Assembly (NCBI GenBank): GCA_014376785.1
Contig: JACMQW010000039.1
Span: 1 to 61,438, forward strand
Reading direction: 5' to 3'
Length of the DNA: 61,438 bases
Source of the DNA: Oligoflexia bacterium
GTDB lineage: Bacteria > Bdellovibrionota > UBA1018
Shown here: positions 1 through 61,438 of the stretch, piece by piece
How the letters are laid out: each line of letters opens with the position of its first letter
How positions within the stretch are numbered: the stretch's first letter is position 1
Notes under the pieces: model-generated
Seen by the model: the letters and a program-made list of their open reading frames with translations, nothing else
Told to the model about the DNA's origin: nothing
The model's database searches: none
Translations under genes and position numbers: made by a program

Positions 1-94
1 AAAATCCAAAACGATGGTCGCTCGCTTTGCACCCTTCTGCTCCGCAAAAACTTTTTCCCGTACTGACTACTGCCTCACCTTTTTTCGTTCCCAT
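1..94 (-). CDS. Small Cys-containing hypothetical protein, truncated by window edge
   Basis: An open frame on the minus strand begins with ATG at 92-94 and runs off the left edge after 31 codons. A purine-rich ribosome-binding site (GAAAGAGG) lies 4 bases upstream of the ATG. The visible N-terminus is Lys-rich and then carries Cys-Gly-Ala-Glu-Gly-Cys followed by Lys-Ala-Ser-Asp-His-Arg-Phe-Gly-Phe. The CxxxxC pattern followed by an aromatic, basic stretch suggests a small metal-binding or zinc-knuckle protein, but this is only a resemblance. It lies downstream of the metalloprotease gene on the same strand, about 95 bases away. Function unknown. Confidence 0.45.
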   Translation of the reverse strand, partial: MGTKKGEAVVSTGKSFCGAEGCKASDHRFGF

Positions 95-188
95 ACGTAC
101 CTCTTTCAATGAAACGTTTCGGGAGGGAGGTCAGAATACTTGAGTGTTTTAATTTAATATTAATTGGTTCGATAAGTCTATGATAACA

Positions 189-1178
189 CTATCTTTTGTG
201 TGATTTAGCATCCACTGCAATATAAAGAATGACGGCCCCGGCGATGGTAACGATTGCAAAGGCCCCTCGTTTTTCACGGGTCTTCAGCACCTTTTTCACT
301 ACCAATTGGCGCTCAGCCACGTCCAATCCCTGCTGGAAAATCTCCATGCTTTCGATCAACTCCACTCTTGCTGCCTCTAATCCTTCAGGATGCGACAAAT
401 AATAGCGGTCCAAGTATTCGAATCGGTTCTTAAATTTTTTCCGCTGAGGTGCATTCATGGCACCTCCATCACTGCTGATGTAAATTCGGTGGGCTTCAGC
501 GAAGTCTTCAGCGAAACTATTTGTTCCGTAATCGGAGACGGGGACTGCGTCGAGTAGCGCGGCATCGATGTAATCTTGGGGCGGCATCGTGCCCCCGAAA
601 AATTTCGTTGCGACGTTATGGGCGTATTCGTGCCGAATAAGTCCCTTCCGAGAAAACTCGTGCATGAAAGAATCATAACCGGCAGGGAAAATATCGATTG
701 CTCCCGAGCCTCCAAGGGCTGCAATCATCGTGAAATTTTTGTAAACCGATTTCCAGTACGCGTTGGTTTCGGCGCTGTCTCGATCGTTTACTCGAATCAT
801 TTTTACCGAATCGATGTTTTTCAGTGGAAGCTGCTTGATGCAATCAACCGCCATTTTCTTCATTCGGTCCACCAACTCGGAATCGCTCCAAGCCGGAATG
901 ACTAAAACGATTTGGTGAGCCTCATTGTATTCGGAAGGCGAAATCGTCACGGAATAGAGGAAAGAAGAAATGGTGAGATTCAAGGTGGGATAAGGAATTC
1001 CGATGGAACCCTCTGCCACTTTTCTGACAGAGAACTCGCCCCACTCGACCAAGGGCACGTAACGTCGAGCAACTTCATCCGCCGGCAGGATGAGCGTCGG
1101 GCAAGGTGGCGCAGCCACGGCCATGCCCGACGCGATCTGCGTTGAAAGCAAAAGGTAAGTGACGAACCGATATCCCAC
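189..1178 (-). CDS. Secreted zinc metallopeptidase candidate (HEYAH motif) with C-terminal membrane segment
   Basis: The 329-residue protein starts with a hydrophobic signal-peptide-like segment (about residues 5-22). It has a zinc-peptidase motif HEYAH at 183-187, followed about 35 residues later by SFAEDFAEA at 221-229. A glutamate in such an AEDFAE element is the usual third zinc ligand in gluzincin-type and anthrax-lethal-factor-like peptidases. A hydrophobic helix at about 306-321 near the C-terminus, followed by a basic tail, suggests membrane anchoring. The start codon is GTG and the Shine-Dalgarno-like AAAGG overlaps it, so the exact start is uncertain. The gene lies 64 bases downstream of RNase J on the same strand. 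Peptidase fold is inferred from the motifs; the substrate is unknown. Confidence 0.6.
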   Translation of the reverse strand: MGYRFVTYLLLSTQIASGMAVAAPPCPTLILPADEVARRYVPLVEWGEFSVRKVAEGSIGIPYPTLNLTISSFLYSVTISPSEYNEAHQIVLVIPAWSDSELVDRMKKMAVDCIKQLPLKNIDSVKMIRVNDRDSAETNAYWKSVYKNFTMIAALGGSGAIDIFPAGYDSFMHEFSRKGLIRHEYAHNVATKFFGGTMPPQDYIDAALLDAVPVSDYGTNSFAEDFAEAHRIYISSDGGAMNAPQRKKFKNRFEYLDRYYLSHPEGLEAARVELIESMEIFQQGLDVAERQLVVKKVLKTREKRGAFAIVTIAGAVILYIAVDAKSHKR

Positions 1179-1242
1179 CTTTAAGGATCGGAGAAATGAC
1201 GCATTTCTAAAGCTGAAAATACTCCGAATGACTGGAGAACGC

Positions 1243-2946
1243 TTACAAATCGAGGATAAACGGAATGACGACCGGCTTTTTACCCAGCACCGAATTTGCG
1301 ATCCGCCGAACTTCTACTCGAATCGTTTCCGCAAGGTCTCCAGACCGCGTTCCTTGGTCGATAGAACGTTTCGCTTCACGAACCAACCGTAAAACCACGG
1401 TGCGCGTTTTCTCGATGATGAGGTTTTCCATCTCGGTGGTCGCAATCCCTCGGCAAACAATCTCGGGCCCTGCGATGATGTTTCCGGTATCTGGCTCGCG
1501 GGTCATCAAAACGAAAATCGCGCCCGCTTCTCCGAGCTTTCGACGGTCCTTTAAGATCTCCTTCGTAATCTCGTTCATGTTTCGACCGTCGATCTGAGTG
1601 CGCGGCTCGACTGCCATCTGATGCGCAATTTCGAAATGCGCTTTTCCAATCGAGAGCACATCCCCGTTTGATGCAACGATGATTTGTTCGTCTTTCATTC
1701 CGGTTTCCACCGCCACTCGGGCATGGTGCACCAGATGCCGGTACTCTCCATGGATCGGAAGAAAAAATTTCGGCTTCGTCCACTCGAGCATCATTTTTAA
1801 TTCTGGACGAGTCGCATGACCCGAGACGTGAATCGCATGGGTGGCTTCGTAAAGAACATCCGCACCCTGGCGAAAGAGACTGTTGATCATTCGACCCACA
1901 TCTTTTTCATTTCCCGGAATAAACCGCGAACTCATGAGCACGCGGTCACCTTCTCGCAAATCGATGAGAGAATGCTCGCCCTGTGAGAGTCGAAAGAGGG
2001 CAGATCGGTACTCGCCCTGAGTTCCTGTCGTAAGAATAATCACGTCTTTACGGTCATACTCATCGACCTGGGCTAAAGAAATCAGCTGCCCAGCGGCATC
2101 GCGAATGTGGCCCGACTCTTGGGCGAGTTGAAAATTTTTCTCCATGCTTCGACCACAGAGCGCGACTCTTTTTTCGGTTTTCTTCGCCAAGTCGAAAACT
2201 TGCGCCATCCGCGCGACATTAGAAGAAAACATCGCAACGAGAGTCAAGCCTTCGGCCGCCGCGAATAGTTTATCGAACGACTCATAGATGGTGCATTCGC
2301 TCTGGGAATGCGAGTGGCGGTCGACGTTAGTCGAGTCCGAAAGAAGAAGAATCACACCGTCTTCGCCCGCTTTTTTAAATACTCCTTCGTCCATGCGCTG
2401 ACCGAAAAACGGCGATGCATCGATTTTAAAGTCACCCGTATGAACGATCTTTCCGATCGGAGTGTCGATGATGAGAGCTGCAGCGTCGACGATGGAATGA
2501 TTCACTGAAGTCGTAAGAATCGAAAAATCTTTCGTGCGAAACGTTTCGCCCATCTTGAAAGTGCGAATTTCCGTCGCCTGGAGGAGGCCGAATTCGGTTA
2601 ACTTCTCCCGAAGCATGAGCGAGGTGAAGGGAGAAGCGTAAAGAGGAGCGCGAATTCCCTGTTTTAGAAGGTAAGGTACCGCACCGATATGGTCTTCATG
2701 ACCGTGGGTTAAGATAATGGCTTTCACTTTTTCAGCGCGAGACTTCAAGTAGCTGAAGTCAGGGATTATGAATTCAACCCCGAAATGCTCGAGCTCGCTG
2801 AACATCACTCCACAATCGATGACGATGATTTCGTCGACAGACTCGATCAGGAGGCAGTTCATCCCGATCTCGCCGAGACCGCCAAGAGGAAGGACGCGGA
2901 GAGAACCTTTTTCGATGGGCAGGGAGGCTAAGGTCGAGTCGATCAT
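1243..2946 (-). CDS. rnj: Ribonuclease J
   Basis: This is a 567-residue metallo-beta-lactamase/beta-CASP ribonuclease, close to the usual RNase J length of about 555. The signature HxHxDH reads HGHEDH at residues 81-86 (two-metal site), and the N-terminal LGGLGEIGMN is typical of the family. The beta-CASP region and the later HVSGHATRPE segment are present. RNase J has 5'-to-3' exonuclease and endonuclease activity in mRNA turnover and rRNA maturation, in the cytoplasm. The start overlaps the uridine kinase stop (ATGA), so the two are translationally coupled. Identification is firm; J1 versus J2 class is not assigned. Confidence 0.95.
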   Translation of the reverse strand: MIDSTLASLPIEKGSLRVLPLGGLGEIGMNCLLIESVDEIIVIDCGVMFSELEHFGVEFIIPDFSYLKSRAEKVKAIILTHGHEDHIGAVPYLLKQGIRAPLYASPFTSLMLREKLTEFGLLQATEIRTFKMGETFRTKDFSILTTSVNHSIVDAAALIIDTPIGKIVHTGDFKIDASPFFGQRMDEGVFKKAGEDGVILLLSDSTNVDRHSHSQSECTIYESFDKLFAAAEGLTLVAMFSSNVARMAQVFDLAKKTEKRVALCGRSMEKNFQLAQESGHIRDAAGQLISLAQVDEYDRKDVIILTTGTQGEYRSALFRLSQGEHSLIDLREGDRVLMSSRFIPGNEKDVGRMINSLFRQGADVLYEATHAIHVSGHATRPELKMMLEWTKPKFFLPIHGEYRHLVHHARVAVETGMKDEQIIVASNGDVLSIGKAHFEIAHQMAVEPRTQIDGRNMNEITKEILKDRRKLGEAGAIFVLMTREPDTGNIIAGPEIVCRGIATTEMENLIIEKTRTVVLRLVREAKRSIDQGTRSGDLAETIRVEVRRIANSVLGKKPVVIPFILDL

Positions 2947-3551
2947 GCGTTCAAGAGCTCCATTACACGTGCAGCGAGAAAATCAGCGGCGACGTCGCTT
3001 TCCTCGCCGACGATAATGTCAGCATACTTACGCGTGGGTTCCAAGAAGAGTTGGTGCATGGGCCGAACGGTGTCGTAGTAGCGCCGGATGACGTCATCAT
3101 GGGTCCGACCCCGGTCACGGACGTCTCGGTGAAGGCGCCGAATGAAACGAATGTCAGCCTCGACGTGCAAGTAAATTTTCGCATCGAAGAGATCGCGAAG
3201 CGCTTGGTCCCAAAGGGTGAAGATTCCCTCGAGAATCACCACTTTCGCGGGACCCACCACATGGGTTTCTGACGTTCGACGACTGGTTTTGTAATCGTAG
3301 ACGGGTACCGAAACTTCGTAGCCGTCCTTTAATCTTGCCAATTGGTCTCGAAGCAGCGGCCAATCAAAGGCCTCTGGATGATCGAAATTCGCCTCGCCGT
3401 GTGCGCCCTTCAGGTGCGCAGCCGCTGACGAGAGGTAGTAAGAATCCTGTGAGAGGAGCACGACCCCGGGATCTTTAACCCTTTGAATGATTTTACGAGA
3501 AAATGTCGTCTTACCCGAGCCTGATCCGCCTGCAATCCCAATCAAATACAT
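2943..3551 (-). CDS. udk: Uridine kinase
   Basis: The 202-residue protein has a P-loop GGSGSGKT at residues 8-15. The downstream SQDSYY, the YDYKTSRR region and the hydrophobic strand ending in EGIF are typical of uridine/cytidine kinase. The enzyme phosphorylates uridine and cytidine to UMP and CMP using a nucleoside triphosphate in pyrimidine salvage. Length matches the bacterial family (about 205-215). It is followed without a gap by rnj (ATGA overlap). About 78 bases separate it from the lytic transglycosylase upstream, so it may have its own promoter there, but I see no convincing -35/-10 pair. Confidence 0.93.
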   Translation of the reverse strand: MYLIGIAGGSGSGKTTFSRKIIQRVKDPGVVLLSQDSYYLSSAAAHLKGAHGEANFDHPEAFDWPLLRDQLARLKDGYEVSVPVYDYKTSRRTSETHVVGPAKVVILEGIFTLWDQALRDLFDAKIYLHVEADIRFIRRLHRDVRDRGRTHDDVIRRYYDTVRPMHQLFLEPTRKYADIIVGEESDVAADFLAARVMELLNA

Positions 3552-3629
3552 GGAATGAAGAACTAACAGCGTGGCACGGCGCGTACAAGGGACTTCCTAG
3601 ACGAATTAATTCCCTTAATTCTTAGAGGG

Positions 3630-4910
3630 TTACCGGTGATAGGCATTCTCTGAAGCGGTACTCCGCTTGAAAGCCGACGGAATTTTAAAAAAGCCCGCCA
3701 GAAAAACTCGCCGTTTCGCATCGGTTTCCTCTTGGGTACCGATTCCATCGGGATTGGGAACTCGGAGAAGATACCCTTGGGTCATTTTCAGAGCAGACTT
3801 CAAAGCTGCGTCTGTCAAACCGGGGTTTAATTCCAGAAGCGGCTTCCGTGGAAAATGCATGAACGTCACTAAATCTTTCAAATAAATAGCGCTCGGCAAT
3901 TCAACTTCGAAAAACCGGTGCGGCCGAAACCGGTCAACGACTCCGAAGTACTTCCCCGGGTTTCGTTCGACTTCCAATGCGGCGACCAAACACGCGAAAA
4001 AATTCGCGCTCGCAAAACCGAACCCGCGAATGTGGTTGCGGAGGATCACTTCTTCCAAATCATGCGTGCCCAGTCGATTCGTCGCACGCAGCAGACTCGA
4101 GCGACCGTGGTTATAGGCGGTCACCGCAAGCGGCCAGTTTCCTAGAGTATCGTAATTTACCTTTAAAAGCTGGGTCGCGGCTTCCGTGGCGCGAAGGGGA
4201 TCGTTTCGCTCATCGACGGCGTCGTTGATCATGAGAAAATCCCCCCCAGTGGTTTTCATGAACTGCCAAATACCGCTTGCTCCCACTTTTGATCTGGCAC
4301 GCGTGTTAAAGCTCGACTCAACAAAGGGAAGGCGAGTCAGCTCAAATGGCAAACCCTTCCGAATAAAGATCTCCTCCATATACGGCAGGTATTCTCCCGA
4401 TAATTTCATTCCCTCTAAAAAGTGTTCCTTCTGCCCAAGCTGAAAACGAACTCGCTTATAATGACTCGCATCGAGAAACTTACTGGGATCGTCGATTTTT
4501 CGGAAAAGCTCCGCGATTCTTTTTTCCTCCGGATCATGGATACCCGCGATCTTCGAAGAATCCATGCCGACGCCGGCTGCGTGGAGTTTTAGGAGAATTT
4601 TTTTTATTCGGTCCTTCTCGCGCTTCACCACTCTCATCCGCGGTTCTTTAAATTTGCTGAAGTCATATTCGCCGTAGACGAGCGTCGGGACCTTCGCATC
4701 GTGGATAAGTCCTTCGTGCGAGCTGAGTTTTCCGTAGATTCGAATCCAAAAATCGACGCTTTCCCGTAGCACTCCGCCTCCCGGAACCCTAAACTCAGGA
4801 CGAAGGTCTCGGGGAGCCGACCGGGCGACCATCGGAAGAGAGAGCATGAGAATGCTCAGATGAAATGCGGGTCGAGAGATGAATTTTCGCAAACAACCTA
4901 AAATTTCCAT
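3630..4910 (-). CDS. Membrane-bound lytic murein transglycosylase (SLT domain, MltD-like)
   Basis: The 426-residue exported protein has a signal-like N-terminus (about 13-31). The SLT (soluble lytic transglycosylase/goose-lysozyme-like) domain contains LTRLPFVESSFN, whose Glu is the catalytic acid, followed by SKVGASGIWQFM and TAYNHGRSSLLRA. This arrangement is characteristic of family 1 transglycosylases such as MltD. It would cleave glycan strands with 1,6-anhydromuramic acid formation in the periplasm. Only a short LysM-like stretch (YLLRVPNPDG) is visible at the C-terminus, so the LysM repeats of classical MltD are missing or degenerate. The ATG at 4910 has a good GGAAGG six bases upstream, so its 5' end overlaps the divergent gene at 4879. 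Confidence 0.88.
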   Translation of the reverse strand: MEILGCLRKFISRPAFHLSILMLSLPMVARSAPRDLRPEFRVPGGGVLRESVDFWIRIYGKLSSHEGLIHDAKVPTLVYGEYDFSKFKEPRMRVVKREKDRIKKILLKLHAAGVGMDSSKIAGIHDPEEKRIAELFRKIDDPSKFLDASHYKRVRFQLGQKEHFLEGMKLSGEYLPYMEEIFIRKGLPFELTRLPFVESSFNTRARSKVGASGIWQFMKTTGGDFLMINDAVDERNDPLRATEAATQLLKVNYDTLGNWPLAVTAYNHGRSSLLRATNRLGTHDLEEVILRNHIRGFGFASANFFACLVAALEVERNPGKYFGVVDRFRPHRFFEVELPSAIYLKDLVTFMHFPRKPLLELNPGLTDAALKSALKMTQGYLLRVPNPDGIGTQEETDAKRRVFLAGFFKIPSAFKRSTASENAYHR

Positions 4911-6462
4911 ACAGCGCCTTCCGTGCAGTCTTGATTTTAGCGAGATCCGCCGAAATTCGGTAATTTTTCTCCTTCTTCTTTTCGGATGCCTCGGGAATGC
5001 GTCCGGTTGCCGAGGGCCTGCCCGTCACGACCCCTCGATCCTTCACACGATGATCGATTCTGCTCCATCGACCTTAAATCCGCGCCTTTCACTCGATGCT
5101 GTTGGCCAACGATTAGAAATGCTCGTCTTTCGTGGTCTGACCACCCTCGATTCCGAACTGAACCCGCAAGCAGACCTGTCTGAAAAATGGCGCTTAGAAT
5201 CCGGTGGGAAAACCGTTCGGTTTACCATCCCTAAGGACATTCGGGATCATGCGGGCCGATCGATCGACGCTCGACTGATCCAGCGTTGTTTTCAGAATTA
5301 TTTTTTCAAAGCGTCTCCCTCACCGCTCAAAGCGGCTTTCTCGACCCTCACTTCAGTCACCCAGATCGAAAACGAAGTGATTTTTCACCTCTCGGCTCCT
5401 GACCCTTACCTAGTTAAAAATCTTTCCGCCGTGCGCTACTTCGCTTCCGACCTGAACGCCGAAGATCCTTGCCGAGATCCGGGCCCTGACGAGCACCTGA
5501 TCACAAACGGACTCTACTCCGTGTCGCCTTATCCGGAACGTTTCGAAAAGGAACTCATCCTGAGTCCTAGAAAACAAAGCGCGCCCCGATTGAGTTTCCA
5601 GCTCATCCGGGACGAAACCTCGCGCCTATTGAAAATGATGAATGGCGAGATTGATTTTGTGCAGAACTCTTTCTCACCCATTAAAACCGCCTGGCTGACC
5701 CGCCAAGGTTTCCAGATGGTTCAGCGGAATGGAGCGAACACGAGTTACCTCGCTTTTAATCTTCGAGACCCTAGGCTCGCGAAACTTCCGGTCCGCCTCG
5801 CCATCGCTCACGCCATCGACCGAACGCAAATCGTCCGCTACAAACTCAACGGTGAGGCGACGCTCGCTTCGAGCTTTCTCATTTCGTCCCTTCCCGAGGG
5901 AGCGCCCTTCACGCCTTTCAATTTCGACCCAGCCGAGAGCGAACGACTTTTAGACCAGGCCGGTTACCCGCGCCAGTCCGATGGCGTCCGGTTTCACCTC
6001 CGCTATAAAACCACGACGGTGAAAGAGGGCTTAGAGCTTGCGCAAATTTTTCGAGAGAATCTCAAAGCGGTCGGTATCTCCCTCGATTTAGAACCCGTGG
6101 AGCCAGCCGTATTTTTCGCTTCTATCCGGAAGGGAAATTTCCAAATTTATATGTCGCGCTGGGTAGGCGCGTCGGATGGATCTCTCTTCTACCGAACCCT
6201 GCATTCGGGTGAAAAAGATAATCGTGTCGGTTACCGCAACCCAGATGTGGATGCTTGGACCGCATCCTCTCTTCGCGAGAACAATCTGCTGAAGCGCCGG
6301 AAAATTTTGCTCTCAATCCAAACGAAGGTGTTTGAAGAGATGCCCTATTTCCCGCTCTGGCACTGGACAAATGCACTACTCGTCCGGAAAGACCTTGTGC
6401 TTCCCCCATCCGAATCACTTTCTCTGAGCGGGAGTTACATTCCTTTCGCAGATTTGAGGTAG
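4879..6462 (+). CDS. Oligopeptide/dipeptide ABC transporter substrate-binding lipoprotein (SBP family 5)
   Basis: The 527-residue protein resembles OppA/DppA-type binding proteins: STLNPRLSLDAVGQRL near the start, then a FRGLTTLDSELNPQADLSEKW element, LAIAHAIDRTQIV, and the C-terminal FPLWHW. The N-terminus has a hydrophobic segment ending in cysteine (LLLLFGC at 31-37, or ASGC at 41-44), so it is probably a lipoprotein. There are no permease or ATPase genes nearby, making it an orphan binding protein. No other in-frame ATG, GTG or TTG exists before the signal segment, so the ATG at 4879 is forced. This start overlaps the 5' end of the divergent transglycosylase by 32 bases. The ligand is unknown. 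Confidence 0.85.
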   Translation: MNFRKQPKISIQRLPCSLDFSEIRRNSVIFLLLLFGCLGNASGCRGPARHDPSILHTMIDSAPSTLNPRLSLDAVGQRLEMLVFRGLTTLDSELNPQADLSEKWRLESGGKTVRFTIPKDIRDHAGRSIDARLIQRCFQNYFFKASPSPLKAAFSTLTSVTQIENEVIFHLSAPDPYLVKNLSAVRYFASDLNAEDPCRDPGPDEHLITNGLYSVSPYPERFEKELILSPRKQSAPRLSFQLIRDETSRLLKMMNGEIDFVQNSFSPIKTAWLTRQGFQMVQRNGANTSYLAFNLRDPRLAKLPVRLAIAHAIDRTQIVRYKLNGEATLASSFLISSLPEGAPFTPFNFDPAESERLLDQAGYPRQSDGVRFHLRYKTTTVKEGLELAQIFRENLKAVGISLDLEPVEPAVFFASIRKGNFQIYMSRWVGASDGSLFYRTLHSGEKDNRVGYRNPDVDAWTASSLRENNLLKRRKILLSIQTKVFEEMPYFPLWHWTNALLVRKDLVLPPSESLSLSGSYIPFADLR

Positions 6463-6471
6463 GGTGGGAGC

Positions 6472-7218
6472 ATGAAACGAGTGCTCGTTCCTTCGCTGCC
6501 GTCTCCTGACTCTGCCCTCTCCCTCCCGGACGAAGAAGCTCATCACCTCGTGCAGGTTCTCCGCATTCGCAACGGTGAAAAAATCGAGGCGCTGGACGGC
6601 CGGGGCGCGAAAATGCTCGTCGAAGTCGAGCTCACCGGCAAAGGGAAAGCAGTGATTCACGCGCGAAGTGAGCCAGTCCGAGACCCTTCGCTGATGGCCC
6701 TTCCGATCACTCTGGAAATGGCCGTACTGAAGGGCGACGCGATGGAGTGGTCTGTCGAGAAGGCCGTCGAACTCGGGGTTCGCACTTTCATTCCCGTCCT
6801 TTCCGCTCATGCGGTCGTCCAAGTCGATCGAAAAGGACCCGACTATTACCGAGAACGTTGGCAGAAGATCGCAGACCAAGCACTCAAGCAATGCGGCAGG
6901 CTCGAGCGTATGGATGTGAAAGTTCCCACTCCGCTTGAAACACTGATGACTGAAAAGCGCGGCTTGCGCCTTTGGGCAGACGAGGCGTCACGAGCGGAAG
7001 CGCCTCATGTATTCGAAGCCCTCAGCAGAGTCGAATCGAAGGAACGAATCACCCAAGGTGTCGCCATCTTGATCGGACCAGAAGGCGGATGGAGCGAAAG
7101 TGAACGCGCGTTGCTCTTGAGAAGCGCCTGCTTATCGACGAGCCTCGGTCCTTGGGTTTACCGCGCGGAGACGGCCGCGCTTTTTGCTACTAGTCTAGTC
7201 GCAGCCTCTATGCGATAA
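6472..7218 (+). CDS. rsmE: 16S rRNA (uracil-1498-N3)-methyltransferase
   Basis: The 248-residue SPOUT methyltransferase shows the RsmE hallmarks: an N-terminal PUA-like part (EAHHLVQVLRIRNGEKIEALDG) and the C-terminal knot with LIGPEGGWSESE and YRAETA. RsmE methylates U1498 of 16S rRNA in the 30S subunit using S-adenosylmethionine. Length is normal (about 240-250). It starts 10 bases after the stop of the binding protein, with GTGGGAG as ribosome-binding site, and is followed 10 bases later by the RDD gene, so it belongs to a plus-strand run reaching rfaE2. Confidence 0.93.
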   Translation: MKRVLVPSLPSPDSALSLPDEEAHHLVQVLRIRNGEKIEALDGRGAKMLVEVELTGKGKAVIHARSEPVRDPSLMALPITLEMAVLKGDAMEWSVEKAVELGVRTFIPVLSAHAVVQVDRKGPDYYRERWQKIADQALKQCGRLERMDVKVPTPLETLMTEKRGLRLWADEASRAEAPHVFEALSRVESKERITQGVAILIGPEGGWSESERALLLRSACLSTSLGPWVYRAETAALFATSLVAASMR

Positions 7219-7227
7219 ATAGGGCTA

Positions 7228-7947
7228 ATGGACCGGGAAATACGCTTCCAACCTCTCACTGACGGACTTGGTTTTCATCCCTTCGAGGATGGGCTTCCTT
7301 ACGCCCCGGCATCTAAAAAGCAAAACCAAAGCGCTCCCGGCACCCTCCCCGCGCCGTCTCCTCAGTCTCTTTCCCTGCCGAACTATGGATCCGGGGCTGT
7401 GAGCGCCGGGCGGGCTCAGTTCGCATTTCCTCCGACGACTTCCGTCGACTCGACAGCAGAAAAAATTAAGCGGGAACTCGAGGCCATTCAAAACGAGCGC
7501 CTGGCTTCGTCCCGCGCAGCACCAGCCAGAACTCCGACCCCACTCGAAATTCACTACGGCATCGGCTATTCATTCGAACGGGCGTTCGCTTACCTTCTCG
7601 ATTCCGCGTTTAATTTGAGCCTCTGTGGATCGATCCTATCGACTGCCCTCTTATCGACTGACGTTGAAAATCTGCGCACCCTTTCTTCCGCGGCTTCGAT
7701 CTCGGTCGCGATTTTTCTCTTCGTTTGCAACTGGGCGCTCTTAGCTGCCCAAGAAGTCGCTTTCGGGACTACGATTGGAAAGCGCATCTTCGGATTGAAG
7801 CTAGAAGGAACGGGGGTCGATTGCTTCAAACGAGCACTTCTTTTCATTCCATCCCTGGCGTTTGGAGGGCTCGGAATTTTCATGGCGGTTTTCGATTCTA
7901 AAAAACGATGCTGGCATGACCGGATGACGAAACTCCAGCCCACATGA
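7228..7947 (+). CDS. RDD-family membrane protein with disordered N-terminal region
   Basis: The 239-residue protein has a Pro/Ser-rich N-terminal half (about 1-108) that begins with [13 protein letters not shown]-terminal RDD domain (about 113-239) follows. The RDD signature residues are visible as [25 protein letters not shown] and a terminal [12 protein letters not shown]. Two or three hydrophobic helices lie at about 130-180 and 205-225. RDD proteins are inner-membrane proteins, some proposed to be ion transporters; the role here is unknown. The stop overlaps the rfaE2 start (ATGA). The N-terminal LGFH-type motif looks like a linear docking peptide, which is inference. Confidence 0.8.
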
Positions 7948-8426
7948 CTTCCCGTGATCCACGCACCAAGGTGAAAAGCGTCTCGGCTTTGAAGCGGATT
8001 CTCGCAAAATCAAAGACTTCGAAGCGAAAAATCGTTTTCACCAACGGTGTTTTCGATCTGCTCCATAAGGGTCACATCACTTATCTCCACCAAGCCCGCA
8101 AGCTCGGTGCGATCCTCGTCGTCGCCTTGAATGAGGACGACAGTGTTCGGCGATTAAAAGGTCCTACGCGGCCTTTGAACCTCGTTGCTGACCGAATGCT
8201 CACCTTGGCCGGTTTGGAATCGGTCGACTACGTCACGTCTTTCAGCGAAGATACTCCACTTGAAATCATTCGACTCCTGAAACCCGACGTACTCGTGAAA
8301 GGCGGAGATTACCGCATCGACCAAATCGTCGGAGCAGATGACGTTTTAGAGCGCGGTGGAAAAGTAAAATCGCTTCCGTTCGTAGACGGGTATTCGACGA
8401 CGAAAACACTCGCTCGCGCGAAGTAG
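7944..8426 (+). CDS. rfaE2: D-glycero-beta-D-manno-heptose 1-phosphate adenylyltransferase (RfaE2)
   Basis: The 160-residue nucleotidyltransferase has the [15 protein letters not shown] motif (HxGH-class cytidylyltransferase fold). It also has [20 protein letters not shown] and DVLVKGGDY, exactly as in the C-terminal domain of HldE/RfaE. It transfers AMP to heptose 1-phosphate to give ADP-heptose for the LPS inner core. Only the adenylyltransferase domain is present, so the kinase half must be encoded elsewhere, as in organisms with split RfaE1 and RfaE2. It is translationally coupled to the RDD gene upstream. Confidence 0.93.
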
Positions 8427-8494
8427 GTCATTCGTTTGACGCTCGGAATTTCCTGCCCCTTTTACCTCGGGCTTTCTTCGCACAAAATAGAGGG

Positions 8495-8899
8495 ATGCCG
8501 AGAGTCAGCGACGAGCAGCGCAATTCCCAGATCATCGAGACCAAGAAGAACGAGCAGGATAAAAAACTGCGCGCGCTCGAAGACGAGCACCAAGAACAGA
8601 TCACCAAAACTGCCGACCGCTACAAGCGAGAGAAAGCGGAAATCGAGAAGTCTTTTAACGTTTCCATCTCTGAAGAGAGTAAGCGGCAGGCCGAACAACT
8701 CGACGGGCTGAGAAAAAGCCATAACGAGGCCTACTCCGCTGAAAAGCAGAAACTTGATCACGAGTTCGAGAACCTCTCCACCCGTGAACGCACTCGAGTC
8801 GAAACGTATTCGAAAAAACAGGAAGAGAACCTAGGCAAACTCCACGCCCGGTACCAGTCGGCTCAGGAAGAGATGAGAAAGCAAAACGGCGAAGCTTGA
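8495..8899 (+). CDS. Highly charged coiled-coil hypothetical protein
   Basis: The 134-residue protein is almost entirely Glu/Lys/Arg/Gln-rich with heptad-like spacing from about residue 8 to 130, so it is predicted to be one long alpha-helical coiled coil. No signal peptide, membrane segment or catalytic motif is seen. The ATG has AGAGGG immediately upstream. The closest family cannot be named from sequence alone. It lies between rfaE2 (68 bases upstream) and a convergent membrane-protein gene. Confidence 0.65.
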   Translation: MPRVSDEQRNSQIIETKKNEQDKKLRALEDEHQEQITKTADRYKREKAEIEKSFNVSISEESKRQAEQLDGLRKSHNEAYSAEKQKLDHEFENLSTRERTRVETYSKKQEENLGKLHARYQSAQEEMRKQNGEA

Positions 8900-8922
8900 A
8901 CCCACGAGGGTGAGTCGAAATA

Positions 8923-8940
8923 ACCGCGGCTTAAGCGCGG
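8923..8940. terminator. Possible bidirectional terminator hairpin between convergent genes
   Basis: A GC-rich inverted repeat, CCGCG / CGCGG with an 8-base interior that includes CTTAAG, lies between the coiled-coil gene end (8899) and the stop codon of the convergent membrane-protein gene (8931). There is no clear T-run, so a factor-independent terminator is only possible. Confidence 0.25.
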
Positions 8941-9500
8941 TGACGACCGCAGATGATGCGGTCATAAATTTTCAGAGACGAAAGCGAAAAACCAAACAGC
9001 AGCAGTACAAAAAATGCTGCGCCTTTTGGAAGATCGAGTTCTCGGATGTTCTGGAAGGAATTCACGAACAAATTATTGATGAAGATCCAGCTAAAGGTTC
9101 CCCACATGAATCCCGCGCCGAGCAAAGCGTCCATGCGGTTCGACTTCACAAAGTGGGAATAAACCATTCCCAAAACGCCAGAGATCGCGAGCATCAAAAC
9201 TGTTCCGATTAAAATCGCAGGCGTGATTCCAAAGGTCATGGCGTCGTTTCCAAGGATCGGTGCGGCCGGAATTTTAAACGGATACCAGAACTCAGTTCCG
9301 CTGAGTACGGCAAGAATGCCCGCGAAAACCCAAGCAATCAGCCCGGCAGTGATTCCCGCCATAGCTCCAGCGATCGTGCGAGGAAGATCGAAGATCAGCC
9401 AAGTTGCGATCAGGTCCATTTCTCCTTCTTCTTGAGGAACGGTGGAAGGAACGACCTGTTTTTTCGACTGATAGGTGTTTGCCATAGAGAACCCGATCAT
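8931..9500 (-). CDS. Small integral membrane protein, four predicted helices
   Basis: The 189-residue protein has a polar N-terminus and four hydrophobic stretches (about 42-66, 90-112, 125-146 and 155-175), ending in a basic tail. No recognised family motif was identified. A second in-frame ATG at 9485 could be the true start; neither has a strong ribosome-binding site. It is transcribed convergently with the coiled-coil gene and divergently from the amidohydrolase-like gene. Function unknown. Confidence 0.65.
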   Translation of the reverse strand: MIGFSMANTYQSKKQVVPSTVPQEEGEMDLIATWLIFDLPRTIAGAMAGITAGLIAWVFAGILAVLSGTEFWYPFKIPAAPILGNDAMTFGITPAILIGTVLMLAISGVLGMVYSHFVKSNRMDALLGAGFMWGTFSWIFINNLFVNSFQNIRELDLPKGAAFFVLLLFGFSLSSLKIYDRIICGRHRA

Positions 9501-9629
9501 AACTTGAGGGCTGGCCTAAAAAGAAGGACGAAAAAAGGAGATCTTCAGGTCTGCCCGTTCTCCGAATTCTTTCTCTAGCGCAGTGCACGAAGTCTCGAAA
9601 ATTTCTGCGTTTTCATTCACTCTCAGAAG

Positions 9630-10532
9630 ATGCCGATCATCGATTTCCAAACCCAGCTCTTTTCTGAACGCCTCGCGCAAGCCCTTCCGCCAGTGGCGCG
9701 AAAGTGGGGGAAGTTTTGGTCCAAACCCGCTTCCCGCGCACTCCACCGAGTTCAGCCATTCGTTCGTTTTCTTCACCCCATCGGAAAAGGCATTGTTGGG
9801 GAGATCGGCGCCCTGGCTCCGCTATCCCATCTTTTGTTCGAGTCTTCGCTCGAAGACCTCACCGATTCGATGGAACAATCGCATATCGATCGCTCCGTGG
9901 TGATGGGTGAGTTTGCGGGAGACGACCCGCGCTTTATTTCCACTCTGCGCATCGGTCGTCTTCCCGCGACGGAAGAGAAAAATCTCGCGACGAAATTTGA
10001 AGCGGCTCATGCAGCCGGAACGCGAATCCTCCAAATCCATCCCGCTGCGGATGGACTGGACCCAAGCACGAATGCGTATCAAGCCCAAGTATCCGCAGCT
10101 TCTGAGCGAGGATGGATCATCGTCCTTCAGACCGGCACTCCCCAAAGCCACATCGTTTATCGCCGGCCGGGGTTTGCAGACATCACGCGATTTAGAAAAA
10201 CTTTTTCAGAACACCCAAACACTCCGTTTGTCATCGCACGCATGAATTTCGATCGACCCGATCTGGCGCTCGACTTTGCTGATCTCTTTCCGAATCTCTA
10301 TCTGGAGACCTCTTGGCAGCCGACCGAAACCATCGGCGAGGCGGTTAGGCGCGTGGGATCCGAAAGGCTTCTCTTTGGTTCAGACTGGCCGATTCTAGGC
10401 AATAATCAGAAAGTCTGCATTCGGCGCATTCGAGACGCTGCCGAATCCCAACTCATCACTTCATCGGATTCAGAGCGCATCCTCGGATTAAACGCCGAGG
10501 CTCTCTTACGCAAAGTAGGGGAATCGAGATGA
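9630..10532 (+). CDS. Amidohydrolase_2-like TIM-barrel protein lacking metal-binding histidines
   Basis: The 300-residue protein has the overall pattern of metal-dependent amidohydrolases of the PF04909 type: an N-terminal strand IIDFQTQLF, a central IHP at 136-138, then VLQTGTP, and the C-terminal ERLLFGSDWPIL. The family's metal ligands are two His in DFHTH, one His in the HTG strand and one His in a later strand. Here these read Q7 and Q9, Q167 and R204, while D252 of FGSDWP is kept. It is therefore probably not a canonical metal-dependent hydrolase and may be a pseudoenzyme. Its stop overlaps the start of the creatininase-like gene (ATGA), so the two products likely work together. Confidence 0.75.
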   Translation: MPIIDFQTQLFSERLAQALPPVARKWGKFWSKPASRALHRVQPFVRFLHPIGKGIVGEIGALAPLSHLLFESSLEDLTDSMEQSHIDRSVVMGEFAGDDPRFISTLRIGRLPATEEKNLATKFEAAHAAGTRILQIHPAADGLDPSTNAYQAQVSAASERGWIIVLQTGTPQSHIVYRRPGFADITRFRKTFSEHPNTPFVIARMNFDRPDLALDFADLFPNLYLETSWQPTETIGEAVRRVGSERLLFGSDWPILGNNQKVCIRRIRDAAESQLITSSDSERILGLNAEALLRKVGESR

Positions 10533-11482
10533 CCGAAGGCCCTCGCACCGTGCGCTTAGACGCCCTCCGCGCTCCAGAGTTGCGAGCGCTTCCTACGGAC
10601 CGCACCGTTTTTCTGCTGCCCGTCGGTCCGATCGAGGATCATGGCGAAGCGCTGCCACTCGCGCTCGACTTAGAGGAGGCGGAAGCCATTTGCAAAGCTT
10701 GCGCAGAAATCCTCACGGCCGATGGATGGACCGTGGTGATTACTCCCCGAGCAGCTCTCGGAGTCGACTCCGACACTTCGGAGATCGCCATTCGAGTGCG
10801 GCCGCATGTTTTAAGAGATTACTTGGTCGACTTTTGTGACTCTCTTTTTCGTTCAGGTTTTCGCTATTTTATCGCGGTATCTGGGAATGCAGGACCCCGC
10901 CAGCTCACGACGATCGAAGACGCGGGAAAATTTCTGCGGAAACGCCATCTGCGTTTTGGGATCTTTCCGAAATCGAATACTCCGCTCCTGGTTTCAGGAT
11001 CATCGGTGGTGTTTGATAGCGAAGAAAAATCGATGTCCCCCTTCGCGATGCTCCCGCCAGAACACGGGGGCGCGCGCGACGCGAGCATCGCCCTAGCCCT
11101 TGCGAGCGGTGCAAATCAGGCTCTCGATCATGCGCTGATCGAAGCCTGTCCGGCCGTCGCAGCGGAAGGCGGACTTTTTTCCCGCTGGAGAAAGTGGCGG
11201 CGCGGTGAAGTGCGGGGCTACTGGGGAAATCCGAAACTCGGTACGGCTGCGGATGGACATGCGCGCATTCTCGAAAAAGCGCGAACGATCAGCGTAAAGT
11301 TTAAGGCGGCAACCGAAGGCGGAAACGGCAGACACATTTTCAAATCGTGGTACTCCGTAGTGCCTTCGAATCAGAGTCTATTTCGTGTCTGGCTCTTAGT
11401 CGGCTTGCTCGCGATACTACTCGGTGCTTGGACTTTTTATTCACTCCAGCTCTTTTTAGTCGGTGCGGATTTCGCGAACTAG
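10529..11482 (+). CDS. Creatininase-family protein with degenerate active site and C-terminal membrane anchor
   Basis: The 317-residue protein matches the creatininase/MftE fold at LLPVGPIEDHGEALPLALD (E36, H38 and D47 correspond to conserved metal ligands). Other family motifs are changed: the usual NGHGGN reads SGNAGP at 118-123, and the usual HAGE reads HGGA at 179-182. At least two expected ligands are thus missing. A hydrophobic helix near the C-terminus (about 286-310) suggests attachment to the inner membrane, which is unusual for this normally soluble family. It is coupled to the amidohydrolase-like gene upstream. Its stop lies inside a shared CTAG with the stop of the convergent gene. 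Confidence 0.75.
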   Translation: MTEGPRTVRLDALRAPELRALPTDRTVFLLPVGPIEDHGEALPLALDLEEAEAICKACAEILTADGWTVVITPRAALGVDSDTSEIAIRVRPHVLRDYLVDFCDSLFRSGFRYFIAVSGNAGPRQLTTIEDAGKFLRKRHLRFGIFPKSNTPLLVSGSSVVFDSEEKSMSPFAMLPPEHGGARDASIALALASGANQALDHALIEACPAVAAEGGLFSRWRKWRRGEVRGYWGNPKLGTAADGHARILEKARTISVKFKAATEGGNGRHIFKSWYSVVPSNQSLFRVWLLVGLLAILLGAWTFYSLQLFLVGADFAN

Positions 11483-12006
11483 CGATTCTTTTTAGCTGCG
11501 AGCTGGAAATGATTGTTTTCGATGTCGGTCCCGAGAAGCATCTCGGCCCAAACCATTCCTTCGCCCTCTTCACCCTTTTTATCAAAGCGGATGCCTTGGC
11601 CGACAGGGATGGTGATCAGCACGCCATCTGAGTTGGCAGTGAGGATGGCCGTTCCTTCGTCGGACGAAAAAACACATTCCATTCGTTTTCGGTTCGGAGC
11701 TCGGCAAATCGCGGACGCCTCGGCCTCGACGGTTTTTTCTTCGCGAATATCAAGAATGGTCGCCTTCCACTTCGCGGTGAGGAGTCCGCTCGTGTTTTTT
11801 GCGAGCGTGAGTTTGGCTTTCGTCACCATCTGAAGGGGGAAATCCTTCAATTGCTTCGTTGAATAATTCACCGTGAAGACGAGTTCGTGTCCACGTTCCG
11901 GGATCAACTTAGAGGCGGATCTGCTCGCCATAGGTTTCGGGATGGAAGCGAATACGGAGGTCGTAGCGGCTAGCGAAAGGGCAACGAAAATGATCGAGCG
12001 AAGCAT
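11479..12006 (-). CDS. Exported hypothetical protein
   Basis: The 175-residue protein has an N-terminal signal peptide (about 1-20, cleavage likely after VFA). The mature part is beta-rich, with two cysteines (CRAP and MECVF) about ten residues apart that could form a disulfide. No family was recognised. The coding end overlaps the creatininase-like gene by four bases tail to tail. It is probably periplasmic or outer-membrane-associated. Confidence 0.6.
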   Translation of the reverse strand: MLRSIIFVALSLAATTSVFASIPKPMASRSASKLIPERGHELVFTVNYSTKQLKDFPLQMVTKAKLTLAKNTSGLLTAKWKATILDIREEKTVEAEASAICRAPNRKRMECVFSSDEGTAILTANSDGVLITIPVGQGIRFDKKGEEGEGMVWAEMLLGTDIENNHFQLAAKKNR

Positions 12007-12124
12007 CCGGGAACCCTCCTCAGGGGAGACCCTTTTACCAGATCTGGATCATTTTAGTCAAGAAATACGGACAAATTTCAGGTGCCGTTCAAGCTCTTAC
12101 AAGTGGTTGAAAGATTTGGCTTTT

Positions 12125-12931
12125 TTAGTTTCCGACGGTCGAGTGCTTCGGCTGTTTGAAATAAATTTCTCGGTGGATGGCTTCCTTCGCGACGCCTTTT
12201 TCGGTGAGGAATGCGCGAACCTCATCGATCATCTGCCCGGCCCCACACATGTAAAATTCGGTGTCCGTCCAAGGATAAGTCGTATCCAATGTGCGAAGGT
12301 AGTCGGTCACGCGTCCTTTGAATCCCGGCCAAGCACCCTTAGGCTGCGAAACGCAAGCAACCCACTCCGCCTCAAAACGGTTTCCACTCTCTCCAGAGTA
12401 AAGTTTTTTTGAGAGCTCTTGCTCGTAAAGCAACTCGTCCTCATCTCGTATTCCAAGCAAGCAGAGGATGCTTTTCGGCGGAACGTCGTGGAATTCTTTT
12501 GAGAGCATCATCGAGCGAAAAGGCGCGATTCCGGTGCCAGTCGCGATGAAACAGACATTTTTCACGGAAGAAGTTTTATACGTGAAGTCTCCGTAAGGCG
12601 CGAAACCCTTAAAGGTGTCTCCGTTTCGAAGGTTGTTCAGATAATTCGAGCCGGGGCCGCCGTCGACAACCTTGATGCAGAGTTCCACCGGCCGCACTTC
12701 TGGTGCTGATGCAATCGAATAGGCACGTCGAAGGTCTCGCCCATTCGGACCCGCGCCGGGAATGACGATGCTAATGTACTGACCGCCTTGAAAGTAAAAA
12801 GGCTCTGTCGGCGCAGGTTTAGCCGGATCCAATGAGGGAATCGGCACGGCATCGAACGAAAGTTCGAAGACGGTAGAGGTGATCGAACGATGCGACAAAA
12901 CAGTACAAAGGTAGTGGGTGACGGCTGCCAT
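12125..12931 (-). CDS. Ferredoxin/flavodoxin-NADP+ reductase-type oxidoreductase
   Basis: The 268-residue protein has the two-domain FNR fold. The FAD-binding motif is RRAYSIAS (RxYS) in the first half, and the nucleotide-binding motif is IATGTGIAPFRSM in the second, with a C-terminal MCGAGQMIDEVRAFL. No iron-sulfur cluster motif is visible, so it would need a separate electron carrier. Such enzymes shuttle electrons between NAD(P)H and ferredoxin, flavodoxin or a hydroxylase. The physiological partner cannot be deduced from neighbours. It lies 26 bases downstream of the FecR-like gene on the same strand but is not obviously part of that module. Confidence 0.85.
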   Translation of the reverse strand: MAAVTHYLCTVLSHRSITSTVFELSFDAVPIPSLDPAKPAPTEPFYFQGGQYISIVIPGAGPNGRDLRRAYSIASAPEVRPVELCIKVVDGGPGSNYLNNLRNGDTFKGFAPYGDFTYKTSSVKNVCFIATGTGIAPFRSMMLSKEFHDVPPKSILCLLGIRDEDELLYEQELSKKLYSGESGNRFEAEWVACVSQPKGAWPGFKGRVTDYLRTLDTTYPWTDTEFYMCGAGQMIDEVRAFLTEKGVAKEAIHREIYFKQPKHSTVGN

Positions 12932-12957
12932 AGCACCGTCAACCTAACGGAATTCCC

Positions 12958-14529
12958 CTAGGGAGTCACGGTGATCTTAAATCCTGCACCGGCTGGGCTT
13001 TTTCCGCCCCCGCCGATCGCACGCACGCGCCAATAGTAAGCAGCCGGTTTCAAATTTTTAAAGAGGAGGAAGTTATCGTCCCGCTGCACGGTCACTCGTC
13101 TTAAAATTTGGCGAAAGTCCGCATCTCCCGCGATTTCGAATTCGTAGGATTGCGTGAAGGTCGTTCGTTGCCAAGAAAAGAGAACGCCCTTTTGCCGAAC
13201 GACTTCAGGATCAGCGAGAGAAATGCTTTCTCCGTTCTTCGGCATCGTTTGGGCGGGAGAGTTAAAGGCGAAGAGAAAATTCTGATTCTTCGATACCGCG
13301 CTGTAACCGTTAGGATATTCGGCGCGAACTTGATAGGTCAGTGCCGCTGAATCAATTTTCCCCTTAGGAACGTCGTAGCTCGCTCCCTTCACCATTTCGT
13401 CGATAATGGCTAAGCCGGCCGGGTTTTTCACGACCAACCGATAGGTATCTCGCCCTTCAAGTTGTTTCCAACGGAGCTTCACACCGAAATCTTTCAGGCG
13501 CTTTCCTTGGAACTTATTCGATTCGATCGGCTCGCCACCCACGAGAGGTTTGTCGACATCGATTCCGATAAAATCCCCTTGGACAGAAAAGTTCGTCCGT
13601 AATCCACGACCGATCGGTGAGTCATCAGGGTTTTTAATTTCCACGCGGTAATTTCCCGGCTTTTCAAACGTCGCGAGTAGACCTCCGCGCCCCCTATTCG
13701 CCGTCACTTTTTTCCGGAGGAGTTCTCTTCCTTCTCCGTTCGTCAGAACCACAATCGCAGCCGTCGTCGGATTTTCGGTAGATTCGAAGATGATCGCCTG
13801 CTTTACGGGAGGAAGATTTCCCTCAGGAAGCGCGAAGACTTCGCCGGCTTTCGGTTGGGTGATTCGGACCGACCCTGCTTTCATACTTTCCGGGGTGGGG
13901 CTAGGAGCGGGCTCAGGGCTTGGCTCTGGAGAAGGCTCTGGACTGGGTTCTGGGGTCGGAACCGGCGAAGGTTCGGCAATTGGAGCGGGCGACGGAGGTG
14001 CCGCTATCGGTGACTCCACCGGCGCCGGACGAGGATTTGTCCGCGCGATGGGTTGACCGCCTCTTCGAACGACAATTTGAGGTTTGGTTTGCTCACTCTT
14101 CACATTCCCCGCCACGATATCGACCAAAACTCGGCGCTGGATTCCCGTCACTCCGCTCACATTTTCGAAAGTAAGGCGAATGAGGGAGCCCGGATCCATC
14201 TCAAGCAAACTTCCGTCTAAAAATTCAATCGTCGCGTGGTCACTCGGGCCCGTCATAACCGTGTCTTCGTTGAACAGATCGGAACTTTGTTTTGCGTCTA
14301 AGAATTCGAGAGAATCTTTCGGCTGGCGTTTTAATTGCCCCGTAACGGACTTCGTAACTCCGACCTTTTCCCCCGTTTGGGTTCCGAATTTAAAAATAAG
14401 GGATTTCAGCGAAATTCCGGAAAAATAAAGACCTACCGAACCAAGCAAGAGGATCACGAGTAGAACGACTAAGGCCGTTCGGCCGCGATGAGAACCGTCG
14501 CTCGGTGGTATGGAATTTTCTTCAGTCAT
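12958..14529 (-). CDS. FecR-domain membrane protein with Pro-rich linker and Ig/fibronectin-like C-terminal repeats
   Basis: The 523-residue protein has one membrane helix (about 18-37). A FecR-like domain follows at about 57-142, with GDxxxT-like NEDTVMTGPSDHATIEFLDGS. A Pro/Glu/Ser linker (about 160-215) contains a PEPS tetrapeptide repeat. The rest resembles two or three Ig/fibronectin-type modules, the last ending in YYWRVRAIGGGG. The bulk is predicted to be periplasmic. Its start overlaps the stop of the SpoIIE phosphatase (ATGA), so it is likely a partner in the same signalling system. FecR domains in the classical system transmit outer-membrane signals to a sigma factor; here no sigma factor is adjacent. 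Confidence 0.8.
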   Translation of the reverse strand: MTEENSIPPSDGSHRGRTALVVLLVILLLGSVGLYFSGISLKSLIFKFGTQTGEKVGVTKSVTGQLKRQPKDSLEFLDAKQSSDLFNEDTVMTGPSDHATIEFLDGSLLEMDPGSLIRLTFENVSGVTGIQRRVLVDIVAGNVKSEQTKPQIVVRRGGQPIARTNPRPAPVESPIAAPPSPAPIAEPSPVPTPEPSPEPSPEPSPEPAPSPTPESMKAGSVRITQPKAGEVFALPEGNLPPVKQAIIFESTENPTTAAIVVLTNGEGRELLRKKVTANRGRGGLLATFEKPGNYRVEIKNPDDSPIGRGLRTNFSVQGDFIGIDVDKPLVGGEPIESNKFQGKRLKDFGVKLRWKQLEGRDTYRLVVKNPAGLAIIDEMVKGASYDVPKGKIDSAALTYQVRAEYPNGYSAVSKNQNFLFAFNSPAQTMPKNGESISLADPEVVRQKGVLFSWQRTTFTQSYEFEIAGDADFRQILRRVTVQRDDNFLLFKNLKPAAYYWRVRAIGGGGKSPAGAGFKITVTP

Positions 14530-16412
14530 TTTTTCTCCAGAATCCGAATCGATGCGAGGGTGACGTCATCGTCAAGGGTTTTTTCAGTGCCGTTATAATT
14601 CATGTAAGCGATTTTCAATGCATCGATGACCGCGCGTGGGCCACCCGCTAGGCTTGACTCAACGACTTCTTTCACTCGCTTCTTGCCGTATTGCTCGCCG
14701 CCTAGATTTTTATTTTCCATCAACCCATCGGTGTAGAGAAGAAGAATATCTCCCACATCCATTGGCGCATTCATTTCCGGATAGACTCCAGATTCTTCCA
14801 CTTCTCCGACTCGGTTGCCTTTCGGCATCAGGGACTTCAACTGGAACTTATCGCCCGACTTTCGAAAGAGCCAGGGTGGGTTGTGCCCCGCATTTGCGTA
14901 CGTGATGACGTTCGTTTCTAAATCCAGTACTCCGATAAAGAAAGTCATCATGATTTTCGTCGTAGCAGCATCGAAAACGACACGATTTGTGTAAGACATC
15001 ATTTCACCCGGCGAGAGGACGTAAGTAGGGTTTTCCTGCGCCATTTTCGCAATGACCGAGAAACAACTCCTCGCGGAAGCCGTGATGAGAGCGGAAGGAA
15101 CGCCATGTCCGGTTGCATCGGCAATCATCAAACAGAGTTTGTTTTTGATTCGGAAAAATCCCCACCAGTCTCCTCCGCATTCGGAAGCGGATTGGTAACT
15201 GCCAATAATTTCGACATCATCGTCTCGGTACTCCGGTGGCGGAATCAGGCTTTCCTGAACTGCGGCCGCGACCTTGAGTTCTTCCTGCATGTGAGCCTTC
15301 TGAACCTGTTCAACGATGAGGCCTTGGATCTTTTTCGACATGATGCCGAACGAATGGGCGAGAGCTCCCACTTCGTCCTTGGTGGTGATTTTCGAGTCGA
15401 CGTTGAACTCTCCACGCGCCACCTGCGCCGTTGCAAACGTCAGGCGTTTCAGCGGTTTCGTGATGGAATTAGAGAAAACAATGGCGAAAAGAATCGCCGC
15501 CACAATCGAAATCAGACCCAGGAGGGTCAGCCTTTCACCTAATGTGAAAGCAGCCGCCATCGCTTTTCGTTTCTCAATCTGGGTCATGACGATCGGCCCG
15601 ATCGGAAGTTTGCGGTAAGCACTGAGATAGGATGTCCCGTCAATTTCGAATTCTTTCGTGCCGGTGCTGAGTTTTGCCGCAGCCGCACTTTGGAAAATCG
15701 GGTCTGAAGAAGCATCGGGATTTCTAGAGGCTCGTTCGGGATCGGTCGAGGCAAGCACTCGTCCGTCGGCTGAGGTGATAGTGGTTTGTCCGAATCGTGC
15801 ATTTCGAATGAGCGTCCTGGAATCAATGAGGGCCAGCGCAACGGGTAACCCTTTATCAAAATCTTTTAATCCGACATCTCCAAAAGCGACGAGGAGCAGG
15901 GGTGGAAGGCCCGGCCTCGAGTAATTCTCAAAGACCGCATTCGATAAGAGTAAACGTTCTCTTAACCCTTTAAAGAACGTCGAATCGAAACCGAGCTTTT
16001 CCGGATCAAGCCCGAGGTCTGCGATCGCTTTGGGATTCACATCTTTCGTCAATGGGCTGACGTCCCCACTCGGAGGGATGAGATAGGATAAGAAAACCGC
16101 CGCTTCCTCTTGGCCACGGGCGAGATTTTTCAGATTTTCCGCTTGAACGGCGTTAATCGGCAGTCGCGGGTCAAACGTCGTTAGGTAGAGCCGAAGATTA
16201 TCTCGGACCGGTCGAACTTTCTCGGTAAAATCCTGACCCGCGATGTACGCTTCCAGTGATTGCAATTGGAAGGTGTAAGCCTGCTTATCCTCGACCACGA
16301 GCTTCACGGCTGAGTAGCTCAGAAACCCGACAATGGCGAAGAAGAGCAAGCTCAGGCTCAAAACGAGTTTGGTTCCGAGTGAGAATTTGACTCGAAAGTT
16401 CTGTTGCTCCAT
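14526..16412 (-). CDS. Membrane sensor serine phosphatase: Cache-like sensor, HAMP, PP2C/SpoIIE
   Basis: The 628-residue protein has membrane helix 1 (about 14-37), a roughly 250-residue extracytoplasmic sensor region, helix 2 (about 294-315), a HAMP domain (about 315-368) and an RsbU/SpoIIE-type PP2C phosphatase (about 385-628). Metal-binding aspartates are visible in GGDWW (D415) and in ADATGHG (D432). The family dephosphorylates phospho-Ser/Thr on STAS-domain anti-anti-sigma proteins. A STAS-containing protein is encoded divergently 64 bases away, which supports this role here. The FecR-like gene is coupled downstream. The sensed signal is unknown. Confidence 0.88.
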   Translation of the reverse strand: MEQQNFRVKFSLGTKLVLSLSLLFFAIVGFLSYSAVKLVVEDKQAYTFQLQSLEAYIAGQDFTEKVRPVRDNLRLYLTTFDPRLPINAVQAENLKNLARGQEEAAVFLSYLIPPSGDVSPLTKDVNPKAIADLGLDPEKLGFDSTFFKGLRERLLLSNAVFENYSRPGLPPLLLVAFGDVGLKDFDKGLPVALALIDSRTLIRNARFGQTTITSADGRVLASTDPERASRNPDASSDPIFQSAAAAKLSTGTKEFEIDGTSYLSAYRKLPIGPIVMTQIEKRKAMAAAFTLGERLTLLGLISIVAAILFAIVFSNSITKPLKRLTFATAQVARGEFNVDSKITTKDEVGALAHSFGIMSKKIQGLIVEQVQKAHMQEELKVAAAVQESLIPPPEYRDDDVEIIGSYQSASECGGDWWGFFRIKNKLCLMIADATGHGVPSALITASARSCFSVIAKMAQENPTYVLSPGEMMSYTNRVVFDAATTKIMMTFFIGVLDLETNVITYANAGHNPPWLFRKSGDKFQLKSLMPKGNRVGEVEESGVYPEMNAPMDVGDILLLYTDGLMENKNLGGEQYGKKRVKEVVESSLAGGPRAVIDALKIAYMNYNGTEKTLDDDVTLASIRILEKK

Positions 16413-16476
16413 AATTAAAGTCTTCCCGTAATTTAAATAGATTTCAATACATTACGGCTTCTGCCGAGGTAAATTC
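16413..16476. promoter_or_regulatory. Divergent control region between phosphatase and STAS genes
   Basis: This 64-base AT-rich gap separates divergently transcribed signalling genes and must hold both promoters or one shared regulatory site. A good ribosome-binding site (GAGG) precedes the plus-strand ATG at 16477. No clear sigma-70 or sigma-54 element could be assigned. Confidence 0.35.
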
Positions 16477-16941
16477 ATGATCAAGGTCGCGAAAGAAGTT
16501 AACGGCACTACGCTCACGCTCCGACTTTCCGGTTCCATAGAAGAGACGGTGAACCTAGACGAAATGGTCGGCGCAACTCCGGCGGAGATTCGCGTCGACT
16601 GCAAAGAGATTACTCGGATCAATTCCGTGGGAGTGAAGGGCTGGATCAAATATTTCCAACTCCTTCAGTCGAAAAATACCAAGCTCACTTTTTTCCAATG
16701 TTCGACCGCCATTGTCGAACAGATCAACCTCATCTCAAATTTTACCTGCGGTGGAACGGTGGAGTCGATTTACGTTCCCTTCGCTTGCACGAACTGCAAG
16801 GCGGAACTCATCGCTCTGTTTCGAACCACTGACCTTAATGCGGATGCCATTCAGCTTCCGGAGTTGAAGTGCACGAAATGTTCGGGCAAAGCCGTTTTCG
16901 ATGACATCGAAGAAGAGTACTTTTCGTTCTTATCGCGCTAA
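16477..16941 (+). CDS. STAS-domain protein with C-terminal zinc ribbon
   Basis: The 154-residue protein has a STAS-like domain (about 1-98), in which TRINSVGVKGW places Ser50 at the position usually phosphorylated in anti-anti-sigma factors. After it come two CxxC pairs (C104/C107 and C132/C135), a probable four-cysteine zinc ribbon. A STAS domain fused to a zinc ribbon is not the usual RsbV-like architecture. The next gene overlaps by one base (TAATG) and encodes an HATPase protein, the natural kinase/antagonist of STAS proteins. The divergent gene encodes a SpoIIE-type phosphatase. The STAS assignment rests on pattern and context. Confidence 0.7.
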   Translation: MIKVAKEVNGTTLTLRLSGSIEETVNLDEMVGATPAEIRVDCKEITRINSVGVKGWIKYFQLLQSKNTKLTFFQCSTAIVEQINLISNFTCGGTVESIYVPFACTNCKAELIALFRTTDLNADAIQLPELKCTKCSGKAVFDDIEEEYFSFLSR

Positions 16942-17924
16942 TGAAGCAAATTCTTTTACTAGTATCGAACAGACCTGACGATGCCGCTTTCGCGCAGAAA
17001 ATTGCGGAGATCTGCGAACTCGAACTCGTCCGTTCCGTAGATCTCAATACAGTCGCTGCGACGATTAAAGATAAAGATGTCGGAGCAATCTTCGTCGACT
17101 TTGTGAACGCCGACGGATTCCGTTCATTTGAGTCTTCTATTCACGATCAAGTCGGACTTTTCAGCGACCGCCTGAACTCGAATCGGTTTCACTACCTTTC
17201 CGACTCCGATTTCGAAGAAAGAAAATTCCTGATCGAAAGCTCCCTCTTCGGGAATTTCATTTACCGAAAATTTTCTGACGTCGCAAAGGCGGCGAAAGCC
17301 GGAATTCGTTACGCTTACGTTGTGAAAGCCACTCTCGGAGACCGCGCGTTCGGAATCAAAAACCTCTTCCATCCGAAGTCCCAGATTCAAGTCATTCAGG
17401 TAAAAAGATCGACCCAAAAACAACAGGTCGTCGAAGCCCTGCGTGCCTACCTCATTAAAGCGAAGTACCCGACCCGAATGGCCAACACGATTGCGAATGC
17501 GGTCGATGAATTGATCATGAATTCGATCTTCGCCGCGCCGACAGATCCGCTCGGAAGACGAACCTACGAGCAGACTCCTCGCGACGCCGATATTATGCTG
17601 GAAGATAAGGCCTCCATTGAAGTCTCCATCGCCTTCGACGGCGTCCAAGTGGGCATTGCAACGACCGACCAATACGGATCGATCGATAAGCAGAAAGTCT
17701 TAAAACACCTGGCGACGCTCTATAAAGATGAGCAATACAAAATGAAGCTCAGTGTTGCCGGCGCCGGGATCGGACTGGCTACCACCTTTCGCAACGGGGG
17801 TTCATTGATTTTTCTGTGCGAGAAAAACTCGAAAACCGAAGTTTGCGTTATTTTCGAGCGGCTCGACAACATCCGCGAATTTAAAGACCAGTTCCGTTAC
17901 ATCGTAAACCAATATTACTACTAA
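16941..17924 (+). CDS. HATPase (RsbW/histidine-kinase-type) protein with receiver-like N-terminal region
   Basis: The 327-residue protein has an N-terminal alpha/beta region of about 125 residues resembling a degenerate receiver domain (IFVDF at 50-54). A C-terminal GHKL ATPase domain follows at about 175-320. The N-box is NAVDELIMNS (186-195), the G1-like element is DQYGS (243-247) and the G2-like element is GAGIGLA (274-280). No His-phosphorylation helix is seen, so it is more like an anti-sigma serine kinase than a histidine kinase. It overlaps the STAS-zinc-ribbon gene, which suggests a stoichiometric partner. The receiver assignment is weak. Confidence 0.7.
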   Translation: MKQILLLVSNRPDDAAFAQKIAEICELELVRSVDLNTVAATIKDKDVGAIFVDFVNADGFRSFESSIHDQVGLFSDRLNSNRFHYLSDSDFEERKFLIESSLFGNFIYRKFSDVAKAAKAGIRYAYVVKATLGDRAFGIKNLFHPKSQIQVIQVKRSTQKQQVVEALRAYLIKAKYPTRMANTIANAVDELIMNSIFAAPTDPLGRRTYEQTPRDADIMLEDKASIEVSIAFDGVQVGIATTDQYGSIDKQKVLKHLATLYKDEQYKMKLSVAGAGIGLATTFRNGGSLIFLCEKNSKTEVCVIFERLDNIREFKDQFRYIVNQYYY

Positions 17925-17943
17925 GAATAATTACCAAAAATCC

Positions 17944-18555
17944 ATGGCACTTTACCTTGCTTCGACTTCTCCGCGTCGCCACCAACTCCTAAACGATTGC
18001 GGATTTCAGTTTGAAATACTAAAGCCCGGCTCGGACGAGATAGAAGCGCCCGGAGAATCGCCACGCGCAATGGTCGAACGATTTGCGACGGAGAAGGCCC
18101 TTTCTTCGCTCGATGTCCTTCCGGCCTCCGCTCGAATTGGAGTCATCATCACTGCGGATACGACGGTGGTCTCTCCCGACCGAAAAAAAATTCTGAATAA
18201 GCCCAATTCGCCCGAAGTTGCCCGAAAAATGCTCCGCACTCTCTCGGGAAAAACGCATACGGTGCTCACCGGATTTGTGATTTGCGCTTTCGACGCGGGA
18301 AAAATTACGCGGTGGCACCAAGAAGTGGTGAAGACCTCGGTTACTTTGCGCAAACTCACCCCTGCAGAAGTCGCTGCCTACGTATCCAGCGGCGAACCGC
18401 TCGACAAAGCGGGGGCGTATGCCGCTCAGGGAATCGGAATGTGCCTCATCGAAGCCATCCGAGGTTCCTATTCGAATGTGGTCGGCCTGCCGATGACCGA
18501 GCTCACCCAAGCACTTGAAAAAAAGTTCAAAGTCGTTCCAAACTGGAAGAGATGA
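17944..18555 (+). CDS. maf: Maf-family nucleoside triphosphate pyrophosphatase
   Basis: The 203-residue protein begins with YLASTSPRRHQLL, the Maf signature, and has ITADTTVVSPDRKKILNKP and KAGAYAAQGIG, which are the conserved substrate and metal elements. Maf proteins hydrolyse dTTP, UTP and modified nucleotides (housecleaning), and some are linked to septum control. Length matches the family. Its stop overlaps the start of the YggS-like gene (ATGA). Confidence 0.9.
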   Translation: MALYLASTSPRRHQLLNDCGFQFEILKPGSDEIEAPGESPRAMVERFATEKALSSLDVLPASARIGVIITADTTVVSPDRKKILNKPNSPEVARKMLRTLSGKTHTVLTGFVICAFDAGKITRWHQEVVKTSVTLRKLTPAEVAAYVSSGEPLDKAGAYAAQGIGMCLIEAIRGSYSNVVGLPMTELTQALEKKFKVVPNWKR

Positions 18556-19247
18556 TCGAACGTTACGCCTCTATTCTAAAAGAGATTCAAGAAGCCACCA
18601 CTCAGGCGGGGCGAGAACCCGGTTCTGTGAAACTCATCGCCGTGAGTAAGACCCATCCCTATTCCAGCATCAGAGAACTCTATGATGCGGGACAAAGGGA
18701 CTTCGGCGAAAACTACGTCCAAGAACTCATTGAAAAAGCGGAACAAGCCATCGCTGACGGGCTCACCGCTATCCGCTGGCATTTCATCGGACATCTGCAA
18801 ACGAATAAGGTGAAATCACTTCTCCCTTTCGTCCACACGATTCATGGGGTGGGAACGCTTCGGCTGGCTCAGGAGATTGATAAGCGTGCGGACAAAAAGC
18901 AAATCGTTCCGATCTTTATTGAAGTGAACATCGACCAAGAAGAATCGAAATCAGGGGTACGGGCCGAGGACCTTCGTACCCTTGCGGAAGCGATCAACTC
19001 ACTCGACCACCTCGCCCTGCATGGCCTCATGTGTATTCCAAATCCCGAGCGAACCGGTGGGGCACGGGCTGCGTTTCATGAAACTGCCCAATTAGAATCT
19101 GATCTTTCACCGCTCAGTTTAGGTGCTTTGTCCATGGGCATGACCTCTGACTTTAAAGACGCCATTGCAGAAGGCGCAACTTATGTGCGGGTCGGTACCG
19201 CTTTGTTCGGCGAGCGTCCGACCCATTCTGCGCCCACTTCGGACTGA
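18552..19247 (+). CDS. YggS-family pyridoxal 5'-phosphate homeostasis protein
   Basis: The 231-residue protein has the fold-type III PLP barrel hallmarks: LIAVSKTHP (the Lys binds PLP), FGENYVQEL, WHFIGHLQTNK, LMCIPNP, and the C-terminal LSMGMTSDF and VRVGTALFGER. It is a cytoplasmic protein that keeps the free PLP pool in balance and has no known catalytic activity. It is translationally coupled to maf. Confidence 0.92.
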   Translation: MIERYASILKEIQEATTQAGREPGSVKLIAVSKTHPYSSIRELYDAGQRDFGENYVQELIEKAEQAIADGLTAIRWHFIGHLQTNKVKSLLPFVHTIHGVGTLRLAQEIDKRADKKQIVPIFIEVNIDQEESKSGVRAEDLRTLAEAINSLDHLALHGLMCIPNPERTGGARAAFHETAQLESDLSPLSLGALSMGMTSDFKDAIAEGATYVRVGTALFGERPTHSAPTSD

Positions 19248-19372
19248 TTTCTGTCACTGAGATTGAAAATATTTCCGGAATTTCCTCCCCGCTTCGGTCG
19301 CTGATTTAGATCGCGGCGCGTGAAGTGCGTGGATTTATTCTGTGTCTTCGTTTTTCGGACTCTTCTTCATCA

Positions 19373-19389
19373 TTGGCACGATGGACGCA
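19373..19389 (+). promoter_or_regulatory. Candidate sigma-54 promoter (-24/-12)
   Basis: The sequence TTGGCACGATGGACGCA has a perfect -24 element (TGGCAC). The essential -12 GC lies exactly ten bases after the GG, as sigma-54 promoters require, although the -12 motif reads ACGCA rather than TTGCA. Transcription would start near 19400, about 46 bases before the GTG of the four-helix-bundle gene. No other gene starts close by. Confidence 0.4.
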
Positions 19390-19406
19390 TTGTAGAGGAT
19401 ATCTCC

Positions 19407-19423
19407 CAGGACATGATGTCCTG
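19407..19423. promoter_or_regulatory. Perfect 8+8 palindrome in leader, possible operator or RNA hairpin
   Basis: CAGGACAT-G-ATGTCCTG is a perfect inverted repeat with a single central base. It lies just downstream of the sigma-54-like element and 11 bases before the AGGAGG ribosome-binding site at 19434-19439. It could be an operator for a dimeric regulator. As RNA, the single-base spacer is too short for the whole palindrome to fold as a simple hairpin, so a DNA-level role is more likely. Confidence 0.4.
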
Positions 19424-19445
19424 AGCATTTTTCAGGAGGATTTTC

Positions 19446-19787
19446 GTGCATAAGAATTACCTGACTTATCAATTTGCACTTTCGTTTCATCAGCTCTGCA
19501 TGATCGTCGAAATTTCAGATCGAAACGTGAAAAATCGACTGCTGCGATCGGCTGAGCAAATGATTCAAAGCTTCACACTCAGCCTCCATGCAAAACGGCC
19601 CTCTGACGAAGGAATCCATTATTTCAGCTGCCTGCTGAACCTCCGTGAATGCCGCCTGGATCTTGAGTCAGTCAGCCGGTTTCAGGGGGAGCTCGTCACG
19701 AAATATGAAATGATTCATGCGCGCCTGGAAAAACTTTGCGAAAAGGCAGCGGAGGCGGAGGGGGGACAGTACCGAATGCTGGGATAG
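19446..19787 (+). CDS. Four-helix-bundle protein (23S rRNA intervening-sequence/bAvd-like)
   Basis: The 113-residue protein starts with GTG, six bases after a strong AGGAGG. The pattern NRLLRSAEQMIQSF, then KRPSDEGIHYFSCLLNLRECRLDL, resembles the four-helix-bundle (S23/IVP, bAvd-like) family, in which an LRRAA-like helix is followed by an FL-S-A-GSL-E-like helix. These small proteins can bind nucleic acid; in retroelements the homologue aids a reverse transcriptase, but no such gene is present here. The match is by pattern only. An unusual leader with a sigma-54-like element and palindrome precedes it. Confidence 0.5.
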   Translation: MHKNYLTYQFALSFHQLCMIVEISDRNVKNRLLRSAEQMIQSFTLSLHAKRPSDEGIHYFSCLLNLRECRLDLESVSRFQGELVTKYEMIHARLEKLCEKAAEAEGGQYRMLG

Positions 19788-19886
19788 GCGGGAAGAAATG
19801 GGAGTGCTCCATCGGATTTCGAGACTTTTTTCACTTCTACCGCGTCCTGGCCCCGTGTTAGCGTCACATCACTTCTCTCGAAGTTC

Positions 19887-19963
19887 GGTCTCATAGCTCA
19901 GCTGGATAGAGCGTTGCCCTCCGGAGGCAAAGGTCGAAGGTTCGAATCCTTCTGAGACCACCA
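19887..19963 (+). tRNA. tRNA-Arg (anticodon CCG), CCA encoded
   Basis: The cloverleaf can be drawn directly. The acceptor stem is GGTCTCA / TGAGACC. The D-arm is GCTCAGCTGGATAGAGC. The anticodon stem is TTGCC / GGCAA with loop CTCCGGA (anticodon CCG, reading CGG). The T-arm is GAAGG-TTCGAAT-CCTTC. The discriminator A is followed by an encoded CCA at 19961-19963. A terminator hairpin follows at once, so it is a single-tRNA transcript. Confidence 0.97.
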
Positions 19964-19970
19964 CTTCAAT

Positions 19971-20007
19971 AAAAAAGCTGCCTCTCCGGAGGTGGCTTTT
20001 TTATTTT
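19971..20007 (+). terminator. Rho-independent terminator after tRNA-Arg
   Basis: An A-run precedes a hairpin formed by GCTGCCTC and GAGGTGGC around a four-base TCCG loop, followed by TTTTTTATTTT. It is a strong intrinsic terminator that, with the flanking A- and T-runs, may work in both directions. Confidence 0.85.
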
Positions 20008-20259
20008 CTAGGTTAGGTGTCTCACGCAGAGAAGGTGTGCATTTTCACATAAATGAATGGGGCCTATAACTCGCACATGCGGACGAATGAAAGCTTCGGG
20101 AGAAATTCCGGAACCTTCATTCATTTAGTTTCTAGCTCTTTAAAGTGCCAACCACATCTTCGTCCAATAGGGCCGTCATTGTTACACTTCAAAAATGAAT
20201 TAAATTGCGCGGCAGAAACGGTGTGTCAGAGAGCAGTAAATCAATCCATTCGAGTCTTT
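20008..20259. other. Gene-free stretch between tRNA terminator and small secreted protein gene
   Basis: No convincing gene is seen in these about 250 bases. An open frame continuous with the downstream small secreted protein starts at 20053, but its first 69 residues look non-coding and lack a ribosome-binding site. An imperfect hairpin with GAATGAA / TTCATTC arms lies at about 20084-20125. The region probably holds the promoter of the secreted protein and pump genes. Confidence 0.4.
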
Positions 20260-20532
20260 ATGAAATTTTTGAGTCTTTCGGCAATCGTCATCGGATTCAT
20301 GTCCTCTTCATCTTTCGCTGCTGACCTCGCACTCCGCTGCGACCCCATCGAAACCCCGACCTACACGAATGACAGATGGTCGATCACGATCTTAAATAAT
20401 CGAGCCGCTTTTTTTAGAGTCGGGAAGGAAAACACCGCCTCTTTTCTGACGGTTTTTAATCGAAATAGAACGTTGTTTATTGCCCTTTTCGTTGACGGTT
20501 CGAGACATTCTATCAAGTTAGCAACGTTTTAG
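20260..20532 (+). CDS. Small exported protein upstream of RND pump
   Basis: From the ATG at 20260 the product is 90 residues with a clear signal peptide (MKFLSLSAIVIGFM, cleavage likely after SFA). The mature part of about 70 residues is beta-rich with one cysteine. The frame is open further upstream, but the signal peptide fixes this start. The stop lies 15 bases before the RND transporter gene, so it is probably co-transcribed and may be an accessory of the pump. No family recognised. Confidence 0.6.
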   Translation: MKFLSLSAIVIGFMSSSSFAADLALRCDPIETPTYTNDRWSITILNNRAAFFRVGKENTASFLTVFNRNRTLFIALFVDGSRHSIKLATF

Positions 20533-20547
20533 GCCGCTAAGTAACTG

Positions 20548-23500
20548 ATGGACGAAAGCGGCAAAGGATCTAAAGAGAAAATTTGGAAAACAAACGCACT
20601 CGTTGCGTTCTCGTTGCACAATCCACATTTCATTTTCGTCGCCTGCGTCCTGATTTTTATTTTCGGCACACTGGCACTCTTAAGCTTGCCGAAAGATCTC
20701 CTACCCGCTTCGAATAGCCCCGCGATCCAAATTCTGTCGTTCTATCCAGGGATGCCCGTGGAGCACGTGGAAAAAAACCTGACCGCCCGGTTTGAGCGCT
20801 ACACCGGCCAAGCCATCGGAGTCGATCATCAGGACTCTCGGTCTTTACTCGGGGTCAGCGTCGTTCGTAACTTTTTCAATCAGCAATCTGACTTAAATGG
20901 AGCGACCTCCCAGACCACCTCTATGGCGATGTCCGTGCTCAGCCGGCTTCCGCCCGGAACGCAACCTCCCCTCATCCTTCCATTCGATCCGATGGCGTCC
21001 GCACCCCTCGGACTCGTAGCAGTCAGCGGAAATTACGAAGAACGCGATCTTTACGATAAAGCCCGCTATGAGGTTAGAAATGCGGTCCAGTCGGTACCGG
21101 GTGCACTTGCTCCGACCGTGATGGGCGGATCTGAACGCCAAGTCGTGATCTATTTAAAACCCGAAAAGCTCAGGCGCTATAACCTCTCGCCGCTCGAAGT
21201 AATCGAGAAGGTCGGCCGCCTGAATACCTTTATCCCCACGGGAAATGTCAAAATCGGGAAGACGGACTATCAAATCACGAGTAATGGAATCATCGATGAC
21301 ATCGAAAAAATGAATCTCCTTCCACTTCGTTCAGAAAACGGGACGACGATTCTCCTAAAAGACGTCGGTTCGGCGGAGGACTCCACCAAGGTTCAGACAA
21401 ACATCGTTTCGATCGATGGAAAACGCCAAGTGTATGTTCCGGTCTATCGGCAACCGGGTTCTAATTCCTTTCAAGTCGTAGAAGACGTGAAAGCTTCGAT
21501 TGCAAACTTGAGCTCTCGCCAACCCGGCTTCCACCTCTCGCTCATTTCGGATCAAACAAAATACATCCGCAACGCCATCACATCGATCACCGAAGAAGGT
21601 TTCATCGGCGGAGCGCTCGCAATTTTCCTCGTTTTTCTGCTTCTCGGAGACACCCGCTCCACCCTGGGAATCCTTTTATCTCTTCCGCTTTCTGCACTCT
21701 TTGCATTCGTCGGCCTGAAGCTCGCCGGCCAAACCATCAACGCCATGACTCTAGGAGGGCTGGCGATTTCCATCGGCATCGTCGTCGATAACTCCATCGT
21801 GGTGCTCGAGAACATTAATAAACACCTGGAGGAAGGCGCAACACCTCAGGAGGCTGCGATGCGTGGAGCATCGGAAATGGCCCAGCCGGTCTTCGCGGCC
21901 AGCATCGCAACTTTACTGGTGCTCTTTCCAGTGATTCTTCTCAGCGGCATCGCAAAAACGCTTTTTCAAGCTCTCGCTATCACCAAAGTCGTCGCGCTTG
22001 TGGGATCGTATTTGATCTCCATGACCGTGATGCCGCTTTTTGCGGTCAAATTTCTCCGTTCAAAACAGAAAAAATCCCTCCCGCATGCTTCCGTAGCGAT
22101 CGATCGCCCTTGGATTTTACAGGCCATCGCTCGGTCTTTCTTTGCGCGTTTAGAGGCGACGTATCTGCGATACCTTCGGCTGGCACTCGGACATAAACGC
22201 TACGTGATTACAGCTTGCACCGGACTCTTGGTGGTCTCTCTCTTTTTGATTCCCTTCCTCGGCACTGAACTTTTTCCGCGCTCGGACGCAGGAAGCTTTA
22301 TCCTCCAGCTCCGGCAAACGTCCGGCTCGCGAATTGAAGAGACGGAAAAATTAGGAGTCGCAGTAGAAAAAAAGCTCCGCGAATGGATTAGCCCGGGAGA
22401 CCTCTCGGTCATCATTCGGAATGCAGGCGTTTCTTATGGTTTCGCCGCGGCCTTCACTCCAAATAGCGGCCCCCAAGACGTCTTTTTCGTCGTCGAACTC
22501 ACCGACACTCGTAAGCAAACCTCCCAAGAAATCGCAAAAACTCTGCGTGAAAAAATACCGAAGGAATTTCCCGGGGTGGAAATTGGAATCGAACTCGGCG
22601 GTCTGATGAGTTCCGCTCTCAATAATGGCCTACGCGCTCCAATTAATATCCAGATAGATGGGCCGGATTACCGAGAGTCCCATCGCATCGCGACCGCTCT
22701 CGCGGGCCAAATGAAGCGTTTGCCGGGAGCAACTGATGTTCGCGTGCAACAGAAACTAGACGCGCCCCAAATCGTGCTGAAGGTCGACCGGTTAAAGGCC
22801 TCCCAACTCGGATTGAATACTGAAGAAGTAATTAAAAACGTGGTGAGTGCAGTCAGCGGGAGCTCCACTTTTTATCCATCGATTTGGGTCGATAAGCGAA
22901 CCGGGATTGATTACATGCTTGGCGTTCAGTTTCGCGAAGATTCCGTCTCGAGCCTGAAAGCCCTCGGAGACATTCCGATCACGGGTCGCTTTCAAGAGAG
23001 CGCCATTCCTCTTAACGGAATAGCCGAACTTGGTGAAAGTGCGGGTCCGACGGAAATCCACCACGTAAATTTAAATAACGTCATAGACATCTTTATGGAC
23101 GCTCAGGACCGAGACATCGGCGGCCTCTCAAACGACGTTCAAAACGTGATCGATCATTTCACCCTTCCGGCAAGTTACCGAGTTTCTATTCAGGGCGAAA
23201 TTTCTGAAATGAAATCATCTCTAAAGTCGATGGGAGCGGGCCTCGTACTCGCAGCGCTTCTCGTCTACCTCATTTTTGTGATCCAGTTTCGATCCTTCTC
23301 GATACCCGCCATCATTTTAACCACCGTCCCGCTGGGATTTGCCGGAGTGGTTCTCTCACTCTTTTTCACTCACACCTATTTTAGCATTCAGGCCGGTATC
23401 GGATCCATTCTGATGGTGGGAATTGCTGTATCAAACGGCGTTTTACTCCTCGAATTTTTCACTTCATATGAAACTCGGGGATCCACTCTCGAAGACGCCA

Positions 23501-23757
23501 TCTTGCTGGGAGCAAAAGCACGTCTCCGTCCGATTTTAATGACTTCACTCGCATCCATTTTAGCCCTGATGCCGATGGCGTTTGGAATGGGTCGCGCGTC
23601 GGAAGCCAACGTGCCACTCGGAAGGGCCGTCGTCGGCGGACAACTCATCTCGACGTTCCTGACGTTGTTTCTCATCCCGGTTCTCTATGCTTTCATCTCT
23701 CGGCGCGAAACCGTACGGACGGCGGAAATTCTCCCCATGAAGCGAGAAGCCGCATGA
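20548..23757 (+). CDS. RND-family efflux transporter permease (AcrB/MdtB-like)
   Basis: The 1069-residue inner-membrane pump has the canonical RND layout: a first membrane helix at about 30-50, a large periplasmic loop starting with LPKDLLPASNSPAIQILSFYPG, a helix bundle with IGIVVDNSIVVLENI (the Asp of the proton relay, with Asn as the next residue), a second loop, and a second helix bundle (VLAALLVYLIFVIQFRS; ILMVGIAVSNGVLLLEF). It would export toxic compounds or envelope components using proton flux. The stop overlaps the start of the outer-membrane channel gene (ATGA). No periplasmic adaptor (membrane-fusion protein) gene is adjacent, which is unusual for a tripartite pump. Confidence 0.93.
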   Translation: MDESGKGSKEKIWKTNALVAFSLHNPHFIFVACVLIFIFGTLALLSLPKDLLPASNSPAIQILSFYPGMPVEHVEKNLTARFERYTGQAIGVDHQDSRSLLGVSVVRNFFNQQSDLNGATSQTTSMAMSVLSRLPPGTQPPLILPFDPMASAPLGLVAVSGNYEERDLYDKARYEVRNAVQSVPGALAPTVMGGSERQVVIYLKPEKLRRYNLSPLEVIEKVGRLNTFIPTGNVKIGKTDYQITSNGIIDDIEKMNLLPLRSENGTTILLKDVGSAEDSTKVQTNIVSIDGKRQVYVPVYRQPGSNSFQVVEDVKASIANLSSRQPGFHLSLISDQTKYIRNAITSITEEGFIGGALAIFLVFLLLGDTRSTLGILLSLPLSALFAFVGLKLAGQTINAMTLGGLAISIGIVVDNSIVVLENINKHLEEGATPQEAAMRGASEMAQPVFAASIATLLVLFPVILLSGIAKTLFQALAITKVVALVGSYLISMTVMPLFAVKFLRSKQKKSLPHASVAIDRPWILQAIARSFFARLEATYLRYLRLALGHKRYVITACTGLLVVSLFLIPFLGTELFPRSDAGSFILQLRQTSGSRIEETEKLGVAVEKKLREWISPGDLSVIIRNAGVSYGFAAAFTPNSGPQDVFFVVELTDTRKQTSQEIAKTLREKIPKEFPGVEIGIELGGLMSSALNNGLRAPINIQIDGPDYRESHRIATALAGQMKRLPGATDVRVQQKLDAPQIVLKVDRLKASQLGLNTEEVIKNVVSAVSGSSTFYPSIWVDKRTGIDYMLGVQFREDSVSSLKALGDIPITGRFQESAIPLNGIAELGESAGPTEIHHVNLNNVIDIFMDAQDRDIGGLSNDVQNVIDHFTLPASYRVSIQGEISEMKSSLKSMGAGLVLAALLVYLIFVIQFRSFSIPAIILTTVPLGFAGVVLSLFFTHTYFSIQAGIGSILMVGIAVSNGVLLLEFFTSYETRGSTLEDAILLGAKARLRPILMTSLASILALMPMAFGMGRASEANVPLGRAVVGGQLISTFLTLFLIPVLYAFISRRETVRTAEILPMKREAA

Positions 23758-25031
23758 AGCGAAAATCCATCCCATTTCTTTTCACAGCGTTTCTGTTAAG
23801 CCAATCCGTTCGCGCAGAATCTATGTATTCACTGAAAGAGGTGATCGACCTCGCGGCGAAATCGAGTCCCGAACTCAAGGAAAAACGGTCTGGCAAAGAA
23901 GCCGCCGAGGCGGCAGTAAAAATCGCGCGCGCAAGCTACCTGCCCCAAGTTGATTTCCAAGTCACCGACAGTGCTGGTTTTCCGGGATCCAGTGGAATGA
24001 CCGGCGTCGGCGGCATCATGGGCTCGCCGTTTCGATCGGGATACGCTTATGGCTTCGCATTAAAGCAAAGACTCTGGGATTTCGGTCGCACCGCGGGCGA
24101 GGAGAGTGCTGCGATCAGCGGCTCGGCTGCTGAGAGTGCCGATCTCCAGCTCTCGACTTACCAAATCAAAGTCCGAGCAATGCGAGCCTTTTTCGATTGC
24201 AGCCTCCAGCGCAGTCAGGTCGATGCTTGGAAACTCATTCGTCAAGAAGCAGAAACGGTCGCAGGCGAAGTTTCGAGTCTGGTCGGAACGGGACAGAGGT
24301 CTGTGGTTGAAAAGTATCTGGTCCAAGCTCAAGTCGAAGAAGCAAGGACGAATGAACTCGGTTTTTCGGAAAGAGTCCGGGGGAGCCTCCGAAGACTTTC
24401 TATTCTCACGGGCGAAACCAATGAACGCATCTGCCCCTTGCTTCCCAAAACTTTACCCTTGGAATCTTCGCCGTTGGATTCGAAGTCCGAGTCGAATGTC
24501 TTTATCGGTCGTGCGGATGCTGAGCGGAAAATTGCACACGCGAAACTCAGCCAAGCGAAAGCCGGGCACTTGCCCTACCTCGTAGGGGTGGCGAGTTTAG
24601 GTGCGTTTGAGAATACTCGGCTCGTGCCCGAGAAAAATTACTCTGTCGGAATCGGCGTTGTCATTCCGCTCTTCGATGGTCTACGAACGACAGCTGACGT
24701 TCAGCGCGCAGAGGCGCTCGAAGCGAAGTCAGAACACGCGAGGGATACGGTTCTCCAACAGACTGCTCTTCTCGAAAGTGATTGGAGTGCGTCAGTCGAT
24801 TCATCCCGAGTACGTTTTCAGCACCTCACCGAAGAACAATCGAAAGCGCGAATGGCAGTCTCGATCGCGCGGAAGAGGTACTTCGCGCATCAGGGGACTC
24901 TCGTCGATCTCCGCGAGTCTTTGAGAAACCTAGGCAGAACCTTCACGCTTTTGAATGAAGCTTCTGCTGATTATTGGATTTCAAACGTAACTCGGACGCT
25001 TTTCAAGACTGACCGGGAGTCCTCACCGTGA
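23754..25031 (+). CDS. TolC-family outer membrane efflux protein
   Basis: The 425-residue protein has a signal peptide (about 1-21, ending in VRA). The paired OEP repeats of long alpha-helices begin with SLKEVIDLAAKSSPELKEKRSGKEAAEAAVKIARASYLPQVDFQ. The second repeat has SVGIGVVIPLFDGLRTTADVQRAEAL. It would form the trimeric outer-membrane channel for the coupled RND pump. Its 3' end overlaps a convergent gene by nine bases. Confidence 0.9.
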   Translation: MKRKSIPFLFTAFLLSQSVRAESMYSLKEVIDLAAKSSPELKEKRSGKEAAEAAVKIARASYLPQVDFQVTDSAGFPGSSGMTGVGGIMGSPFRSGYAYGFALKQRLWDFGRTAGEESAAISGSAAESADLQLSTYQIKVRAMRAFFDCSLQRSQVDAWKLIRQEAETVAGEVSSLVGTGQRSVVEKYLVQAQVEEARTNELGFSERVRGSLRRLSILTGETNERICPLLPKTLPLESSPLDSKSESNVFIGRADAERKIAHAKLSQAKAGHLPYLVGVASLGAFENTRLVPEKNYSVGIGVVIPLFDGLRTTADVQRAEALEAKSEHARDTVLQQTALLESDWSASVDSSRVRFQHLTEEQSKARMAVSIARKRYFAHQGTLVDLRESLRNLGRTFTLLNEASADYWISNVTRTLFKTDRESSP

Positions 25032-25799
25032 CTTCATCTGAAGCGAAGTCTTCCAAGAGAACGTAACGCCGCTTTCGCGTTGTTCGCTCCAGGTCGAATC
25101 TTGGCGACGACGGTAATACTCGACACTGACCTCAGAGACGTCGTTTGACATCGAAGTGCCTGTTCGCTGAAGCAGATAGAATCCGGCCGAGACCATCGTT
25201 CCCATCTTCACGTGGTAAGCATCCGTCTCTGCGGCTGACGTCGCTTCCAGTCCCATTTTCACGCCAAACCGACCTATTCCTCGGGTCACTAGGTCAGATT
25301 CTAACGTTGCGCCGATGATCGGGGTATCAATCACGTCTAAACCTAAACTCGTCGGTGAAGCCCAGCGCAATAGCGCTCCTTTTCGGTAACCTAAATAAGT
25401 GTCGACTCGAAATTTTTCGGCGATTTCAAAAACACCGCCGAGAGCCATGAGAGACGTAAATTGGGAAGGTGAACTCATGTCGCGCAAGGAATCATTCGAG
25501 CGGTCGAACTTGATAAAAGCCATTCCGATCCGCGCATAAGAACGGAATTTATGGGTCCAAATCATCGAGTATTCTGCGGTGATTCTTGGATTCATGGCGG
25601 AAGTCGCGTTTGCTACTTTGCCGGTCTGCGAATCCGTGGAGGAGAGCGAGGTCATCGAAAAAGTGGGAATGAGCGACCAGGAACTGAGCGTCACTGAAAC
25701 CTCTGGAAGATCATCGTTCGATTCAACTTCGGTTGCGCCGTGTGCAACTCCTGCACAGAAAAAAAGCCCAATCGATAACACAACCCCGCGAAGACCCAT
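25023..25799 (-). CDS. Putative outer-membrane beta-barrel protein
   Basis: The 258-residue protein has a signal peptide (about 1-22, ending in AHG). It then alternates polar and aromatic residues in short strands (for example TAEYSMIWTHKFRSYARIGMAFIKF and FGVKMGLEAT), as in small outer-membrane barrels. No family motif was recognised. It lies convergent to the TolC-like gene. The barrel assignment is by composition and pattern only. Confidence 0.55.
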   Translation of the reverse strand: MGLRGVVLSIGLFFCAGVAHGATEVESNDDLPEVSVTLSSWSLIPTFSMTSLSSTDSQTGKVANATSAMNPRITAEYSMIWTHKFRSYARIGMAFIKFDRSNDSLRDMSSPSQFTSLMALGGVFEIAEKFRVDTYLGYRKGALLRWASPTSLGLDVIDTPIIGATLESDLVTRGIGRFGVKMGLEATSAAETDAYHVKMGTMVSAGFYLLQRTGTSMSNDVSEVSVEYYRRRQDSTWSEQRESGVTFSWKTSLQMKSR

Positions 25800-25947
25800 C
25801 TGTACTGTTCGACAGGAGCTGGAAAAAACTTGAGCCCTTTCACTCTCAGGAGTGCAAAGTCGTACTCGGGCGTTCTGAGAGCGAACTTTCTGTCATGTCG
25901 ATTTAGCGAAGGTCCCCATTCGACTTAAATTCAGCTCGTTTTTTAGG

Positions 25948-26349
25948 TCAACCGATCTCTGAAAACTTCAGTTGGGTGGGCAAGTGAAGAAGGGGAGACC
26001 GGTGAGAATCTGCCCGTGGTCGTTGAATTTTTTCACCCGCGCAGAGCCGTTCCAAGCTTTCAAATAACTCAATATCGAGGTCCGGAGAATGGGACGAAAA
26101 AACCAGTGTCGGAATTTTGGAAATCCCCTTCAGAGATTTTTGGTGCGCTAAAAACTCCCATCCACTGACGTTCTGCAGCTCAAGCTCAAGCAAAATAACG
26201 TCCGGCAAGTCGCCGCGCATGAGCTCTTCCAGGGCTGTTTTCTCATCCCTTGCGTACCGAACGGAGAATTCGCGTTCCTCAAGTCGATGGCCTAATGCGT
26301 CTCTGATTTTACGGTTAGGCTCGATGATCAAAATTCGGCGGCATTTCAT
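25948..26349 (-). CDS. Receiver-domain protein with phosphosite Asp-to-Glu change and probable frameshift
   Basis: From the ATG at 26349 (AGAGGGG just upstream) the product begins MKCRRILIIEPN and follows the CheY-like receiver pattern: DVILLELEL, then VSGWEFL, then PTLVFSS. The phospho-acceptor Asp is replaced by Glu (residue 55), and the acidic pair near the N-terminus reads EPN. After about residue 95 the frame stops resembling a receiver. The +1 frame, however, reads ...SYLKAWNGSARVKKFNDHGQIL, containing the conserved Lys (KKF in place of KPF), and ends at 25968-25970. A single frameshift near 26050-26090 is therefore likely, or the gene is decaying. It lies divergent to the oxidoreductase gene. 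Confidence 0.6.
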   Translation of the reverse strand: MKCRRILIIEPNRKIRDALGHRLEEREFSVRYARDEKTALEELMRGDLPDVILLELELQNVSGWEFLAHQKSLKGISKIPTLVFSSHSPDLDIELFESLERLCAGEKIQRPRADSHRSPLLHLPTQLKFSEIG

Positions 26350-26433
26350 CACCCCTCTGAAAGCACGAGTCGTGCCGCCCGCTATGCCCCGAAATGGATT
26401 CACGCCCCTCTCAAAAAGGAATACGGTAAGTGC

Positions 26434-27447
26434 ATGCCGACATCACAATCGAAGAAGCTCTGCTGGGGAATTCTCGGAACTGCACGGATCAATGAAAAGA
26501 TCCTGCCTCACCTCATCGCGTCCCGTCGGAGTGAAGTCGGCGCACTCGGAAGCCGGTCCTTGGAAAAAGCAAAAGCGATGGCGGACGAATGGAAAGTCCC
26601 CAATGCCTATGGAAGCTACGAGGCCGTTATCTCGGACCCTAACGTGGACGCCATTTACATCTCGCTCCCAAATCACCTTCATTATTCGTGGGCAAAGGCC
26701 GCGCTGTCGGCAGGGAAACACGTTCTGGTGGAAAAGCCGCTCGCACTCAGATCAGGGGAGGCGGAAGAACTCTCCGCCCTCGCACGCGACAAAGGTGTCC
26801 ACCTCTCTGAAGGGTTCATGTATCGCCACCACGAACAAAGCATCACCCTACTTGAACTCATTCACCGAGGAGAACTCGGAGCCATTCGACGCATTCAGGG
26901 CTCATTTCACATCACTCTACCCGAAGGCCCCAATATCCGAACAAATACACACACTGGGGGCGGCGCGGCTTGGGATGTGGGTTGTTACTTAGTGAATTTC
27001 GCAAATGCTCTCATGGGCCGACCGCCCACTTCGGTCTACGGAGTGGGATTATTTGAAAACTCCTACGACGACGCGCTTTCCGGAATCTTGGATTATGGGA
27101 ATGGAGTGACTGCGCTCATCGACTTTGGATTTCGTGGGCCTCGGTTAGACGAAATGCAGATCGTCTGCGAAAAAGGCTGGATCGAAATTCCGCATCCCTT
27201 CAAACCTTCCACTCGTGAAGGAATTCGGATCCTCCGAAAAGCGAAGAAAGAAACGCCGCTCTTAGAGGAAATCCATGAAATCGTCGATGATCATGACGCT
27301 TATCATTCCGAAGTGATGGAGTTTGAAAATGCGATTTTCGAAAAGCGGACGTCTCGCCTCGCAGGATGGGAAAGCGCCGCTGGGGTTCGCACCTTAGAGG
27401 CATTACTAGAATCTGCCCGGAGCAAACATCCTGTCATTCTCGCCTAA
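26434..27447 (+). CDS. Gfo/Idh/MocA-family NAD(P)-dependent oxidoreductase
   Basis: The 337-residue protein has an N-terminal Rossmann fold (WGILGTARINEKILPHL), then DAIYISLPNHLHYSWAKAALSAGKHVLVEKPLA, with the EKP motif that defines the family, and a C-terminal alpha/beta domain with GGGAAWDVGCYLVNFA. Such enzymes oxidise or reduce sugars and related polyols. The substrate cannot be told from the neighbourhood, which contains no sugar pathway. Length is typical. Confidence 0.9.
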   Translation: MPTSQSKKLCWGILGTARINEKILPHLIASRRSEVGALGSRSLEKAKAMADEWKVPNAYGSYEAVISDPNVDAIYISLPNHLHYSWAKAALSAGKHVLVEKPLALRSGEAEELSALARDKGVHLSEGFMYRHHEQSITLLELIHRGELGAIRRIQGSFHITLPEGPNIRTNTHTGGGAAWDVGCYLVNFANALMGRPPTSVYGVGLFENSYDDALSGILDYGNGVTALIDFGFRGPRLDEMQIVCEKGWIEIPHPFKPSTREGIRILRKAKKETPLLEEIHEIVDDHDAYHSEVMEFENAIFEKRTSRLAGWESAAGVRTLEALLESARSKHPVILA

Positions 27448-27466
27448 AAGATTTCGCAGAATCTGC

Positions 27467-28216
27467 CTAGCCGCCTTCGACTAAGCTGATTAAAAGCTGC
27501 GCGCGCTCGCCAGCGACGTCTTTTTCCGCGTAAATTCCCAAGCGTCCATACCCCATCTCTCGGACTTCGACTTTCGAGAAGAAAGAACGGGTGCGGAGCA
27601 GATCGAGGTATTGCGCTAAAGATTGGGTTTTCCGATACGGCGCCCAATTTTGGTTGAAGGAAAAATAGCCTTTATTCGAAACTGAGATCTCAGAAATTCT
27701 AGGATAATTATAAAGGCGATCACGGTCTTCGAGTTTTCCTTCCGTGCTTGCATCGAAAATCGTGATGCGCGTAGAAGGAAGGTGAAGGTCGCCAATCACT
27801 GGAATCATGGTTTGTGAAAGCGTGAGCGCGCGCTTCGAAGGATTTTTTTCCTCATGACACGCGAGGGTGTGTTCCGGAACTAAGAATCGATCAGCAGAGA
27901 GTCGCATCTTCATGTCGACTCGGTAGGCGATTTCGACCTGGTCCGGAGCGCGATAAATCACGTCGCGGTAAGCAACCGATTCGAGACTAAACTTCGTAAC
28001 ATCGTAGTTCTGGAGGTCGACTAAACTAATCGGACGCCCAATTCCGAAGATCCCATCGGCGCACGCGCTGTCGACGGCGGTCGCAACTTTCTGCGCTTCG
28101 ACTTGGACCTTTTTTTCAAGCGAATGGCTCGCTGGACTGCAGCTCAAGCTCAGCAGAGCGAGCGCAGGTAAGGACGAACAAAACAAAAGAAGTGAATGTG
28201 GTTTCAAACGAAGCAT
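27467..28216 (-). CDS. Probable lipoprotein of unknown function
   Basis: The ATG at 28216 has a good AAGGGGA seven bases upstream and gives a 249-residue protein. A more distal ATG at 28237 is less likely because that ribosome-binding site lies inside it. The N-terminus is a hydrophobic signal ending in LLSLSC (Cys26), so lipid attachment is probable although the lipobox is not perfect. The mature part has no recognised motif. It is convergent with the oxidoreductase gene. Confidence 0.6.
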   Translation of the reverse strand: MLRLKPHSLLLFCSSLPALALLSLSCSPASHSLEKKVQVEAQKVATAVDSACADGIFGIGRPISLVDLQNYDVTKFSLESVAYRDVIYRAPDQVEIAYRVDMKMRLSADRFLVPEHTLACHEEKNPSKRALTLSQTMIPVIGDLHLPSTRITIFDASTEGKLEDRDRLYNYPRISEISVSNKGYFSFNQNWAPYRKTQSLAQYLDLLRTRSFFSKVEVREMGYGRLGIYAEKDVAGERAQLLISLVEGG

Positions 28217-28322
28217 GAGGAATCCCCTTAGATGCATCGCGTTATATGTAAATTTAACCCATTCGACAAGCGAAAGTTTCGTCTCTCAAGCAATTGAATT
28301 GATTATGGATTTATCCTAAACC

Positions 28323-29654
28323 CTAAAGCAAGACGCCGTGCAGTATAATGCTGGCTACGGTGAAGTAGATAATCAAGCCCGTCACATCGACCAAGGTCGC
28401 CACAAACGGGGCAGAGGACGTGGCCGGATCAAACCCAATGCGGCGGAGCAAGAAAGGCAACATCGATCCCGCGAGCGACCCCCACAGAACCACCCCGACC
28501 AGTGAGCTTGCGACCGTCACCGCGATCAGTCTGAAATGCTCTCCATAGAGTTCATTTCGAGAAGGCCAAGCGAGGATCCGAATCATCCCGATCGTCCCGA
28601 GAATCAGTCCGAGCGCCAGTCCTGCGGCTAACTCCCGAACAAACACCCGCCACCAATCCCGAAGGCGAACTTCCTGGAGAGCCATTGCGCGAATGACCAG
28701 CGAGGTGGCTTGGGAACCGGAATTCCCCCCCGAAGAAATGATCAAAGGAATGAAAAGGGCGAGCACCACTGCTCGTTCGATCTGTTTTTCGTAAAACTGC
28801 ATCGCGGTTGCAGTCAGCATTTCTCCCAAGAACAGGAAGGTCAGCCAGCCCGCACGCTTCTTAATCATCTTAAAAAGATTAATTTGGAGGTAGGGCTCGT
28901 CGAGCGCTTCCGTACCTCCGAGTTTATGAATGTCTTCGGTTGCTTCTTCTTCGACCACTTCCACGGCATCATCGACCGTGACGATCCCCTTCATCTTGCC
29001 TTCAGCATCGACCACGGGGAGTGCGGACAACCCGCATTGAGAGAATTTGCGCCCGACCGCCTCTTGGTCCATGTCTTCGGGCAACGTCACTAAATCACTC
29101 ACCATGACTTCGCTGACGAGCTTATCCGGTGGAGAAAGAAAGAGATCGCGAAAGGACATCGCACCGAGAAGATGCTGTTCCTGATCGAGGACATAGACGT
29201 AATGGATCGTTTCGATTTTCGCCTTGGATTGGGCGCGAATGTACCGAATCGCAACGTCCACCGAAACATCCGGACGAAGCCGGATGAATCGCGGATTCAT
29301 CAACCCACCCGCGTCGTCTTCGGCGTAGGCTAAGAGTGCGACGACTTCCCTCATCGTGGTGATGTCGAGGAGCGCCAGCATCTGAGCGCGTTCATCGTGG
29401 GGAAACTGTTGGATTAAATCGGCAATATCATCCGGAGCGAGGAGGCGAATCCAACCCCGCTTCTGGGTGTTTTGGAGGTCATCGATCAGTTCATACTGAT
29501 CTGCGGCGCTGAGCAGGAGAAAAAGCTCTTCGGCCTCTTCGCGGGGAAGGGCGTAAAACCCCTCGTGCCTTTGGTCAGAAGGCAAGGAAGCCCACGACTC
29601 CTGCAGAGCTTCGAGGGTGGAAACGCTATCGTGTTTTTGATCGTCATTTTCCAT
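28323..29654 (-). CDS. mgtE: Magnesium transporter MgtE
   Basis: The 443-residue protein has the full MgtE layout: the superhelical N domain (EEAEELFLLLSAADQYELIDDL), two CBS domains with DDAGGLMNPRFI and VSDLVTLPEDMDQEAVGRKF, then a membrane domain of five helices with SSGGNSGSQATSLVIRAMAL, the pore signature. It is a Mg2+-gated inner-membrane channel. Length is close to the usual 450. It is followed on the same strand by a lipoprotein gene about 100 bases away. Confidence 0.95.
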   Translation of the reverse strand: MENDDQKHDSVSTLEALQESWASLPSDQRHEGFYALPREEAEELFLLLSAADQYELIDDLQNTQKRGWIRLLAPDDIADLIQQFPHDERAQMLALLDITTMREVVALLAYAEDDAGGLMNPRFIRLRPDVSVDVAIRYIRAQSKAKIETIHYVYVLDQEQHLLGAMSFRDLFLSPPDKLVSEVMVSDLVTLPEDMDQEAVGRKFSQCGLSALPVVDAEGKMKGIVTVDDAVEVVEEEATEDIHKLGGTEALDEPYLQINLFKMIKKRAGWLTFLFLGEMLTATAMQFYEKQIERAVVLALFIPLIISSGGNSGSQATSLVIRAMALQEVRLRDWWRVFVRELAAGLALGLILGTIGMIRILAWPSRNELYGEHFRLIAVTVASSLVGVVLWGSLAGSMLPFLLRRIGFDPATSSAPFVATLVDVTGLIIYFTVASIILHGVLL

Positions 29655-29674
29655 AGGCAGATCCGTGCCTTCTT

Positions 29675-30520
29675 TTAAATGATCGTGATCGAAATGAGAA
29701 AATTATTTGTTCGGGCAGGCGAAATCGTTCGGGTCATCGCCGCGTCTAAAGAAAGGCGTGGGAAAGACCAACCGACCCCAAACCCATGGCCTCGGCCGTA
29801 CTGGTTTAGCTGGGTCTGAAAAGAGTTCCGGTTTATTCCACCGCGAATGTAGAAGTCGGTGAAGAGCGGAATTTCCGCACCGAGTTCGTATCCGTAAGAA
29901 TCCCCCGCCGGTTTCGTGGGTACGAGGTGGGGATCAAAATAGATCAACATGAGCTTTTCGACGTTCACCTTAACCCCCAAGATGATCTCGCGGGAAAGTC
30001 CCCACTGCTTCGATTTCGTGGTTTGGAGGGCATTATCGACGATGACGCTCGTCTGAAGCCAGGGAAGGGGCGATCCGAGCGCGGACACTGTCGCATCCTG
30101 AGCGCTGTCCTTCGATTCACTTCCGAAAAGAAACTTTCCGCCAATCCCGATCCCGTAATTTTGGAAGAGGCGGGAGGATGCACCGACGGTGACTTCTTTT
30201 CCGAAAGACTTTCGGGTGTACCCGACCCCCGCCGCAAGAAGAGAGTTCGTTCCGTCTTGAATCGAAGCGTTCAGTAACGCTCCCTTTGGCTCATGAGAGT
30301 CGGGGCCTGAATAAGAATTTCGAGTAACCGTCACCGAGTACGCGTTCAGAAACGCGATCATCGCCGGGTTCATGTAAATCGCGTCGGTGAGAATCGGTGC
30401 GGCGTGACCCGAACCGCCTAAACCCGCGGTACGAGCGGACTGAAAATCCGATGCACTCGCTCCGGATGCCGCCACTAAAGCAGAAAAGAAGAAAAGGCGG
30501 GTCAGGTTCGGAAATGACAT
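29675..30520 (-). CDS. Putative outer-membrane porin-like protein
   Basis: The ATG at 30520 is preceded by AGGAG and gives a 281-residue product with a signal peptide (SALVAASGASA). An upstream ATG at 30583 would put a basic 21-residue leader before the signal and lacks support. The mature protein begins DFQSARTAGLGGSGHAAPILTDAIYMNPA. This N-terminus is typical of FadL/PorV-like outer-membrane proteins, in which a short AGLGGSG-AxxxDA-xxxNPA motif precedes a beta-barrel. Function unknown. It lies 20 bases upstream of mgtE on the same strand. Confidence 0.65.
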   Translation of the reverse strand: MSFPNLTRLFFFSALVAASGASASDFQSARTAGLGGSGHAAPILTDAIYMNPAMIAFLNAYSVTVTRNSYSGPDSHEPKGALLNASIQDGTNSLLAAGVGYTRKSFGKEVTVGASSRLFQNYGIGIGGKFLFGSESKDSAQDATVSALGSPLPWLQTSVIVDNALQTTKSKQWGLSREIILGVKVNVEKLMLIYFDPHLVPTKPAGDSYGYELGAEIPLFTDFYIRGGINRNSFQTQLNQYGRGHGFGVGWSFPRLSLDAAMTRTISPARTNNFLISITII

Positions 30521-30613
30521 TGTGCGCGGTCTCCTGCGGATGAGCTGATTTCCAGAGAATAGACGCAAAGGCTCGGCTTTCACAACCCCTTCGGCTCGGG
30601 TAGACTCTCGAAC

Positions 30614-31498
30614 ATGAAGATTCGCAAAGCCGTTATCCCTTGCGCCGGTTTGGGCACTCGTTTCCTACCCGCCACGAAAGCCATTCCAAAAGAGATGATG
30701 CCCATCATCGACATCCCGATGATTCAGTACATCGTCGAAGAAGCCGTCCGAGCGGGAATCCAAGACATCGTTTTCATTACTGGCCGAAATAAAGATTCCA
30801 TCGTCGACCATTTCGATTACTCGTTCGAAATCGAAACGATGCTCGATCGAAAAGGAAACACGCCACTAGCCGATGTTTCACGTAACATCGCGAAGCTTTG
30901 CAACATCATCACTATTCGCCAAAAAAATCCGATGGGCCTCGGCCACGCGGTCCTTTGTGCGGAACCCGTCATCGGGAACGAACCCTTCGCGATTCTACTC
31001 GGCGATGATTTGGTGGATTCGAAAGTACCCTGCATCGGGCAGCTCATTGAAATTGCGGAAAAAAACCAAGCATCGGTTGTCGGAGTGATGGAAGTCCCCG
31101 AAAAAGAGGTTACGAAATATGGAATTGTCGGAGGCGACCGCATCAATGATCGCCTGACTCACGTCCGAACCCTGATCGAAAAACCATCGGTCGAAGAAGC
31201 GCCTTCAAGGTTAGCCATCCCCGGTCGCTATGTTCTTTCTGCCAGTATTTTCGACATCCTTCGCCGGACCCAGCCGGGAAAAGGCGGAGAAATCCAACTC
31301 ACGGACGGACTCAAAACTTTAGCTGAGAGAGAGAAGCTCTTGGCTTATGAATTCGAGGGCACGCGCTACGATACCGGGGACCGAATCGGTTACATCGACG
31401 CCACGATCGCGTTTGCGTTGAAGAGACCCGATCTTTCCGAAGATGTAAAAAAACTTCTGAAAAAACACATGGCAAACTTAGAAGGCGTTGTCACATGA
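30614..31498 (+). CDS. galU: UTP-glucose-1-phosphate uridylyltransferase
   Basis: The 294-residue nucleotidyltransferase begins with KAVIPCAGLGTRFLPATKAIPKEMMPI, the GalU signature. QKNPMGLGHAVLCAEPVIG, LLGDD and KYGIVGG follow in the usual order. It makes UDP-glucose for envelope polysaccharides and LPS. Length is typical. Its stop overlaps the start of the next gene (ATGA). Confidence 0.95.
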   Translation: MKIRKAVIPCAGLGTRFLPATKAIPKEMMPIIDIPMIQYIVEEAVRAGIQDIVFITGRNKDSIVDHFDYSFEIETMLDRKGNTPLADVSRNIAKLCNIITIRQKNPMGLGHAVLCAEPVIGNEPFAILLGDDLVDSKVPCIGQLIEIAEKNQASVVGVMEVPEKEVTKYGIVGGDRINDRLTHVRTLIEKPSVEEAPSRLAIPGRYVLSASIFDILRRTQPGKGGEIQLTDGLKTLAEREKLLAYEFEGTRYDTGDRIGYIDATIAFALKRPDLSEDVKKLLKKHMANLEGVVT

Positions 31499-32262
31499 GG
31501 AACCTCTGCACCGGCACTCTCGCTGCGCTCAGCCTTTCGCTTTGCGGAATTTCTTCCGCGCATGCCTACATTCCTCCGTCGAGCTACCAACTCAGCCAGC
31601 TCGTGAAAAAGCATCGGGGATTAAAATCACTCCGAGTGAAAACCCGCATCACCGGAACGAAAACCCAGATTCGCGAAATCGGATATTTCAATTTCGGAAC
31701 GAAGACGTGGAAGGCCCGTTTCCTCGATGCGTCTGATAAAGAAATCTATGCATTCGAACGTAAACTCGGCGCAAACGACAGCTTAGCCAGCCTTCTTCTC
31801 TTCGACGCGAACACGACCGGCTTGATGAACGCTCTAAAGAATGCCGGCATCCCCGTCGTCTCTGATTCCGAGCTGGCCGCCCTCCCAGGTCCTGTAGAAC
31901 GTCAGGCAGCGGAAAAGGGAACCATCGGTCGGCTAGATAAAAAAGTGGGCTGGATCACGGGCAATAGCACGCAGGCTCTTTGGGTTTTGAAAGATGAGTT
32001 CGTTCCACTGAAGCTACTCAATGGAGGCATGGAAATTCGATTTGAAGAGACGAAATCAGTCTCCGCGTTTCCGTACCCGCGCTCGATCTCACTCCAACGC
32101 GGGTCAGAATTTATTCTGAAAGGTGAAGCCATGGAAGTCATGGCGAATGTCGACTTGAGCGACATGAACGCCATTCAGGTGCATGGTTTACCAGCCATTC
32201 CTTCTTCTCTTTCTTCTGAAGAACGCGCGCTGATCGAACAATGGGTGCAGTGGATTCGGTAA
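31495..32262 (+). CDS. Exported hypothetical protein between galU and priA
   Basis: The 255-residue protein has a signal peptide (about 1-24, ending in AHA). The mature protein starts YIPPSSYQLSQLVKKH and appears as a mixture of helical segments and beta strands; no conserved catalytic motif was recognised. It is translationally coupled to galU and overlaps the start of priA by 22 bases. Its position suggests an envelope role, but none can be assigned. Confidence 0.65.
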   Translation: MRNLCTGTLAALSLSLCGISSAHAYIPPSSYQLSQLVKKHRGLKSLRVKTRITGTKTQIREIGYFNFGTKTWKARFLDASDKEIYAFERKLGANDSLASLLLFDANTTGLMNALKNAGIPVVSDSELAALPGPVERQAAEKGTIGRLDKKVGWITGNSTQALWVLKDEFVPLKLLNGGMEIRFEETKSVSAFPYPRSISLQRGSEFILKGEAMEVMANVDLSDMNAIQVHGLPAIPSSLSSEERALIEQWVQWIR

Positions 32263-34310
32263 TCCAATCACTCGAGATCGTATCCGTCGCAGTACCCCGG
32301 CCGATCGATTCGTTTTTCACTTACAGCGTTCCCGCAGAGATGACTGGGCTCCTCTCCAAGGGATCTTGGGTGCGCGTCCCTTTCGGTCGATCGAACGTGG
32401 TAGGTTTCGTAGTCGACACGCCTAAAACTCGCGCAGAACTGCCGCCCTCGCTGGACCCTGCGAAGCTAAAAGCGATCACAGAAGCCGGATCCATAGAGGA
32501 CAGGATTCCCACCGATGTGTTCGAGCTTTGTCGTTGGGCATCGAAATATTATGCCCAACCTTTGGGCGAACTTCTCGCAGCCGCTTGTCCACCCGCTTCT
32601 CTCGGACTTCGTTCGACGAAGCGTGCGGCAAAAGAACTTTCAAGAAATACAGTAGAGCAGCGCGAGATTCATTTAAACGATGAACAAAAAATAGCGCTCG
32701 AAGAACTCGATGCGCATCGCAAAGGAAGCTCGCTTTCGAAGGTCTCCCTCCTGCATGGCGTGACAGGTAGCGGAAAAACCGAAGTCTACATCGAACTCGC
32801 CAAACGCGTCCTTTCGGAAGGAAAAGGCGTTCTTTTACTCGTGCCCGAAATCGCTCTGACTTCGCAGCTCCACTCTCGCCTCGAATCCGGAATCGGCGAG
32901 TCGGTTGCTCGCTGGCACTCAGCGATGCCCGACGGACAACGCCGCGATCAAGGAGCAGCCCTCCGCTGCGGCGAAATTCGGGTTGTGGTCGGAGCACGGT
33001 CGGCGGTTTTCGCGCCGATTAAAAACTTAGGCCTCATCTTAGTCGATGAAGAACACGACCCGACGTACAAGCAAGACGACCGCGTCCGCTACCACGCTCG
33101 TGATCTTTCGATCGTGCGCGGAAAGAGCCTCGACGCGCTGGTCGTGCTTGGTTCGGCGACACCGAGCTTAGAGACGCGCGAACGGGTTCGCGAAGGAAAA
33201 TACCATTCATCGGTCCTTTCCGCTCGGTTTGCATCCGGCGGAATGCCCACGATTGAGATTGTTGATCTCGGGGAAGAAATTCGAGTCGAAGGAATCCAAG
33301 CCGCCCTCGCAGAGAAGACGCTCACGGTGATGCGAGAGACCCTCGCTCGCGGTGAACAAATCATGATTTATTTGAACCGGCGCGGGTTCGCCGCATTTCT
33401 GCGCTGTCGGGACTGCGGTGAAGTTTCCGAGTGTCCGAATTGCTCCATTTCGCTGACGGTGCATAAACGCTCGAGAGAACTACGCTGCCACGTTTGTGGG
33501 CATGCGGAAGGCATTCCGGATTTCTGTCCGAAGTGCCAAGCCGTCGACCTCGATCCCATCGGAGCCGGAACTGAAAGCCTCGAGGAGGAACTCCCGAAGA
33601 TTCTTCCTGATGCAAAAATTCTTCGCCTCGACCGAGACGCGATCACGAGTGCAACCCGGCTAGAGAAAACACTCGACGCGTTCAGAAATGGTGAAGCGCA
33701 AATTCTGCTCGGCACCCAAATGCTCGCGAAAGGACATGATTTTCCGAAGGTCACCCTTGTGGTCGTCATTTTGGCCGACGCCCTTTTTCGCTACCCTGAT
33801 TTTCGAGCGCCTGAACGCGCACTCCAAATTCTGTCGCAAGTTTCTGGGCGGGCGGGGCGAGGTGAACTTCCGGGAAGAGTCTTAGTCCAAACCTACCAGC
33901 CGGATTCTCCTATTTTAGAAGTGCTGCTGGGCAACCGGAGTGAAGAGAGCTTTTTAGCAGAAGAGTGCGAGCTTCGCCAAGCACTCGACTACCCGCCGTT
34001 TGGAAGGCTTGCGCGACTTCGGATCGAATCATCCGACCGAATCGAAGCCGTCAGCCGCTGTGAAGCCATCGCAAATTCACTTCGCCAAGTGCAGTCGCAA
34101 TTGGAAACCACTCAACCTGACCTTCGATTGCAGATCCTAGGCCCTTCGGAAGCATTTCTTGAGCGTGCAAAAGGAATCTACCGCTGGGATCTACTCATCA
34201 AGTGCTCAGCCGTGGGTGCGCTCAGCCAAACGATCCTTGCTGCAAAACAATACGCGTCGCGAGAAAAATGGACGCTTCTTGTCGATGTGGATCCTTACGG
34301 GCTAGGATAA
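32241..34310 (+). CDS. priA: Primosomal replication protein N' (PriA helicase)
   Basis: The 689-residue protein has the N-terminal 3'-DNA-binding domain (VAVPRPIDSFFTYSVP), the helicase motifs LLHGVTGSGKTEVY (Walker A) and LILVDEEHDPTYKQDDRVRYHARDL (DEEH), and the zinc-binding insertion with four CxxC pairs (CRDC, CPNC, CHVC, CPKC). PriA restarts collapsed replication forks by loading DnaB. All motifs look intact. Several start codons are possible at 32241-32260; the longest is used, which overlaps the upstream gene by 22 bases. Confidence 0.95.
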   Translation: MGAVDSVIQSLEIVSVAVPRPIDSFFTYSVPAEMTGLLSKGSWVRVPFGRSNVVGFVVDTPKTRAELPPSLDPAKLKAITEAGSIEDRIPTDVFELCRWASKYYAQPLGELLAAACPPASLGLRSTKRAAKELSRNTVEQREIHLNDEQKIALEELDAHRKGSSLSKVSLLHGVTGSGKTEVYIELAKRVLSEGKGVLLLVPEIALTSQLHSRLESGIGESVARWHSAMPDGQRRDQGAALRCGEIRVVVGARSAVFAPIKNLGLILVDEEHDPTYKQDDRVRYHARDLSIVRGKSLDALVVLGSATPSLETRERVREGKYHSSVLSARFASGGMPTIEIVDLGEEIRVEGIQAALAEKTLTVMRETLARGEQIMIYLNRRGFAAFLRCRDCGEVSECPNCSISLTVHKRSRELRCHVCGHAEGIPDFCPKCQAVDLDPIGAGTESLEEELPKILPDAKILRLDRDAITSATRLEKTLDAFRNGEAQILLGTQMLAKGHDFPKVTLVVVILADALFRYPDFRAPERALQILSQVSGRAGRGELPGRVLVQTYQPDSPILEVLLGNRSEESFLAEECELRQALDYPPFGRLARLRIESSDRIEAVSRCEAIANSLRQVQSQLETTQPDLRLQILGPSEAFLERAKGIYRWDLLIKCSAVGALSQTILAAKQYASREKWTLLVDVDPYGLG

Positions 34311-34317
34311 ACAGATA

Positions 34318-35049
34318 GTGACCGACACGAAAGAACGCCCCTCTAGAACCATCCTTCGATCGCGCATTGAAAAGCAGCTCAAGCGCCAGCAAGAAGAGCA
34401 GCGAAAAGAACTGCTGCGACGCCGAATCGACATCGCGAAAGAAGGAGTTCAGCTTGCTCAAGCGGGTAAAACGGTCGAATCTGTTCGGAAGTACCAGCAA
34501 TACATCCTGATTCTCGAGATGTGGAAAAAAGCGGGTAAAGACGGGCTCACTCTCAATCATTTTGACCGATCTAAAGACCTTTACGAAATCGTCCTTCTCT
34601 CCGGAATTTTTTGGGATTTAGCAAAACTCTACGACAAAGCCAAAAACGCGTCCCAACTCAAGGAAATGAACACGTACTTGAAGAAGTACCTGATCTTCTC
34701 AAAAGGAATGCCTTTCCAGCCTCTTTCTGCTGAAGCACTTCGAAAATACCTCGGAAGTGGTCGCTGTAAACACCGGGCAGAATTCAAAGCCATTTACACC
34801 TCGCTGTCTGGGGAGAAATGCTTCATCGCGACGTCGCTTCTCGATGTGACTCATCCGGACACCCTGTTACGGCTGCGAAGATTCCGGGACGAAAAATTAA
34901 GACTTTCGTCCCCCGGGCGTCGGCTCGTGTATTTCTATTACCGCGCTTCTCCCACCCTCGTTCGCTTATTAGACGCCTCTCCTCAGCAGCTGCGTCGCCT
35001 GATGGGGAAATTTCTCGACCGCGCTGCTCAGTGGTTGGTTCGCAACTAG
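34318..35049 (+). CDS. CFI-box protein of unknown function
   Basis: The 243-residue protein starts with GTG eight bases after the priA stop. Its N-terminal half is basic and helical, with coiled-coil-like RQQEEQRKELLRRRIDIAKEGVQLAQAGK. The C-terminal part contains CFIATSLLDVTHPDTLLRLRRFRDEKLR followed by SSPGRRLVYFYYRASP. This is the CFI-box pattern (CFIATAAYGS...LRxFRDxxL...GxxxVxxYYxxSP) with the invariant Cys at 168. The function of the CFI-box is unknown. The gene is probably co-transcribed with priA. Confidence 0.7.
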   Translation: MTDTKERPSRTILRSRIEKQLKRQQEEQRKELLRRRIDIAKEGVQLAQAGKTVESVRKYQQYILILEMWKKAGKDGLTLNHFDRSKDLYEIVLLSGIFWDLAKLYDKAKNASQLKEMNTYLKKYLIFSKGMPFQPLSAEALRKYLGSGRCKHRAEFKAIYTSLSGEKCFIATSLLDVTHPDTLLRLRRFRDEKLRLSSPGRRLVYFYYRASPTLVRLLDASPQQLRRLMGKFLDRAAQWLVRN

Positions 35050-35795
35050 AGAGAGTCAAGCGACTTGCCCGTACGAAGCGGGCGAAAATCGAATTCTGCA
35101 GGGTGGAAATGGATCCAAATCGAGAGCCAAATCCGCGTCGCTCGGCCCCGGACTTTATCGATCGGAATGGCACCGATGAACCGGCTATCGTCTGAAAAAT
35201 CACGATTATCGCCCATGACAAAAACGTGTCCGGTGGGAACTGAGTAAGGACCGAAATTTTCAGATACAAAGCTCGTTCCGTCGAGCAGTAACCAATGCTC
35301 ATGGTTCGCGACCGATTCTTTTAAAACGCGCATGCCGCTTTCATCGAATTTAGGATCTCGAAGAAGCCGAAAAACGTCCTTCGATTCCTCTGGCGTTGGC
35401 TCGGACGTGAACACTTCTTGGTCGTTTATAAAAAGACGTCGATCTCGGATTCGAACCACGTCTCCTTCGACTCCGACCACCCGCTTGATGTAGTTAATTT
35501 CCGAACTTCTCGGCGACTCAAAAACGATGATCTCGCCCGCTTTCGGAGATGGGCGTTCGATGAGCCTGATCGGATTTCCGAAATATTCAGAAAACGGGAG
35601 ATTAAACCCATAGGCGAATTTATTCACGAAAACGTGGTCCCCGATTAGAATCGTGGGAATCATCGAGCCCGATGGAATTTTATATGATTCGTAAAAACTC
35701 GACCGGACAAAGAACACCACAAGCAATGCTGCGGCGATCGAAACGACGTGATCGAAGATCGGCTGAAATCGGGGTGACAGCCTGTTTTGTTTCAT
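35046..35795 (-). CDS. lepB: Signal peptidase I (second copy)
   Basis: The 249-residue protein has one N-terminal membrane helix (about 17-35) and the catalytic serine in PSGSM (S44). The lysine lies in NYIKRVVG (K104), followed by the box E element VMGDNRDFSDDSRF. It removes signal peptides from exported proteins at the periplasmic face. Its ATG follows directly on the stop codon of the other lepB (TAA-ATG), so the two arose by tandem duplication and are co-expressed. The C-terminal end overlaps the CFI-box gene tail by four bases. Confidence 0.92.
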   Translation of the reverse strand: MKQNRLSPRFQPIFDHVVSIAAALLVVFFVRSSFYESYKIPSGSMIPTILIGDHVFVNKFAYGFNLPFSEYFGNPIRLIERPSPKAGEIIVFESPRSSEINYIKRVVGVEGDVVRIRDRRLFINDQEVFTSEPTPEESKDVFRLLRDPKFDESGMRVLKESVANHEHWLLLDGTSFVSENFGPYSVPTGHVFVMGDNRDFSDDSRFIGAIPIDKVRGRATRIWLSIWIHFHPAEFDFRPLRTGKSLDSL

Positions 35796-36575
35796 TTACT
35801 TCAACAGGGTTCCAATGCGCCCCGGCTTGAAAGAGTTCTTTTCCGTGTCCTTCAAATCAAACCACATCGAAAGCCAGATCACTTCTGCGCGACCCGAAAT
35901 ATTTTCAAACGGAACCAGGCCCCAGAAACGACTGTCGTTTGAAAAATCTCGATTATCCCCCATCACGAACAGAAAATTCTCAGGAATTTTCGCGGGCTCG
36001 AAATTCTGGGTGTAGTCATTATTCGAGTCAGTCAGGATTAAATGCTCATGGCCTCCCTCGATTTTTTCTCGCAACAGTTTCATATGGTCGTCGCCGTAGC
36101 GAGGATCGCCGATGTCTTTTAAGCGAGCCAGCGTTTCATCCGTTGGCGCCTCGGTCTGCGGAAGAGGAGCACCGTTTATGTAGACCACTTTGTTTCGCAC
36201 TTCGACCGTGTCGCCCGGAACTCCGATGACTCGTTTGATGTAATGGGTGTCTGGCTCACGCGGGTAGAGAAACACGATGACTTCGCCATGCTTCGGGGGA
36301 TCACGGTGAATGAGTTGGATCGGGGCACCGAAGTAATCCGAAAAGGGAAGTTTAAGCCCGTACGCAAATTTGTTCACGAAGATGAAGTCTCCGACGTAGA
36401 GAGTCGGGATCATCGAACCAGACGGAATTTTAAACGGCTCCACGATTGCGGAGCGAATCGCAAAAACGATCAGGAGCGCAACAGCGAGCTGCCAAATCTG
36501 CTCCCACAGATATTTCAATTTTGCGTTCTTGGAATTCCCTGGGTTCGAGGAAACAGTCTCTTTCGGGTCGGTCAT
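35796..36575 (-). CDS. lepB: Signal peptidase I (first copy)
   Basis: The 259-residue protein has a polar N-terminus, one membrane helix (about 25-43), PSGSM with the catalytic serine at S54, and HYIKRVIG with the lysine at K114. VMGDNRDFSNDSRFWG follows. The layout matches the downstream paralogue throughout, with the same KFAYGxxLPFSxYFGxPIxLI core, which points to recent tandem duplication. Two LepB enzymes may divide substrates or one may be regulated. The start codon is divergent from the LptF/G-type gene, 40 bases away. Confidence 0.92.
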   Translation of the reverse strand: MTDPKETVSSNPGNSKNAKLKYLWEQIWQLAVALLIVFAIRSAIVEPFKIPSGSMIPTLYVGDFIFVNKFAYGLKLPFSDYFGAPIQLIHRDPPKHGEVIVFLYPREPDTHYIKRVIGVPGDTVEVRNKVVYINGAPLPQTEAPTDETLARLKDIGDPRYGDDHMKLLREKIEGGHEHLILTDSNNDYTQNFEPAKIPENFLFVMGDNRDFSNDSRFWGLVPFENISGRAEVIWLSMWFDLKDTEKNSFKPGRIGTLLK

Positions 36576-36615
36576 GATTCGCCTACAATAACGAAGATAG
36601 GACGCGCAGGGAACT

Positions 36616-37692
36616 ATGAAGACGATCGATCGCTACATCATTGCTCTTTTCTTGAAAAATATCGCGGTTGCGGCGGGCGGTTTGACGCTCATCTACCTAT
36701 TCCAGCAAATCACGACCATGGTTTTGGAGAGTGATTTTACGACCCGCCAAGTCTTAGCTTATAATCTTTTCCAATTACCCGCCGTGCTGGTTCAAATGAT
36801 TCCCCCCTCAGTGCTCATCGGGACGGTTCTCACGCTTTCAGGACTGAACCGAACCAATGAGCTTACGGCCATTTTCGCGCTCGGCATCGGCCTCAAGCGT
36901 TTGATGGCTTTGCTTCTGATTTTCGTTTTCGCAATCAGCATGGGAACGCTATTTCTCCAAGACAGCGTGCTGCCCCACCTCTTCAAACGACGCACAAACT
37001 ATTACTGGCGCGACATGAAAAAGCGCACGGATTTCTATCTCGACATTAAACAAAACAAGATCTGGTACCGCTCAAAAAACCTGATTTATAACTTGAAAGC
37101 GTTTGATTTAAAGACCCAGCAAATTTTGGGGATGACGGTTTACTCTTTCGACGACCGATTTAATCTCGTTCAGACCGTCGAGTCCGAGAAGGCTCTCTAC
37201 ACCCCGCAGGGATGGAAACTGATGAATGGTACGGTCACCCAATTCTCGATGACCGATCCGTTTCCAGTGAATCAAAAATTCAACGAGATCCGACTGCAGA
37301 TCCAGGAAACTCCCAAGGATTTTCAGGAGATCGAAAAAGAAGTCGACGGCCTCCGGCTGAAAGAACTCAAGAGTTACATCGACCGAAACCAGGCGGCTGG
37401 CCTCGACGTAAAAAGCTACCTGGTGAAGTACCACTCCCGCTTTAGCTTGAGCTTCATTCCGATGGTCATGTGCATCCTCGGCGTGCCTTTTTCAGTTCGA
37501 GGAAAACGAGAAGGGGGGCTGGCTAAAGATCTCGGCGTTTGCCTCGCAATCACCTTTTTTTATTGGCTTTTCTATTCGATCGGACTATCTCTGGGAACTA
37601 ATGGCGCACTGCCTCCTGTCGTCGCAGCCTGGGCCCCGACTTTGATCTTTACCGTGTTCGCGCTCATTCTCGTTTCCCGCCAGGGAAAATAG
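36616..37692 (+). CDS. LptF/LptG-family permease of the LPS export ABC transporter
   Basis: The 358-residue protein matches the YjgP/YjgQ family: MKTIDRYIIALFLKNIAVAAG, four hydrophobic segments near the N-terminus, a large periplasmic beta-jellyroll domain (about 130-270) and two C-terminal helices. KYHSRFSLSFIPMVMCILGVPFSVR just precedes the last helices, as in LptG. With LptB and LptC elsewhere, it would extract LPS from the inner membrane. Whether it is LptF or LptG cannot be decided. It starts the plus-strand run that continues with def. Confidence 0.88.
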   Translation: MKTIDRYIIALFLKNIAVAAGGLTLIYLFQQITTMVLESDFTTRQVLAYNLFQLPAVLVQMIPPSVLIGTVLTLSGLNRTNELTAIFALGIGLKRLMALLLIFVFAISMGTLFLQDSVLPHLFKRRTNYYWRDMKKRTDFYLDIKQNKIWYRSKNLIYNLKAFDLKTQQILGMTVYSFDDRFNLVQTVESEKALYTPQGWKLMNGTVTQFSMTDPFPVNQKFNEIRLQIQETPKDFQEIEKEVDGLRLKELKSYIDRNQAAGLDVKSYLVKYHSRFSLSFIPMVMCILGVPFSVRGKREGGLAKDLGVCLAITFFYWLFYSIGLSLGTNGALPPVVAAWAPTLIFTVFALILVSRQGK

Positions 37693-37715
37693 AAACCGGA
37701 AGCAGGAGTAACCCC

Positions 37716-38354
37716 ATGGCCAGACTGAAAATTTACGCTTTCCCCGATGTCGTCCTGACCCAGAAAGCAAAGCCGGTCGCCAGAGTGGATAAGTCTTACT
37801 TTAAGATCGCCGACGACATGTTTGAGACCATGTACGATGCACCAGGAATCGGCCTCGCTGCCAATCAAGTCGGAATCCTCGAGCGAATCCTCGTGCTGGA
37901 TGTGGATTACGATTACGAAGACCTCGAAGAAGACCTTAAAATACCCGAAGGCGCCGAGGTCTTCGGCCGCTCGGTCGTTTCCAACCGCAAACCCCTCATC
38001 CTCATTAATCCCATCATCACCCGGCGGGAGGGGAAGATCGTCACATCCGAAGGATGCCTCTCCGTTCCTGAGTTCACGGCGGATGTCGAACGCGCGAAAA
38101 AACTCACCCTCCAATACCAAACCATCGACGGACTGACGAAGACCCTCGATGCGGAAGAGCTTCTTTCAGTTGCGATCCAGCACGAGATGGATCACCTCGA
38201 AGGGCGCCTATTCATCGATCGACTGAGCCCCCTGAAAAAGGAAATGGTCCAGAAGAAGCTCAGGCGTGAACGTGCTGAGAAAGAATCTTTCGGCAGCACC
38301 CGTCACGATTTCTTAAGTCCAAAAGATGCGAAAAAGAGGGGACTGATCCGATGA
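37716..38354 (+). CDS. def: Peptide deformylase
   Basis: The 212-residue enzyme has the three motifs GIGLAANQVG (44-53), EGCLSVPE (C114) and QHEMDH (H156, E157, H160), which bind the catalytic metal. It removes the formyl group from new N-termini at the ribosome. There is an extra loop of about 20-25 residues (DYEDLEEDLKIPEGAEVFGR, about 67-86) not present in the shortest deformylases. The stop overlaps the fmt start (ATGA), giving the usual def-fmt pair. Confidence 0.95.
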   Translation: MARLKIYAFPDVVLTQKAKPVARVDKSYFKIADDMFETMYDAPGIGLAANQVGILERILVLDVDYDYEDLEEDLKIPEGAEVFGRSVVSNRKPLILINPIITRREGKIVTSEGCLSVPEFTADVERAKKLTLQYQTIDGLTKTLDAEELLSVAIQHEMDHLEGRLFIDRLSPLKKEMVQKKLRRERAEKESFGSTRHDFLSPKDAKKRGLIR

Positions 38355-39310
38355 AGCGTCTCCGGATCGTCTTCATGGGAACGCCCGCCTTTAGCGTTCC
38401 TGCTCTGGAAAAGCTTCACGCAATTCATGAAATCGTCGCCGTTTACACGCAACCCGATCGGCCCGTCGGGCGCGGGTTAGAAGTTCGTTTTTCCGCGGTA
38501 AAAGAAAAAGCGCTCGCATTCGGCATCCCGGTTCACCAGCCGGAAAAACTCACGCTCCCCGGCGAGTACGAAAAACTCGCCGCTTACGCACCCGACGCTT
38601 TAGTCGTCGTCGCCTACGGACAAATTCTCAGGCAAAACGTCCTCGACCTTCCCACCCTTGCAAGCGTGAATATTCATTCATCGCTTCTGCCGCGCTGGAG
38701 AGGTGCTGCGCCCATTCATCATGCCGTCCTTGCGGGCGACCCCCTAACCGGCGTGACCACGATGAAAATGGTGAAAGAACTCGATGCGGGTGACATCTAC
38801 GAACAAGTGGAAACAGCGATTGGCCGATCTGAATCTGTCGGCAGTCTCCACGACCGCCTCTCTCTCTTAGGAGGGGACTTAATCCTTTCAACCCTCGCCG
38901 GACTTTCGGAAGGTCGCATCAAAGGACGCGCCCAAGAGCCAGCCCTTGTCACCTTTGCTTCGAAACTGACGAAAGAAATGGAACGACTCGATCCGGCACT
39001 GAGCGCGGTCGAACTCGATCGACGCGTACGAGCCTTAAATCCGTGGCCAGGAACAAGCTTTTTCATCGAAATCGCGGATAAAAAAGAACGTATAAAGGTG
39101 CGTCAAACCGCTCCCCATCCGAATTTCTCTGCCTCTTTCGGTAAATTAGAAGAACGTGCGGGAATGCTCTTACTCGGAACCTCTGAGGGCGCACTGGAGA
39201 TCCTCCGCATCCAGCCGGAGGGGAAAAAAGAAATGGAACCGGCCGCATTTCTAAATGGCTTACGGGGCCGTGGCGTCGATCTCCCTCTTCAGGTAAGTTC
39301 GGGTGGATGA
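38351..39310 (+). CDS. fmt: Methionyl-tRNA formyltransferase
   Basis: The 319-residue enzyme begins RIVFMGTPAFSVPALEKL and has NIHSSLLPRWRGAAPIHHAVLAGD, the formyl-donor binding and catalytic element, then TGVTTMKMVKELDAGDIY. It formylates initiator Met-tRNA using 10-formyl-tetrahydrofolate. The C-terminal OB-like domain is present. It is coupled to def upstream and to rpe downstream (ATGA on both sides). Confidence 0.95.
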   Translation: MKRLRIVFMGTPAFSVPALEKLHAIHEIVAVYTQPDRPVGRGLEVRFSAVKEKALAFGIPVHQPEKLTLPGEYEKLAAYAPDALVVVAYGQILRQNVLDLPTLASVNIHSSLLPRWRGAAPIHHAVLAGDPLTGVTTMKMVKELDAGDIYEQVETAIGRSESVGSLHDRLSLLGGDLILSTLAGLSEGRIKGRAQEPALVTFASKLTKEMERLDPALSAVELDRRVRALNPWPGTSFFIEIADKKERIKVRQTAPHPNFSASFGKLEERAGMLLLGTSEGALEILRIQPEGKKEMEPAAFLNGLRGRGVDLPLQVSSGG

Positions 39311-40029
39311 AAAAATCCAGCCCTAGCCCGTGGCAATCCCAGTGGAACGTATTGAAAGCGCAGGCGTTTGAATCGGGGGTGATTGCACCGTCCATTCTTT
39401 CTGCAGATTTTTCACGGCTTGGCGAAGAAATTCGGGAAGTGGAAGAATCGGGCGTCGACTGGCTTCATGTCGACGTGATGGATGGCCATTTCGTTCCGAA
39501 CCTCACCATCGGACCGGTCGTAGTGAAGTCGCTCCGCAAGGCGACGAAAAGTTACCTCGATTGTCACCTGATGGTGAGTGAACCCGAAAAATGGGTGAAG
39601 GCTTTCGCAGATGCGGGAGCAAACTGCATCACCGTCCATGCCGAGACGAGCGCACACCTAGATCGCCTCCTTCACCAAATCAGAGAGACGGGTTGCCAAG
39701 TCGGCGTGTCGATTAATCCCGCAACTCCGGTTTCCCTGATCGAAGAAATCCTTCCGCTCGTCGACCTCGTTCTCGTGATGTCGGTAAACCCGGGCTTCGG
39801 CGGCCAAAAGTACATCGAGCGAGCCAGCGCAAAAATCAGTCGGTTAGTCGAGCTTCGGAAAGACAACTCCTACGTCATCCAAGTCGACGGCGGCATTCAA
39901 TCCATTACCGCAACCATTGCGCGAGAAGCCGGAGCGGACGTGTTCGTCGCCGGCTCTGCGATTTTCGACGCTAAAAACCGGGGCGCCGCCTACCGCGAGC
40001 TCCTCAAATCAATCGAGGCTGGGAACTGA
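39307..40029 (+). CDS. rpe: Ribulose-phosphate 3-epimerase
   Basis: The 240-residue TIM-barrel enzyme has IAPSILSADFSRL, HVDVMDGHFVPNLTIGP, VMSVNPGFGGQKYI and VDGGI in the usual order. It interconverts ribulose 5-phosphate and xylulose 5-phosphate. It carries an N-terminal extension of about 25 residues before the first strand. The stop overlaps the hutH start by one base (TGATG), so rpe and the histidine-degradation genes are translationally coupled. Confidence 0.93.
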   Translation: MKKSSPSPWQSQWNVLKAQAFESGVIAPSILSADFSRLGEEIREVEESGVDWLHVDVMDGHFVPNLTIGPVVVKSLRKATKSYLDCHLMVSEPEKWVKAFADAGANCITVHAETSAHLDRLLHQIRETGCQVGVSINPATPVSLIEEILPLVDLVLVMSVNPGFGGQKYIERASAKISRLVELRKDNSYVIQVDGGIQSITATIAREAGADVFVAGSAIFDAKNRGAAYRELLKSIEAGN

Positions 40030-41573
40030 TGAAAAAAGCCGTGCGTCCTTTTGTGATTGGCAGCCGACCCATCGAACTCGAAACGATTCGTGAAGTCGCG
40101 CTTCATGGAGCGATGGTTTCGCTTGCTCCGTCCGCAAGGAAAAAAATCAACATCGCTTATCGATACCTCGCAGGACGCGCGAAAAGCGGCGAAACCATTT
40201 ACGGCGTGAATACCGGGTTTGGGCTTCTCTCAAACGTACGGATTCCTGAAAAAGATTTGGAAGAGCTTCAATATAACCTCCTGCGCTCCCATGCGGTGGG
40301 TACCGGAAATCCGATCTCCATCCCCCAATCGAGAGCGATGGTTTTATTGCGTGCCGTGAACCTTTCCGCCGGACACAGCGGAGTGCGCGTCGAGCTGGTC
40401 GAACAACTGATCGCTTTACTAAATGCGGATGTGACTCCGTGGATTCCTGAACAGGGGTCCGTCGGCGCAAGCGGCGACCTCGCTCCCCTTTCTCACCTTG
40501 CCCTCGTGTTGATCGGCGAGGGACGGGCCTATTTCTGTGGAAAACTGATGGATGGGGAAAAAGCCCTGAAACTAGCCGGAATAAAACCCATTCGCCTGGG
40601 CCCAAAAGAAGGCCTTGCTCTTATTAACGGCACTCAATTCATGACGGCACTCGGAACTCTGGCACTCCTCGATGCAGAATACCTCGCCGACATTGCCGAT
40701 CTCTCCGGAGCCATTTCACTCGAAGCACTGAAGGGCACGACCGCCGCATTCGACGCCGAGATCCAAGTGGTCCGCGGACATCCCGGCCAGATTCATGCTG
40801 CCGCCAGACTGCGCGGCATCCTCTCTCCCGATGGAAAAGAGTCTGCCGTCGCAAAAAGTCACGCGGGCTGTGAGAAAGTCCAAGATCCTTACTCTCTTCG
40901 CTGCATGCCTCAAGTCCATGGCGCTTCCCGAGACACCCTGCGGTTTGTTCGCGAAGTGCTCGAGCGCGAAGCGAACGCCGTAACCGATAACCCGCTCGTG
41001 TTTCCGGAATCGGGTAAAATTCTTTCCGGCGGAAACTTCCATGGTCAAATCGTGGCGATCGCGATGGACGCGCTTTCGATCGCGACTGCGGAGCTTGCTT
41101 CCATTTCTGAACAGCGCATCGAAAAGCTGATTAATCCCGCACTCTCCGGCTTGCCCGCTTTCTTAGTAAAAGAGGGCGGCGTGAATAGCGGTTTTATGAT
41201 CGTCCAGGTAGCGGCCGCTAGTATCGTCTCTGAAAATAAAACCCTCTGCCATCCAGCTTCCGTCGACTCGATTCCGACATCAGCAGATAAAGAAGATCAC
41301 GTTTCGATGGGTGCTTGGGCAGCCAGAAAAGCAACTTTAGTCGTCACAAACGCAAGACGCGTTATTGCGATGGAACTTCTCGCGGCGACTACCGGGATGG
41401 ATTTTCACCGTCCGCTTCGGTCGTCGGCTAAAATCGAAGCGACGATTTCTACCATTCGGAAAAAAGTAAAACCAATCACCCGGGACCGCACCTTCTACTT
41501 AGACATCGCAGAAATCGAAAACCTACTCATCGTTCGCGGAATCGACGCCACGGTTCGACTTAATCAGGAGTAA
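40029..41573 (+). CDS. hutH: Histidine ammonia-lyase
   Basis: The 514-residue enzyme has the MIO-forming tripeptide A147-S148-G149 in [24 protein letters not shown] precedes it, and QDPYSLRC-like [17 protein letters not shown] follows. It deaminates histidine to trans-urocanate, the first step of the Hut pathway. Length matches the family. Its start overlaps the rpe stop by one base, and hutU follows after two bases. Confidence 0.96.
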
Positions 41574-41575
41574 TC

Positions 41576-43261
41576 ATGAACAACGAAACACCTAGCACCC
41601 CCGATCGTAAAAAAATTCGCGCTGCCCGTGGAACTGAACTTTCTTGCCTCGGATGGGAACAAGAAGCCGCGCTGCGGATGCTCATGAATAACTTAGACGC
41701 CGAAGTTGCAGAGCGGCCAGAAGACCTCGTCGTGTATGGTGGCACGGGAAAAGCGGCTCGAAATTGGCCGGCCTACGATGCGATCGTAAAAACGCTTCGA
41801 ACGCTTCGCGGCGATCAAACACTCCTCATCCAATCGGGCAAACCCGTCGCCGTTTTTCCGTCCCACGCGGATGCTCCTCGCGTACTGCTTGCGAATTCGT
41901 GGATCGTCCCGAAATGGGCGACCTACGATTACTTCCGAGAGCTCGAAGCCGATGGCCTCATGATGTACGGACAGATGACGGCCGGTTCGTGGATTTACAT
42001 CGGAACGCAGGGCATCGTTCAAGGCACCTATGAGACTTTCGCCGAAGCGGGCCGGCAGCACTTCGGTGGAGATTTAGGTGGCCGAGTTTTACTGACCGCC
42101 GGACTTGGAGGAATGGGGGGAGCCCAACCGTTGGCCGCGACCTTCGCAGGACTCGTCTCGCTGAATATCGAAGTGGATCCGGCACGCGCGCAGAAACGCT
42201 TGGAAACGAAATACCTCGACGAACTCGCCACCGACCTGACCGATGCCCTGGCGCGCGTTTCGAAAGCGAAAAATGAAAAACGCGCGGTCTCGATCGGACT
42301 GATCGGAAATGCGGCCGAAGTGCTTTGGGAGTTGCTTGATAAAGGATTCGCCCCTGATTTAGTGACCGACCAGACTTCGGCCCACGACGAACTCACGGGT
42401 TACGTTCCCCATGGAATCAGTCTTACGGAAGCGAATGCCCTTCGCGAATCGAACCCGGAAAAATACAAAGCCATGTCGATTGCTTCAATGGGTAAACACG
42501 TCGAAGCCATGCTCGAGTTTAAGAAGCGCGGATCGCACGTATTCGACTACGGAAATAACATACGCGCCCAAGCCGTGAAAGCCGGCGTAAAAAACGCATT
42601 CGATTTTCCAGGTTTCGTTCCCGCGTACATTCGTCCCCAATTCTGCGAAGGAAGAGGCCCCTTTCGGTGGGTCGCGCTCTCGGGAGATCCTGAAGACATT
42701 CGCGTCACCGACCGCGCACTTTTAGAACTTTTTCCAGACGACGCCGGACTTCACCGCTGGTTAAAGATGGCGGAAGAGCGCATCCAATTCCAGGGATTGC
42801 CCGCGCGAATCTGCTGGCTCGGTTATGGTCAGCGAGAAAAAGCCGGAGCCCTGTTTAATGAGCTCGTGCGTACTGGAAAAGTGAAAGCTCCGATCGTCAT
42901 CGGGCGGGATCACCTCGACTGCGGTTCGGTTGCGAGCCCGAACCGAGAAACCGAAGCAATGAAAGACGGATCGGACGCGGTCGGTGACTGGCCGTTATTA
43001 AATGCAATGATTAATTCGGTGAATGGCGCCACGTGGGTTTCGCTCCACCACGGCGGCGGTGTCGGCATCGGATACTCGATGCACTCAGGAATGGTGATTT
43101 TAGCAGACGGAACAGAAGCCGCCGGTAAGAGAATTTCTCGTGTGTTGAATAGCGATCCAGGAATGGGAATCGTGCGACATGCGGATGCGGGCTACGAATC
43201 ATCCATAGAAATCGGCAGGACCGCCTTTAAAGAGCGCGGCGGCTCCCTCCCCATGATCTAA
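41576..43261 (+). CDS. hutU: Urocanate hydratase
   Basis: The 561-residue enzyme has the family's [49 protein letters not shown] and [18 protein letters not shown] (NAD-binding). A C-terminal [33 protein letters not shown] element is also present. It converts urocanate to imidazolone propionate with tightly bound NAD+. A GGAG ribosome-binding site precedes the ATG by five bases. It lies between hutH and hutI. Confidence 0.96.
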
Positions 43262-43276
43262 GACGGAAAATTATCC

Positions 43277-44539
43277 ATGAGCGAAAAATCGATCATCTTA
43301 CTCCATGCCTCCGAACTCCTCACGGGTGCAGGCATTCGTGCAAAAGACGGAAGACACCCGAAAGAAGAAGATCTCGGTCGCATTCCGAACGGTGCACTCG
43401 TCTATTCCACGAAGACCGTTTCCTACACCGACTTCACGACGGGAAAATCTGGAAAGAAAGTGGTCGGGGATAAGATTTTATGGGTCGGTGAGAGCGAAGC
43501 ACTCCCTAGCGAGTACAGCGGTTCGCCGGTCTTCGATCTCTATGGTCGGAACGCCATCATGCCGGGGCTCATCGACTGCCACACGCACCTCGTTTTCGCC
43601 GGGAATCGTGCTTCGGAATTCGCAGCTCGGTGCGGGGGCGCAAGTTACGCAGACATCGCAGCCTCCGGCGGCGGAATCCAGACCACCGTGAATGCCACTC
43701 GGAATGCGACTGAAGAAGAACTCTTCCGATTGGCGCGGGCGCGGGTCGAGGATGCCCACCGCTACGGCATTCGCACGATCGAGGCGAAGTCGGGTTACGG
43801 ACTTTCTCTCGAAACCGAATTGAAAATTCTGAGGGTGGTTAAACGCCTCCAAGAAGCGACGCCCGAACTGGAAATCATTCCGACTTTTCTCGGAGCGCAC
43901 GATTTTCCGAAAGGTGCGGACCGCGAGGCTTATCTCATCGAGATCCTCGATGAACAACTTCCGGCGGTCGCCCGCGAAGGGCTCGCAAACGTTTGTGATG
44001 TCTTTATCGACGAAGGGTATTACACCGTAGAAGAAGCGGAGCGAATTTTAACTCGGGCTAAGCAACTCGGGATGAAAACGAAAGTCCACGCCGATGAACT
44101 CGTGAATACGGAGTCAGCCGCATTTGCCGCGGATATCGGGGCGCTGTCTGCAGATCACCTCTTAAAAATTTCTCCTGCGGGAATTGCTGCTTTGGCCGCA
44201 AGTGAGACCACCGCCGTTCTCCTTCCGGGTACTGCGTTTTACCTGAAAACTGCGCACGCTCCCGCACGTGCCCTGATCGATGCGGGCGCTCGGGTTGCGA
44301 TTTCGACCGACCTAAACCCTGGCACATCGATGACTTCGAACCTTCCTGCGGTTCTCACCATCTCTGCACTTTATTTGGGATTAACCCGTGCGGAACTTTT
44401 CGCGGCCGTAACTTACAACGCCGCTCGTGCGCTCGACGTCCATTCGAGGAAAGGCACTTTAGAAGCCGGCATGGACGCAGATTTTTTCGTTACACCGTAT
44501 GCGACGTTTGAAGAGCTTTATTACCGATTTGCGTGGTGA
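43277..44539 (+). CDS. hutI: Imidazolonepropionase
   Basis: The 420-residue amidohydrolase has the metal motif DCHTHLVFAGNRASEF near residue 100, KSGYGLSLETELK, and VHADE and STDLNPGT in the expected places. It opens the imidazolone ring to give N-formimino-glutamate, the third Hut step. No hutG or hutF is adjacent, so the last step must be encoded elsewhere. Its 3' end overlaps the convergent PAP2 gene by 50 bases. Confidence 0.95.
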   Translation: MSEKSIILLHASELLTGAGIRAKDGRHPKEEDLGRIPNGALVYSTKTVSYTDFTTGKSGKKVVGDKILWVGESEALPSEYSGSPVFDLYGRNAIMPGLIDCHTHLVFAGNRASEFAARCGGASYADIAASGGGIQTTVNATRNATEEELFRLARARVEDAHRYGIRTIEAKSGYGLSLETELKILRVVKRLQEATPELEIIPTFLGAHDFPKGADREAYLIEILDEQLPAVAREGLANVCDVFIDEGYYTVEEAERILTRAKQLGMKTKVHADELVNTESAAFAADIGALSADHLLKISPAGIAALAASETTAVLLPGTAFYLKTAHAPARALIDAGARVAISTDLNPGTSMTSNLPAVLTISALYLGLTRAELFAAVTYNAARALDVHSRKGTLEAGMDADFFVTPYATFEELYYRFAW

Positions 44540-45161
44540 CTCGCCGATACTTTATTTTTCGGTGAAAGAGCCAGTAAGAAAACATACTGAGCGCCCAGCC
44601 AGCGAGAATGTCCGCGAAGTAATGTTGCTTCGTCGGTAGTGTGGAAAACGCAATTAAAGTTCCCCAGACCAAGAAAAACGGAAGCTTCTCCCGCTGTTCG
44701 TCGCGAAAAATATAGACCGAAAGATAGACAGTGGACACGTGCAGCGAAGGGAAACAGTTCGTCGCTTTATCTTGGTTGCGTAGCCACATCCAGAGCGTTC
44801 CGAGTGCAGGATTGATGTCGTCCGGGATGGGGAATCGTTCTCTCGGAAAAACCGTCGGCCAGACAAAGAAAATCAGGCAACTCAGAGCTTGGGTCGTGAA
44901 AAAGGAATAAATGTATTTATTCACATTATCCATGTCCTTACAGACAAGGTAGACGGCGGTAAAAAACAGGTACTCGCTCACGTAAATCAAAACAGTCCAC
45001 GGAACAAAGGGCACCATGCGATCGATCGCAAGCATCGGAAGTTCTCGAGGGGTGAAAACGGGGTGGTGATTTGTATAACGGTACATCAGGTACATGATGA
45101 AAAACGCCAGCGCACCGACTGGGTATTTCAGACGCTTCGTCAGGAAAAGTGGCAAGGTCAC
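44490..45161 (-). CDS. PAP2-type membrane phosphatase (inositolphosphotransferase-like)
   Basis: The start is taken as GTG at 45161, which forms a GTGA overlap with the TlpA-type gene; an ATG at 45185 is also possible. The about 223-residue protein has several hydrophobic helices and the PAP2 motifs NCFPSLHVSTVYLS and TKQHYFADILAGWALS, which carry the two catalytic histidines. Such enzymes act on lipid phosphates or transfer polar head groups at the membrane. The substrate is unknown. The coding end overlaps the convergent hutI gene by 50 bases. Confidence 0.8.
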   Translation of the reverse strand: MTLPLFLTKRLKYPVGALAFFIMYLMYRYTNHHPVFTPRELPMLAIDRMVPFVPWTVLIYVSEYLFFTAVYLVCKDMDNVNKYIYSFFTTQALSCLIFFVWPTVFPRERFPIPDDINPALGTLWMWLRNQDKATNCFPSLHVSTVYLSVYIFRDEQREKLPFFLVWGTLIAFSTLPTKQHYFADILAGWALSMFSYWLFHRKIKYRRVTTQIGNKALQTSHTV

Positions 45162-45766
45162 TTGGCGCCCGCCTGAGCAAGCCATATTTCAAATTGCTTT
45201 TGGTAGTCGGGACTCATCCAATCCTCATCACCGACTTGCTCAAGCAGTAGCTTTCGGTTTCCGTCCATGACGAGCGTGAGTGGAAGTCCAGAGACGGAAA
45301 AGCGATCTGCAAGCTTGCCATCCGGATCAACGTAAGATGGGAAATGAATCCCATTTTTTTTCAGAAATGCATTCAAAACTTCGGCCGGATTTTCATCCAA
45401 ACTCACCCCCACCACGGCGAGCCCCTTCGGACCGTAAGTCTCGGAGAGCTTTTCAAGCGCTGGCATTTCTTTCACGCAAGGGGGACACCAGGTTGCCCAA
45501 AAATTCAGAACGATCACTTTCGCTTTCAACTCAGAAAGCCGAACGGATTTTCCATCCAGGCTCTTCAGTTCGAGGTCCGGGAGAACTTCACCTACTTTTC
45601 GAACAATCGCCCCGCCTGCCTCTGTTTGCGGCTGTCCGCGCTTCCGCTCCCCAAGGTAACCGATCACAAATAAGCAAATCGCTAAAATAATCGCAACTGG
45701 GACCAGTGCGCCGGCGAGAGTCGGTTTTTTACGTTCGGTTTCAGGAGTTCCGGATTCAGTTGCCAT
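45158..45766 (-). CDS. TlpA/ResA-type thiol-disulfide oxidoreductase
   Basis: The 202-residue protein has one N-terminal membrane helix (about 21-42) and a periplasmic thioredoxin fold with FWATWCPPCVKEMPAL, so the active site is CPPC. The downstream FSVSGLPLTLVMD contains the cis-proline. It would reduce disulfides in the periplasm, for example during cytochrome c maturation, but no ccm genes are nearby. AGGG lies 3 bases upstream of the ATG. It is co-transcribed with the PAP2 gene. Confidence 0.9.
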   Translation of the reverse strand: MATESGTPETERKKPTLAGALVPVAIILAICLFVIGYLGERKRGQPQTEAGGAIVRKVGEVLPDLELKSLDGKSVRLSELKAKVIVLNFWATWCPPCVKEMPALEKLSETYGPKGLAVVGVSLDENPAEVLNAFLKKNGIHFPSYVDPDGKLADRFSVSGLPLTLVMDGNRKLLLEQVGDEDWMSPDYQKQFEIWLAQAGAK

Positions 45767-45790
45767 TTACCCTGATTGTAACCGAAAATA

Positions 45791-46012
45791 ATGAAGATGC
45801 GAGCGAATCGGCCTAATCCATCATTCGAGAAGCCGTCCCGGGAAAGAGGCCAGGCACTCATCGAGTACGTCTTATTGATCGCGATCACCATCACGTTCGT
45901 CACCTTAATGGCAAACGGCCTGCGGCGGTCAGTCTTTACCCTTTGGACGTTTTATACGAAAGCAATCGCCGCGCCCTGCCCTGGCTGCCCCGCTCCAGAC
46001 GTCGTAAAGTAA
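45791..46012 (+). CDS. Flp/TadE-like small pilin candidate
   Basis: The 73-residue protein has a polar, basic N-terminus, then ERGQALIEYVLLIAITITFVTLMANG, a GxxxxE motif followed by a hydrophobic helix. This is the hallmark of Flp/TadE-type pilins and other class III prepilins. The C-terminal 20 residues contain two cysteines (CPGC). No tad genes are adjacent, so it could be an orphan or belong to a locus elsewhere. It is divergent from the TlpA-type gene. Confidence 0.65.
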   Translation: MKMRANRPNPSFEKPSRERGQALIEYVLLIAITITFVTLMANGLRRSVFTLWTFYTKAIAAPCPGCPAPDVVK

Positions 46013-46629
46013 TTTTCAAACGGCGAGTATGCTCCTTCGCGCGGCTGGTCGGATTTTCCATCCGCATAACGAGCGAAACGTTTCTGACTGGCGGGGAAAG
46101 TCGGATCATCCTTTGGCCAAGGCCATCCGCCAAAGAGCGTTCGGCGGTATTCAGCAAATGCGACCTGGAGTTCTGACGTCGTATTCATCACAAATGGACG
46201 CTGTTGCGCGACGGGTTCTCCGATCGGTCTTCCTTGGAGCAAAAGAAACTCGGATTCTTCTCGCCCATTTTCAAGAATCACTCGGGCATCTGATCTCAGA
46301 GTCAGCGCATTTTTCACCACAACTTCTTTCCCGTCGACTTGAACGGTTGCTCCACGAAAAAATAGAGAACGCGATTCATCCCTGGGCTAGCAGCGTGAAC
46401 TTCCCAACGAGCGCCTGCGCTTAGCTTGAGAGTCTAAATCGCAACGTCATTCCAAAAAGGAGAGGAATACGGATCCACCCGCTTATCGGCCTTCGCAGAG
46501 TTCAGCCAAATTTGAAAAAGCTCAACCCGGTTCCTATCCTCGCGGTTCAACAATGGAAACATTTCTGAATGCGAAAGTCCCCGCCAGCCGTGATCCACTG
46601 AGCATCGCCGGGGTCGTATCGATCCGAAA
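45952..46629 (-). pseudogene. Pirin-family pseudogene
   Basis: Reading the minus strand in three frames recovers pirin segments in order: YDPGDAQWITAG (right end), then RGLSHSEMFPLLNRED and a stretch up to DPYSSPFWND, then LKLSAGARWEV, then a 'GEPVAQQRPFVMNT'-type segment and AFAEYRRTLFGGWPWP. Lesions visible are: loss of the 5' part including the start and HPHRG-type motif; a one-base deletion near 46580-46588 that breaks TAGRGLSHSE; a TAG stop at 46434-46436; and a one-base loss in a poly-A (poly-T on the coding strand) run at 46357-46362. It lies directly downstream of the RibD-like gene. The last frame stays open past the normal pirin end and overlaps the pilin gene. Confidence 0.85.
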
Positions 46630-47304
46630 TTACTTTAGGAGGGGATGCCGATGTCCGCGAGCTCCCAGGGCCGAGTAAATTAAAAAAAGTTCACTGCCCA
46701 CCTTGCGTACTTTTTCGAGTTTCAGGTTCAAAACTTCTGTCGGAAAAAATCCGGCGCCGTCCACTAAAGTGGGGGCACCTTTCCCTGCTAAAATCCTCGG
46801 CACGATCGTCACATAATAGCGGTCGATGAGATTCTGCCGCGCGAATTCCCACATCACGCTGCCACCTCCCTCCACCCCTATTTTCGACATTCCCTGCTTA
46901 GAGAGGTCTCGTAATATTTCTTTTGCGACGTCGTGAGACTTGAGTTCCACGATGCGAGAGCGCTCAGCAAACTTCGCCCGCCGAGCGGCGGAAAGTTTCC
47001 CGGAAATATAAAGCACTCGGTCGATCCGAGCGTCGACGAAGAACGGCCAATCAGGATCAATTCCGCGCAGATCACGACTGAGCACTGCATTTGTGATTCG
47101 GTGATTTTTCCTTAGGGGCAGACAGGGTCTTCGAAAAGCACGGAGTACTTCCGCACCAAAGACGATCGCATCCGCGCTGTCGCGCAGTTTCCGTAAAAGA
47201 AGGAGGTCTTTTGGTGATCCCAGTATAAAAAATTCACGACTCGATGTCGCGATTTTTCCATCTAGGGAAGTCGCGAGGTTTGAGAAGACCTCTAGACTTT
47301 TCAT
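46630..47304 (-). CDS. RibD C-terminal-domain reductase (pyrimidine/dihydrofolate reductase-like)
   Basis: The 224-residue protein has the dihydrofolate reductase-like fold of the RibD C-terminal domain: NLATSLDGKIATSS, AIVFGAEVLRAFRP-like segments and VEGGGSVMWEFARQNLIDRYYVTIVPRILAG. RibD reductases reduce 5-amino-6-ribosylamino-uracil phosphate in riboflavin synthesis; stand-alone homologues can act on other pyrimidines or pterins. No deaminase domain is present. The start overlaps the rlmE stop (ATGA). The last few residues run into the 5' side of the decayed pirin gene. Confidence 0.8.
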   Translation of the reverse strand: MKSLEVFSNLATSLDGKIATSSREFFILGSPKDLLLLRKLRDSADAIVFGAEVLRAFRRPCLPLRKNHRITNAVLSRDLRGIDPDWPFFVDARIDRVLYISGKLSAARRAKFAERSRIVELKSHDVAKEILRDLSKQGMSKIGVEGGGSVMWEFARQNLIDRYYVTIVPRILAGKGAPTLVDGAGFFPTEVLNLKLEKVRKVGSELFLIYSALGARGHRHPLLK

Positions 47305-47942
47305 ACTTCACTAGCAGAGGAATCCGGCAAGGCACTCTCTGTCTTCGCGCCACCCTTAAAGCCTCTGGCAATGAAGAAAATTTCTTTCGATTCACTTCGA
47401 GTGCTCTTGGGTTTGATCAGATCGATTTTCGAAAACTTCGCCCTGAGCAGATTTCGGAAATTTTCAAACTCATCACTGTGAAAGAGTTTGCAGACGAAAA
47501 CTCCATCACGACGCAAGAAACGCTCAGCGGTGGTTAATGCAAGCTCGCAGAGCTCGAGAGAACGCATCTGGTCCTGCAGGCGGTAGCCGGTCGTCTTCGG
47601 AGCCATGTCCGATAAAACGATATCGAACGGTGGCTTGATCCCGTGCCGCTCCATGGTGGTTCCCAAATCTAGCTCGCGCATGTCTGCGGTTAAAAAGAGC
47701 GCATTAGGAAGCGTGATTTTGATCGCCTGTATGTCGATCCCTAACACCTTACCATGCGTCCCGATTTTTTGAGACGCGTACTGGGACCAGGACCCGGGCG
47801 CAGCACCGAGATCCAGAACCTTCATGCCTGGTTTGAAAATTTTTAGGCGGATGTCGATTTCTTGGATCTTGAAAACGGAACGCGCGGCGAAGTTTTCTTC
47901 TTTAGCTTTTCGGTAAAAGTAATCTTTTGGATCGTAGACCAT
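47301..47942 (-). CDS. rlmE: 23S rRNA (uridine-2552-2'-O)-methyltransferase
   Basis: The 213-residue FtsJ/RrmJ-type enzyme has the catalytic tetrad K25, D112, K152 and E187 in SVFKIQEI, SDMAPKTTG, CKLFHSDE and SESKEIFF. The SAM site is VLDLGAAPGSWSQ at 42-54. It methylates the ribose of U2552 in 23S rRNA during late 50S assembly. Length is typical. It is coupled to the RibD-like gene and lies 10 bases after the SDR gene. Confidence 0.95.
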   Translation of the reverse strand: MVYDPKDYFYRKAKEENFAARSVFKIQEIDIRLKIFKPGMKVLDLGAAPGSWSQYASQKIGTHGKVLGIDIQAIKITLPNALFLTADMRELDLGTTMERHGIKPPFDIVLSDMAPKTTGYRLQDQMRSLELCELALTTAERFLRRDGVFVCKLFHSDEFENFRNLLRAKFSKIDLIKPKSTRSESKEIFFIARGFKGGAKTESALPDSSASEV

Positions 47943-47952
47943 AATTTTATTT

Positions 47953-48726
47953 TCAGAGGTTCGAGTGAATTTCTATCATCGTTCCAGAAAGAGTTCCGGA
48001 TTCAGATTCATCACAGAGGTAGGCGATGACCTTCGCGACGTCGCTTGGTTTCGTATTGGTCTTCAGATGAGGGGCGGCTTCCCGGAGCATTTCGGTATCC
48101 ACCGCGCCGGGCGCGACCGCATTCACGCGAACTGAAATGGGGCGGCCTTCAACCGCAAGCGCCTCGGTCATTCCGCCGACGGCAAACTTCGAAGTGGTAT
48201 AGATCGAGAGACCGGGAAATTTATCCGTGCTGCGAATTCCGCCGAGTGAACTCAAATTCACAATGGATCCGGAGTGATTAATCGCCGCGAGACGGCGCAT
48301 GAACTCGTGAGCTAAAAGAAACGGCGTGCGCACGTTGATTGCGTTCATTTTCTCCCACGCGCTGAGAATTTCCTCAGTTGAACTTTCCAAGAAATTCGTT
48401 CGTTTTGCCATCGCCGCATTGTTAACGAGCACCGTGACGGGCAAGCCAAATGCCTTTTCTGCGGCTTGAAAAAGATGCGTCGGAGCATTTCCGGTCGTCA
48501 AATCCAGGACCATTCCGCTCGCGATTCCGGGGCCGTAGAGCTCGTTTATTCTGGCTGCCGTGGTGGTCACTTCTCGCTCAGTACGACTACAAATGAAAAC
48601 TCGAGCTCCACGACGCGCTAACTCTTCGGCAGTTGCGGAGCCAATACCTCGGCCGCCACCTGTAATCACGGCCGTTCGGCCGGCTAGAGGAGCTGGGACG
48701 GGGGGGGTTACCGCGAGTTTTGCCAT
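47953..48726 (-). CDS. Short-chain dehydrogenase/reductase
   Basis: The 257-residue protein has the cofactor motif TGGGRGIG at 22-29, NNAA at 102-105 and the YxxxK pair Y176/K180 with Ser159/160 in front. It is a classical NAD(P)H-dependent SDR. The neighbours (RibD-like reductase on one side, two PTPS-like proteins divergent on the other) suggest a pteridine substrate, such as a sepiapterin- or pteridine-reductase-like role. That is inference from context only. Confidence 0.88.
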   Translation of the reverse strand: MAKLAVTPPVPAPLAGRTAVITGGGRGIGSATAEELARRGARVFICSRTEREVTTTAARINELYGPGIASGMVLDLTTGNAPTHLFQAAEKAFGLPVTVLVNNAAMAKRTNFLESSTEEILSAWEKMNAINVRTPFLLAHEFMRRLAAINHSGSIVNLSSLGGIRSTDKFPGLSIYTTSKFAVGGMTEALAVEGRPISVRVNAVAPGAVDTEMLREAAPHLKTNTKPSDVAKVIAYLCDESESGTLSGTMIEIHSNL

Positions 48727-48786
48727 AGGACTTCACTATCAAAGAAACTCCTTCAAATCGCTAACAAACTGCGTTAGTGAGTCGAG

Positions 48787-49293
48787 GTGTCCGAACCTAA
48801 AGGTTTTTATCGCATCCGGATCCGTAAAGAGGCCCTGAAGTTCTCGGCCGCCCACATGACCGTCTTTGCGGACGGAACGAAGGAAAACCTCCACGGGCAT
48901 AACTACCGTACCGTTTTAAAGCTGGAATTTTCGCACTTTTCTTTGGCAGAGATGTTGCCCTTTTCGGAGATCAAAAAGGCGATTCGAGAAATTTGCGCAG
49001 AATGGGATGAGAAAGTCCTGCTTCCTTCCCTTTGCCCTTTCCTTGATGTGAAATCCGACTCGGACGAAAGCATGGAAGTCACGGTTTGCGGAAAACGCTA
49101 CGTCTTCCCAAGGGAAGAGGTCGTCATGCTTCCGATCGACAACGTCACGACCGAGTCTCTGGCAAAAATCTTCACGGAACGAGTCGCTTCGGCGCTCTCT
49201 AAGTCGGCACTCGAACAAGCGGGGGTGCGATCCATCGAAGGCGTGGTCGAAGAGATGTTGGGACAGGGGGCTTCCTATGTCCTTACTTTTTAA
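48787..49293 (+). CDS. 6-pyruvoyl-tetrahydropterin synthase/QueD-like protein (first copy)
   Basis: The 168-residue protein starts with GTG and has the PTPS pattern FSAAHMTVF, then LHGHNYRT (zinc-binding histidines), then TTESLAKIF. The catalytic cysteine that precedes HGH in PTPS and QueD enzymes is not present between the two histidine motifs. The enzyme family acts on dihydroneopterin triphosphate in pterin or queuosine synthesis. It overlaps the second PTPS-like gene by 17 bases and is divergent from the SDR gene 60 bases away. Confidence 0.75.
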   Translation: MSEPKGFYRIRIRKEALKFSAAHMTVFADGTKENLHGHNYRTVLKLEFSHFSLAEMLPFSEIKKAIREICAEWDEKVLLPSLCPFLDVKSDSDESMEVTVCGKRYVFPREEVVMLPIDNVTTESLAKIFTERVASALSKSALEQAGVRSIEGVVEEMLGQGASYVLTF

Positions 49294-49690
49294 GACGAAA
49301 CTAATCCTCTATTTTGATTTCGAGGCCTCCCATTCGCTGGACGTTCGCGAAGAACCTCATCCCCATCTCTGGAAGACCACGCTTACTTTTACTGGAGAAC
49401 CCCTGAAAGGTCGCATCATCGATTTTCCGGCTTTAGAATCAGCCGTGCAGGAAACGCTCTCATCTCTGCCCGGATGCTATCTGAACGAAAACGCAGATCT
49501 CCTGACTTCGGCGATGGCATTTCCCACTTGCGAGAGTCTCGGGGAATCAATTTTTACTTTAATCCGCGAAAGGGCAATCGCTCGTTTCTTAGGCGAGAAT
49601 CCGTCACTGGAACTCTTATCCGTCCAAGTCACGCTGATCGAGGGCGACCGCGTTTACGGTTCAGCCGTGACTGAGCTTCGATCGTCCTAA
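49277..49690 (+). CDS. 6-pyruvoyl-tetrahydropterin synthase/QueD-like protein (second copy)
   Basis: The 137-residue protein has FDFEASHSL, then HPHLWKTTL in place of the usual HGHxY, then GRIIDFPALESAVQETL and YLNENADLL, and finally AFPTCESLGESIF. This order is that of PTPS/QueD. It again lacks a cysteine before the second His motif. It is translationally coupled to the first copy, so the two may form a mixed oligomer. The exact reaction is unknown. Confidence 0.7.
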   Translation: MSLLFKTKLILYFDFEASHSLDVREEPHPHLWKTTLTFTGEPLKGRIIDFPALESAVQETLSSLPGCYLNENADLLTSAMAFPTCESLGESIFTLIRERAIARFLGENPSLELLSVQVTLIEGDRVYGSAVTELRSS

Positions 49691-49784
49691 AGTAAGTTCT
49701 GGGCGCCAATAAATTGGCTCAAACTAAGGGACCTTGCCGACTTTTATGATCGAGTCTGCCTAACGACCGCCGATAAGAAGAGTG

Positions 49785-51167
49785 ATGCTCCGGTTTCGCC
49801 ATTTGATGGCGTTCTTCATCGCGCTTTCAATCTCAGGATATCCTTCGGCAAATGCCGGGTGGTTTTCTTCGTTTTGCCAATCTCTGCTTTTTCCTTCACG
49901 TGAAGAAGTCGGGCTGCCACCCCATGAATTTCCGGGCGTAAAGGATGTCGACCTCTCTAAAAGTTCTTTTTTAAATCATGCCCCGGCAAAACAGCAAAGC
50001 TTCGCGAATTGCTGCGCCATTAGTTCCGTACACGCTCGGTATGAGAGAGATGTCGCGCGCATCTTTAAGAAGAGTATTTCGCTCAGTGATGAATTCCACA
50101 TTTTGACCACGTTGCTTTTTAAAATCGAAGACGGTCTTTATAATGGAAACGCGGTGCTTGAAGGCGGCTGGCCGTCTATGACGGAATGGATGGTTCGACG
50201 CTTTGGGCTCTATCCCTCGTTTGCTTGGAAACCACGAATCGATCTTTTTGCGCCTTTTGAATATGAGGCTATCGTCTCGCATTTAAACCGCGAGATCGCT
50301 CACTTCCAAACCCAACTGCGCGAACTCCGCCAGGCGGATGAAGTTCGATTCTCCCAACTAGAGGGAGCCGACCTCGAATCAGCAAAGCGCGAATCAAACG
50401 AACAGGCGATGAAGTTCGCAAACGAAACCAGAAATTTCCTATCCCAATACCTATTTAAGAAAATCGGGCTTCCGCCTCCGACCTTCGTCATCGATGGCAA
50501 ATTCTACACGCCTCTGTCGCTCTACCGGAAAGTTCTTTCCAGTAACAGCGAGGCACCAAACCTGAAACTGATGCCTCTTCGCACCCGCGAAGTGAGTGTT
50601 GCCCTCGAGGTCGATGCGGAGCGGAGAACCAACCCGAACATTCGAAAAATCTCGCAAGAAAGCGGGCTATTCTCAGTCTATCCCGAAACCGCTTCGCTCG
50701 TTGAAAGCCGGGGAACCTCCCACAATGAAATGCAGCCCTTAGGGCCCACGCTCTCGCCCTCATTATTAGATGCGCATTCACATGCCAATGACTTAAAAAG
50801 CCGATCGGAATCGCTCGAGTCTATTCATGCAGAAATTTTTCGGACGCTTTCGGAAAAGCGGCCCGTCTACCTCGCCATCGAGTACCTCCGCGATTCGTTT
50901 AATCATCAGACGGGCATCGTCTCGGTGCCGCACGACCTCCACGGAAGAATCGACCGAAACCAAATTCACAGTGCCGGCCTTCACGCCATGCTCATCACCG
51001 GCGTGTACCGAAATTCGGAAGGTTCCGTTCTAGGCTACCTTGCTGAAAACAGCTACGGCGACCGAGTCGGAGTTCAAGGATACTTTTTTATTGAGCGAGA
51101 ATATTTTGATCTCTTTTTAGAGAACGTCACCTTGACTGGTCCTAAAGAAAAAAGGCGCCCATTATGA
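49785..51167 (+). CDS. Secreted papain-fold (C1-like) cysteine peptidase, first of tandem pair
   Basis: Starting at the ATG at 49785 (purine-rich AAGAAG four bases upstream; a GTG at 49782 is also possible), the protein has 460 residues and a signal peptide (about 1-24, ending in ANA). The papain-type triad is in the right order: Gln71 and Cys77 (QQSFANCCA), His400 in GLHAMLITG and Asn422 in ENSYGDRVGVQGYFFI. The Trp after the catalytic Cys is replaced by Ala. A long insertion (about 150-370) separates Cys from His. It resembles bleomycin-hydrolase-type C1 peptidases more than papain. Its stop overlaps the start of the next gene (ATGA). Confidence 0.75.
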   Translation: MLRFRHLMAFFIALSISGYPSANAGWFSSFCQSLLFPSREEVGLPPHEFPGVKDVDLSKSSFLNHAPAKQQSFANCCAISSVHARYERDVARIFKKSISLSDEFHILTTLLFKIEDGLYNGNAVLEGGWPSMTEWMVRRFGLYPSFAWKPRIDLFAPFEYEAIVSHLNREIAHFQTQLRELRQADEVRFSQLEGADLESAKRESNEQAMKFANETRNFLSQYLFKKIGLPPPTFVIDGKFYTPLSLYRKVLSSNSEAPNLKLMPLRTREVSVALEVDAERRTNPNIRKISQESGLFSVYPETASLVESRGTSHNEMQPLGPTLSPSLLDAHSHANDLKSRSESLESIHAEIFRTLSEKRPVYLAIEYLRDSFNHQTGIVSVPHDLHGRIDRNQIHSAGLHAMLITGVYRNSEGSVLGYLAENSYGDRVGVQGYFFIEREYFDLFLENVTLTGPKEKRRPL

Positions 51168-52462
51168 GATTTTTCGTTTTCTTTCTAATAAGTCTTTACT
51201 CTGTTTCGACCTTTGCAGAGGGATCCTATTGCCCTTTGCTCTTAGGCCCCGCGCCGGATCAGGCATCACTCGACGCGAAGGAATTCGTAAAAGCCCAGAA
51301 CGTGGACTACTCGAAGGGAATTTTTCTGGAAGACATTCCGGTGAGCGATCAAGGAGATTATGGGTGCTGTTGGGTGTCTTCACTGCATGGTTACTACAAT
51401 CGAATCACCGAAAAAGTTTATGGCTACCGAATCGGCATGAACGATGATTACACCGTTTTGATGTCCCTTCTTCTTCGCATTGATGAGGGCATTTATAATG
51501 GCGAAGAAATTTTGCAGGGTGGCTGGGTAGAGGGAGCAGACTGGATTGATCGTAATTTTGGAATGATGCCCGCCATTTCCTGGCGTTCTCGACTCGACCT
51601 ACAAGCAAAAGGCGTTGGCGATGAGCTCGTCGCGTACTTAAACAAAGAAATTGGGAAATTCCAAAAATATCTCTTGGAATTAAAAGGACGCGAAACTCCG
51701 GGTAATAAAATGAAAGTGGAAAGAGATGCCTGGAGAATGGCCCAAGACCTTCACACTCGATTAACGAAAGAGCTCCATGAAATGATCGGAACTCCCCCTT
51801 CCTCATTCACGATCTCCGGTAAACCTTTCACGCCGAAAAGCTTTATGAAAACGCTCGTTAAAGATCATCATTCTTTCCAAACGAAAAAAATTAAGCGAGC
51901 TGAGCCGCGAGCGCGCTCCTACTCACCCAAAGCGGGTAATACAGCACTCGTTGAGAAGCAGAACTCTTTACTTGAGCTTTTTCCAGACACGAAAGATTTT
52001 TTCGGCAGCGACAACAGCGCCTATCTCCAAGGACGATCCAGCATTCCGGCAGCTCGGGGCTACAGCCTCTGGTCGCTTTCTCATCCAAAGAGGAACACTT
52101 CGGAGACGCGTTCAGTGCTTGAAATGGAGACCATGATCCACCAGAAACTGAAAAGCGGAAGTCCCGTATTTATCACGGTTCAGATGGCCCGCAGCTACTA
52201 CGACAATAAAACAGGGGTCATGTCGCTGCAAAAAAATGGGAACCTATTCGTGGAAGACGTCATGGTCCTAGAAAAACCTCCCGGCCTCCATGCCATTCTA
52301 ATCACCGGAGAATACCGAGACTATATGGGCGGCCTTCGTGGTTACCGCATCCAAAACACATGGGGAGATACGGTAGGCCAGCGGGGCTACTATTTTATGG
52401 ACGAAGATTACTTCCGTGCTTTCGTCATCGAAATTTCTACCCTCGAAAACCAGGCGAAATAA
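51164..52462 (+). CDS. Secreted papain-fold (C1-like) cysteine peptidase, second of tandem pair
   Basis: The 432-residue protein has a signal peptide (about 1-18). Gln63 and Cys69 lie in DQGDYGCCWVSSLHG (with the Trp of papain kept), His376 in GLHAILITG and Asn398 in QNTWGDTVGQRGYYFMDEDYF. It has a central insertion similar in size to that of its neighbour, with YNG(E/N) and GGW segments in common, so the pair are paralogues. The product should be exported by Sec. It could act in the periplasm or outside the cell; no propeptide is obvious. It is convergent with mreB. Confidence 0.75.
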   Translation: MRFFVFFLISLYSVSTFAEGSYCPLLLGPAPDQASLDAKEFVKAQNVDYSKGIFLEDIPVSDQGDYGCCWVSSLHGYYNRITEKVYGYRIGMNDDYTVLMSLLLRIDEGIYNGEEILQGGWVEGADWIDRNFGMMPAISWRSRLDLQAKGVGDELVAYLNKEIGKFQKYLLELKGRETPGNKMKVERDAWRMAQDLHTRLTKELHEMIGTPPSSFTISGKPFTPKSFMKTLVKDHHSFQTKKIKRAEPRARSYSPKAGNTALVEKQNSLLELFPDTKDFFGSDNSAYLQGRSSIPAARGYSLWSLSHPKRNTSETRSVLEMETMIHQKLKSGSPVFITVQMARSYYDNKTGVMSLQKNGNLFVEDVMVLEKPPGLHAILITGEYRDYMGGLRGYRIQNTWGDTVGQRGYYFMDEDYFRAFVIEISTLENQAK

Positions 52463-52536
52463 GCCAGCGATGCTCCTGCTGATTCAGGGATCATATGCAG
52501 TGAACGGAATGAGAACACTGCTCTTAACGGACGAAC

Positions 52537-53580
<1,044 letters not shown>

Positions 53581-54651
53581 CTACCACTTATAGTGACGAA
53601 TGTGCTCACCCTTCTCGGCGATTTCCGACATCGATTTGATGCCGATCTCGAGATGGATATCTGTGAATGTTTTGAAAACTGAGGAGGCAGAACGCTTTGT
53701 TTTGATGCCACCGCGTTTCAGCGGAAGATCGGAAACGAGAAGCAGCGCGCCGATGGGAACCTTGCTTGCGAATCCACTGACAAAAAGAGTCGCCGTTTCC
53801 ATATCGATTCCAAGTGAGCGCTCTTCGTAAAGTTGCGCTTTAAATTTCTCATCGAACTCCCAGAACCGATAATCCATCGTGTGAATGACACCCGTTCGAT
53901 AATCAAGTCCGCGCTCGACTACCATCTCGGAAACGAATTTTTGAATTTTGAATGTGGGGAGGGCTGGAACCTGCCGAGGCATGAAGTGAATGGATGCTCC
54001 CTCGTCCCGGATCGCCGCGGTGGGTACGATAAAGTCCCCTTTGCGAAGGCTTCGATGAAGTCCGCCGCACATTCCGAGGAAGAGAACCGCAGTTGGTTCG
54101 ACGACAGACAAAAGCTCGATCGCAAGCGCTGCCATTGGGGAACCAATGGAAAAATTCACGATGGAGACGTCCGCGGAATCACTGTGCACCACGGTCATCG
54201 CGCTTCCGCGGGTCTTTTCGCTGCCAACGAGCGAATGAAACCGTTCAATGTAGTATTCGAAATTGGTCAGAATGATCTGTTTTTTAAATTTCGACGGGTG
54301 GGAGCCCGTGTACCGCTCCAGCATATCGCGGGCGATTTTTGCTTTTTTCGCATTATTATACGTCCGATTGTAATTCGGAATAATGAACGGATTGCCTTGA
54401 TACAAGCTCGATTGCTTGTCCGGCGAGGTGTCATCTATTTTAGACGACGTGAGACCCTTTTTCAGGGGAGCCGGAGTCGAGCGAATCGACTTCTTCGATG
54501 AAATCACTGATTTTTTTGTTTTAACCACGTTAAAGAAGAGCTTACCTGCGGCGAAGAAAGCAAACAAGCGTTTCTGCCGCTTTCTCATCCTAAGATTTCG
54601 CATTGCACCGAAATCCGGCGGGGTGGTACTTTTAGAGCTCGTGTCTCCCAC
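53581..54651 (-). CDS. amn: AMP nucleosidase/nucleoside phosphorylase superfamily protein with basic N-terminal extension
   Basis: The C-terminal about 250 residues match AMP nucleosidase: LERYTG near 110, IILTNFEYYIERF, TVVHSDSADVSIVNFSIGSPMAA, LFLGMCGGLHRSLRKGDFIVP and GIDMETATLF. AMP nucleosidase splits AMP into adenine and ribose 5-phosphate. About 100 residues precede this domain, rich in Lys/Arg and Ser, that short AMP nucleosidases lack. The start is uncertain: GTG at 54651, ATG at 54603, ATG at 54588 or a GTG at 54528, none with a good ribosome-binding site. The 5' end overlaps the divergent mtgA gene. mreB follows after 12 bases. Confidence 0.8.
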   Translation of the reverse strand: MGDTSSKSTTPPDFGAMRNLRMRKRQKRLFAFFAAGKLFFNVVKTKKSVISSKKSIRSTPAPLKKGLTSSKIDDTSPDKQSSLYQGNPFIIPNYNRTYNNAKKAKIARDMLERYTGSHPSKFKKQIILTNFEYYIERFHSLVGSEKTRGSAMTVVHSDSADVSIVNFSIGSPMAALAIELLSVVEPTAVLFLGMCGGLHRSLRKGDFIVPTAAIRDEGASIHFMPRQVPALPTFKIQKFVSEMVVERGLDYRTGVIHTMDYRFWEFDEKFKAQLYEERSLGIDMETATLFVSGFASKVPIGALLLVSDLPLKRGGIKTKRSASSVFKTFTDIHLEIGIKSMSEIAEKGEHIRHYKW

Positions 54652-55552
54652 AACAAAAAGATTTCAAATCACCTTTGGTAAAGTCGCGCTCTTCATCGCC
54701 CTACTCGGTATCGGGGCGGGGTGCGGAATCGGCTACCTAGCGTACCGATTCGTCACTCGGGAATTTCCCGACGTCGCGGTTTTAAACTCTCGATTTCCCG
54801 TGGTCCACTATCAGGGTCCGAAGCTGCCCGTGAAAACAACGCTTTCTCATTCACGCCCACCGGGCTGGGTTTCGATTCGAGATGTTTCGAAAGCGGCTCT
54901 AGGCGCGGTTGTGGTGAGTGAGGACTGGGCATTTTTTTCCCACGACGGGTACGATGCAAAGCAATTAAAAGAGGCGATCCAAGAAGACTTATCCGAACGA
55001 AAGTTCTCCCGCGGAGCAAGCACCATCACCATGCAGGTGGTGAAGAACGTGTTTCTTTCTCAGGAAAAGACGCTGTACCGGAAAGGGAAAGAGTTCATCC
55101 TGGCGATCCGCCTCACCGGCGTCGTACCCAAACGCAAGGTACTCGAAGTGTATTTTAACATTGCCGAGTGGGGCGAGGGTATTTTCGGAATCGGCCGAGC
55201 CTCTCAGTTCTATTTTGGCAAACCCGCATCGGAACTTAATCCTCGCGAAGGCGCGTTTCTGGCCATGCTGCTTCCTTCTCCGAAAAAATATTCACAGTCC
55301 TTTCGCGATCGAAATTTGACGAAATACGCATCGAAAACGGTGTCGGACATCTTAGATAAAATGGCCCAAGCCCATTACATCACTGAAGAGGAGCGAGACA
55401 CGGCTAAAAAATCCAGAATGAGTTTTGAACAGTCGCTTCCCGCAGCTTCTGAAAATAATCTCGGCACTGAACCACTTCCTGATTCGGAAGAGTCTGATCC
55501 AGAAACGCCTCGCGAACTTGACCTAGAGGGCGTCGGCGGTGAGAATACGTAG
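54641..55552 (+). CDS. mtgA: Monofunctional peptidoglycan glycosyltransferase (GT51)
   Basis: The start is placed at GTG 54641, just before a basic N-terminus and one membrane helix (about 13-33). The open frame extends upstream to 54416 but encodes no recognisable sequence. The 303-residue product has the GT51 motifs VVVSEDWAFFSHDGYD, RGASTITMQVVKNVFL and VLEVYFNIAEWGEGIFGIGRASQFYFGK. It polymerises lipid II into glycan strands. The next gene, a stand-alone transpeptidase, starts right at its stop codon, so the two may act as a split class A penicillin-binding protein. Confidence 0.85.
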   Translation: MSPTTKRFQITFGKVALFIALLGIGAGCGIGYLAYRFVTREFPDVAVLNSRFPVVHYQGPKLPVKTTLSHSRPPGWVSIRDVSKAALGAVVVSEDWAFFSHDGYDAKQLKEAIQEDLSERKFSRGASTITMQVVKNVFLSQEKTLYRKGKEFILAIRLTGVVPKRKVLEVYFNIAEWGEGIFGIGRASQFYFGKPASELNPREGAFLAMLLPSPKKYSQSFRDRNLTKYASKTVSDILDKMAQAHYITEEERDTAKKSRMSFEQSLPAASENNLGTEPLPDSEESDPETPRELDLEGVGGENT

Positions 55553-56917
55553 ATGATCCGCCGCAGGAATATTTTTGCTGTTGCGACGATCGGGCTCACT
55601 GCCCTCGTTGCTTTCAGCGTGTACTGGACGAAAGAAACTTGGATCGCGCCTGTGGCGACCACCTTGAATCTGAAGCCTGAGATCTCGAAAGAAAACATCG
55701 CGCTCGCCCTCGCGGAAAAAGGCGTGGTGAAAGAGCTTCCAAAAGAACTGGTGCTGAACTTAAAAGGTCGGCTCTATCCAGTGAATGTCGAATATGCGAC
55801 GCACCCTGGAATGACCGAAGAGATGATGGGCCTCTTAAATCAGTACAAACCCGATTATGGAGCATTCGTTGCGGTCGATGCAACGACGGGCAGAATTCTC
55901 ACCATGATCAGTTACTCGCAAGACGATGTTTGGATGCAAAAAAACCTCGCCCTTCGCGCGACTTTTCCATCTGCATCCGTATTTAAAGTCGTGACGGCAG
56001 CGGCCGCTATCTCCGAAAGAAAAATGAGCGCCGGATCGATCGTTTCATTTAATGGGCGTCCGCACACCCTTTACCGGAAGAATATTTTCAAAGAGACGAC
56101 GAACCGCTGGACGACGCACCTGACATTAAAGGATGCGTTTGCCCGTTCCGTGAATTCCGTATTCGGAAAGCTTGGGGTCTTCATCGTAGGTCCGACTGAA
56201 TTAAAATCTTACGCGCAAAAATTCGGCTTCAACCGAAAACTTCCGAGCGACATTCCGGTCGAAGAAGGAAGAGCGGAAATCACCGAAGACCCTTGGGAAA
56301 TCGCAGAAGCTGCGTCTGGCTACACCAAGCACAACACCATGAGCCCGCTCCAAGGGGCTTTGATTGCAGCAGCGATCGCAAACGATGGCAAGCTTATGGA
56401 GCCGTACATCGTTGAGAACCTAAAAAATGCGGAGGGCGAGTTGGTTTACCAAGGCGGCCCGCGCCTCTCAAACGTCGTCATCGACGCCCAAGCCGCGGAA
56501 GAAATGAAAATTCTCATGCGCGAAACCGTCTCTAGCGGTACCTCACGGGGAACCTTTCGCGGATTTAAACGCGGACCCCAAGGCGACATCGATGTCGGTG
56601 GAAAGACAGGATCGCTCACCGGAACTGACCCAGCGGGAAAATACGATTGGTTTGTGGGTTATGGGGTTTCAGGCGAACACCGTTTAGCGGTCGCATCGCT
56701 TGTGATTTCAAAAAAATATTGGAAAGTAAAATCTAGTTACCTCGCTCGTCGTGCGATCGAGGTTTTCTTTCGCGAACAAGTAGGGGACCACACACTGGGA
56801 TCTAATCGCCGGATCGCGGCGGGAGATCGTTCGGTGGTTCTGAGTTCAGAAACTCGTTCCGCTCGCCGCAGAGCACGCATTCGAAACCGACGGATTGCGC
56901 GCGAACTGGACCGCTAA
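55553..56917 (+). CDS. Penicillin-binding transpeptidase, stand-alone domain
   Basis: The 454-residue protein has an N-terminal membrane helix (about 7-25). The three transpeptidase motifs are SVFK (S142-K145), SVN (S199-N201) and KTG (K351-G353). No glycosyltransferase or PASTA domain is present. It would cross-link peptidoglycan stems. The C-terminus is a basic Arg-rich tail. Its ATG follows directly on the mtgA stop (TAG-ATG), and dtd starts immediately after its stop, so all three are co-expressed. Confidence 0.9.
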   Translation: MIRRRNIFAVATIGLTALVAFSVYWTKETWIAPVATTLNLKPEISKENIALALAEKGVVKELPKELVLNLKGRLYPVNVEYATHPGMTEEMMGLLNQYKPDYGAFVAVDATTGRILTMISYSQDDVWMQKNLALRATFPSASVFKVVTAAAAISERKMSAGSIVSFNGRPHTLYRKNIFKETTNRWTTHLTLKDAFARSVNSVFGKLGVFIVGPTELKSYAQKFGFNRKLPSDIPVEEGRAEITEDPWEIAEAASGYTKHNTMSPLQGALIAAAIANDGKLMEPYIVENLKNAEGELVYQGGPRLSNVVIDAQAAEEMKILMRETVSSGTSRGTFRGFKRGPQGDIDVGGKTGSLTGTDPAGKYDWFVGYGVSGEHRLAVASLVISKKYWKVKSSYLARRAIEVFFREQVGDHTLGSNRRIAAGDRSVVLSSETRSARRRARIRNRRIARELDR

Positions 56918-57376
56918 GTGAGAGCCCTCATTCAACGGGCAAAGTGGGGTAAGGTCGTCGTGGACGGGGAAACCGTTGGCGAGATTGGTCCTGGAATCGT
57001 CACTCTGCTTGCGGTCGGCTTAAACGACACTGCGGCCGATGCAGAAAAAATCATCGAGAAAATCTCGAAACTCCGCATCTTCGAGGATGGGGAAGGAAAA
57101 ATGAACCTTTCAATGACGGATGTAGCGGGTGCGGGCCGGAAAGCCGAACATCTGCTCATCTCTCAATTCACCCTCTATGGTGACTTGAAAAAAGGGAATC
57201 GACCGAGCTTCCTCGGAGCCGCAAAACCGGAAGTGGCGCGAGAAATTTTCGAGGCCGCCGTCCGGCACTCCCGCGCGCTCGGGCTGCACACGCAAGCCGG
57301 CCGATTCCAAACCGAAATGGAAGTGTCGCTTCTGAACCAGGGACCGGTTACGTTCTGGCTCGAAAGCGAGGAGTGA
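56918..57376 (+). CDS. dtd: D-aminoacyl-tRNA deacylase
   Basis: The 152-residue protein begins with GTG and RALIQRAKWGKVVVDGE, and has the DTD motifs SQFTLYGDLKKGNRPSF and NQGPVTFWLES (the NxGPxT element). It hydrolyses D-amino acids and glycine from mischarged tRNAs. Its start follows directly on the stop of the transpeptidase gene, and its stop overlaps the rsmH start (GTGA). Confidence 0.95.
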   Translation: MRALIQRAKWGKVVVDGETVGEIGPGIVTLLAVGLNDTAADAEKIIEKISKLRIFEDGEGKMNLSMTDVAGAGRKAEHLLISQFTLYGDLKKGNRPSFLGAAKPEVAREIFEAAVRHSRALGLHTQAGRFQTEMEVSLLNQGPVTFWLESEE

Positions 57377-58302
57377 CTTTGGATTCTCCCACCACGATTC
57401 ACGTTCCCATTCTGCTCGCCCCGATTACTGAGGCTCTGACTCTGCCACTACTCGAGCGCGCTGAGCCCGCTTGGATTTTAGATTGCACGTTTGGAGGTGG
57501 CGGCCACACCAAAGCCCTGCTCGACCGGCTACCGAAACACCACGGCGTCGTCGGAATCGATCAAGATGAAGTCGCGCTCCTTCGCGGAAAAAAGCGGCTC
57601 TCCGACGATTTCGCATCGGGACGTTTGAAGTTGCTGCAAACGCGGTTTGGAGACCTCGATCCTGAAACACTGGCGCCCCACTTAGATGGGAAACCGGTGT
57701 ACGGAATTTTGGCGGATCTTGGTTTTTCGAGTGATCAGCTAGAAGATCCCGAACGTGGGATCAGTTTCATGCGCGACGGACCCCTGGACATGCGTTTAAA
57801 TCGTGAAGACGGATTGAGCGCTTACGAATTCTTAAAATCCGCGTCAGAGAAAGAAATAGCCGATATTATTTATGAATTCGGAGAAGAGCATCACTCTCGA
57901 CGCGTTGCGCGTTTTGTTTGCGAAGCTCGCTCAAAAGGGGAACTTCCGAGCCGAACCGCTGCGTTTGCAGCATTGGTTGAGAGGGCGATTCCGGGGGGTG
58001 GAAAAGGAAGTCGCATTCACGCGGCCACACGCACTTTTCAGGCACTCCGGATTCATGTGAATGGTGAACTGCGAGAACTCGATAATTTATTAGGCAGTGT
58101 TATCATGAATCTAGAAGTCGGGGGCCGACTTGCGGTTATTAGCTTCCATTCGTTGGAGGATCGAAGGGTTAAACAGAAGTTCAAAAGCGAGGACTCGCTT
58201 TCCGAACTCACGAAGAAACCCATCGAGGCAGATGAATCCGAAATGGCGTCGAATCCCCGTTCTCGAAGCGCGAAACTCCGAATCGCGACTCGCCTTAGGT
58301 AA
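57373..58302 (+). CDS. rsmH: 16S rRNA (cytosine-1402-N4)-methyltransferase
   Basis: The 309-residue protein (formerly MraW) has DCTFGGGGHTKALLDR, VVGIDQDEVALLRGKKRL, ILADLGFSSDQLEDPERGISFMRDGPLDMRLN and SFHSLEDRRVKQKF. It methylates C1402 of 16S rRNA. As usual it precedes ftsL and ftsI in the dcw cluster. There is no mraZ before it, so the cluster begins unusually with dtd and cell-wall synthesis genes. The GTG start overlaps the dtd stop. Confidence 0.95.
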   Translation: MTLDSPTTIHVPILLAPITEALTLPLLERAEPAWILDCTFGGGGHTKALLDRLPKHHGVVGIDQDEVALLRGKKRLSDDFASGRLKLLQTRFGDLDPETLAPHLDGKPVYGILADLGFSSDQLEDPERGISFMRDGPLDMRLNREDGLSAYEFLKSASEKEIADIIYEFGEEHHSRRVARFVCEARSKGELPSRTAAFAALVERAIPGGGKGSRIHAATRTFQALRIHVNGELRELDNLLGSVIMNLEVGGRLAVISFHSLEDRRVKQKFKSEDSLSELTKKPIEADESEMASNPRSRSAKLRIATRLR

Positions 58303-58316
58303 CGAAAGGTTTCAGG

Positions 58317-58577
58317 ATGAAGCACTGGTTTCCGAAATGGACGTTCCCCGTTCTCCTCGTTTTCTCAATTGCGACGGTTGCTCTGCGATTAAAAATCGTG
58401 AACACCGTTTACGAAATTAACCAAACCGAAAAGATTATTAAAAACTCTCAGCACGACAAGGAGCGCGCTTCGATGAAAATCGCAGCACTTCGCTCGCCGA
58501 GGCGCTTAGAGATCCTTTCTCGCACGCAATTTAAGCTGAATCAGCCGACTGCAAAACAGGTGGTTTACCTGAAGTGA
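58317..58577 (+). CDS. ftsL: FtsL-like cell division protein
   Basis: The 86-residue protein has a short cytoplasmic N-terminus, one membrane helix (about 9-27) and a heptad-like helical segment up to about residue 60, then SPRRLEILSRTQFKLNQPT, as in FtsL-type divisome proteins. FtsL, with FtsQ and FtsB, links to FtsI and FtsW in the divisome. The assignment rests on the position between rsmH and ftsI and on topology. CAGG lies just before the ATG. The stop overlaps the GTG start of ftsI (GTGA). Confidence 0.8.
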   Translation: MKHWFPKWTFPVLLVFSIATVALRLKIVNTVYEINQTEKIIKNSQHDKERASMKIAALRSPRRLEILSRTQFKLNQPTAKQVVYLK

Positions 58578-60598
58578 AAAGTCGATTTACGGCGATCCTC
58601 ATTTTTTCGCTCACCATAGCGATCGGCGTCGCCGGGCGTGCGGGTTACATCCAAATAATCCGCGACCCTCGACTGGTCGATCTAGCGAAACGCCAATTCC
58701 AATCGAAGGTTCTCGTTCAAGCCAGACGCGGAGTCATCGTCGACCGAAATAATGAGCCGCTCGCGATCAACACGGAAATTGCGTCACTCGCTGCGAATCC
58801 GAAAAAAATTCAGAATCGGCGCGTCCTCGCCCGCCTCCTCTCGAAAGCGCTCGGCATTCCGATCGCACAGATCAACGAGAAGCTAAAATCTAAGCGGGAT
58901 TTCGTTTGGATAAAACGCCACATTCCCGATGAGAAGGTGGAACAATTCAAAAAATGGGGAATCACCGAACCGACCGGCCAACTCCTTCCCGGTCTTTGGC
59001 TCGTGAAAGAAAACTTTCGGCGCTACCCTCATGGCGAATTGGCTTCGCAAGTTCTCGGAACGGTAAACTTCGACAACGACGGGACTGAAGGCGTCGAGCT
59101 CTGGCAGAACTCTCGCTTAGAGGGAAAAGTCGTTTCGATGAAAGCCATTCGAGATGCGCTCGGCCGCCCGACTCTCTACGACGCATCTGCCGTCGCTGAC
59201 GCAAAAGACGGCGAATCCATTCAGCTCACCATCGATGCCTCTCTCCAGTTTTCAGTCGAAGAAGCACTTAAAGCTTCCATGGAAAAAACGAAAGCGAAAG
59301 CCGGGTCAGTCATCGTGCTGGACGCGATTCATGGTGATTTGCTTGCGGTCGCAAACGCTCCGACCTTCGATCCAAATCAGCGCCATGCCTCGCTCGATGC
59401 GAAACGGAATCGCGTTTTAGTCGACGGCTATGAACCTGGGTCGACGATGAAGCCGATTCTGCTAGCCACGGCCCTCACAAACGGATGGAAGCTCACCGAC
59501 ACTTTCGATGGCGAAGGGGGATCAGTTAAAATTCAAGGGCGGAAAATTTCGGAAGCGGAAACGCATGAGAAGTTCCACACAGTTAGTTTGAAAAAAATGA
59601 TTCAGGTTTCATCGAACGTCGTCAGTGCAAAGCTTGCGATGAAACTCGGCCAAGAAAAATATATGGCGGGTCTGCGAAATTTTGGGTTCGGCGTAAAAAC
59701 GGGTACGAAATTTCCCGGTGAGATGTCCGGGTGGCTTCCGACTTCGAAAAAGCCCTGGCAGCCACTCACTCTGGCGACGGTCGGTTTCGGCCAAGGCATT
59801 ATGGTCACGCCCATGCAAATGGCCAGGGCCTATGCGACGTTTCTGAACGGCGGCTACCTCATCGAACCGAGAATCGTTAAAAACGATCTTCCCGGAACAG
59901 AGCCTCCTGCTCCGAAGCGCGTGATCTCCTCAGAAGTTGCGGCTTCCGTGGTGGAAGCCCTTCGCTCGGTCACCGAAGAAAAAGGAACCGGAGTGAGCGC
60001 AGCGCTGGAAGGTTATTTGGTGGCAGGTAAGACTGGAACCGCGCAGACCGTCGATCCGAAAACGAAAAAATACTCGACTACGCGGTACATCTCTTCTTTC
60101 GCGGGGTTTGCGGTCGGCGTCGAGCCGAAGATCGTCATCCTGACGATGCTTGATGATCCAAAGGGCGGCTATTATGCGGCCACGACTTCCGCTCCGCTTT
60201 TCCGAGACGTTTTAAATGCGGTGGTGACTCGTTTCGGAATTCCGATGAACTCGCCAGACCTGCCCCAGGCCCAGACGCTCGCTTACTCTGCGCACCAAGC
60301 GAAGAAGTCTGCGATCGAGAAAATTCGCGGCTCTAAAGATGTGGTCGCGGTCTCGCAGGCGCACCCTGCGCCTCCTTCTAAACTCGAACTTCAGGGAAGC
60401 GCGCCCGACGGGACGCTCGTATTCAAGATGCCCGAACTTCGTGGCATGACGATTCGCGAAGCCCTGCAGTCTCTTCAAGGGTACTCCTTCCAACTCGAGG
60501 CGAGCGGAAGTGGTTGGTTGAAAACGCAGTCCCCTGAGCCCGGCACTAAAGTCAGCGAATTCGACCGGATTCGATTAAAGTTTGAGGTTGAGGAATAA
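58574..60598 (+). CDS. ftsI: Peptidoglycan D,D-transpeptidase FtsI (PBP3), with PASTA domain
   Basis: The 674-residue class B penicillin-binding protein starts with GTG. It has one membrane helix (about 5-28), the dimerisation/pedestal region with RRGVIVDRNNEPLA, and the transpeptidase motifs STMK (S290-K293), SSN (S346-N348) and KTG (K486-G488). A single C-terminal PASTA domain (about 614-674) with MPELRGMTIREALQSL follows, which is absent from E. coli FtsI but seen in other phyla. It makes septal peptidoglycan cross-links. murE starts 2 bases after its stop. Confidence 0.95.
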   Translation: MKSRFTAILIFSLTIAIGVAGRAGYIQIIRDPRLVDLAKRQFQSKVLVQARRGVIVDRNNEPLAINTEIASLAANPKKIQNRRVLARLLSKALGIPIAQINEKLKSKRDFVWIKRHIPDEKVEQFKKWGITEPTGQLLPGLWLVKENFRRYPHGELASQVLGTVNFDNDGTEGVELWQNSRLEGKVVSMKAIRDALGRPTLYDASAVADAKDGESIQLTIDASLQFSVEEALKASMEKTKAKAGSVIVLDAIHGDLLAVANAPTFDPNQRHASLDAKRNRVLVDGYEPGSTMKPILLATALTNGWKLTDTFDGEGGSVKIQGRKISEAETHEKFHTVSLKKMIQVSSNVVSAKLAMKLGQEKYMAGLRNFGFGVKTGTKFPGEMSGWLPTSKKPWQPLTLATVGFGQGIMVTPMQMARAYATFLNGGYLIEPRIVKNDLPGTEPPAPKRVISSEVAASVVEALRSVTEEKGTGVSAALEGYLVAGKTGTAQTVDPKTKKYSTTRYISSFAGFAVGVEPKIVILTMLDDPKGGYYAATTSAPLFRDVLNAVVTRFGIPMNSPDLPQAQTLAYSAHQAKKSAIEKIRGSKDVVAVSQAHPAPPSKLELQGSAPDGTLVFKMPELRGMTIREALQSLQGYSFQLEASGSGWLKTQSPEPGTKVSEFDRIRLKFEVEE

Positions 60599-60600
60599 GC

Positions 60601-61438
60601 GTGGCGAAACTTTCGAACCTTCTCTCACTTTTGGATGAGGAAATTCCGCGCCTCTTCATCGAACGCGATTTTTCTCCAAAGCTCCTCGACACGACGATTA
60701 CGAAAGTCACTTCTGATTCTCGGGCAGTGGGCGAAGGCACGCTCTATGTGGCGGTAGTCGGAACGCTCGTCGACGGCCATTCTTTCTTACCGGAAGTTTT
60801 CGAAAAGGGCGTGACCTTCGTGATCGGTGAACGAAGCGCTGCCGAACTCGGCGTACCAGCAGACCGCTATTTGCAGGTGACAGATAGTCGACTTGCGCTC
60901 GGTCTCGTCGCATCGGAAATGGAACGAAACCCCTCCCGCGAAATGCTCATGATCGGCATCACTGGCACGAGCGGGAAAACGACGATCTCGTATCTCGTCG
61001 AATCGATTCTCCGCGCTGCGGGTAAGAAAGTCGGACTGATCGGCACGGTGGCTTACCGACTGGATGGGGTGGAGATTCCATCGACCCACACCACTCCTGG
61101 TCCGGTCGAACTCCAACAACTTCTCCACCGCATGCACTTCGAAGGCGCTACTGCCGTGGTGATGGAGGTGAGTTCGCACGCCCTCAAACAAAGTCGCGCC
61201 GCCGGCGTGGCATTCGATGGTGGAATTTTCACAAACCTCAGTGCGGAGCACCTCGATTATCACCCCGATATGGAAGACTATTTCGAATCGAAAAAGCTTC
61301 TCTTCACCACTCAGGCGGTTCGGTCCCAGCGGTGGGGGAAGAGCCCGCGATTCGCCATTCACAGTGCTTCTCCTCATGGTGCACGCCTTTTCTCTGAACT
61401 TGCCGCCGGGGACTTCGGCCGCGAGACGACTTCGTTTC
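60601..61438 (+). CDS. murE: UDP-N-acetylmuramoyl-tripeptide synthetase MurE, truncated by window end
   Basis: The frame starts with GTG at 60601, preceded by TGAGGA, and runs to the right edge, giving the first 279 residues. It has the N-terminal UDP-MurNAc binding region (VTSDSRAVGEGTLYVA) and the P-loop GTSGKTT at 122-128. VVMEVSSHALKQSR and TNLSAEHLDYHPDMEDY follow, both MurE signatures, including the residues around the carbamylated lysine region to come. It adds the third amino acid (meso-diaminopimelate or lysine) to the peptidoglycan precursor; the specificity motif lies beyond the window. Confidence 0.95.
   Translation, partial: MAKLSNLLSLLDEEIPRLFIERDFSPKLLDTTITKVTSDSRAVGEGTLYVAVVGTLVDGHSFLPEVFEKGVTFVIGERSAAELGVPADRYLQVTDSRLALGLVASEMERNPSREMLMIGITGTSGKTTISYLVESILRAAGKKVGLIGTVAYRLDGVEIPSTHTTPGPVELQQLLHRMHFEGATAVVMEVSSHALKQSRAAGVAFDGGIFTNLSAEHLDYHPDMEDYFESKKLLFTTQAVRSQRWGKSPRFAIHSASPHGARLFSELAAGDFGRETTSF

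Follow-up and report, generated by a model that had tools for sequence, protein, structure and literature searches.

Four genes at positions 12958–17924 of the window, the 61,438-nucleotide stretch of DNA analysed here (contig C2 of genome G000, 3.2 Mb), probably constitute a partner-switching module with no sigma factor at its locus. The association of the four genes is real and far beyond chance, as confirmed by the occurrence of the same genes together across the phylum Bdellovibrionota. The parts of a partner switch, first recognized in a reading of the sequence alone, were recovered by profiles, folds and invariant catalytic residues, and they are kept adjacent in other genomes. What is described below on gene content, protein folds, catalytic residues and the acceptor residue, linkage across the phylum, gene fusions and swapped outputs was all obtained by computation.

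Locus layout and the divergent intergenic region

The gene for the FecR-like protein (12958–14529, 523 aa) and that for the membrane Ser/Thr phosphatase, PP (14526–16412, 628 aa), are on the minus strand. The genes for the STAS protein (16477–16941, 154 aa) and for HATP (16941–17924, 327 aa) are on the plus strand. In the ORF coordinates, the PP stop and the FecR-like start share the sequence ATGA, the STAS stop and the HATP start share TAATG, and a gap of 64 bases (16413–16476) separates the divergent PP and STAS genes. The sequence-only reading had the four ORFs, their coordinates, the ATGA coupling, the STAS-HATPase overlap and the gap exactly right. A FAD/NAD oxidoreductase gene, identified by Pfam and synteny (12125–12931, minus strand), lies 26 bp past the FecR-like gene and is a neighbour kept in the window's family. 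On the other side, HATP is followed by Maf and YggS-like genes (17944–19247, plus strand; Maf 1.6e-55 in Pfam), for which synteny is kept within the order. No counterpart of Maf or YggS appeared in the neighbourhoods compared from other families. A profile search found no Sigma70_r2 protein on the window's contig, and hence none at the locus, which bears out the absence of a sigma factor noted previously; five Sigma70_r2 proteins are encoded elsewhere in the genome.

Alignment of 19 loci from relatives showed an element, GTTGAA-N13-TTAGTGAAAA, on the minus strand of the intergenic gap, some 6 nt upstream of the PP start codon (equivalent gaps in L125-L153). It is present across the order but has diverged in the window's genus. 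Nine exact copies were found in 23 genomes, all nine at the partner-switch locus. Since the copy at the locus was the sole exact one in each of these nine genomes, a genome-wide promoter or regulon motif was rejected. The element may serve as the promoter of PP or as a site of autoregulation, and its closeness to the start codon suggests that the PP transcript is leaderless.

The four proteins

PP contains a SpoIIE/PPM domain (14541–15143, minus strand; Pfam SpoIIE 3e-36) and a HAMP domain (15324–15476, minus strand; Pfam 1.2e-10), both above the cut-off, and hydropathy places two membrane helices at residues 16–34 and 295–313, in agreement with the HAMP-SpoIIE phosphatase proposed from the sequence. 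The periplasmic region of ~260 residues between the helices gave a weak match to dCache_1 (0.0054, Pfam). Asp415, Asp432 (in DATGHG), Asp562 (YTDG) and Asp616 (DDVT) are invariant in 21 orthologues. We take these residues to be the metal ligands known from PPM enzymes, and PP is in this respect the PPM/SpoIIE phosphatase with metal-binding Asp residues of a partner switch. It is not a SiaA equivalent, scoring 74.5 bits against the SiaA model, for which the cut-off is 700.

Taken alone, the window's STAS protein matches the STAS profile at 0.037, below the Pfam cut-off. Its identity is nevertheless upheld by matches in 30 of 44 orthologues (best 7.5e-6, Pfam), by RsbV as the top match when the family profile was compared with the PDB (E 0.0073), and by an AF2 model (pLDDT 94.8) with the SpoIIAA/RsbV fold. 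The predicted phospho-acceptor, Ser50 in RINSVG (codon 16624–16626, plus strand), aligns with the leading Ser of the MDSTG motif in RsbV, presumably the phospho-serine of RsbV. This position is Ser in all 44 order-level sequences, and an INSxG-type motif is present in all 57 phylum-level homologues (101 sequences checked), giving the STAS protein the conserved acceptor Ser, here predicted, of a partner switch. The protein also has two Cys pairs, C104/C107 and C132/C135, in a zinc-ribbon-like arrangement, and a conserved tail, FDDxxEEYFxFL. The four-Cys pattern occurs in 43 of the 57 phylum-level homologues and is gone in Bdellovibrio and a few others. Thus, the ribbon described in the sequence-only reading is present in the window but dispensable. 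Because the Ser50 motif is present in every homologue checked and the four-Cys pattern is not, the predicted phospho-switch residue is the constant part of the STAS protein and the Cys ribbon is optional. By both profile and fold, the switch protein is of the STAS type and not of the SiaC type, and no Pfam match to a SiaC-type domain was found in the window proteins.

No HATPase domain was matched by Pfam or NCBIfam in the single HATP sequence from the window, and a profile search of the PDB returned nothing convincing; the identity of HATP was therefore settled by its fold. In the AF2 model (pLDDT 90.8), a receiver-like domain (residues 1–137, about 16941–17351, plus strand; structural matches to receivers with Z ~12) precedes a GHKL/Bergerat kinase domain, assigned by structural match (residues 146–309, about 17376–17867, plus strand). 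The Bergerat domain matched SpoIIAB with a Z of 14.1 and an rmsd of 2.2 over 130 residues, and RsbW with a Z of 13; SiaB matched HATP with a Z of 11.2. The top Foldseek match, LvrC from Leptospira, covers the whole architecture of HATP, that is, a receiver followed by a SpoIIAB/RsbW-like Bergerat domain. The HATPase identity was therefore correct, but the reading as a plain HATPase had missed the N-terminal receiver-like domain. Residues D189, E190, N194, D243, G246 and A275-G276-x-G278 are invariant in 41 orthologues. Judging from the modelled fold and these residues, HATP is predicted to be a Ser kinase of the GHKL/Bergerat type with the RsbW/SpoIIAB fold. Its G1 box is degenerate (DxFGSLDK vs DxGxG), the lid region (residues 262–275) is disordered in the model (pLDDT about 44), and the N-box is partly lost in some distant homologues. 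In the receiver, the acid pair is kept, D53 is present in 36 of 41 sequences and Ser/Thr87 is mostly kept, and Arg occupies the presumed position of the conserved Lys in 39 of 41. The window's genome encodes a second HATP-like protein (G000:C79 37962-38615; L124:5657-6637), with no recognisable STAS or phosphatase gene adjoining.

The FecR-like protein is single-pass, with an N-terminal membrane helix (residues 18–36) followed by the FecR domain, a Pro/Ser-rich linker and C-terminal domains of which homologues carry several repeats (profile 416-529). The FecR domain (14080–14265, minus strand) matches Pfam at 0.017 in the window protein, below the cut-off, and is matched in 13 of 18 orthologues, at best with 7.1e-8. 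Matches to Trypan_PARP, TonB and SslE were rejected as Pro-rich low complexity only. The protein resembles the FecR of FecR-FecI cell-surface signalling in that its FecR domain lies on the far side of a single membrane helix. However, only ~17 residues precede the helix, too few for the cytoplasmic anti-sigma portion that FecR-FecI regulators carry, and there is no neighbouring ECF sigma factor gene. Of the FecR envelope sensor originally proposed, the domain is thus retained and an envelope role is plausible.

Linkage within the order and across the phylum

Profile searches of 58 relatives gave matches to the STAS protein (52 relatives), HATP (51), PP (55) and the FecR-like protein (47), with the PP and FecR-like counts taking in paralogues and low-complexity matches. 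None of the four genes was found by these searches in G018, which is 94% complete, or in the class outgroups G055 and G057; a further outgroup, G056, gave at most a marginal phosphatase match (2.8e-4). STAS and HATP are adjacent in 40 of the 46 named-collection loci, with PP divergent beside STAS in 21 of the 46. At the order level, the block consists of oxidoreductase-FecR-PP and, diverging from it, STAS-HATP-Maf-YggS. In family f5, STAS-HATP-Maf-YggS is kept and PP-FecR is found elsewhere, and close linkage is thus not essential. Linkage within the order is by itself weak evidence, since Maf and YggS are kept there too. A large paralogous expansion was observed in G004 and G027, within one genus, with about 12 and 8 STAS matches and 13 and 10 phosphatase matches, respectively. 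Several of these paralogues are in mini-clusters with FecR-like genes (e.g., L117, L118 and L119).

Searching within the phylum, we found that 192 of the 291 Bdellovibrionota genomes have a member of the STAS family. Outside the order, 57 loci with a STAS gene were compared, which are mostly the best-scoring STAS places and not fully independent, some of them sharing genomes or genera. Within four genes of STAS lay PP (50 loci), a PAS protein (48), HATP (47) and FecR (40). In the usual arrangement of the phylum, FecR diverges from PP-HATP-STAS-PAS protein-single receiver, and linkage persists through changes in gene order, orientation and flanks. In about 14 loci, PP and HATP form one chain. 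The sequence-only reading had staked itself on two points, matches of the STAS region to STAS profiles and adjacency of the genes in relatives: STAS profiles do match the orthologues, and the neighbourhood survey finds the set kept together across the phylum.

In most loci the PAS protein carries HisKA-HATPase as its output part; about eight loci have Hpt-HATPase there, and 13 have GGDEF. A PAS profile built without the GGDEF members matched all 13 PAS-GGDEF proteins (1e-7 to 1e-12), and the next best other protein scored 1e-3, although PAS domains form a large family. These matches indicate that one homologous PAS family has been joined to swapped outputs, either HisKA, Hpt-HATPase or GGDEF. 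A diguanylate cyclase in the operon, as in SiaABCD, is thus found in 13 loci of other families and not at the window's locus. No relative of the PAS output protein was matched by profile in the window's genome. Elsewhere in the order, the PAS protein lies beside paralogous STAS genes (G004:C12 and G036:C158). The PAS gene is inferred to be the ancestral state because it is widely spread, and not from a tree. At the window's locus the output gene of the operon was probably lost, and the set of four genes probably derives from a longer operon, spread across the phylum, that also encodes a PAS-linked output. The compact four-gene module of the sequence-only reading is real, and it is not a local oddity.

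In the Bdellovibrio STAS loci (L179 and L176, which we take to be from the B. bacteriovorus HD100 and Tiberius genomes), PP-STAS diverges from PAS-Hpt-HATPase and FecR, and HATP is not beside them. The f10 loci, of the GGDEF type, have no adjacent FecR. Proteins with a receiver and DUF4388 recur by the module in Bdellovibrio-like and related genomes (L176:3581-5506 and L188:8551-10491), and one of these two examples also has DnaJ and TPR parts. In L177 and L180, which are Bdellovibrio-like, a second STAS gene is followed by a FecR-like gene of 1001 aa, without a phosphatase.

Proposed mechanism, alternatives and known systems

The mechanism that we favour as a whole, and consider reasonably probable, is as follows. 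PP would read a periplasmic signal, possibly aided by the co-encoded FecR-like envelope protein, and would dephosphorylate Ser50 of the STAS protein. HATP, as an RsbW/SpoIIAB-like protein with a receiver-like domain, would bind and phosphorylate the STAS protein, and the phosphorylation state of the latter would set its choice of binding partner. Phosphorylation, switch direction, signal and target are what we infer here. In most of the phylum, the target would likely be the PAS-linked enzyme of the same operon, much as SiaC acts on SiaD (PMC7647112); the recurrence of this enzyme makes it a likelier target there than a sigma factor. In the window's order, the target would be encoded elsewhere, since the gene for the PAS-linked enzyme is absent at the locus. 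More tentatively, and with distinctly less confidence, the free STAS protein of one ancestral switch may directly gate a family of PAS-linked enzymes with interchangeable outputs (histidine kinase, Hpt-HATPase or diguanylate cyclase), fed by the phosphatase and the FecR-like protein; the window's order would have lost the operon output, and the receiver-Bergerat kinase would have become a two-component junction.

For the window's order, sigma control in trans is a real rival, if a rather unlikely one. HATP would then be a receiver-regulated anti-sigma factor and the STAS protein its antagonist, with the sigma factor among the five encoded elsewhere. The presence of those five Sigma70_r2 proteins is consistent with this, as are the closeness of the C-terminal domain of HATP to SpoIIAB and RsbW and the REC-Bergerat architecture shared with LvrC, a putative anti-sigma factor in Leptospira (PMC13269768). 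However, LvrC itself is not known to act on a particular sigma factor, and among the neighbours typed across the phylum, the recurrent one is a PAS-linked enzyme and not a sigma factor. It is very unlikely that the STAS-HATP and PP-FecR pairs are two separate functional units that lie side by side through slow rearrangement. Their separation in f5 would fit such a history, as would the conservation of Maf, YggS and the oxidoreductase gene on the flanks, but the PP-HATP fusions, the co-directional PP-HATP-STAS operons with different flanks elsewhere and the joint absence from G018 all argue for a common function. The degenerate G1 box, the disordered lid and the loss of N-box parts in some distant homologues could also mean that HATP binds nucleotide without being a STAS kinase, and is a receiver-controlled adaptor that regulates the STAS protein by binding only. 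The invariance of the Bergerat residues in the 41 orthologues and the retention of Ser50 in every homologue checked make this very unlikely.

The partner-switching module that we favour resembles several known systems. The sequence-only reading set the lack of a sigma factor against the classical modules; this lack is not in itself new, as SypA/SypE and BtrUVW (PMC8256260) and SiaABCD (PMC7647112) are earlier sigma-free partner switches. The kind is thus known, but the combination of genes and its spread across the phylum appear to be undescribed: no description of the locus was found in a search of the literature on Bdellovibrio and Bdellovibrionota that had most subscription journals outside its reach. 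The signalling locus is retained in the greater part of Bdellovibrionota, a phylum of predatory bacteria. If the mechanism is true, the locus couples a signal at the envelope to a histidine-kinase or cyclic-di-GMP output via a STAS switch, a link that is testable in Bdellovibrio bacteriovorus.

SiaABCD of Pseudomonas aeruginosa shares with these loci a HAMP-PP2C membrane phosphatase, a GHKL kinase, a switch protein that is phosphorylated (here by prediction), the lack of any adjoining sigma factor gene and, in some loci of the phylum, a diguanylate cyclase output. It differs in that SiaC is phosphorylated on threonine, whereas here a STAS protein is predicted to be modified on Ser50, the kinase carries a receiver-like domain and there is a FecR-like partner. 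The RsbU/RsbV/RsbW-SigB and SpoIIE/SpoIIAA/SpoIIAB-SigF systems of Bacillus likewise combine a PPM phosphatase, a STAS protein with an acceptor Ser and a Bergerat kinase. Their cognate sigma factor has no counterpart at the window's locus, and further differences are the receiver-like domain on the kinase, the Cys-ribbon tail of the STAS protein, the FecR-like protein and, elsewhere in the phylum, the PAS outputs. LvrC has the same two-domain architecture as HATP, but its receiver is canonical, whereas the presumed Lys position of HATP mostly holds Arg, and LvrC has been described with a histidine kinase and not with STAS and PP2C genes. In Vibrio fischeri, kinase, receiver and phosphatase parts of SypE also act on a STAS protein, SypA, whose target is not a known sigma factor. 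The window differs from SypE/SypA in its separate kinase and phosphatase genes, its FecR-like partner and the Cys ribbon of its STAS protein; the likeness to SypE extends to the PP-HATP fusions of some phylum loci. These fusions of PP to a Bergerat kinase are membrane proteins of 830–920 aa that adjoin a STAS gene and are reminiscent of SypE (L171, L185, L186, L190, L199, L200, L203, L205, L211, L214, L215, L218, L223 and L224). Together, one switch with swapped outputs and kinase-phosphatase fusions form a natural series for the study of STAS target choice.
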